From a virus, in the IMG/VR virus record IMGVR_UViG_3300030329_000805, positions 1 through 30,390 of that record: a stretch of DNA of 30,390 bases; one strand, 5' to 3'. The notes under the pieces are model-generated. The model did not search any database. It saw nothing but the letters and a program-made list of their open reading frames with translations, and was not told where the DNA came from. Of the stretch, positions 1 through 30,390 are shown one piece after another (within the stretch, counting starts at the first letter, position 1; the number at the start of each line of letters is the position of its first letter). Position numbers and translations under genes: made by a program.

Positions 1-2
1 TG

Positions 3-2639
3 GCAACAGCAGCACAGCGTCCAGAGGCTAGAGATTATGCAACAGGCATTACTACAGATGAACGCTTTGAAGTAATTGAAGCTGAAGAACCTGAAGTAGC
101 TACGAGAATGGCTCAAACTATCTCTGAAAGAGAACAACAAGATTTAATGGATATAGTATCTAAAGAAGGGACAGACCTTGATGCTATACCTGAGTATCAA
201 TTAGCAGAACGTAGGACTGCACAGGTTGGTGAAGCTATTACTAAGATAGCTCAAGATTTAGGAAATGCTCCTTCTGTAGACTTACAAGGTAGACAAGCCA
301 TTACAGGAACTGCTCCTCAAGGGGATGCAAGTCAGATCGGTGGTATTCCTACTATGCAAGCGGCTAGTAGAGAGGCTATTACAGGACCAGAAAGATCAGC
401 AGCAGCAGAAGATATGATGGCAGTTGTAGCTAATCTTCCTGCTGAAGTAACTGCCGCTATCTCTGAAGATCCTGCTACATTAGAAGCTCAACTAGACACA
501 GGGTCAGATCCAGCAGTTGTAGCAGCCGTAGCTGCCTTACCAGAAGAAGCTTTAGTTTCTACACAAATGAGTAAGCTTCTAGAGGGTATGGAAGAAGGTC
601 AGACTCCTGCATGGGCAAGACCTGCTGTAGCACAGATAGAACAGATGATGGCTCAGAGAGGCATGTCAGCCTCTACAGTCGGTAGAGATGCTTTATTTAA
701 TGCCATTATACAGAGTGCTTTACCAATGGCTCAGAGCAATGCACAAGCTCTACAGCAAAGAGCACAGCAGAACTTATCCAATGAACAACAAGCTAACTTA
801 GCCTCTGCACAGAATACTATGCAGATTCGTATGCAGAATTTATCTAATAGACAAACGGCTGCGTCACAAACAGCTAATATGGCTCAACAGATTAAAGTTC
901 AGCAAGGTCAATTTAGACAAGAAGCTGCTATGACAGGTGAAGCTCAGACTCAACAGACTGAGATGGCTAACTTCCAAGCAGCACAGCAGAGAGCGCAACA
1001 GGAATCTGCTCAAAGGCAACAGACAGCTCTAGCTAACTTAGACGCTGGCTCTAGAATGGATTTAGCAAACCTAGAGGCTTTAAATAGAGCAGGTGCTGAA
1101 AATTTAAACGCAGAGCAACAGGCACGACTGACAACCTACAGAGCACAAGTAGATAGAACTATGCGTCAGGCAGAACTGACTCAGGATATGGAAAAAGCAA
1201 ATCTATCTACTGAATTACAGATGGAGCTGTCCAATTTAACAGAACAGAATGCAGCAGCCAGAGATACAATGACTGCTGAAAATCAAGAAAGGTTAACTAA
1301 TTTAAATACCTTAGTAGATTTTAAAAAGACCAATGCCACCTTAGCTCAACAAATGGATATGGCTAATATGAACGCTGAACAGCAAATGGAGTTAGCTATG
1401 CTGTCAGAAAGAGCGGCAACAGATGCTGCAAATATGACAGAAGCTAATAGATTTAGATTGCAGCGTCTTTCTGTTCATACAAAGATGATGTCTGAGAATA
1501 CAGAGCTACGACAACGTGCGGAGTTAGCTCAATTAAGTGCAGCAGAAAAAGTAGAATTGTCTAATTTAACAGCTCAAAATCAAGCAGATTCTGAAAGTAT
1601 GAGTGCTGAAAATGTAGCAGAGCTTCAAGTCTATGAAAAGAAAATGCAAGCAGGTCAAGTAAATGCTCAACTCGCACAGCAAATGGGATTAGCTAATCTT
1701 TCTAACGAACAATCTGCTGCTATGTTTAATGCTCAAATAGATGCCAATATGGATATGAGACAGTTCGATGCTAATCAGCAAGTACAGTTAGCTAATAGTC
1801 AATTTATGCAAACTATGACAGTTAAAGATATGGACAATAGACAGCAAGCAGCTATACAGAATGCAACAGCTCTGGCATCTATGGATATGCAGAATGCAGA
1901 TGCTCGTACTAAAGCTTCTATAGCGAATGCTCAGAATTTCTTAGCTATGGATACAGCCAATTTAAATAACAGACAACAAGCAACTGTTATGGATCAACAA
2001 ATGAGACAGCAAAGGATACTTTCTAATCAAGCGGCTGATAATGCTGCTAGGCAGTTTAACTCTACATCTATTAATCAAACAAACCAATTCAATGCAAACA
2101 TGGCTCAAAATATGGAGCAGTTTAATACTACTCAGAAAAACGCTATGGCTCAGTTTAATGCTACAGAAAAAAATAGAGCTAAAGCTATAAATGCTCAGAA
2201 TGAAACAGAAGTAAGTAAAGCTAATGCTCAGTTACTGACACAAACAAGACAGTTTAATGCTCAAGTAGATTTCCAAAGAGAACAATGGAACGCTGCAAAT
2301 GCTCAAGCAATTGAGCAATCTAATGTAGAGTGGAGACGTAGAGCAAATACAATAGATACAGCAGCTCAGAATGCTGTTAATCAGCAGAATGCACAGAATA
2401 CCTTTGCTATTACTCAACAGGCTCAATCTCAAATATGGCAAGAAGTAAGAGATCAAGCCACTAGAGAATATAGTAGAGAGCTTACACAAGATGAAAGAGC
2501 TATCTCTATGGCAAATACTGCTTTAGGTAGTGAGGCTTTTATGACACAGGATAAGTTTAAAGATCAAAGAAAAGAATTATTTGAGCTACTAAAAGATCTT
2601 ACAGGTATGGGCATTGGCTATACAGGCGAAAATCAATAA
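3..2639 (+). CDS. Giant Gln/Asn/Ala-rich hendecad-repeat virion protein (5' end outside window)
   Basis: The frame is open from the first complete codon at base 3, so the gene begins before the window; the first ATG at 108 is probably internal. From that Met it has 843 residues. Residues 1-208 are an Ala/Glu-rich, probably globular and helical region. Residues 209-802 are 54 consecutive 11-residue repeats with no insertion or deletion, very rich in Q, N, A and M and with no Cys or Pro. The last 41 residues are a mixed tail ending in a Gly-rich segment. Hendecad repeats usually form long, slightly right-handed coiled coils, so I infer an elongated fibrous virion protein. It is first in a run of structural genes, 17 bases before the next. 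It could be a fibre, an internal core rod or a scaffold; I recognise no named family. Confidence 0.85.
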   Translation, partial: ATAAQRPEARDYATGITTDERFEVIEAEEPEVATRMAQTISEREQQDLMDIVSKEGTDLDAIPEYQLAERRTAQVGEAITKIAQDLGNAPSVDLQGRQAITGTAPQGDASQIGGIPTMQAASREAITGPERSAAAEDMMAVVANLPAEVTAAISEDPATLEAQLDTGSDPAVVAAVAALPEEALVSTQMSKLLEGMEEGQTPAWARPAVAQIEQMMAQRGMSASTVGRDALFNAIIQSALPMAQSNAQALQQRAQQNLSNEQQANLASAQNTMQIRMQNLSNRQTAASQTANMAQQIKVQQGQFRQEAAMTGEAQTQQTEMANFQAAQQRAQQESAQRQQTALANLDAGSRMDLANLEALNRAGAENLNAEQQARLTTYRAQVDRTMRQAELTQDMEKANLSTELQMELSNLTEQNAAARDTMTAENQERLTNLNTLVDFKKTNATLAQQMDMANMNAEQQMELAMLSERAATDAANMTEANRFRLQRLSVHTKMMSENTELRQRAELAQLSAAEKVELSNLTAQNQADSESMSAENVAELQVYEKKMQAGQVNAQLAQQMGLANLSNEQSAAMFNAQIDANMDMRQFDANQQVQLANSQFMQTMTVKDMDNRQQAAIQNATALASMDMQNADARTKASIANAQNFLAMDTANLNNRQQATVMDQQMRQQRILSNQAADNAARQFNSTSINQTNQFNANMAQNMEQFNTTQKNAMAQFNATEKNRAKAINAQNETEVSKANAQLLTQTRQFNAQVDFQREQWNAANAQAIEQSNVEWRRRANTIDTAAQNAVNQQNAQNTFAITQQAQSQIWQEVRDQATREYSRELTQDERAISMANTALGSEAFMTQDKFKDQRKELFELLKDLTGMGIGYTGENQ
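732..2513 (+). repeat. 54 tandem 33-base units encoding perfect-register 11-residue repeats
   Basis: Cutting the protein into 11-residue blocks from residue 209 keeps the same pattern to residue 802 (54 x 11 = 594). Typical units are LANLSNEQSAA, LSNLTEQNAAA and QFNTTQKNAMA. Position 1 is usually L, M, I, V or Q, position 4 is often hydrophobic or Ala, and position 3 is Asn in 34 of the 54 units by my count. Units 41-48 mostly share QFN or a close variant at positions 1-3. The DNA units have diverged widely, so this is an old, protein-level repeat and not a recent DNA expansion. Confidence 0.88.
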
Positions 2640-2656
2640 ATAGGAGAATATAACTC

Positions 2657-3898
2657 ATGGGATTGTTAAGTAGTGCTTGGAAGAGTATAAAAGGTGGTTT
2701 TAAAAAGATTGGCAAGACTGTTAAAAAGGGCTTTAAAAAGTTTGGAAAGCTCATGGGTAAATTTGGAATCCTTGGTCAGCTTGCTATGTCTTTTATACTA
2801 CCAGGAATAGGAGGTATGTTTGTAAAGGGACTAGGGAGTATGCTAGGGGTTGGAAGTAATATTACATCTCTTAGTACTTTAGCGGGTAATCTTGCAGGAA
2901 GCACCAGCACTCTTGCAAAAGTAGCTGGACATGCTCTTGAGTACGGAAGAATAGCTGTGAATGCAGCTACTGCTCCTTTTAAGACTGTGACATCCCTTGT
3001 AACTAATTTTGGTAAAGGTGTTATTAATGGAATGAATAGAGTTTTACGTCCTGAATCTCTTGACATATTTCAAAGTTCTGGATGGTCAGGATTTACTTCG
3101 GATCTCAGTAAAATTGGAGAAGGTTTAAAAACAACTAGGTTTAATACAATTAAGGCTAATAAAATTAAACTGGATAAATTAATGGCAGAAGGTGCGGATA
3201 TTGGGAAAGGTTCTTATGCAATCGAAGAAGGTTACTTCGATACTAATGCGGCTGGAGAAACTATAGAAACACTCTCTACCGAAGCAATACCAGATGCTGA
3301 TCCTAAAAAGGTAGGTATTAGTAGTTTTGATGATAAAGGCTTACCTACTGATAATATAGAAGCCTTGAAGTATCCAACAGCAGAATACAAAACTACAGAA
3401 ACTTATAGAGGATCAAGGTTTGATGATGCATCAGGCTTTAGAGAAGATCTTTTCGACTTTAAAAATAAAGGGCTTGCTTCTGAAGCAGCGGATCAAGCTT
3501 CTGATTTTTCTCTTTTAAAGCCTAGTACTTGGCTTGATAAAGTAGGAGAAACAGCTTCAAGTATTAAAACTAATATAGTTGAAGAGATTCAAGCAACACC
3601 TGGTAAAATGGTAGGTAAAGCAGCAACTACAGCATTGTCGGATGCTGTTGGTTTGGGAGGTGCAGGTTCTTATAGATCTAGAGGTACAGATTTTGGCGCC
3701 AATACAAATATAGGTATAACCAGCCAGACTGCTCAAACAGAACAGGCTGTAGCTTTACAACGTTTATATGGTAATCCAGAGCCTACTAACTTGATTAACT
3801 CTTTTGCATCTTCAAATTACAACAATACTCCTGGCTGGATACCTAATGAGTCTTCTGCATATCATAATACACTACGTTCACTTACACGTACCGCATAA
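2657..3898 (+). CDS. Putative internal virion/ejection protein with cationic, membrane-active-looking N-terminus
   Basis: 413 residues. The first 35 residues are strongly basic and amphipathic, with a repeated K-x-G/K-x-x-K-K-x-F-K-K-x-G rhythm, and lead into a Gly-rich hydrophobic stretch at about 38-70 (ILGQLAMSFILPGIGG then FVKGLGSMLG). The remainder is soluble, mixed in charge and ends with Asn/Ser-rich sequence. Such an N-terminus fits a protein that inserts into or destabilises membranes. The gene lies just upstream of two large proteins that resemble T7 gp15 and gp16 in size and order, so a gp14-like role in DNA ejection is a reasonable inference, but no family motif was recognised. 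The ATG has AGGAG about 10 bases upstream. Confidence 0.7.
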   Translation: MGLLSSAWKSIKGGFKKIGKTVKKGFKKFGKLMGKFGILGQLAMSFILPGIGGMFVKGLGSMLGVGSNITSLSTLAGNLAGSTSTLAKVAGHALEYGRIAVNAATAPFKTVTSLVTNFGKGVINGMNRVLRPESLDIFQSSGWSGFTSDLSKIGEGLKTTRFNTIKANKIKLDKLMAEGADIGKGSYAIEEGYFDTNAAGETIETLSTEAIPDADPKKVGISSFDDKGLPTDNIEALKYPTAEYKTTETYRGSRFDDASGFREDLFDFKNKGLASEAADQASDFSLLKPSTWLDKVGETASSIKTNIVEEIQATPGKMVGKAATTALSDAVGLGGAGSYRSRGTDFGANTNIGITSQTAQTEQAVALQRLYGNPEPTNLINSFASSNYNNTPGWIPNESSAYHNTLRSLTRTA

Positions 3899-3910
3899 AT
3901 AGGAAAATAA

Positions 3911-4435
3911 ATGGCTATAGATGTAGATAAAGCTTTCTTAGATGAAGCTACCACATTTGATGCTCCCATACCTGGAGAGTCTTTAACAGTAAGTCCTGAA
4001 GAGACTCATCCTTGGGATGGGCCTCCTGAGTATAATAAGAAGTCTGATGCTTTAGAGTACTTCTTTGATCTTTTTACTTCAGAAGAAACCTACGAAAAAC
4101 TAATGAACTCTTTAGAATCTAAAGTTCCTGTTATGGACTTAGTTAAAGTGTTTCTCTATCAATCCTTTCAAGAGGGGAAAATAAACCCCGATATGATGTT
4201 AATTCTAGCAGAGCCTTTGGCCTACATGATAGCCGCATTAGCAGAAAGAGCTAAAATTGATTTTGTTATACAAGATGATGATGACGATGAAGAAGATGAA
4301 GATACATCTATGTTTGGCCAGGCAGTGGGAACTATAGAGTCTCCAGAGGCAGGAGAGGAGTTTCCTGAAGAGGTAGCGCAGCAATTAGAATCTGAAGTGC
4401 CTGAACAAGGTAGATCACTACTAGGAGAACAGTAA
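3911..4435 (+). CDS. Small acidic virion-operon protein
   Basis: 174 residues, strongly acidic. Residues about 35-115 look folded and helical, with ALEYFFDLF and MMLILAEPLAYMIAALAERA segments. They are followed by a nearly pure Asp/Glu run at about 121-132 (DDDDDEEDED core) and a disordered Glu/Pro-rich tail. AGGA lies upstream of the ATG, and the stop TAA shares its last A with the ATG of the next gene, so translation is probably coupled. Acidic proteins in this position can be assembly chaperones or minor virion parts; I do not recognise the family. Confidence 0.65.
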   Translation: MAIDVDKAFLDEATTFDAPIPGESLTVSPEETHPWDGPPEYNKKSDALEYFFDLFTSEETYEKLMNSLESKVPVMDLVKVFLYQSFQEGKINPDMMLILAEPLAYMIAALAERAKIDFVIQDDDDDEEDEDTSMFGQAVGTIESPEAGEEFPEEVAQQLESEVPEQGRSLLGEQ

Positions 4436-6927
4436 TGGCTGATAATATTTGGGCGGGAATAGGTCAAGCTAGAGCAGATGATTACAGACGCTATAGACAA
4501 GAAGAGAAAAAAGACAGAAGGAGAGCTAGAAGGGATCAATTATTGTATGGAGCTGTTTTAGCTCCTATTGGTCAAGCTATAGGTCAGGGCGTATCTGATT
4601 TTTTAACTGAACCTTTTGAAAAAAAATATGAAGACTTTTTAGGAAGGGAAGGTAGAAGAGTAATAGATACGCATAGACAAATTACAAAAAATGCAAAGAT
4701 GCATCAAGACTATATAGATGATATGACTACAGCAGGACGGAGGCACTCTGGAGTTACTGGTCTTCAACATGCTATTAATCTTAGAAATTCTGAAAGTGCT
4801 AACTTTTTTGTAGAAAATTATGGAGAGGATTATTTATCTACACATGCAGATTTATGGGAAAAAACTTCAAAGGCAATAGAAGCGGGAGTAACAAAAGATT
4901 GGAATGAAATGCATTCCTATATAGATGGTGTGAAGAATAGACGTTCTGAAGAAGAAATTACTAAATACTTTAAAGAGAATAATCCTTTTCCTAAAAGTCT
5001 TCCTGCTAAGATGTGGAGATCTATTACTGGTATTTTTGATAAAGATAGACTGTCCCAAGAAGAGCAGAATAAGCAATATTTAAAAGAAGCAGCACCTTTT
5101 ATATATAGAATATTAAATGAAGAAAGTAAAGAGGGCGGCTCTTTTAGAGAAGAAATAGAAAGAATGCATACAGAGGCTCTTGAGCTTGGCCCTCAAACTA
5201 CAAAACAATCTTCAGAGTTTGTACAAAGCTTAATGAATGATGAGCAACGAGAAGAGTTTGAAAGGATAAAAGCACAAAAAATATCAGATAGAGATATAAG
5301 AAAAAGTATGCATTTATGGGATCAAGGTAAAATTGGCGAAGCTTTTGATGATTTGAATTTGACTCAAGATCATATTACAGCTATTAATTTAAATACAAGA
5401 GGTATGAATCCTGCACAGAAATACACATATATTAACAACATGTTTAAAGAAGATAGTGCTGCTAATAGAGACTATCAAGACTTTACAAATAATAAAATTA
5501 TTGAGGCATACAAACGTAATGATATCTTAGAAGTTCAAAACCTATCTAACACTGAACCTTTATCAGAATATCAGAATGAAGCCATTAGATGGGGTATTAG
5601 AAAGAATTATATTAATCAATCAAATATACTATCACTTCTAAAACCAGGAGGTATAGATACTACTAATAGTCCAGGTCGCGCTCTTTATGAGAATGTAAAT
5701 TCTTTATATATTGAGGAAAGAGCTGGTAAAAATTCAATTACTATGGATGCTGCTTCCTTTGCAACCGCAGCAGATCAGTTAAAATTAAATAATTATGAAT
5801 TATTAAATACCTATAAATCTACCTTACAAGCTAATATATCTGAAACGTTAATGGCTACTGCTCGTGATGATAGGGGCAATAGATATGAAATGGATGATGA
5901 CGGGATGGACGCTTTTTTAAGAGATCATGGCACGACAATATTTGAAGAAGTAAATAAAAGACTTTCTACCTCAATTAGTGTACTAATAAATAGCTCTAAG
6001 AATTTATCAAATTCTATTATAGGAGAAACTCCTGATCCTTATGATTCCATACCTGCTAGACAGGAGTTATTAGATTCTGCAATAGAGTGGTATACAACGG
6101 TACAGTTTGATCCTGAAACTGGAAAAATAAATAAGCTTACTGAAGAGACACCAGAGGATTTCAAAAAGTGGATGGCTGGTCAAGAATCTAAATCTCCTAG
6201 TAATGGCATTAATGTGACACAAGATGATGATGAAGATGAAGATGAAGATGAAGATAATCAGCTAGATGTAGGATCTGTACAAAGCGTAGAAAAAGCTTTT
6301 GATGTTTGGGATTTAACTGTAGAGACAAATAGTTTTAGAGAAAAATCAGGAGATGAGCAGTTTGAGGATTTTATAAAGATTCGTAATGATTTAAAAGAAG
6401 AGCATGGTATTGATTTAGCCTTTTATGGTGGGAGAGCACCCGAACGAAATCCATTCCAAATAAGTGGTCAAGATTCTGTCACTATAACAACAGAAAAGGA
6501 TAGTCTACTAGTAGGGCGTGAAACTGTTCCTCAGTATAGAGTTAATGTAAGTAAAAATTTATTGGCTAGTGATGTGGAGGTGTGGGAAAGAGAAGGCGCA
6601 CCTGAATTTACTTTAGAAGTCTTACCAGATACTCAAGCAGGGAAAAATATAAAAAATTATTTCAGGTATGAAGCTCTAAGAGCTAGAACTATTCTAGACA
6701 AACTAGATGAAATGGGTTACTCAAGAAAAGATAGAAAATTTACAAAAAAAGGAAGAGATGAAGGTGGTAGAAATATAACAACTGATTGGGGAGAACCTAG
6801 AGAGTTATATGATACCTTAGATGATATTTTAGATAATATAGATATACCAGGGATTGGTGATACACCAGAAGTTTTAAACTTTTTACTGAGAATAGATAGT
6901 AAGTACAACAAGAATATAAATCTATAG
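4435..6927 (+). CDS. Large internal virion protein candidate (T7 gp15-like by position)
   Basis: 830 residues, charged and mostly helical, with no signal peptide or clear membrane segment. The N-terminal 40 residues are Arg/Lys-rich (RRYRQEEKKDRRRARRD). There is an acidic tract at about 597-607 (DDDEDEDEDED) and the remainder lacks recognisable catalytic motifs. It starts on the last base of the preceding stop codon and ends 8 bases before the 1,895-residue gene. In T7-like phages an ejection protein of about 750 residues (gp15) sits directly before the large transglycosylase-bearing gp16, and size and order match that here. The assignment is by context only. Confidence 0.65.
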   Translation: MADNIWAGIGQARADDYRRYRQEEKKDRRRARRDQLLYGAVLAPIGQAIGQGVSDFLTEPFEKKYEDFLGREGRRVIDTHRQITKNAKMHQDYIDDMTTAGRRHSGVTGLQHAINLRNSESANFFVENYGEDYLSTHADLWEKTSKAIEAGVTKDWNEMHSYIDGVKNRRSEEEITKYFKENNPFPKSLPAKMWRSITGIFDKDRLSQEEQNKQYLKEAAPFIYRILNEESKEGGSFREEIERMHTEALELGPQTTKQSSEFVQSLMNDEQREEFERIKAQKISDRDIRKSMHLWDQGKIGEAFDDLNLTQDHITAINLNTRGMNPAQKYTYINNMFKEDSAANRDYQDFTNNKIIEAYKRNDILEVQNLSNTEPLSEYQNEAIRWGIRKNYINQSNILSLLKPGGIDTTNSPGRALYENVNSLYIEERAGKNSITMDAASFATAADQLKLNNYELLNTYKSTLQANISETLMATARDDRGNRYEMDDDGMDAFLRDHGTTIFEEVNKRLSTSISVLINSSKNLSNSIIGETPDPYDSIPARQELLDSAIEWYTTVQFDPETGKINKLTEETPEDFKKWMAGQESKSPSNGINVTQDDDEDEDEDEDNQLDVGSVQSVEKAFDVWDLTVETNSFREKSGDEQFEDFIKIRNDLKEEHGIDLAFYGGRAPERNPFQISGQDSVTITTEKDSLLVGRETVPQYRVNVSKNLLASDVEVWEREGAPEFTLEVLPDTQAGKNIKNYFRYEALRARTILDKLDEMGYSRKDRKFTKKGRDEGGRNITTDWGEPRELYDTLDDILDNIDIPGIGDTPEVLNFLLRIDSKYNKNINL

Positions 6928-6935
6928 GATATTTA

Positions 6936-9900
6936 ATGGCTTCTAATAAAAAAGATATTTGGTCTATAATAGCAACAGAGGTTAAGGCTCCAGAAGCTTC
7001 AACGTTTAGAAAGCTTGGTTATGGTTTTGAAAAGGCTACTTGGCTTGGTAGCGATTTAGCTAACATTCTAAATTATGATGAAGAAGAAAGAAAGAGGCTT
7101 GAAGCTGAAAGACTAAAAAAAATAGAAGAAGAGTATTCAGATCTTACTAAAGAAGAAAAAGAATCTGGATGGGCTACTGTAGGGGAAGTAGGGAGTCTTA
7201 TTTTAGACCCTACGGCTATACCTCTATATGCCCTTGGAGGCGTTGGAGCGGCTACTAAGGCGGCTAGTTTGGCCTCACGACTTGGGGCTACTTCTAAAGT
7301 GGCTATGAGAGCTTCCCGTGCCGCTCCTGTTGGGGCCGTTTCAGGTTTAGATTATATAGTAAGAGAAAAAGGAAGGGGAGAAGAAATAGACCCCGCTACT
7401 CTTAGTTTTTCTGTGGGTGCTGGAGCAGTATTAGGTTCTCTTTTTCCTGTTAAGACTCCTAAGTCCTTAGAAGAGGGAGCTGAAAAAGCAAAAGAAACTC
7501 TTAACGCTGTCTTCAATCCTAAAACTAAAAAATTAAAACCTTCTAAAGTTTCAGACACCCTCTCCTCTCCGCTAGAGAATGTAGAAGAACAAAATCTTGT
7601 AAATAAACTAACAGCAGAATTTAATGAAGAAGCTCCAGATTCTTATTCTAATGCTATAGATGTTTTTAATAATGGCTGGACTATTACTAAAGCTAATAAT
7701 ATTAAAAGAGCATATGATGAGCAGAAGAAACTAAGAAAGTCAAGGAAAGATAATAAAAATAGAATATCAGATTCTGAGTTTAAAAGATTAAAAGCATTAA
7801 AAGAGGAGTCAGATACATATAGAAAAGATGGGTTATACAAAAACATATCCTCTCAAGTAGAAACCACTTCTGACGATGCTATAAAACTTGCGGAGAAATA
7901 TGAAAGAGGAGGCATTCTAAATAAGAATACTATAGCTCAAGCTGTATATAGACCTATAATGGGAGCAGCGGGGGGTTTTGGTTTAGGAGCTACGCTAAAT
8001 ATATTTTCTGATGGAGAGGATGAATTTGACCCGCTTACATGGGCATTGATGGGATTGACTGCTGGAGCAATATCTAAAAAGATTGTCAATTCTAAATTCT
8101 CACAAGAAATTAAAGATGCTGGTGTAGAGGCGGCAGAAAGCATTCCAAGAAAAAGCTTGTGGGCTTCTGCTAATGTTTTCTTTTCAGGAAGTTCTTCAGC
8201 TAAAGGGTCTGCTTTTGGAGGAGATGTACAGACTTTTACTAATACCGTACTATCAAATGTAGGTACTGATTTGAAAGGTGCTCTTGGATCTTCTATTGAA
8301 GAGGCTTCTGATCTTGTTCAAACGGATATTACTAAATCTTGGTTAACTAATTTAAGTGATTTAGGTGTCCTTAATACTAAAAGGGCAGCAGAATTGAGAA
8401 GTGCTTCTTATATGAAAGCAGAAGGTTTTTGGGATGAGGCTGCTTTACAAGCAAAGGGTTTTTCTAATGAAGAGATATCTAATATTTCTAAGTTATCTGA
8501 TATAGCTTTAGATAATACCAGACGTATATCTGACGAAGTTGATAATGTAGGTATTCAATATACTAAATTAAAAGACTACAAGCTTCCTCAGATGCAAAAC
8601 ATTCCTCAAATAGTAAAAGAGCAAGACAAAGCTAGAGAGTTCTATGAGAGAGTTTGGCTTACAGAAAAAGAAATTAAAAAGGGTAAACCTTTAACTCAAA
8701 AAGAAATAGAAAGATCTACAGATCATATTCATGGATGGTTTGATGATTTGGTTGCTTTTGGCGGTGGTAGAAACAAAATGCAATCTGCTTTTGCAGTACC
8801 CCCTAAAGGAGGTGCAAAGTATTTAAAATCTCCTATGAGGCCACTGGCAGATCACTTTGAGAAAGAGCGTAAGTTTACCACATTTGAAGCTAGAGAAATG
8901 CTTGCCAATGAAGGGTACTTGATTACAGATGTAGATAGGTTAATGAAAGGCTACATTAATCAATCAGTGCCTATTATAGAGTTTGCTAGACGGTTAGGAG
9001 CTAAAGGTGAAGGTGTGGATGCTATGAAAAGGTCCATAAACTTAAAGTTTAATAAGGCTAAACAGCAAGCTAAAACAGGTAGGGAAAGAAATAAGTTAGC
9101 TGAATTACAGTCTAAGCATATAAAAACTGTTAATGAGGTTGTTGATAATTTCTTTGGGTTCACTCACGCCTCTTCTTATTTTGCTAATAATAAATTTGCT
9201 AACTCTGTTATGTCTGTTCTAGTTACAGGAGCTAATATTTCTTTTCTTCCTAAAGTAACTATTACAAGTTTAGGTGAACTTGCTCAACCTTTTGTAAACA
9301 GTAACTCCTTTAGCGCCTTAAAAGGTCTTGGTAGGACTTTAAATAAATCAAAAGATTTTTCACAGGAATCAGGCTTTGCTAATAAAGATGTTATGGAGCA
9401 TGAACTCAGACAGTATGTTCTAGATAGTGTGAATCCAGATTCAACAATTCAAAGATCTACTAGAAAACTAAATGAGTTCTTTTTCAGAAGAATTACATTT
9501 CTATCTCCTTATACAGCTTGGTCTAGAAAGCTAGGATATAACACTGGGGTAGAGGATACTTTTGACATAGCTAAAAAGATGGCAAAGAAAAAGACAACGG
9601 CTCTACAAGCCAGAGCTAATTACTATGGATTGAAATCTGATGATATAGATTACCTTAATAAGTTTAATAAAATTGAAGATGCTTTTGAAGATAACAGGGG
9701 CAGAAGATTATTGAACATAGGCGGGAATAGGGTATCAAACAGAGACATTATAATTCCTGGTCATGGAAATAGAAGAGCTATATCACAGTCAAGAGATCCG
9801 ATAGTAAAATCATTTAGCCAATTTCTTTCTTGGGCGCAAGCTAAGACTACACAAACAAACTCTCTGATTAGTCGGATGGAAGATGGAGATCATGCTCTAT

Positions 9901-12623
9901 TTGCTAAGATGGTTGGATCTTTGGTTCTTTATGATGGTGTGGTTACTTTCAGAGATTACCTAAATGATCCTACTGGAGAGTGGTTAGATAAAAGAGATGA
10001 AGACTCGTATAAAGAAGCATATAGCACACTTGAAAATGTAGGGAGATCTGTAAATCACAGCGGAAACTTTAGTCATTATCTGATAGATAAATTTGCAAGG
10101 CTGATGTCTTCTCATGGAGGTAAGCATCCCCTAGAAGAGCTTTGGCCTGTCCTTGGCTGGGCTACTGAAATGTTTGATGGGATATCTCCCATACCTGGGG
10201 ATCATCAAGGAAGTATCTGGAGAAACTTATATGATGATGATACCGAAGGGGCTTTAAAGCAATCGGTTAAGCGGATGCCTTTAGGAGATGAGATATTAGA
10301 TTTCTTAAAAGTTATGGATATGCCCTTAGAAGATAGGGGCAAATTAAAAAGTAAAAGTTTCATAAGCCCTATAACTTATAGTAAGGGTGGCGTAGTAGAA
10401 AATGTACCCCAAGTACCTAAAGAGCCTGATGAGCGCATTGACAAGCTCACAGGGAGGCCTTACAACGAACAAGCGGGTACAGCCTTTATAGATGAAGAAG
10501 ACCCTGTGAGGCGCTTAGGCTTCCTTGGAGGGGGTCTTGCAGAAAATCCGATAAGGCGGTTAGGGTTTGGTAAAGGTTCTTTAGCTAAGAAGAAAAGAAA
10601 GAAATACGTCATGGGTAGATTGGTTTCTGCCTATACCAGACTTAAAAGAGCTATAGACCCTGATGATTTAATGACTGAAAACCCAACTGCACTACCTATA
10701 GCTAGATTAGATCCAGAAACTACTGCAACTATGACGACTGATGAGGTTATGGAATTGCAGAAAAAGATGTGGGACGATGTTCCTGATGAGGCTGTTGAGG
10801 AAGCTCCAGTTGCAAAGGCTGATGAAGTTATTAACCCACAATTATCTCAAACTGACTATAATAAAACGTGGTCTAAGTTTGAAGATATAGAAGATGTTGA
10901 CGAGTGGCAGAGTACAGTTGGAAAATACGTGGGAGAGAACAGGGAGGTAGACCCCGTTATAAAAACTCCTGCTCTAGAAGAGTCTGCAAAAGACCTTATT
11001 GCTGGAAAGATAGATCGTGCTGAACATCTACAAAACGTGCAGAAGCACAAGCCAATTACGACATGGACAAGTATGCCAAAAGAGCCTTCAACTAAAACTC
11101 TTGTTTACTCTCTCAATTCTTTGCAAAGGAAGGATGGTAACTTTGTAATTGACAGTTCAGAAGCACAACTGTTTGATGTGCCTGTATCTGATCTTTCGGT
11201 AGGTGATAGTTTTAATGGAAGATTAGACATTCATGCGTATAAGAAGTTTGATTCATGGATTGTCGCAGGAACATCAAAAGATCATAAAGGAACAGGAACG
11301 CACTATGCCAAGGCTGTTCACTATGTAGGAAAGGGTGATGAGCCAGTAAAATTCGCGGCATCTCAGAAATATGGTGAGAGGATTGGGGTAGGGGAAAAGG
11401 AAAAGAAGGGGTACGCAACAGTTTCTGGATGGGTTAAAAGTTTAGACGCTGATAGCATCCGTAAAAAAGCAGAGAGCCTTCTTGATGATCCTGATTGGAT
11501 TCAGATAGGGTTTGATCCTAGACGCCAAGGCGCGTTCTACACCCGAAGCGGTGACAATATAGGTGCAGCGGTCAAAGAAGCTGAAGAAGTCATACAGGTT
11601 GGCCCATTAGTATTAGCAAAGAAAGCAAAGATTGATCCAGATTATACAGGCTATGTTCAAGGAGGCAAAGTCTACAAAGCCCTCCGTAAGCGTAAGGCAG
11701 AAGGTGGCTTAACAAATGAGGAAACGGATGAGGAAAAAGAGCAACGTGCTAGAACATTAGCATTTACTGAGAATGAAAGTCGCATTCATAGCCAGGCGGT
11801 TCGGGCATATAACGAGTTTAAAAAAACAGATCAGTATAAAGCTAATCCAAGTAGATATAGTCAGGGGCCAACTGTAAGAAAAATAAAACTTAATATACGA
11901 ATGCAAGAAAAGGCTAATAGGAATAAGAAGTCTCATGGCGGCTATACCACCGAATCAGGTACACTAGAACCAGAAGAGGCTATAAAGTTCACAATGGAGA
12001 CCTACTTTCCAGAAGACAAACCTCATGTAGTGGATTATCTAATCAATCAAGCACAGGTAGAGTCTAGATTAGGCAAAGATAAAAACACCTACAACATAAG
12101 AACATCTAGTTATGTAGATGGTTCTACTATGAGAGGTGGTTTTGGTATCCATCAAATAGATGAAATAGCTTTTGAGGATGTGAAGAACAGATTAATTGGA
12201 GGCGAAGGAGTTCCTTCTGGGATTAAAAAATATGGAGCAATGGTAAAAGAAGTCTTTGATAAAGAAAACTTAAAAGATATAGAGTATGAAGATCTTAGAG
12301 ATCCAGTAAACAATACAATCTTTTCCAGGCTTATACACAAGACCAAACCTGATCCTATACCTGAAGATATAGAAGGGCAAGCAAAGTATTGGACTGATAA
12401 TTATAATAAATCAGCCATTCCTAATATTGCAGAGGATAAGGAAATGTCTATACAGGAAGTAATGGATAGTATGGGATCAAATCCTGAGATACAAAAAGCT
12501 GTTGATGATTTTAGAGAAAAGCTAAATAAAAAATTTATAGAAAGGTCTAAAAGAGAAAGACGGAATAAAAACTCAGGCGGTAAAGTTATTAGCAGTTTGC
12601 ATAAAAGAATAGCTTCTTTATGA
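6936..12623 (+). CDS. Very large ejection/polyvalent virion protein with C-terminal lytic-transglycosylase-like domain
   Basis: 1,895 residues. The N-terminal part has Ala/Gly-rich hydrophobic segments at about 85-130 and 330-380 that could enter membranes. The middle, to about residue 1145, is helical. Residues about 1150-1665 form a separate module with two near copies of a P-V/I-RRLGF motif and the sequences IQIGFDPRRQGAFY and EVIQVGPLVLAKK, which I recall from large polyvalent proteins of marine phages. Residues about 1680-1830 resemble a soluble lytic transglycosylase: a candidate catalytic Glu1709 in AQVESRLG, then GGFGIHQI. This would cut peptidoglycan during DNA entry, as T7 gp16 does, although in gp16 the domain is N-terminal. 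The last residues (GGKVISSLHKR) echo an internal GGKVYKALRKR at about 1575. The start has AGGA six bases upstream. Confidence 0.75.
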   Translation: MASNKKDIWSIIATEVKAPEASTFRKLGYGFEKATWLGSDLANILNYDEEERKRLEAERLKKIEEEYSDLTKEEKESGWATVGEVGSLILDPTAIPLYALGGVGAATKAASLASRLGATSKVAMRASRAAPVGAVSGLDYIVREKGRGEEIDPATLSFSVGAGAVLGSLFPVKTPKSLEEGAEKAKETLNAVFNPKTKKLKPSKVSDTLSSPLENVEEQNLVNKLTAEFNEEAPDSYSNAIDVFNNGWTITKANNIKRAYDEQKKLRKSRKDNKNRISDSEFKRLKALKEESDTYRKDGLYKNISSQVETTSDDAIKLAEKYERGGILNKNTIAQAVYRPIMGAAGGFGLGATLNIFSDGEDEFDPLTWALMGLTAGAISKKIVNSKFSQEIKDAGVEAAESIPRKSLWASANVFFSGSSSAKGSAFGGDVQTFTNTVLSNVGTDLKGALGSSIEEASDLVQTDITKSWLTNLSDLGVLNTKRAAELRSASYMKAEGFWDEAALQAKGFSNEEISNISKLSDIALDNTRRISDEVDNVGIQYTKLKDYKLPQMQNIPQIVKEQDKAREFYERVWLTEKEIKKGKPLTQKEIERSTDHIHGWFDDLVAFGGGRNKMQSAFAVPPKGGAKYLKSPMRPLADHFEKERKFTTFEAREMLANEGYLITDVDRLMKGYINQSVPIIEFARRLGAKGEGVDAMKRSINLKFNKAKQQAKTGRERNKLAELQSKHIKTVNEVVDNFFGFTHASSYFANNKFANSVMSVLVTGANISFLPKVTITSLGELAQPFVNSNSFSALKGLGRTLNKSKDFSQESGFANKDVMEHELRQYVLDSVNPDSTIQRSTRKLNEFFFRRITFLSPYTAWSRKLGYNTGVEDTFDIAKKMAKKKTTALQARANYYGLKSDDIDYLNKFNKIEDAFEDNRGRRLLNIGGNRVSNRDIIIPGHGNRRAISQSRDPIVKSFSQFLSWAQAKTTQTNSLISRMEDGDHALFAKMVGSLVLYDGVVTFRDYLNDPTGEWLDKRDEDSYKEAYSTLENVGRSVNHSGNFSHYLIDKFARLMSSHGGKHPLEELWPVLGWATEMFDGISPIPGDHQGSIWRNLYDDDTEGALKQSVKRMPLGDEILDFLKVMDMPLEDRGKLKSKSFISPITYSKGGVVENVPQVPKEPDERIDKLTGRPYNEQAGTAFIDEEDPVRRLGFLGGGLAENPIRRLGFGKGSLAKKKRKKYVMGRLVSAYTRLKRAIDPDDLMTENPTALPIARLDPETTATMTTDEVMELQKKMWDDVPDEAVEEAPVAKADEVINPQLSQTDYNKTWSKFEDIEDVDEWQSTVGKYVGENREVDPVIKTPALEESAKDLIAGKIDRAEHLQNVQKHKPITTWTSMPKEPSTKTLVYSLNSLQRKDGNFVIDSSEAQLFDVPVSDLSVGDSFNGRLDIHAYKKFDSWIVAGTSKDHKGTGTHYAKAVHYVGKGDEPVKFAASQKYGERIGVGEKEKKGYATVSGWVKSLDADSIRKKAESLLDDPDWIQIGFDPRRQGAFYTRSGDNIGAAVKEAEEVIQVGPLVLAKKAKIDPDYTGYVQGGKVYKALRKRKAEGGLTNEETDEEKEQRARTLAFTENESRIHSQAVRAYNEFKKTDQYKANPSRYSQGPTVRKIKLNIRMQEKANRNKKSHGGYTTESGTLEPEEAIKFTMETYFPEDKPHVVDYLINQAQVESRLGKDKNTYNIRTSSYVDGSTMRGGFGIHQIDEIAFEDVKNRLIGGEGVPSGIKKYGAMVKEVFDKENLKDIEYEDLRDPVNNTIFSRLIHKTKPDPIPEDIEGQAKYWTDNYNKSAIPNIAEDKEMSIQEVMDSMGSNPEIQKAVDDFREKLNKKFIERSKRERRNKNSGGKVISSLHKRIASL

Positions 12624-12805
12624 ACGTTCTTTCATTCACCCGTTATAAGCAGAGTAAAGAAAGCAAGAATGCTGAGTTGAGAATGCTTAATAGTGAGATG
12701 AGCGGTCTGCTAAAGTTAAGATCCCAAGTTGACTTTAATATCTCTATCATGCAGGAGGTCATCAACATCGTTGAAGAAGAATCATGCACGAAGAAGGACA
12801 AATAA
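12620..12805 (+). CDS. Small coiled-coil protein, unknown function
   Basis: 61 residues, translationally coupled to the 1,895-residue gene through an ATGA overlap. The sequence is charged and helical, with Leu/Ile/Val spaced as in a short coiled coil (about residues 16-55) and a Lys-rich end. Its last 22 bases overlap the next small coiled-coil gene in another frame. It lies between the virion genes and the holin, where phages often keep lysis accessory genes, but it has no signal peptide or membrane segment, so it is not a typical spanin. Function unknown. Confidence 0.6.
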   Translation: MNVLSFTRYKQSKESKNAELRMLNSEMSGLLKLRSQVDFNISIMQEVINIVEEESCTKKDK

Positions 12806-12975
12806 TATTAATTACAGAGTTATTAGAGCAGAAGAAGCGTAAGGAAGAGGAGCTAGAATACTACAATAAAGAATTAGAAACCTTAAAGATAAAAGCTGAC
12901 ATCGTAGAGAAAGAATTAGAAATGACACGAATGATAATAGATTTAATTGAAAATGAGAAGATCAGACAGACATAA
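12784..12975 (+). CDS. Small coiled-coil protein, unknown function
   Basis: 63 residues, almost entirely charged helix (EQKKRKEEELEYYNKELE), with hydrophobic residues repeating about every 3-4 positions, so a coiled coil is likely. It overlaps the previous small gene by 22 bases and ends 14 bases before the holin. It could pair with the preceding coiled-coil protein. No membrane segment. The start codon is weakly supported: only a GAAGAAGAA purine run precedes it. Confidence 0.55.
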   Translation: MHEEGQIILITELLEQKKRKEEELEYYNKELETLKIKADIVEKELEMTRMIIDLIENEKIRQT

Positions 12976-12989
12976 CAAGAGGTGTTCTT

Positions 12990-13352
12990 ATGCTTCCAAT
13001 AATTAGTGCAGTATCAAACCTAGCAGGTACGTGGCTGGAAGGTCGTGTAGCGAAGACTAAAGCAAAAGCAGAGGCAGAGGCCCATGTGCTCAAGACACAG
13101 GCTGAGAGTGCTGCTGATTGGGAGGCTGCTATGGCAAGAGCTTCTAGTCAGTCTTGGAAAGATGAATGGCTGACTATCTTGTTTAGTATTCCTCTTATTC
13201 TGTGCTTTATCCCAAGCACTGTGGTCTATGTGGAGCAGGGCTTTGATGCCCTATCAAGAATGCCCGAATGGTATCAGTATGCCCTATCTGTCATAATTGC
13301 TGCCAGTTTTGGTGTGCGTTCTGTTATGGGAATTATGAATAAAAGGAAATAA
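12990..13352 (+). CDS. Holin, 3TM GTA-type family
   Basis: 120 residues. The N-terminal half is an Ala/Lys/Glu-rich amphipathic helix, followed by SWKDEWLTILFSIPLILCFI (first membrane segment, about residues 56-80), a short loop with MPEWYQYAL, and a second segment (about 94-113, IIAASFGVRSVMG). The SWKDEW, PEWY and ASFGVR signatures match the holin family first described from gene transfer agents (Pfam 3TM GTA holin). It would form inner-membrane lesions that time lysis. AGAGG precedes the ATG. The partner lytic enzyme, a SleB-type hydrolase, is about 15 kb away on the other strand. Confidence 0.75.
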   Translation: MLPIISAVSNLAGTWLEGRVAKTKAKAEAEAHVLKTQAESAADWEAAMARASSQSWKDEWLTILFSIPLILCFIPSTVVYVEQGFDALSRMPEWYQYALSVIIAASFGVRSVMGIMNKRK

Positions 13353-13354
13353 CT

Positions 13355-13480
13355 ATGACTGAGAAAATAAAGTGTTGCGGTGGAGGTTGTGATCAGCATG
13401 ATGAAATCCAAGCTCGTATAAGAGAGATGCAGCATAAGAAAGAGCAACAGGCTAAATTTCTACAGAGATTTGGCAGGTAA
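13355..13480 (+). CDS. 41-residue Cys-rich small protein
   Basis: A short frame of 41 residues that starts two bases after the holin stop and ends three bases before the next gene. It begins MTEKIKCCGGGCDQHDE, with three Cys and a His clustered at residues 7-15, and ends in a basic Gln/Lys-rich helix. The Cys/His cluster could bind a metal. AGGA sits seven bases before the ATG, within the end of the holin gene. Tight packing and a good ribosome site support expression; function unknown. Confidence 0.55.
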   Translation: MTEKIKCCGGGCDQHDEIQARIREMQHKKEQQAKFLQRFGR

Positions 13481-13483
13481 CTT

Positions 13484-13720
13484 ATGCAACTTGCTAAAGA
13501 TATACATCCTAAAGAACAGAAGACCGTCTTAGATTGCTTTACTGAAGATAGCAATTTAAATGCTAATAAAGTAATTACTATGCTAAGAAACCAAAATGAA
13601 GCAGTTATATTCACTGGTCTACCCTATCAAGTAAGGTATATTTTGAATTACTTGTATATGAAAGGGTATTTACAGTTTGATGAAAAGACAGGCATGTACA
13701 ACAAAATAGGAGTGACATGA
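13484..13720 (+). CDS. Small possible winged-helix-like protein
   Basis: 78 residues: helix-rich, then a C-terminal LNYLYMKGYLQFDEKTGMYNKIG that resembles the recognition helix and beta wing of small winged-helix proteins. That reading is only from shape, and no family was recognised. The stop codon overlaps the next ATG (ATGA), so the two are likely coupled. It sits after the holin among small late genes. Confidence 0.55.
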   Translation: MQLAKDIHPKEQKTVLDCFTEDSNLNANKVITMLRNQNEAVIFTGLPYQVRYILNYLYMKGYLQFDEKTGMYNKIGVT

Positions 13721-13893
13721 AAAAGTTCGATAGTTTCTGTACTCGCATGTGGTTAGACTACTGCGATGAGCAGGATGATTGGCAAACAGTGCCAACCAGA
13801 TTAGAATTAGAGGAATATAAAAGAACTTACCATGATTGGCTGTTCGATAAATTTATAAAACAAAAAGGAGTGGTTAATGGAAGAGATGTTTAG
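13717..13893 (+). CDS. 58-residue small protein, unknown
   Basis: Starts at the ATG of an ATGA overlap with the preceding gene, runs 58 residues, and overlaps the next gene by 17 bases. Rich in aromatic and charged residues (FDSFCTRMWLDYCDEQDDW, later EYKRTYHDWLFDKFIKQKG), which looks like a compact helical protein. No recognised motif. The overlaps on both sides are typical of genuine genes in this genome. Confidence 0.55.
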   Translation: MKKFDSFCTRMWLDYCDEQDDWQTVPTRLELEEYKRTYHDWLFDKFIKQKGVVNGRDV

Positions 13894-14095
13894 TATGTTT
13901 GAACCACCAGAAGCCGCAGTTCTTAGATCCCACGCAGAAGCCCTCTCTCACTTATCAGATGCAATTATGAATGTAGAAGACAAAGAACTTCAACAAGGAT
14001 TATTTGCTCTTATAAATAAGCATAGTCAATTCTTATTGGATTGTGGTGATAAGGTAATGGCGGTAAACAAGATGCACTTAAAGGCCGTAAATTAA
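13877..14095 (+). CDS. Small helical protein, last gene of the plus-strand operon
   Basis: 72 residues, helical and mildly acidic (LRSHAEALSHLSDAIMNVED). AAGGAG lies close upstream of the ATG, inside the previous gene. It is the last plus-strand gene: its stop ends one base before the stop of the first minus-strand gene. I see no terminator hairpin with a U tract after it. Function unknown. Confidence 0.6.
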   Translation: MEEMFSMFEPPEAAVLRSHAEALSHLSDAIMNVEDKELQQGLFALINKHSQFLLDCGDKVMAVNKMHLKAVN

Positions 14096-14096
14096 C

Positions 14097-14309
14097 TTAC
14101 CTAAATACTGCCAGCTCTCCTTCTAAGTGATCGTGAAGACCTTCTAGTTTTATAGAAGTCTCCTTCAAAATCTTTTGAATCAAGACAGAATCTTCAGGTT
14201 CTGTAAAAGCCTTAGTAACATCCTCTGTTGGTAAGTACTTGTACTCTGTCATCAGCAAACCTTTTGCATTGACATAGACCCTGAATGATATGATGTTCCC
14301 TTCCCTCAT
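14097..14309 (-). CDS. Small protein at the 3' end of the minus-strand operon
   Basis: 70 residues with an N-terminal beta-like part (NIISFRVYVNAKGLLMTEYKY) and a C-terminal helix. Its ATG overlaps the stop of the ribonucleotide reductase beta gene as ATGA, so it is translated with it. It ends one base from the last late gene. No recognised family; the nrdB link suggests, but does not show, a role in nucleotide metabolism. Confidence 0.6.
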   Translation of the reverse strand: MREGNIISFRVYVNAKGLLMTEYKYLPTEDVTKAFTEPEDSVLIQKILKETSIKLEGLHDHLEGELAVFR

Positions 14310-15268
14310 GTAAACTGAATCCCTTCTACATTACCTCTCAATCCTGCCTTCATATAAGCGGTTGCGCGACCTTCAAAGAAGTTCTGATGTTCTACTCCCA
14401 TTACACTGTCTAACCAGGGGAGAGGATTCTCATTGACATCGTAATTAGTCTTTAATCCTAGTTGAAGTAAGCGTCTGTCTGCAATGTACCGTATGTATTG
14501 CCGCATTTCTTTCTTAGTCAACCCTTCAATATCTCCAAGATCAAATACTAGATCTAAGAATCTATCTTCAAGGGCTACCATATCTCTACAGGCTTGGTAG
14601 ATTTCCTTTTTAAAATCATCAGTCCATAACTCAATGTTCTCCTGTATGAACTCCCTAAACAATTTAGTCATAGCTTCTACATGCAATGACTCATCTCTAA
14701 TGCTGTATGTAATTATCTGTCCCATACCTTTCATCTTTCCAAATCTAGGGAAGTTCAAGAGTATGACAAAGCTACTGAATAACTGTAGCCCCTCTGTAAA
14801 ACCACTATACACTGCCAAAGCTTTAGCAATGCTCTCCTTATTACTCGCAGTAACTTTAATGTTGTTGATGTAATCGTGCTTGTCTGACATGGCTTCAAAG
14901 TCTGCAAAGGCTTTGTACTCTGTCTCTGGCATACCTACTGTATCGAGTAGAAGAGAGTAGGCGTGTTGATGGATACCTTCCATGTTTGCAAAGCTACTCA
15001 TCATCATCCGTGCTTCAGGCATCTTGAAGATACGCATGTACTTATCAATATACCCTGACCCAACATCTACATCAGACTGTGTGAATAGTCTAAAGATCTG
15101 AGTCAGTAGGTTCTTTTCTACTTCATGTAATTCCTGCCAATCTTTCACATCATTGTGCAAGGGTACATCTTCTGGAAACCAATGCATTTGATTCTGCTGG
15201 ACGTAGTAATCAAACATCCAGGGAAACTCAAACGGTTTGTAAAAACTTCTTGTACTTAATAGACTCAT
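14306..15268 (-). CDS. nrdB: Class I ribonucleotide reductase, beta (radical) subunit
   Basis: 320 residues. The di-iron ligands align with E. coli NrdB: Asp66, Glu97, His100, Glu159, Glu193 and His196, with the family spacings (D to E 31, E to E 34, E-x-x-H pairs). Tyr104 lies seven residues after Glu97, where the radical tyrosine sits. It generates the tyrosyl radical that NrdA needs to make deoxynucleotides for phage DNA. Slightly shorter than E. coli NrdB (about 375). AAGG lies eight bases before the ATG. It follows an 85-base gap, the longest within this end of the operon, and is separated from nrdA by three small or unrelated genes. Confidence 0.95.
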   Translation of the reverse strand: MSLLSTRSFYKPFEFPWMFDYYVQQNQMHWFPEDVPLHNDVKDWQELHEVEKNLLTQIFRLFTQSDVDVGSGYIDKYMRIFKMPEARMMMSSFANMEGIHQHAYSLLLDTVGMPETEYKAFADFEAMSDKHDYINNIKVTASNKESIAKALAVYSGFTEGLQLFSSFVILLNFPRFGKMKGMGQIITYSIRDESLHVEAMTKLFREFIQENIELWTDDFKKEIYQACRDMVALEDRFLDLVFDLGDIEGLTKKEMRQYIRYIADRRLLQLGLKTNYDVNENPLPWLDSVMGVEHQNFFEGRATAYMKAGLRGNVEGIQFT

Positions 15269-15353
15269 AAATAATACCTTATGTTTACCCTATGCTATCG
15301 TATTACCCAATGTAACTATGTTCAATTCCAGACCATATAGAGCCATCTATGGG

Positions 15354-15581
15354 CTACTTATAGGCAGATTTTGCCCTAGTGTCTAGATCGTCATAAGTCA
15401 TATTATACTTTTTTAGCAGCTCTAATGGTAGCGATATAGCTATAGGTCTATGGGGATGTAAAGGACATTCACTAGCCTGACATATAGTGACTTGCTGCTT
15501 CCAAGAACCTTTCTCTTTTGGATCGTATATACACCACTTACACATAGCATTTATAGCTTGCGCTTTCGTTGTTTTTTTCAT
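15354..15581 (-). CDS. Small conserved-type phage Cys-rich protein
   Basis: 75 residues. The core is CKWCIYDP, then TICQASECPLHPHRP, giving Cys14, Cys17, Cys34 and Cys39 plus nearby His, a pattern fit for a zinc site. I recall similar short proteins in many phages, with no assigned function. The ATG overlaps the stop of the oxygenase-like gene (ATGA). It is followed by 85 bases without a gene before nrdB. Confidence 0.65.
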   Translation of the reverse strand: MKKTTKAQAINAMCKWCIYDPKEKGSWKQQVTICQASECPLHPHRPIAISLPLELLKKYNMTYDDLDTRAKSAYK

Positions 15582-16267
15582 TCTTCCCTATCCCAACAAT
15601 TTAAATTAGCAGCGACTGTTCTACGCTCACCTTCTCCAAAGAAGGGGTATACCATGTGCTGCATCCAACTTGGAAACATCAACAGTCTCCCTACCTTCGG
15701 CTGCATTGAGACTGACTGAGGTGGTCTCAGACGCTCTGTATTCATTATCTCGTTCCTGCCATAAGTAAAGGCTAAGAAGCCGTCACAGGCTCCTGAGTCG
15801 TCGTAGAGAGTGTAGTCTTTATTGTATGAGGAATCACCTAGTTTTCCTATCTGTTCAGGAACCTTTGTCCAGCAGGTAGTGCTGATCCCCATGAGTGTCT
15901 TAGTACCATGATCATGTACTGGATTGTAATCCCCTTCAAAGGAATGCACAGACCACAGCTCATCTATGTCTACATACTTAGGTTTCAACTTAGCGCCTGT
16001 CGTTTGAGAGAAGGTAGTAATATAATCTGCTCCCATCTGACAGATATAATGTCTGAATTCCTGAAGCTCTTCTACCTCGTGATCCATAGTAAGTTGCTCA
16101 CCTCTATGTATCTGTCCTACTAGTGTACCTGCATGAGACTTCCTAGACTGATCTTCAAGGAGATTGTCTAGGTAATCATTCAATGTAGTTACCATCTCTT
16201 CAGGTAATTGTGTTTCAAACATAGTTACAGCAGGAAGATGGTGTACCTGTACACGTTGATCTGACAT
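15578..16267 (-). CDS. 2OG-Fe(II) oxygenase-like protein
   Basis: 229 residues. The pattern fits the short phage-type 2-oxoglutarate/iron oxygenases: YNPVHDHGTKTLMGISTTCW (candidate iron ligands His118 and His120), then FPSWMQHMVYPF with the distal His204, and ERRTVAANL, where Arg215 or Arg216 could bind 2-oxoglutarate. Such enzymes hydroxylate proteins, nucleotides or small molecules; the substrate here is unknown. It lies between nrdA and nrdB and overlaps both neighbours by 1-4 bases, so it is expressed with ribonucleotide reduction. Confidence 0.72.
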   Translation of the reverse strand: MSDQRVQVHHLPAVTMFETQLPEEMVTTLNDYLDNLLEDQSRKSHAGTLVGQIHRGEQLTMDHEVEELQEFRHYICQMGADYITTFSQTTGAKLKPKYVDIDELWSVHSFEGDYNPVHDHGTKTLMGISTTCWTKVPEQIGKLGDSSYNKDYTLYDDSGACDGFLAFTYGRNEIMNTERLRPPQSVSMQPKVGRLLMFPSWMQHMVYPFFGEGERRTVAANLNCWDREE

Positions 16268-16458
16268 CAGGGCATAAGCTCTTCGACTACATCTAACTTC
16301 TCTTTAGCCTCTGCAATAGCAGAGATCATAGCGTCCATAGATCCTACAATGTCGGGGTGCTCTGCTACGCCCACGCTGTTATCTACATAGTTCTTTAAGT
16401 TGGTAGTAGCAACCATAATTTCTGATTCGTATCTTAATTTCAATGCTTCTAAATACAT
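16267..16458 (-). CDS. Small helical protein between nrdA and the oxygenase-like gene
   Basis: 63 residues, beginning MYLEALKLRYESEIMVATT and containing NSVGVAEHPDIVGSMDAMI. It resembles short proteins I recall next to RNR or polymerase genes in marine phages, with no known role. Starts 15 bases after the nrdA stop and shares one base with the next start. Confidence 0.6.
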   Translation of the reverse strand: MYLEALKLRYESEIMVATTNLKNYVDNSVGVAEHPDIVGSMDAMISAIAEAKEKLDVVEELMP

Positions 16459-16473
16459 AATATCCTCTGTTAA

Positions 16474-18357
16474 TTAACCTTCACAAGCCAAGCAATCCAT
16501 ATCCTCTAAATTGATTCTAGGGATCTTGACGTTCACATTCTCCGCACTTCTAGCAGCATCTGATCTCAGGTAGTACAAGGACTTCAGAGTTCTTACTCCT
16601 GCCCAATGTACATCATTGACATACTGTAAATACTCATCGTGTACTTCTTGAGGCTCTGTAGCCTTTGGAGGGACAAAGAAAACATTCACACTTTGACTCT
16701 GGCAGATATATTCCTGGCGATGGTGAGCATGTTCAATAATCCATATCTGATTAATTTCAGGGGCTGTCTTAAACACCTCTTTCTCTTCTTCAGAAAGGAA
16801 ATCAAGATGTTGAACAGAACCCGCATTAGCTGAGATATCCTTCCAAACCTTTTCAGTGTTCTTTCTTTTCTTCTCCAGCAATCTTTCCAAACTTTTATTT
16901 CTAACTTCATAAGACCCCGTCAGCGTTTTGTGTGTGAAAACGTTAGCACGTATAGGCTCAATCGAAGGAGACGTTCCATTACATATAATACTGCTGCTGG
17001 CATTAGGAGCAATAGCCAAAAGATGAGCATTACGCCTACCGCTGCCGACCATATCAGGTGCTTCACCCCTATCGCTGCCCAATCGTAAAGAAGCTTCAAC
17101 GGCTTTTGATTTGATGTGGGAGAAAGCTCTGTGATTGAAGGAGCTGGCCCACATACTTTCAAAAGGTATGTTGTTATTCTGTAAAAAAGAATGAAAACCC
17201 ATCGCGCCCAAACCGATTGAGCGTTCTCTATATGCACTATAAGCGGCTTTTCTGTAAGCACGTTTTCCCTCCTTTATATAATTTCTAAAGCGTTCAGGTC
17301 CTGCTCTGTAGGTTCCCAGATCTGAAGTATCTACTGCATTCTCTATAAAATGCTCTAGAATGTTATCTAGCATGGTGACTAAATCATCTATAAATAGCTC
17401 ATCATCTTTCCACTCATCAAACTTTTCTAGGTTGACAGAAGAAAGGCAGCACACCGCAGTGCGTTCTTCATTGGTAGGCAAGGTGATTTCTGAACATAAG
17501 TTACTTTGTTTTATTTCTAACCCTAATTCCTTCTGCTCTTTCGGAAGATGCTCATTACATGTATCCAGGTTAATCAGATACGGCTCTCCAGTTTCTGCCC
17601 TGGTATGGATCAAAGACCACCAGAGATCTCTAGCAGAGACAGTCTTCACAGCCTCTTTTGTTTTCGGATCTATCAGTCTCCAATCTTTATCTTCTTTGAC
17701 AGCCTCTAGGAATTCATTGGTTAGGCTGACTGCATTGTGTAAGTTTAAACTCTTACGATTTAAATCGCCTCCCGTCGTCTTACGCATGGCAATGAACTCT
17801 TCAATCTCTGGATGAGATATGTCCATGTATGCTGCGTAAGATCCTCTTCTAGTAGTGCCTTGATTAAAGGCCAACATGAGACTGTCTACGACATGCATAA
17901 AAGGGATAGAGCCAGTAGACTCACTGCCGTTAGAAGTAGCAACACCATTACTCCTAACGCTACCCCAATACCCACCGATACCCCCACCTGCGCTTGCCAA
18001 CCAGACGTTCTCATCGTAATGAGCAGATAGCCCGTACCGACTGTCAGGCACAAAATTAAGAAAACAGCTAATAGGGAGGCCACGGCTGGTTCCCCCGTTA
18101 GAAAGTATAGGAGTACTATACATAAACCAGCAAGCACTAGCGTAGTTATAAAGTCGTTGTGCAAGATCGTAGTCAGTAGATCCTTTATATGTTGCCCCAA
18201 AAATTGAAGCCCTAGCAAAAGCGTGTTGAGCATGTGTTTCATTATCCCTTTCCCAAAAGTACCTGTCCTTCAAAGTGTCTAAAGAGAACTGATCTAACTG
18301 TTCATCTTTAGAAACATCAATGTTTATCCCAAGATATTCTTGCATCTTTAATGTCAT
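16474..18357 (-). CDS. nrdA: Class I ribonucleotide reductase, alpha (catalytic) subunit
   Basis: 627 residues. Reduces ribonucleoside diphosphates to deoxy forms together with NrdB. The active-site residues are visible: redox cysteines Cys98 (PISCFLN) and Cys303 (AVCCLSS), the thiyl cysteine Cys288 with Asn286 and Glu290 (SNLCSEI), the tyrosine pair in LKSLYYLR, and the C-terminal shuttle CxxC (Cys622, Cys625). It is shorter than E. coli NrdA (about 760): the N-terminal ATP-cone is missing, so overall dATP inhibition is probably absent, which suits a phage. The start at 18357 overlaps a 52-residue basic gene by 41 bases; Met5 is an alternative. Confidence 0.95.
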   Translation of the reverse strand: MTLKMQEYLGINIDVSKDEQLDQFSLDTLKDRYFWERDNETHAQHAFARASIFGATYKGSTDYDLAQRLYNYASACWFMYSTPILSNGGTSRGLPISCFLNFVPDSRYGLSAHYDENVWLASAGGGIGGYWGSVRSNGVATSNGSESTGSIPFMHVVDSLMLAFNQGTTRRGSYAAYMDISHPEIEEFIAMRKTTGGDLNRKSLNLHNAVSLTNEFLEAVKEDKDWRLIDPKTKEAVKTVSARDLWWSLIHTRAETGEPYLINLDTCNEHLPKEQKELGLEIKQSNLCSEITLPTNEERTAVCCLSSVNLEKFDEWKDDELFIDDLVTMLDNILEHFIENAVDTSDLGTYRAGPERFRNYIKEGKRAYRKAAYSAYRERSIGLGAMGFHSFLQNNNIPFESMWASSFNHRAFSHIKSKAVEASLRLGSDRGEAPDMVGSGRRNAHLLAIAPNASSSIICNGTSPSIEPIRANVFTHKTLTGSYEVRNKSLERLLEKKRKNTEKVWKDISANAGSVQHLDFLSEEEKEVFKTAPEINQIWIIEHAHHRQEYICQSQSVNVFFVPPKATEPQEVHDEYLQYVNDVHWAGVRTLKSLYYLRSDAARSAENVNVKIPRINLEDMDCLACEG

Positions 18358-18475
18358 CTACGTGTTCCCTCGTTTCCTGTAATTCTTTTTTGTATTTTTT
18401 AGAGCGGCCTTTGTTCTTTGATTGTTTACGTTTTTTAAATTTTTCAGAACGTTCAGCCTTGCGATCCCAAGACAT
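18317..18475 (-). CDS. 52-residue very basic peptide
   Basis: Begins MSWDRKAERSEKFKKRKQ and stays rich in Lys/Arg to residue 30, then becomes mixed. GGAGG lies six bases before the ATG, an excellent ribosome site. It overlaps the DUF3310 gene by 23 bases and nrdA by 41 bases in other frames. The composition suggests nucleic acid binding, but no motif is recognised. Confidence 0.6.
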   Translation of the reverse strand: MSWDRKAERSEKFKKRKQSKNKGRSKKYKKELQETREHVDDIKDARISWDKH

Positions 18476-18755
18476 TGTTATCCTCCATAAACTTCACTAA
18501 ACGTTTCTCATACCACTGAGCTTTACTCAGATCCTCGAAACCATTCTTGTATCTAAACCTCCAGCGGTACTTCATAGAATTTCCCCTCAAGTAACCTATG
18601 TACTCTTCATCTGAAAGCATAGACTCGATGGCATCAATACATTCTACATTGCCCTTGTTGTAATGTAGAGGGCTGTGGACATTGTTATATTTCGTTCCAT
18701 AATCTTTAGACTTTAAACTGTTCCATTCTTTAGGGGATGCTTTGTCAATAGACAT
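18453..18755 (-). CDS. DUF3310-family protein
   Basis: 100 residues from the internal Met preceded by GGAGAA; the frame is open further upstream, but that part lies within endonuclease I. The family core is clear: HSPLHYNKG, ECIDAIESML, YLRGNSMKYRWRFRYKNG and DLSKAQWYEKRL. DUF3310 proteins are common in phages, often beside nucleotide metabolism or recombination genes, and are sometimes labelled nucleotide kinase-like without proof. Here it lies between endonuclease I and nrdA, overlapping each side. Confidence 0.82.
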   Translation of the reverse strand: MSIDKASPKEWNSLKSKDYGTKYNNVHSPLHYNKGNVECIDAIESMLSDEEYIGYLRGNSMKYRWRFRYKNGFEDLSKAQWYEKRLVKFMEDNNVLGSQG

Positions 18756-19182
18756 TATCTGTTCTCCAGGCTTTAGGTAAACTGTTCTCAGTAAACCAAC
18801 GGAATCCGTTAGCTCCTGCCCACTCAGCGTGTGTTCTTTTTGTACCATCTTTTCTTTTCTTTGCAAAAGGCATTGAGGCGTAAGGGTCAGCGAATACAAA
18901 AACTAATTCTGTATTTGTTGGTAGGGATTTGCGAATCCATATATATTTACTGAACTCCGCATGATCCCAGAATCGTCCCTTTGCTTCAAGTAATATTTTC
19001 TTTTTACCAATGCGTTTTACAAAGTCAGGCTCGTAGGTGTGCTCAACCACATAGGATACTCTGTCAGGATGGTGTTTCCACTCCTGAAGAATTGTCTCAT
19101 GTAACCTTGCTTCCCACTTAGAGTCGTACCCTTTAGGTACATCCTTTTCTCTTGGTCTTTTCTTACGGGCAACTCTACTAAT
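18745..19182 (-). CDS. T7-type endonuclease I (Holliday junction resolvase), probable AUU start
   Basis: 145 residues from the ATT at 19182, close to T7 gp3 (149). It resolves branched DNA during phage replication and packaging. The expected catalytic residues are Glu24 (KWEARLHE), Asp53 (YEPDF), Glu66 and Lys68 (LLEAKG), matching T7 E20, D55, E65 and K67. The frame has no ATG, GTG or TTG upstream of Glu24. The first usual start is a GTG at residue 45, which would remove Glu24 and the first helix. The ATT has AAGGAG six bases upstream, and its last T is the first base of the preceding gene's TAG. The amino acids after it (RVARKKRPREKDVPKGYDS) look like a real N-terminus. The alternative is a sequencing error that destroyed an ATG. 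Confidence 0.85.
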   Translation of the reverse strand: MSRVARKKRPREKDVPKGYDSKWEARLHETILQEWKHHPDRVSYVVEHTYEPDFVKRIGKKKILLEAKGRFWDHAEFSKYIWIRKSLPTNTELVFVFADPYASMPFAKKRKDGTKRTHAEWAGANGFRWFTENSLPKAWRTDNVY

Positions 19183-19357
19183 GAAAGTCTCCTTGTCTGT
19201 ATGTTAATTCTAGATCCAATAATTCTTTTAAATTTAACAAAGAATCTGTGGGTATATCCTCTATGCTATTTCCTTGGTATAGATGATATCCTGTTAGTAT
19301 TAAATACTGAGCTAGTCTATTATCTATGACAGTGAACGGAGGCTCTTCGCTTTCCAT
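19178..19357 (-). CDS. 59-residue small acidic protein
   Basis: Starts MESEEPPFTVIDNRLAQYL and continues with GNSIEDIPTDSLLNLKELL. GGAG lies eight bases before the ATG. It overlaps the 99-residue gene by 34 bases, and its TAG overlaps the AUU start of endonuclease I. It fills what would otherwise be a gap between good genes. Helical, unknown function. Confidence 0.6.
   Translation of the reverse strand: MESEEPPFTVIDNRLAQYLILTGYHLYQGNSIEDIPTDSLLNLKELLDLELTYRQGDFH
19189..19194 (-). promoter_or_regulatory. AAGGAG ribosome binding site deciding the AUU start
   Basis: AAGGAG on the minus strand, six bases before the ATT that I take as the endonuclease I start. It lies inside the end of the 59-residue gene, whose stop codon overlaps the start. 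Confidence 0.65.
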
Positions 19358-19623
19358 TGTAATTGCTCCAGTGTTACTGACTCTATAACTAACTCAGGGT
19401 TTTCCTTAACCATTTTCTTTAACCCCTGTCTAATCCATTTAGGGGAGTTAGGAACAAGTCGTAAGCCTTGCGGCGTAAGTGCGTGGTTTTCTGTAGGTAA
19501 AAGATTTTTTAAATTATCTAAAGATACTTTCTCAGCCTCTGCTTCAGGCAACAGTGTCTTAATCCACTCAACTAAAAGTTGCTCAGTGTGTCTGCTTATT
19601 CTTTTAAGCTGTTCTTTTTTCAT
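19324..19623 (-). CDS. 99-residue protein, unknown
   Basis: Basic-acidic helical protein with the motif LTPQGLRLVPNSPKWIRQGL in the middle, which may be a small DNA- or protein-binding module. Its ATG overlaps the stop of the Cas4-like nuclease gene (ATGA), placing it in the recombination block. No family was recognised. Confidence 0.6.
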   Translation of the reverse strand: MKKEQLKRISRHTEQLLVEWIKTLLPEAEAEKVSLDNLKNLLPTENHALTPQGLRLVPNSPKWIRQGLKKMVKENPELVIESVTLEQLQWKAKSLRSLS

Positions 19624-20489
19624 GCTTCCAATACTCTAGGTAAATTCTGAACGCGGGTTAAATATCTAGGACCATTAGAGTACATAAATACCCGTAGTCC
19701 TTTACCGCCATTCGTTTCTTTAAAGCACTCATGCTTATGAATGCAGTAATTACACTGTCTAGCTATTCTCATGTTACCGCTTTTACCATCAGGAACAGGA
19801 GGAAAACATCTGTCAGGAGGAGTATCTTTATCTAAAGCTTCTTTTACCTGTTTTATTTTTTCAGGTATGTCTACCTTGTGTTGTTCTTCAGGACGATACA
19901 GACATAACGCACCTGATTCTTTGTTCAATGCTAGGAATCCACCTCCATTAGTACCTATTGCTTTTTCATAACCAGATAACTGAGCGATATATCCGAAGGG
20001 ATCATCTTCTGAAAGACTGCCCTCTTGAAACTTCTTGAAAGAAAAGTTTGAGGCAGTTTTTACATCTATTACTTCACCATCAATCACACAGTCGATGTGT
20101 CCTTTCACGCCATCCACTTTAATTTCTTTCTGTTCATCAGATACTTCATGGTTTGCCATACGAACAAGAAGTAAAACTACTTCTTCTAACAGATGGCCGT
20201 ACAGAAACTTAATAGGTAAGGCTTTATCTGTAGAAGTTGGAATGTCATCTCTGTTTACATCATACCAAAGCTGCCGTAAGGGTTTGCCTAAGTTAGACAT
20301 ACGCACAGAAGGGCCGTCCTCTCTTGGAGTTGACCAGTTCCTAATAGCGTCTTTCATTTTCTCACCAAAGTCTTCTATCAGATCTTCGGATATATCTAAC
20401 CCTTCTCCATTGGACAAACTTTCCAGGTTAGAATAAATATCATCGACTAAGGTGTTTAAATTTTTAGAAGGGGAATCCTGATTGGACAT
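19620..20489 (-). CDS. PD-(D/E)XK exonuclease, Cas4/RecB-like
   Basis: 289 residues. The nuclease core has Glu102/Glu103 (YGHLLEE), Asp133 (KGHIDCVIDG), Asp142 and Lys144 (EVIDVKTAS) and Gln170 (IAQLSGY), the order seen in RecB/Cas4 nucleases. Four cysteines follow at 228, 246, 249 and 255 (RCFPP, QCNYCIHKHEC), suggesting an iron-sulfur or zinc site. Cas4 and AddB usually have one Cys before the core and three after; here all four lie after it. In a T7-like replication block it probably acts where T7 gp6 exonuclease does. Overlaps the GIY-YIG gene by 26 bases. Confidence 0.8.
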   Translation of the reverse strand: MSNQDSPSKNLNTLVDDIYSNLESLSNGEGLDISEDLIEDFGEKMKDAIRNWSTPREDGPSVRMSNLGKPLRQLWYDVNRDDIPTSTDKALPIKFLYGHLLEEVVLLLVRMANHEVSDEQKEIKVDGVKGHIDCVIDGEVIDVKTASNFSFKKFQEGSLSEDDPFGYIAQLSGYEKAIGTNGGGFLALNKESGALCLYRPEEQHKVDIPEKIKQVKEALDKDTPPDRCFPPVPDGKSGNMRIARQCNYCIHKHECFKETNGGKGLRVFMYSNGPRYLTRVQNLPRVLEA

Positions 20490-21003
20490 ACTTTTCTTTT
20501 TCCTTTGGGTAGGGTAAGGGGGCAGTATCTTCTACTGAATCAATAGTTTGTTTAACTTTGTTCAACGATAACTTAAACCATTCTCCGTTCCATTGTTTAG
20601 CTACTTGCATCAATGCTAGATGGCATCTCTGCTCAGCTAGTCTACGATTTTGAAAAAATCTTTCATATACTAATTTAAAATCTCTGAATGGGGAAGAGGT
20701 TTGATATGAAGACAATCGATCAACAGCGTCTACAGCCATACCTACTTTGTACCATTCGGGGTAGGAGGGATTACTAATAACATAGACATACCCTTCCTCA
20801 ACCTTATCAAAAGACTTCTTAGCTTTCTTAGAAAAGAATCTTGCAAGAAGTCTTGTGGGATAATTCTTTTGTCTTATCTTTCTCCTTAGCCTCTTCATGT
20901 CGTGACATGTTATACAGTTCCTTTCATTCTTCCTTTGGCGTGAGGCATACCAGTTAGATTCTGTAAGCTCTACCCCACACCCTATGCAATTAATGTGTTT
21001 CAC
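20464..21003 (-). CDS. GIY-YIG-type (T5orf172/MUG113-like) nuclease with N-terminal zinc finger
   Basis: 179 residues. The N-terminus has CIGC and CITC (Cys6, Cys9, Cys30, Cys33), a likely zinc ribbon of the kind used for DNA binding, followed by a Lys/Arg-rich linker. From residue 71 the pattern GYVYVISNP, YKVGMA, Arg96, Glu124 and GEWFKL matches the T5orf172/MUG113 branch of GIY-YIG nucleases; the expected catalytic residues are Arg96 and Glu124. It lies directly after the DNA polymerase, overlapping it by 14 bases. It may be a homing-type endonuclease or a phage recombination nuclease. Confidence 0.75.
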   Translation of the reverse strand: MKHINCIGCGVELTESNWYASRQRKNERNCITCHDMKRLRRKIRQKNYPTRLLARFFSKKAKKSFDKVEEGYVYVISNPSYPEWYKVGMAVDAVDRLSSYQTSSPFRDFKLVYERFFQNRRLAEQRCHLALMQVAKQWNGEWFKLSLNKVKQTIDSVEDTAPLPYPKEKEKYVQSGFPF

Positions 21004-22741
21004 TCCAGTTGTCTCCTACTTTATATTCACCATCCAAAGGACAGTGTAAATCAAAGGCTGCACCTGCTTTTCGTATAGCATCTACTCCAAGTTGCCCTAC
21101 AGTATCTGCTATGTCGGAAGGTGCTTCGACCTGCCATTCATCGTGGATGTTACAGACAAAATGTACATCTCTATCTAATTCTTTAAGCTGTTCTCCAAAG
21201 ATAACCAGTGCCTTTTTCATGGCAACAGCTCCCGCACTCTGGAGTAATGTATTCAGTGCTGCGTGTTCGGATCGAACAAAGATCTTACGCTTGTCTAATC
21301 CTTTGAGAAATCCTCTCGAAGCCGCCTGTGATACTCTGTTTCGTAGATCTTGAAATGATGGGAGATTACGGAGGAAACGTTCTCTAAGTCTCTTACCAGT
21401 TTTCTGGTTTCCTCCAACCAGAGATCCGAGTCTGGCATCTCCCGCCGAGTAGATGAGAGCATATATGAAAGTTTTTGCCTGATCTCTTTGTTTAAGCCCT
21501 GCAATTCTTTGATTCTCTGAGTGTATATCGCCATTGATTATTTCCTCAATATAATCTTTATCGTTCATAAAGTGAGCGAGTAATCTTAGTTCAAGTTGAG
21601 AGGCATCTATACCTACCAGCTTGTACCCCTCTGGCACAATCCAACATCTCCTACATTCAGGACCATACATGGAGTGTGAGTTAGGAACCTGGGCAAGATT
21701 CGGGTAGGCGTGCGTCATTCTCCCTGTGATAGCCCCGTTGGTATCCACATAACCATGCACCCTACCGTCTTCTTCTTTAAACTCTAGCCAAGAATCAACT
21801 TGAGCCACTCTCTTCTGTAATAAAAGATAATCGGAAATTAGTTTAGCTTCGGGTATGTCTCGTATCTTTACCAAGATAGATTCATCTACCTTCGCTCTAC
21901 CTGTCTCCGTAAACTCCTTTGGTTTCCATCCAAACTCTTGTAGGTATTCTCCTATCTGAGGTCTAGATCCTAGATTGAATTCTTCCACGGCATAACGACA
22001 GATATATTTTTTATCTGACAGCTCTTCGTGTTCTTCCTCAGTGAGGCGAACCGCCTTAGATTGTCCTGCTACAGAAGCCATCTTAGAAAGATTGCCTGTC
22101 TTAGTAAACTTAGGTTCTAGTTTTATCGAAGTAACTTTAGGTTTAAAAACCTCCCTGACTTTACTTTCCGCATCAGCCATCTTCTCACGGAGTTCGGCAG
22201 AAAGGATAGAAGCTTTCTGCTCATCCAGAAGAAACCCCCTATCACGTTGTCGGGAGATGAGCCACATAACTTCATGCTCTAGCTCTATAGATTCTTTAGA
22301 GAACCCTTTAGCTTCCTCCTTCAAGGCGTTATAAACTTTTAAATTTAACTCAACATCTCTACGACAATACTCCAACATCTCTGGAGAGAACTTCTCATAC
22401 TCACAGAAGTCTATCTTAGATAGACCTAAGCGAGATCCCCAGGAGTCCAGGCTATGTCTTCCTTCTCGTGAAGGATTAAATAATCTGGACAGTACAAGGG
22501 TGTCTATCACCTTAGTACCATGCGAAATGTTTTTCCCCGTCAACTGCTCTACTACAGGGATGTCAAAGCCTATGATGTTGTGTCCTGAAAGGTAGTCGGC
22601 CTGTGCTAATAGCTCTACTCCTTCATCCAGTGCATCAGGCCCAAAGACATACTCCTCATTTGTATCAATGTCTCGTGCCACGATACACCAGATGCGTGTA
22701 GCCTTTACATCATCCGTTTCGATATCAAAGATTAATCTCAA
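20990..22741 (-). CDS. Family A DNA polymerase, T7-like
   Basis: 583 residues, shorter than T7 gp5 (704). The 3'-5' exonuclease has Asp6/Glu8 (FDIETD), Asp60 (GHNIIGFDIP) and Asp129 (YCRRD), so proofreading is intact. Polymerase motif A is KLVGIDASQLELRLL (Asp379), motif B is RDQAKTFIYALIY (Arg419, Lys423, Tyr427), and motif C is NIHDEW (His533, Asp534, Glu535). The position equal to E. coli Phe762 is Tyr427, as in T7. It copies the phage genome together with the primase-helicase; its start overlaps that gene's stop as ATGA. No intein or obvious insertion is seen. Confidence 0.95.
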   Translation of the reverse strand: MRLIFDIETDDVKATRIWCIVARDIDTNEEYVFGPDALDEGVELLAQADYLSGHNIIGFDIPVVEQLTGKNISHGTKVIDTLVLSRLFNPSREGRHSLDSWGSRLGLSKIDFCEYEKFSPEMLEYCRRDVELNLKVYNALKEEAKGFSKESIELEHEVMWLISRQRDRGFLLDEQKASILSAELREKMADAESKVREVFKPKVTSIKLEPKFTKTGNLSKMASVAGQSKAVRLTEEEHEELSDKKYICRYAVEEFNLGSRPQIGEYLQEFGWKPKEFTETGRAKVDESILVKIRDIPEAKLISDYLLLQKRVAQVDSWLEFKEEDGRVHGYVDTNGAITGRMTHAYPNLAQVPNSHSMYGPECRRCWIVPEGYKLVGIDASQLELRLLAHFMNDKDYIEEIINGDIHSENQRIAGLKQRDQAKTFIYALIYSAGDARLGSLVGGNQKTGKRLRERFLRNLPSFQDLRNRVSQAASRGFLKGLDKRKIFVRSEHAALNTLLQSAGAVAMKKALVIFGEQLKELDRDVHFVCNIHDEWQVEAPSDIADTVGQLGVDAIRKAGAAFDLHCPLDGEYKVGDNWSETH

Positions 22742-24444
22742 AAGTCTCCTCCTTGATCATCTGAACTACCTTGATCTCCCATGTCTACCTCAGTAAGTCT
22801 ACCTGTCTCCCTGTCGTATAGAAGCATTCCTGCAAGGCCCACATCTCCAGTATATCTAGACTTGAGGATGCGAAGCTTTGTGGTGTTGGCTTCTATAGGA
22901 TCTTCAGATTGCTGGTTTCTCTCCAATGAGATCACACAATCAGATAACTGAGCTATGCTCTGAGAGCCTCTGAGGTGTGCCAGCGCAGTCTCTACTCCAT
23001 TCTCATGGCCTCTGTTCCCTTCAGGTCTGCGTAGGTGACTCACGAGAATCAACCCAGCCCCTGTCTCTTCCACGAGAGAACGTAATCGAGTCATCATATT
23101 ATCAATTCCTCGACGTTCATCCCCTTCAGCAAGGGAGGACACAAGCATGTGTAAGTGATCGAGTACAATCCATTTACAGCCACAGCCTACAATCATAAAT
23201 CGTAGCTTGGCAAAGACTGCATCAATATCATTCATACCTAGATGAGAGTAGGCCCATACCCTGTTCTCATTGTCCCCATCGTAGAGAATGTCAAAGAAAC
23301 CATCGAGCTGTTCATCCGTATATTGCTCCCGCACTTCTTTAATATAGAGTCTTGCGTTAGCTTCAATCGATAACAGTGCATCAATAGTTCTGAGTTTACT
23401 TTCCTCTAGGGCAATGATACCTACGTTGTCATTGGTATTTTTAATTAACCAATGCTCTAGCTCACGAGTGACACTGGATTTACCAAGGCCTGTTCCACCT
23501 GTAAGGGTGATCAGTTCACCTTGGCGCATACCGTATAGCTTTTTATTTAAACCTTCCCAAGGATAGGGAATAGATTCCTTCTCCTCACGATGTTTAAAAG
23601 CCTGTCGCTCATCAGTGATGTTGATCACGCCCGAAGGTGTATATGTCTTAGCATTCCAGAAACATCGAGAGAACTGCTCATGCTTTCGTTGCCTAAGCAT
23701 ATCATTAGGATCTTTACAGCCTTCAGGTAGCTTCATTATCTTTGCAGTCCCAGGCTTCAAGAGTCTCGCTACCTTACGAGCTGCATCTTGCCCTGCCTTA
23801 TCTGCATCGAAGGCGATCACTACATTCTGATAAGATTGTATAAATTCTAAATTATCTTTGATGTCCTGCACTGCTCCCGTAGCACCAGACTTAATCGAAA
23901 CAACAGGCCACTTACTACCAAGAAGTTCATACGCTGCCATAGCATCGCACTCGCCCTCAGTTAACGTTATGAACTTGCCACCTGATGAGGCGACTTGTTG
24001 TCCGAAAAGTAAAGTACCCACGGGAGAGCCAACCCAATAGAACCCCTTATCACTAACACGCCTGACCTTGTGGGCTACAGCCTCGTTAGCGATATAGTAG
24101 GGGTAATAGTGGTTAGTTACCTTGCCTTCAGAATCTACTAAGGATCTAACTCCGAAATGCTTCGCAGTCTCCATAGAGATGTTGCGATCTAGGAGGGGGC
24201 CTAAGACCCCCGCTCCCACATCTACAGGTTTAGAAGGTCTAGATGGTGTCGAAGTTTCCATAGATCGAATTGCATCCGCTGACAAATTAGTCTCCGCTTC
24301 TAGTTTAAAGTTGCTACCCTTCTTCTCACAAGAGAAACAGAAGTAGCTCCAATCGTCATAGATCGTCAGGCAACCATTGTGTTTACAAAAGGGACAGGTT
24401 GCGTGAGTCTTCTTATACCCCCTTCGCCTCATTGTCTGCCCCAT
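22738..24444 (-). CDS. T7 gp4-like DNA primase-helicase
   Basis: 568 residues from the ATG at 24444, chosen because GGAG lies six bases upstream; an in-frame ATG at 24477 would add 11 residues but lacks a good site. Order: zinc ribbon (CPFC, CFSC: Cys17, 20, 36, 39); TOPRIM primase core with Glu164 (TLTEGECDAM) and Asp213/Asp215 (AFDADKAG); RecA-like helicase with Walker A GGTGLGKS (316-323), Walker B Asp429 (WIVLDHLHM) and the LRGSQSIAQLSD motif typical of the gp4 helicase ring. T7 gp4 has 566 residues. It unwinds DNA and makes primers at the fork. Confidence 0.95.
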   Translation of the reverse strand: MGQTMRRRGYKKTHATCPFCKHNGCLTIYDDWSYFCFSCEKKGSNFKLEAETNLSADAIRSMETSTPSRPSKPVDVGAGVLGPLLDRNISMETAKHFGVRSLVDSEGKVTNHYYPYYIANEAVAHKVRRVSDKGFYWVGSPVGTLLFGQQVASSGGKFITLTEGECDAMAAYELLGSKWPVVSIKSGATGAVQDIKDNLEFIQSYQNVVIAFDADKAGQDAARKVARLLKPGTAKIMKLPEGCKDPNDMLRQRKHEQFSRCFWNAKTYTPSGVINITDERQAFKHREEKESIPYPWEGLNKKLYGMRQGELITLTGGTGLGKSSVTRELEHWLIKNTNDNVGIIALEESKLRTIDALLSIEANARLYIKEVREQYTDEQLDGFFDILYDGDNENRVWAYSHLGMNDIDAVFAKLRFMIVGCGCKWIVLDHLHMLVSSLAEGDERRGIDNMMTRLRSLVEETGAGLILVSHLRRPEGNRGHENGVETALAHLRGSQSIAQLSDCVISLERNQQSEDPIEANTTKLRILKSRYTGDVGLAGMLLYDRETGRLTEVDMGDQGSSDDQGGDF

Positions 24445-24676
24445 TAGTTTCTCCGTTGGGTGTGAGAGCCTCATCATCTAGATTACTCTGGATAATTTTA
24501 TTAAATGTTTGTTGGGCTGCTTGGAGTACATTACTTCTCAGGTTCAAGACCTGTAATTCTTTCTGTACCTCAACGAGATACCCGAATGCGACACGGGCAT
24601 CTTCGGCCAGCTTCCCAACGTCATAGACTCCCTCATCTGTGGAGTACGTTAAGTTTGCTTGTTCTGCTTCACTCAA
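24413..24676 (-). CDS. Small helical protein between SSB and primase-helicase
   Basis: 87 residues, beginning MSEAEQANLTYSTDEGVYDV, then an Ala/Leu/Gln-rich helix (LVEVQKELQVLNLRSNVLQ) and an acidic Asn/Glu-rich tail. It resembles short proteins I recall beside primase genes in marine phages, possibly DUF6447-like; that is tentative. Overlaps the SSB stop by four bases and the primase start by 32. Confidence 0.6.
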   Translation of the reverse strand: MSEAEQANLTYSTDEGVYDVGKLAEDARVAFGYLVEVQKELQVLNLRSNVLQAAQQTFNKIIQSNLDDEALTPNGETNGADNEAKGV

Positions 24677-25323
24677 AAGTCATCACCTCCATCTTGATTA
24701 TATTCCACCAGGTCTAACACGGTTACTGATCCTAGTCCAGCGCGTTTGATGGTTCCTCTAGGCCCATTGTAGGCCGTATGAAACCACTTCACCTTTACGC
24801 GAGAACCATTGCCAACCGACATGTCTACCTCAGTTTCACCATCTGCATCGTAAAGCTTAGGTACTGCGTTTGGTCTACCATCTTTAGACAATTCAAATTT
24901 AGAAAAGTTAACTACGGGATCAGGGGTATACTTCCTACTCCCTGCTGCAAAGGTTCCTACATATCCAGCATCCGCAAACTTCTGAAAGATTTCATCCGTT
25001 ACAGCCAGATTCAGTTCGTACTTTGCTCTGCCTGTTTGAAAGGGATCTTTCGGTACGGTTACGTTTGCCCAATATGCTACACCTTCGACTGTTTCTGGTA
25101 AGCCACTCATTTCTGCACTCACTCCTTCTATTAAAGAATTACAAAATGGGATAAAAATATCCTCGTTAAAATCTAGATCAATGCCCTCCTGTATGGTTAG
25201 TATTACGTGGTTATGCTTATGCTCTGTTGTGTAAGACATCTTATCACTGTACATAAGCTGTTGGTATTTACTGTGTACAAATTTATCGTACTCTGCCTCA
25301 GAGAGTAAGAAGCGATCTTCCAT
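24673..25323 (-). CDS. T7 gp2.5-type single-stranded DNA-binding protein with N-terminal extension
   Basis: 216 residues from the ATG that overlaps the upstream stop (TGATG). The C-terminal 140 residues look like the gp2.5 OB-fold: AYWANVTVPKDPFQ, YELNLAVTDEIFQKF, GNGSRVKVKWFHTAYN and LGSVTVLDLVEY. They end in an acidic DGGDDF tail with a terminal Phe, the hallmark that contacts polymerase and helicase in T7. Residues 1-76 are an extra, weakly conserved-looking domain. An internal ATG at 25095 (Met77) has AAGGAG 11 bases upstream, so a short form of 140 residues is possible. It coats single strands during replication and recombination. Confidence 0.82.
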   Translation of the reverse strand: MEDRFLLSEAEYDKFVHSKYQQLMYSDKMSYTTEHKHNHVILTIQEGIDLDFNEDIFIPFCNSLIEGVSAEMSGLPETVEGVAYWANVTVPKDPFQTGRAKYELNLAVTDEIFQKFADAGYVGTFAAGSRKYTPDPVVNFSKFELSKDGRPNAVPKLYDADGETEVDMSVGNGSRVKVKWFHTAYNGPRGTIKRAGLGSVTVLDLVEYNQDGGDDF

Positions 25324-25529
25324 CACCAAGACCCTAAGTAATTTATAAACTCAGGGAAAAGATCATAGACATCCTGCTCCTTCATGTCATCTGTGAGGCG
25401 TTCATTAACAAAATGCATGAAGCGTTCTTTAATCCTTTCATCAGGACAAGGACATCCTATGTGAAAGGAGAATACCTTCACCCAAATATCTTCTATTGCA
25501 ATTTTATCAATGGTCATATGGCCGAGCAT
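25323..25529 (-). CDS. 68-residue small protein upstream of SSB
   Basis: Start chosen at the ATG with GGAGG seven bases upstream; an in-frame TTG at 25544 would be longer but has no such site. It contains FHIGCPCPDERIKERFMHF and an acidic middle. The stop overlaps the SSB ATG. Two Cys but no clear metal site; unknown function. Confidence 0.6.
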   Translation of the reverse strand: MLGHMTIDKIAIEDIWVKVFSFHIGCPCPDERIKERFMHFVNERLTDDMKEQDVYDLFPEFINYLGSW

Positions 25530-25550
25530 ATCACATCCTCCCAAGCTAAG

Positions 25551-25715
25551 TCAACTCTTTTCTATTAAATCGATTTGGATCTCTAGAATTTTTTCTGCAA
25601 GTCTGTCCACCATAAGATCGAAAGCGTCTGTCTTATCGTAGCCCAGGCTAGTCAAGACTTCTATTGATTTGTCCCTTGATATTTCTATAGCTCGTTCATA
25701 GGCATCATCGCTCAT
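25551..25715 (-). CDS. 54-residue small acidic protein
   Basis: Starts MSDDAYERAIEISRDK, then TSLGYDKTDAFDLMVDRL and an Ile/Leu-rich helix ending in IEKS. GAGG lies nine bases before the ATG. Overlaps the previous small gene by 11 bases. The whole protein looks helical; no family recognised. Confidence 0.55.
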   Translation of the reverse strand: MSDDAYERAIEISRDKSIEVLTSLGYDKTDAFDLMVDRLAEKILEIQIDLIEKS

Positions 25716-25869
25716 CGTCGTCTACCTCATACAGGTATACTACCTTCATCATCGCTTCGAACATTTCTCTGAAAGTCTCAGCACTTAGGTATTCGCATTT
25801 GTTTTGCATGTGATGATAGCGATACTCCTTATACGTTTCATCGAACTGCTGTTCAGTATATAAAATCAT
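25705..25869 (-). CDS. 54-residue small protein
   Basis: Starts MILYTEQQFDETYKEYRYH and ends in an acidic VDDDER. Its ATG overlaps the previous stop as ATGA, and its own end overlaps the following gene by 11 bases. Charged, helical, with one Cys. No recognised family; support comes from tight packing and amino acid composition. Confidence 0.55.
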   Translation of the reverse strand: MILYTEQQFDETYKEYRYHHMQNKCEYLSAETFREMFEAMMKVVYLYEVDDDER

Positions 25870-26030
25870 TTTATTTTCTTCCAGTTCTCGTTGAATAAAA
25901 CAAAGTGAGTACGGTCTTCCGTATCTTTGAAGGTGAACTGAGCGGCCAGTATCTGTGTTACTACGCCACTGCTCAAGCCTCCAAAGGCTGACTCGTACTC
26001 CACCCTGTCGCCAATTTTAGGAGGCTTAAT
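25866..26030 (-). CDS. KOW/Tudor-like small beta protein, probable AUU start
   Basis: 54 residues from the ATT at 26030. The sequence KIGDRVEYESAFGGLSSG followed by VVTQILAAQFTF and HFVLFNENWKKI looks like a small beta-barrel of the KOW/SH3-like type seen in short phage proteins, which normally begin a few residues before the G-D-x-V. No ATG is in frame; the only usual start is a GTG at 26084, which would add 18 residues translated from within the preceding gene. The ATT has AGGGAG seven bases upstream, and its last T begins the upstream stop TAA, the same arrangement as endonuclease I. The GTG start remains possible. Confidence 0.6.
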   Translation of the reverse strand: MKPPKIGDRVEYESAFGGLSSGVVTQILAAQFTFKDTEDRTHFVLFNENWKKIK

Positions 26031-26439
26031 AGTTAGACTCCCTAATGCACTTCTCCACCACGACTCTTTGATCCACCCAACCACTCGACATATCCTTCAC
26101 AGCATTGAATAGTGTTTCCAATTTCTGTTCGTATGTAGGGGCATCAGGATCTTTAGAATCCATCCAACCTTGAGGGCAGGGGATCTTGAATAGCAAAGAC
26201 TTTTCTTGAGCATCATCAGAACTATAAGGAAATTCCTCTTCGATGTAGGCTGCCACATACCCCTCACTAATTGCATGCCAGAAAAGATTACTTTCATCGC
26301 ACACATACTCCAAGTTCCTGGTGAGCTGCTTTTCTCGTACTGAGTGATCATGTAATGCCTTTTTGTACTTGTCGTTTAACAACTTTGATTCGTGTTTTAC
26401 TACTTCTAGTTCTGCTATCAATTCAGCCTTTGTGGGCAT
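26026..26439 (-). CDS. 137-residue protein, unknown, with N-terminal coiled coil
   Basis: Start placed at MPTKAELIAELEVVKHESK, with AAAAGG about 10 bases upstream. The frame stays open to an ATG at 26535 (ATGA with the upstream stop), but those 32 extra codons run through a strong terminator hairpin and have unnatural composition. Residues 1-45 form a charged helix, probably a coiled coil; the rest contains PYSSDDAQEKSLLFKIPCP and is not recognised. First gene of the replication block after the terminator. Confidence 0.6.
   Translation of the reverse strand: MPTKAELIAELEVVKHESKLLNDKYKKALHDHSVREKQLTRNLEYVCDESNLFWHAISEGYVAAYIEEEFPYSSDDAQEKSLLFKIPCPQGWMDSKDPDAPTYEQKLETLFNAVKDMSSGWVDQRVVVEKCIRESNY
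26038..26043 (-). promoter_or_regulatory. AGGGAG ribosome binding site for the AUU-start gene
   Basis: AGGGAG on the minus strand, seven bases before the ATT at 26030 and inside the end of the upstream gene. It has good spacing for the ATT and is badly placed for the GTG alternative. Confidence 0.5.
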
Positions 26440-26474
26440 GTTTCTTTTTCCTTTTAAGTCTATATTTCTTATGG

Positions 26475-26502
26475 ATAATAAATGAAAACGGAACGCCCTC
26501 AA
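26475..26502 (-). promoter_or_regulatory. Possible sigma70-type promoter for the replication block
   Basis: Minus-strand TTGAGG (26502-26497), 16 bases, then TATTAT (26480-26475). It overlaps the terminator of the upstream gene and lies 36 bases before the next start. The -35 matches consensus in four of six places and the -10 in five of six. Confidence 0.4.
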
Positions 26503-26518
26503 TAATGAAGGCTTCCGT
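26488..26518 (-). terminator. Rho-independent terminator after the DUF932-like gene
   Basis: Minus-strand hairpin with outer arms CGGAA/TTCCG, one bulged G, inner arms GCCTTC/GAGGGC (one G-U pair) and loop ATTATT, followed by TTTTCATTTATT. It begins 14 bases after the stop of the 327-residue gene. Confidence 0.75.
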
Positions 26519-26531
26519 GATCGTTTTCCTT

Positions 26532-27515
26532 TCATGCGGCAAGCTTAAAGAGCTTATTACCATTGATAATCTTCTTCACTTTGTCACCTGACTTGATCTG
26601 AAGAGACTGCACAGTTTCGCTACTTACCTTAGTAGATTGCTGGCAGTGTGTGCTCCAGTGAGTCATCACATTGTAAAGTGCCCAAAGATTCGCACCAAGC
26701 GTAGGTCTGTAGTCCGTACACCACAGAGTCCATAGAGTATTGAGCGGGCTACGCTTTCTTTCTGAACCATCCTTAGTTTTCGTAGCTTCCTCGAACACAC
26801 TCAATATGCTTCGGTCTGTATGCTTCACACCAAGTACAGCCTGGGTATTACCTGAGAGAGTAGCGAGACACTCAAAGGCTTGGCGGTCTGATACTTTAGT
26901 ATTCAGCCACGAGGTCCACCGACTTGTCTCCTCTAGGAAAGATCTTAGACAACCCATAACCTGATCCGCTGCGTTCGGGTGATTGATGTTCTTAGTGTGA
27001 CGTTGCTTGGCTACCGCGAACACCTGACCAAACACCATCTGATTCAGGCATGCAGTTCTCTTGGCCCCTGCCTCATAAACACTAGGCCACGTACCGTCAT
27101 AGGAGTTACGAGCTAAGAGGTCCAGCTCTACAGGTCCTGTCCTACCTATCTCGACTGTGTGAGCAGGGAAGGTGTATCGAGCAAAGGCTCTGGCTCCGTT
27201 GTGTGACACGCCTATGTGTCTTTGAATGCCTGTCAAATCTAGATCAGATTTTATAATACTCTTTTCTAGAAACTTGAATTGCTCTGCGTGAGAGTAGGGG
27301 TTGTGATACTTGTTCCCTACAGTGGCGATGTACTGTCCCGTATCGTTATTGATAAGACCTTTGCGACTTCCTACCTCTTCAAACTCCTCACGATATGTCG
27401 TTGTATTCTTCTTAAAATACAGAGGAACTTCGACGGTTTTGAAAGAGACATCAGGTCCCATTTCTCCTAGGTTATTGATTGCCTCTACTCTTGGATTAAT
27501 AGATGTCAGACTCAT
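26532..27515 (-). CDS. DUF932-like phage protein
   Basis: 327 residues. The segments LARNSYDGTWPSVYEAGAKR, ACLNQMVFGQ and LGANLWALYNVMTHWSTH fit the DUF932 (phage/plasmid-like) family; function unknown. The protein is soluble, basic and rich in Trp near the C-terminus, and ends in a Lys-rich segment. It stands alone between its own strong promoter (about 40 bases of leader) and a terminator, so it is probably made early and in quantity. AAGGA lies 10 bases upstream of the ATG. Confidence 0.75.
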   Translation of the reverse strand: MSLTSINPRVEAINNLGEMGPDVSFKTVEVPLYFKKNTTTYREEFEEVGSRKGLINNDTGQYIATVGNKYHNPYSHAEQFKFLEKSIIKSDLDLTGIQRHIGVSHNGARAFARYTFPAHTVEIGRTGPVELDLLARNSYDGTWPSVYEAGAKRTACLNQMVFGQVFAVAKQRHTKNINHPNAADQVMGCLRSFLEETSRWTSWLNTKVSDRQAFECLATLSGNTQAVLGVKHTDRSILSVFEEATKTKDGSERKRSPLNTLWTLWCTDYRPTLGANLWALYNVMTHWSTHCQQSTKVSSETVQSLQIKSGDKVKKIINGNKLFKLAA

Positions 27516-27555
27516 TAGGATATTTTCCTTTTATTAAAATTTAAATTAAAAAAAC

Positions 27556-27574
27556 ATTCTATAAATTATAGAAT
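27556..27574. promoter_or_regulatory. 19-base palindrome overlapping the promoter (candidate operator)
   Basis: ATTCTATAAATTATAGAAT on the plus strand: 9-base arms around one central base, with no mismatch. It covers the -10 element and the adjacent spacer, where a repressor would block polymerase. A shorter perfect palindrome with the same half-site, TTCTATATAGAA, lies at 29929-29940. Confidence 0.6.
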
Positions 27575-27584
27575 TATTTGTCAA
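27556..27584 (-). promoter_or_regulatory. Strong sigma70 promoter
   Basis: Minus-strand TTGACA (27584-27579), exactly 17 bases, then TAGAAT (27561-27556). Perfect -35 and five of six in the -10. It points at the DUF932-like gene, with an AT-rich leader of about 34-40 bases. Confidence 0.75.
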
Positions 27585-27604
27585 GTGTTAAGGGACATAC
27601 CTCC

Positions 27605-27748
27605 TTATTTATTTTTGAATGTGGGTTGACGTATTGAGAATCCATTGATAGAATCTCTATAACAGGAAACGCACCATAAAAGTGTTATGTTTTTTAAATC
27701 CTTCTTTACTACAGCACTCTTACTACAATGATCGCATGTTTGAATCAC
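27605..27748 (-). CDS. 47-residue zinc-ribbon protein with GTG start
   Basis: The frame starts at GTG with AGGGAG seven bases upstream and encodes four cysteines as two CxxC knuckles: CDHC (Cys5, Cys8) and CVSC (Cys26, Cys29), with KKDLKNITLLW between and CYRDSINGF after. This is a classic small zinc ribbon, probably nucleic acid or protein binding. It begins 17 bases after the SleB hydrolase stop and ends 20 bases before the DUF932 promoter. No other gene fills this stretch. Confidence 0.65.
   Translation of the reverse strand: MIQTCDHCSKSAVVKKDLKNITLLWCVSCYRDSINGFSIRQPTFKNK
27626..27654 (+). promoter_or_regulatory. Promoter-like sequence facing right, antisense to the lysin region
   Basis: Plus-strand TTGACG (27626-27631), 17 bases, TAGAAT (27649-27654). 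It lies inside the zinc-ribbon gene, about 40 bases from the opposing minus-strand promoter. Any transcript would run antisense to the zinc-ribbon and SleB genes. No credible plus-strand gene follows. Confidence 0.35.
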
Positions 27749-27765
27749 TACAGAACTCCCTCTTA

Positions 27766-28239
27766 CTAGTTATAAAATATATGATTGTTTACTTGAACTA
27801 CTTTTGTTTTAGACGCTGCCCAATATGGTTTAACTTTGACAGAGTGATACCACAAGGAACCCTCAGTGATGTCGAATAGTTCTTTATTTAATACTGCTTC
27901 TGCAACACGGAGACATTCTCTCCACATCTTTACGTCCAAGATCTTGTCACTCTTACGATCACAGTACCATGAGAACTGGCACTTATTCGGTACAGGTAAT
28001 TCGTTCCCCTTCCAGTTACGATACAGGGGTCCTTGACGTATGACTGCACATGCATCATCAGGAAATTGTGGAGACTCTACACGATTCATTACTACCTGGG
28101 CGACTGCAAACTTACCCACTGTAGGTTCTATCGAGGCTTCAAAGTATATGTTCTCAGCCAGACAGAACCTATCAGGGTTAGGCTCCAGAGCGTAGGCGCT
28201 ACCAAGTAAAGATAGAATTAAGATACATATCTTAAACAT
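27766..28239 (-). CDS. Secreted SleB-type cell wall hydrolase (endolysin)
   Basis: 157 residues. Residues 1-17 are a cleavable Sec signal peptide (MFKICILILSLLGSAYA, cut before LEP). The mature part is the SleB/Hydrolase_2 domain: CLAENIYFEAS with the conserved Glu34, AVAQVVMNRVESPQFP, CQFSWYCDRKSDK, GSLWYHSV and PYWA, ending in NNHIFYN. These enzymes cut peptidoglycan, probably as lytic transglycosylases or amidases. Four or more Cys may form disulfides in the periplasm. Being secreted by Sec, it would not need the holin for export. It shares one base with the preceding gene. Confidence 0.85.
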   Translation of the reverse strand: MFKICILILSLLGSAYALEPNPDRFCLAENIYFEASIEPTVGKFAVAQVVMNRVESPQFPDDACAVIRQGPLYRNWKGNELPVPNKCQFSWYCDRKSDKILDVKMWRECLRVAEAVLNKELFDITEGSLWYHSVKVKPYWAASKTKVVQVNNHIFYN

Positions 28240-28499
28240 TACTGTTCTTTCTCCCAGTCATACTCATCAGGAGTAGTGCCAGTCATCATCCATTCCCTAT
28301 CTTCGGGAGACAGATGAGGCATAGCATCTTGAATGAGCATTCCACCCATCCAATTATCCATCTGTTCCTTCGTTACATCCATGTCCCGTATGGTGATACG
28401 GTTGGTAAGCAGGGATCTTTTTTCAATTAACATAGTCTTATCTCCAGTATTTGTTTTTGGTTCAAATGAATCTTTCAACATGTCAAAAATATCAGACAC
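28239..28499 (-). CDS. Small conserved-type phage protein, GTG start
   Basis: 86 residues. GTG start with GGAGG seven bases upstream. The C-terminal half (GGMLIQDAMPHLSPEDREWM then MTGTTPDEYDW) resembles a short family found in many phages, with no assigned role. A shorter start at Met23 is possible. Next to the SleB hydrolase with a one-base overlap. Confidence 0.7.
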   Translation of the reverse strand: MSDIFDMLKDSFEPKTNTGDKTMLIEKRSLLTNRITIRDMDVTKEQMDNWMGGMLIQDAMPHLSPEDREWMMTGTTPDEYDWEKEQ

Positions 28500-28501
28500 C
28501 T

Positions 28502-28678
28502 TTATTCCTCCAAAAAATCAAAATCAATGAGCATGCATTGTACCCAGCACCAATCTTCACCATATACTTTATCATTGCACTTGAATTCCGTGGGCCATTC
28601 ACCATTATGCAGATGGTAGTCGAGGGCGTAGGTCTTGAAAGCTTTTTGAACTGCTCCCATGTATCGTCCATCTTTCAT
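28502..28678 (-). CDS. 58-residue acidic protein
   Basis: Starts MKDGRYMGAVQKAFKTYAL and contains NGEWPTEFKCNDKVYGED and WCWVQCMLIDFDFLEE, a natural-looking acidic, Trp-rich composition. AGGAG touches the first ATG directly, which is poor spacing; Met7 at 28660 is an alternative. A second frame here has a better-spaced ATG, but its sequence is not protein-like. It fits exactly between its neighbours. Confidence 0.6.
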   Translation of the reverse strand: MKDGRYMGAVQKAFKTYALDYHLHNGEWPTEFKCNDKVYGEDWCWVQCMLIDFDFLEE

Positions 28679-28681
28679 CTC

Positions 28682-28936
28682 CTATGTTGTTTGCACATCT
28701 AATTCTGTTTCGATCCAGACCTTAGCACCACAGGGTAGAGGCTTCTCTGTATTGTAAACAACGGAGGCGACCACCTTACCTGTCGAATCTACAATATCAG
28801 CACGATTCGTTGTGCGATTCTCTTTGTAATCTTTCACAGTTATTACGGGTAAACTGTTTAAGGTACTTGCCTTCTCCTTATAATAAAGATTATTTCTTTT
28901 TATGTTGTGTTGATTAACGTGAATACGTGTCAACAT
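28682..28936 (-). CDS. Small conserved-type phage protein
   Basis: 84 residues. Begins MLTRIHVNQHNIKRNN and ends with PLPCGAKVWIETELDV, a beginning and end I recall from a short phage protein family of unknown role. The middle carries TVKDYKENRTTNRADI. AGGAG lies eight bases before the ATG. It sits four bases after the DUF7227-like gene. Confidence 0.65.
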   Translation of the reverse strand: MLTRIHVNQHNIKRNNLYYKEKASTLNSLPVITVKDYKENRTTNRADIVDSTGKVVASVVYNTEKPLPCGAKVWIETELDVQTT

Positions 28937-28939
28937 ACG

Positions 28940-29653
28940 TTATACTCCTATTAGGTTTAAGTGTTCAAAATTTATAAGCGATGAGTCAACAACAAACTGT
29001 CCCTTATCTTTCTTAGCCTCTCCCTTCTCGACCAATCCTACAATAACTTTACCAGCCTTGACGTTCACTAGGTCTGATGCATCACCATCGACAACGGGCC
29101 TACCCATAAACTTATCAGGCATAGCACCACGAAAGACCACGGACATAGGTACTTCACTCTTGACAGCCTTGGGTACAAACTTCTGGTACTCAGGCTCACC
29201 GCTGTACGAGAACATGAGATCATAATTCTCTGGAGTCTTTCCAAGCCTAGATGAATTCTTAGTGTAGTCGTAAAAGAAAATATCAGGAAATTCCTGCGGT
29301 ATCCCGTGCTTTTCCCACGGTATATCGGATAGAACATTAAGTCGTACTGCTGCCTTGACTCCCTGCTTTTTGCAAAGCTTGTCAAAGTTTCTCAGTTCTT
29401 TACGTAACTGTTTAAGAAATCCAGACCTGTCACTGTGCCACAAGTCTGTCTTACGCTGTCTACCTGCCTTCACGTTATCAAACACACCCCTACCCGCTGA
29501 TTGCAAACATGCCTTGGCACAACCAGCAACGTTTCGGTATGGACATACAATATCGTCAGGCATAAGTGATAGACCTGCAAGTCTGTATTCTTGAGAACTG
29601 TTGTTGGTCTTGTTTAGTTTGGCGTTACCACCAGTAGTATCTAAAAGTTTCAT
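28940..29653 (-). CDS. Conserved phage protein, DUF7227-like
   Basis: 237 residues. Shows LAGLSLMPDDIVCPYRNVAG, then CAKACLQSAGRG, AVRLNVLSDIPWEKHG, FFYDYTKN and VVDGDASDL, a combination I recall from a phage-only family (DUF7227 type). Cys37, Cys45 and Cys49 may bind metal. No activity is known; the conserved Asp/Arg/Tyr residues suggest an enzyme. An AAGAGAA run precedes the ATG. It heads a run of four small genes ending in the SleB hydrolase. Confidence 0.7.
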   Translation of the reverse strand: MKLLDTTGGNAKLNKTNNSSQEYRLAGLSLMPDDIVCPYRNVAGCAKACLQSAGRGVFDNVKAGRQRKTDLWHSDRSGFLKQLRKELRNFDKLCKKQGVKAAVRLNVLSDIPWEKHGIPQEFPDIFFYDYTKNSSRLGKTPENYDLMFSYSGEPEYQKFVPKAVKSEVPMSVVFRGAMPDKFMGRPVVDGDASDLVNVKAGKVIVGLVEKGEAKKDKGQFVVDSSLINFEHLNLIGV

Positions 29654-29684
29654 TTGGATTCTCTTTTAAAAATTAAGAGGCAGT

Positions 29685-29849
29685 TTACGTTGTGATGCCT
29701 AGCACAGTCCGACCAAGGTTCTCATGGTTGACATACTCATTAGCGTTATGTCATAGCATTTCGGGAGTTACTCGCAGCTTCCGCGACCTGTCAGACTCTC
29801 CACCATCTTGATTAACAATTTTAATTTCTACTAGTTGTGGTTTACCTCC
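29685..29849 (-). pseudogene. Interrupted small ORF: no start codon and an in-frame UGA
   Basis: The frame reads KPQLVEIKIVNQDGGESDR then SRKLRVTPEML, a TGA at 29753-29751, and NANEYVNHENLGRTVLGITT before a TAA. Both halves look like natural protein in a single frame. An ideal AAGGAGG (29851-29845) stands at the beginning, but no ATG, GTG or TTG lies at the right distance. It may be a decayed gene, a readthrough gene or, less likely, chance. Without it the interval 29654-29904 (251 bases) holds nothing else that I can call. Confidence 0.4.
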
Positions 29850-29869
29850 TTAATTTTAAGAAATATATG

Positions 29870-29895
29870 CAAGCCTACCACACTGGATAGACTTG
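29870..29895 (-). terminator. Hairpin after the 42-residue gene, possible terminator
   Basis: Minus-strand arms CAAGTCTATC and GGTAGGCTTG pair over 10 bases (two G-U) around the loop CAGTGT, followed by CATATATTTCTT. It lies about 10 bases after the stop of the basic peptide gene. The trailing U tract is broken, so efficiency is uncertain. Confidence 0.5.
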
Positions 29896-29904
29896 GTATA
29901 GCCC

Positions 29905-30033
29905 CTAACTATAAATTTCTAAATCTTTTTCTATATAGAATGCTCTACGTTTCGTGCGCTTATCCGTAGATTTCATACGCGCCACCCGTACAGCGTTCCT
30001 ACGTTTAGAACGTTCAGTAATTTTATAACCCAT
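29905..30033 (-). CDS. 42-residue very basic peptide
   Basis: Starts MGYKITERSKRRNAVRVAR and ends FYIEKDLEIYS, with about one third Lys/Arg. The ATG overlaps the stop of the membrane protein gene (TGATG), so it is probably coupled to it. The composition suggests nucleic acid binding; no motif recognised. A hairpin follows. Confidence 0.5.
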   Translation of the reverse strand: MGYKITERSKRRNAVRVARMKSTDKRTKRRAFYIEKDLEIYS

Positions 30034-30296
30034 CACTCACCCCATCGCCGTATAGATCGTGCCTTTTCGGTTAACAAATCTATCCATAGTGCATAGGTAA
30101 AGGCAAATTGAATAGAACAAAGTACCGAAAAGACTGCAAAGAATAGACCAAGTGTCAGGAAAACGTGAGAACCTTTCCAGATTCCGAAGTAGATATCACT
30201 TTGGAAAAAGTGAACCACACACCCGTAGCACAATCCCACACATACAAATATGGCAAAGCACCAGAATATAAGACTAAACATAGTTCGAACAAACAT
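30033..30296 (-). CDS. Small membrane protein with two membrane segments
   Basis: 87 residues. Hydrophobic helices at about 6-30 (SLIFWCFAIFVCVGLCYGCV) and 43-72, then a basic tail (EKARSIRRWGE) that should lie in the cytoplasm. Four Cys in the first helix region. GGAG lies seven bases before the ATG. As an early-region gene it could act on the host membrane, for example in exclusion or envelope change; this is not shown by sequence. A terminator stands just upstream, so it may have its own promoter, which I could not identify. Confidence 0.6.
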   Translation of the reverse strand: MFVRTMFSLIFWCFAIFVCVGLCYGCVVHFFQSDIYFGIWKGSHVFLTLGLFFAVFSVLCSIQFAFTYALWIDLLTEKARSIRRWGE

Positions 30297-30320
30297 TATT
30301 TATCTCCAAGTTAAAACAAC

Positions 30321-30346
30321 AAAACGCGCCCAAGATGGACGCGCTT
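30321..30346 (-). terminator. Rho-independent terminator of an upstream operon
   Basis: Minus-strand stem CGCGTCC/GGGCGCG (one G-U) with loop ATCTT, followed by TTTTGTTGTTTT. It would end transcripts entering from beyond the right edge. A frame ending LRKAS-stop at 30372 may be the tail of that gene, but too little is visible to call it. Confidence 0.7.
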
Positions 30347-30390
30347 TAGCGTTGTAACTCTAAGCTTAGACTTAGCTGGCCTTGCGTAAG

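Follow-up and report, generated by a model that had tools for sequence, protein, structure and literature searches.

A hendecad rod of quantised length and two-faced surface in a widespread family of short-tailed phage proteins

The first gene of the window, a 30,390-nucleotide stretch of viral DNA (IMG/VR record IMGVR_UViG_3300030329_000805, positions 1 to 30,390), encodes a long rod of 11-residue repeats (hendecads) held in one register, and in near and distant homologues from short-tailed phages this rod lengthens or shortens by whole hendecads, with one single-residue exception. Its helical surface is two-faced, carrying hydrophobic residues on nearly opposite sides, and its gene opens a conserved gene row (Table 1). 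We suggest that the rod helices may pack side by side into a multi-helix assembly, possibly one that lines the path of ejected DNA.

Table 1. Positions of the rod-protein gene, its parts and its neighbours in the window.
Feature	Position	Strand	Remarks
Rod-protein gene, 3' part (HMO-2011 gp25 family)	3..2639	+	Frame open from base 3; homologous open reading frames reach hundreds of codons further upstream
N-anchor QIEQMMAQRGMSASTVGRDALFNAIIQSALPMAQSNAQ, leading into the rod	633..746	+	Invariant columns (A2/A4); present in distant phage relatives
Hendecad rod	732..2513	+	54 eleven-residue blocks, of which 34 have Asn at position 3
Length-variable rod middle, four 55-residue units A–D (20 hendecads)	1062..1721	+	Extra copies in relatives, mostly in 110-residue steps; flanking units constant
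41-residue C-terminal tail	2514..2636	+	Varies between relatives; Gly-rich and hydrophobic in several distant ones
413-aa protein	2657..3898	+	Basic amphipathic start KSIKGGFKKIGKTVKKGFKKFGK; hydrophobic segment at residues 38–56
174-aa protein	3911..4435	+	Most widely conserved neighbour; downstream of the rod gene in 62 searched loci, including HMO-2011 gp24
830-aa protein	4435..6927	+	T7 gp15/P22 gp20 position in the row; two weak matches, hardly conserved
1,895-aa protein	6936..12623	+	T7 gp16/P22 gp16 position; phrog_3108 (PHROG of unknown function) at residues 1695–1826

In the open reading frame at 108–2639, residues 209–802 divide into 54 blocks of 11 residues without an insertion or deletion. 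Relative to shuffled sequences, autocorrelation of the rod at lag 11 was high for Asn (0.34, z = 8.3), for hydrophobicity class (0.24, z = 5.8) and for Kyte–Doolittle hydropathy (0.20, z = 4.9), and it was at least as high at lags 22, 33 and 44. Position 3 was Asn in 34 of the 54 blocks against a background of 11.4% (binomial p ~3e-19, uncorrected for choosing among 11 positions), and the same Asn row was found in eight other phages (13–26 Asn per 17–31 blocks). According to the family profile, one constant register runs along the rod, with scores that are clearly positive over about blocks 1–52 and fade in the final two or three. These results confirm the hendecads, the Asn row and the 11-residue periodicity that an earlier, sequence-only reading of the window had described; its 54 exact blocks stand as regards the lack of indels, and with the fading profile the run is better given as about 52–54 uninterrupted hendecads. 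Its estimate of a rod near 90 nm is also correct as arithmetic for one straight helix (594 × 0.15 nm = 89 nm). Above the hendecad lies a supra-repeat of five hendecads, or 55 residues (z = 3.7 relative to shuffles of the block order), with a weaker one of 110 residues (z = 2.4). A 597-residue stretch of the rod contains no Pro and 6 Gly, and an AlphaFold monomer of the 843-aa fragment was helical, at low confidence (mean pLDDT 48.8).

Judging from homologous frames, the first protein of the window is the C-terminal fragment of a large protein of which the rod is the central part, and the ATG at 108 is probably internal to the gene. Stop-to-stop frames in two close relatives span 1,267 (L001) and 1,259 (L176) codons, and homologous frames overall span some 1,240–1,800 codons or more. 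The earlier reading had noted that its block count closed with the total length of the protein (802 + 41 = 843); because the frame runs open off the contig end and its homologues extend much further upstream, both that total and the closing count are meaningless. In loci L027, L024 and L038, the N-terminal regions of the rod protein reach up to 2,610 residues and lack a Pfam match.

By sequence comparison, the rod protein is a member of the family of HMO-2011 gp25 (phage1322_25, ADW08438.1), with homology over the rod and C-cap (tblastn, 39.7% identity at residues 546–797, E = 2e-31). HMO-2011 gp25 and its relatives have in common with the window the N-anchor, RG(L/M)xxS(T/S), before the rod, a single hendecad register running from there to the C-cap, Asn at position 3 and the gene row, whereas their rods are 18–35 hendecads shorter. 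The family is conserved in phages of Pelagibacter, Puniceispirillum, Roseobacter, Rhizobium, Vibrio, Aeromonas and Pseudoalteromonas, including CRP, HTVC, CHOED, MQM1 and phiM6 phages, and its members are annotated as hypothetical protein nearly throughout. Conservation is highest at the rod end and on the C-terminal side, and the N-terminus is variable. Searches of Pfam, PHROG and the PDB with the rod, its neighbours and their profiles returned nothing useful; PDB matches at E 0.06–1 were set aside as chance or helical-composition similarity. The rod family is thus undescribed in the libraries searched, yet widespread. Virion proteomics of HMO-2011 was sought in the literature and was not found. 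In several distant members the rod runs into a hydrophobic, Gly-rich tail (GSAIGGLIGTLGSAFISS in HMO-2011), and the composition of these tails, together with the basic amphipathic and hydrophobic start of the protein encoded by the next gene, hints at membrane contact.

We measured rod lengths, relative to the window rod, as distances between anchors placed outside the rod. These distances were used instead of free-gap pairwise alignments, which cut 110-residue inserts into pieces of 97 and 13 residues and introduced compensating 2/2 gaps close to the C-end. Among 31 different rods of the window's group having both anchors, the length differences were 0, +33, +110, +220, +330, +440 or +550 residues, in four MAG-derived loci they were 0, −110, −110 and −220, and in three Pelagibacter phages −220. 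The rods of more distant podophages were shorter than that of the window, by 308 residues in HMO-2011, CRP-1, CRP-13 and CRP-345, 319 in CRP-9, 352 in Slicky01 and MQM1, 363 in CHOED and 374 in HTVC033P. The C-anchor scored weakly for HMO-2011, CRP-1 and CRP-345, and a second anchor pair reaching into the rod gave the same distances with good scores. All these near and distant differences are exact multiples of 11. Anchors were weak for CRP-3 and RHph_N3_19, and the outside-rod anchor was not significant for phiM6 and ctYwJ313. Rod length was identical in all 75 of 75 HMO-2011-type homologues, whose N-terminal regions came in 53 lengths, and in 21 of 22 HTVC-type homologues. The remaining one (L160) has one residue inserted close to the C-end, reading NSNLAIEQSN in place of NSNLVEQSN; this is the only register exception found, and a sequencing error or a skip residue could account for it. 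N-terminal regions in the window's group had lengths scattered modulo 11, and small indels were lacking in the rods of more than 120 homologues, beside regions full of them. The sequence-only reading had predicted homologue lengths differing by multiples of 11, and near and distant podophages follow this rule, L160 apart, more strictly than it had asked. We consider it unusual for an indel record to show selection on coiled-coil register so cleanly.

Growth of the rod is confined to its middle units, except in one locus (L002, +33), and the first two and last four 55-residue units are constant in number. The steps of +110 duplicate a ten-hendecad module; in L040, where the rod has 43% self-identity at lag 220, the extra length consists of further copies of units A–D. 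The rod middles of L040, L033 and relatives show hierarchical repeats of 11, 55, 110 and 220 residues. When the variable units were excluded from tree building, rod length had to change at least 11 times, and the rod lengths on that tree were all multiples of 110 except in L002. Since unequal exchange between repeated units can yield multiples of 110, this quantum alone is no proof of selection; better evidence that register is under selection comes from the +33 case, from the families that are 28, 29, 32, 33 and 34 blocks shorter and from the scarcity of small indels. An interpretation of 110 residues as a half turn of a superhelix was dropped, the value being wholly set by the assumed number of residues per turn. 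The resulting series of rods, from 20 to 104 hendecads, provides natural material for learning what rod length does.

We projected the hendecads onto a wheel for an 11/3 helix and compared its harmonics with shuffles within blocks. Hydrophobic residues fell into two nearly opposite stripes, at positions 2, 6 and 10 (98–164 deg) and at positions 4 and 1 (295–0 deg). In the window rod, the first hydrophobic harmonic was 0.21 and the second 1.28 (shuffles: 0.20 ± 0.11 and 0.20 ± 0.10, respectively), and overall they were 0.1–0.25 and 1.2–1.4. The peaks lay at about 30 deg for Gln, about 230 deg for charge and about 197–200 deg for Asn, with the Gln side roughly opposite the charged side, and these angles were nearly constant across near and the most distant relatives. 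A two- or three-stranded coiled coil requires one hydrophobic face. Two such faces therefore imply packing on both sides, as in a sheet, a tube or a multi-layer bundle, and the thin two- or three-stranded fibre suggested by the earlier reading does not agree with this pattern. For the Asn row, that reading had offered either a polar core or a regular lateral contact. The Asn row is a feature of the whole family, and position 3 lies at the edge of one hydrophobic stripe, adjoining the charged face; this placement argues against the polar core and makes the regular lateral contact the likelier of the two. The rod thereby makes a sharp structural prediction, namely two-faced helices forming a wide assembly.

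The rod gene is the first in a row that we write as rod/(413)/174/830/1895, whose order is kept even where the sequences have diverged, and which in HMO-2011 closes the late module, ahead of the opposed replication genes. In some distant relatives, the 413-aa gene is replaced by a gene of 65–75 aa. For the 174-aa protein, AlphaFold gave a confident helical core at residues 44–113; a Foldseek search with this model found no PDB relative and one viral protein (A0A346HW51), and no PHROG relative was found. Among relatives whose rods and 174-aa proteins are 30–70% identical, the 830-aa protein is almost unrecognisable, and it may make up the host-specific portion of the row. The 1,895-aa protein is fast-changing except for a strongly conserved motif at residues ~1150–1190, near KGGEVxxVPNAPxEPDERIDKxTGxPYNxQAGxAFxDxEDP. 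In its position and in the rising sizes of the neighbours, the row resembles P22 gp7-20-16 and T7 genes 13–16. The likeness to the T7 and P22 ejection proteins is one of position and size, and comparison of the rod and its neighbours with them gave no sequence or profile homology. By gene position, the rod protein is grouped with internal or ejected proteins.

The closest structural parallel that we considered is the pilot protein H of phiX174, which forms a ten-helix DNA tube with a lumen lined by N, Q and R (PMC7354561); 18 of its 23 inward residues are N, Q or R. We took the H sequence from the same source and drew its wheel from three hendecads and a transition block, and in these four blocks the second hydrophobic harmonic (0.97) exceeded the first (0.63), with amide residues at 331 deg and charge at 147 deg. 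The rod and H thus have in common an 11/3 helix, two-faced hydrophobicity and an amide side opposite the charged side. They differ in scale and setting: the coiled-coil domain of H (PDB 4JPP) has three hendecads plus heptads against 54 hendecads in the window, and its 121-residue, ten-helix tube belongs to an ssDNA microvirus, whereas for the rod a tube is a proposal. Homology between the two was not detected, as neither phmmer nor profile searches with the rod matched the PDB. In a scan with 110-residue windows, H exceeded its shuffled 95% level at lag 11, T7 gp14-16 and P22 gp7, gp20 and gp16 gave no lag-11 signal, and the P22 needle peaked at lag 7. HMO-2011 gp25, whose register is seen in the profile and harmonic tests, did not reach its shuffled 95% level for hydrophobicity here; the scan therefore lacks sensitivity.

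With these observations, we propose, as a plausible reading to which we would grant slightly less than an even chance, that the protein is a late structural component whose two-faced hendecad helices form a multi-helix assembly serving as a conduit for ejected DNA beyond the short tail. Each chain would be a continuous or nearly continuous 11/3 alpha-helix, and its two stripes would let it pack against a neighbour on either side. Many parallel chains would then form a closed sheet (a tube) or a sleeve rather than a two- or three-stranded fibre, although the step from two-sided packing to a tube is one that we infer. Gln-rich surfaces would line the lumen and charged ones the exterior, and the Asn row, on the outer margin of one packing stripe, would provide a regular lateral contact. 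Present in the virion, the protein would leave the head on ejection and build, jointly with its neighbours, a passage for DNA much as phiX174 H does. Side-by-side packing with Gln inward and charge outward is the best supported arrangement, judged from the wheel, and gene position and analogy best support an internal protein that would leave the head and line the DNA path. Length limits the simplest version of this proposal: the longest rods, of 594 to 1,144 residues, would measure 89 to 172 nm if straight, far more than the Gram-negative envelope, and a simple tube spanning the periplasm therefore fails to explain the long forms. A bolder version, in which abundant marine podophages have an alpha-helical conduit on the phiX174 H principle, with an amide-lined lumen and a length that serves as an evolvable ruler, extended by whole modules of ten hendecads over a range of about 20 to over 100, we hold to be somewhat unlikely.

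The rod might instead act like a tape measure, setting the length of an internal core, an extension of the portal barrel or a tail part formed during infection, with ten-hendecad copies added to lengthen it. Tape measure proteins of some long-tailed phages do contain a variable number of 11-residue repeats (Belcaid et al. 2011, PMC3271669), changed by duplication as in the rod, and the 110-residue quanta, the repeated changes on the tree and their restriction to one place in the rod would suit a ruler. Those tape measures, however, have a W/F-marked, one-faced helix, as in Staphylococcus phage 69 (hydrophobic first harmonic 2.9, second 0.43), whereas the rod is Asn-marked, two-faced and carried by short-tailed phages. 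The gene setting also differs from that of tape measures, which follow the tail tube and frameshifted chaperone genes of a long-tailed phage, whereas here the gene lies in a late row and the relatives with published descriptions are short-tailed. In MQM1, the helix length does not equal the tail length: the tail measures 9.2 nm (PMC10410586), far less than the rod of ~245 residues (~37 nm), so the rod is no ruler of the visible tail. We regard a ruler function as unlikely. An internal rod or spool, that is, an antiparallel or wound bundle in the capsid that organises DNA or forms an inner core and never becomes a conduit, appears to us decidedly unlikely. A straight rod of 89 nm would exceed the heads of relatives (~70 nm; PMC8528129, PMC10410586), which obliges the chain either to exit the head or to be folded or wound; multi-layer bundles are likewise compatible with two-faced helices, and the 55-residue supra-repeat could be a hairpin unit. 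Against folding stand the near lack of Pro and Gly and a register unbroken at the 55-residue boundaries, with no sign of a turn.

The first proposal of the sequence-only reading was a long fibre, which would here be an external fibre or needle in the form of a long coiled-coil appendage. Its length as one helix and its low Pro and Gly content would fit, hendecad coiled coils are known and P22 has a coiled-coil needle, but that needle is heptad-based and the rod is two-faced. Moreover, the conserved rod end and C-terminal side and the variable N-terminus are the reverse of the usual tail fibre, which is attached to the virion by its N-terminus, and relatives have separate annotated tail-fibre genes. 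Among the structural readings we rank a thin external fibre last, and we give it little credence. The 11-residue periodicity and the Asn row at that spacing also recall the amphipathic surface helices of apolipoproteins, LEA proteins and type I antifreeze proteins, which bind lipid, protect against desiccation or bind ice. The 11-mer helices of these proteins are expected to be one-faced, and the rod is two-faced; the family also occurs in phages of soil and fish bacteria, and the rod gene lies within a late structural module. We consider a surface helix of this kind very improbable, and retain the conduit or sleeve as our preferred reading.

Two further features of the window were recorded. 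Acidic low-complexity repeats (GATGAAGAT...) occur at 4264–4302 in the 174-aa gene and at 6204–6263 in the 830-aa gene. Positions 14306–18357 encode the two subunits of ribonucleotide reductase together with a 2OG-Fe(II) oxygenase; HMO-2011 and phiM6 differ in having a B12-dependent reductase.
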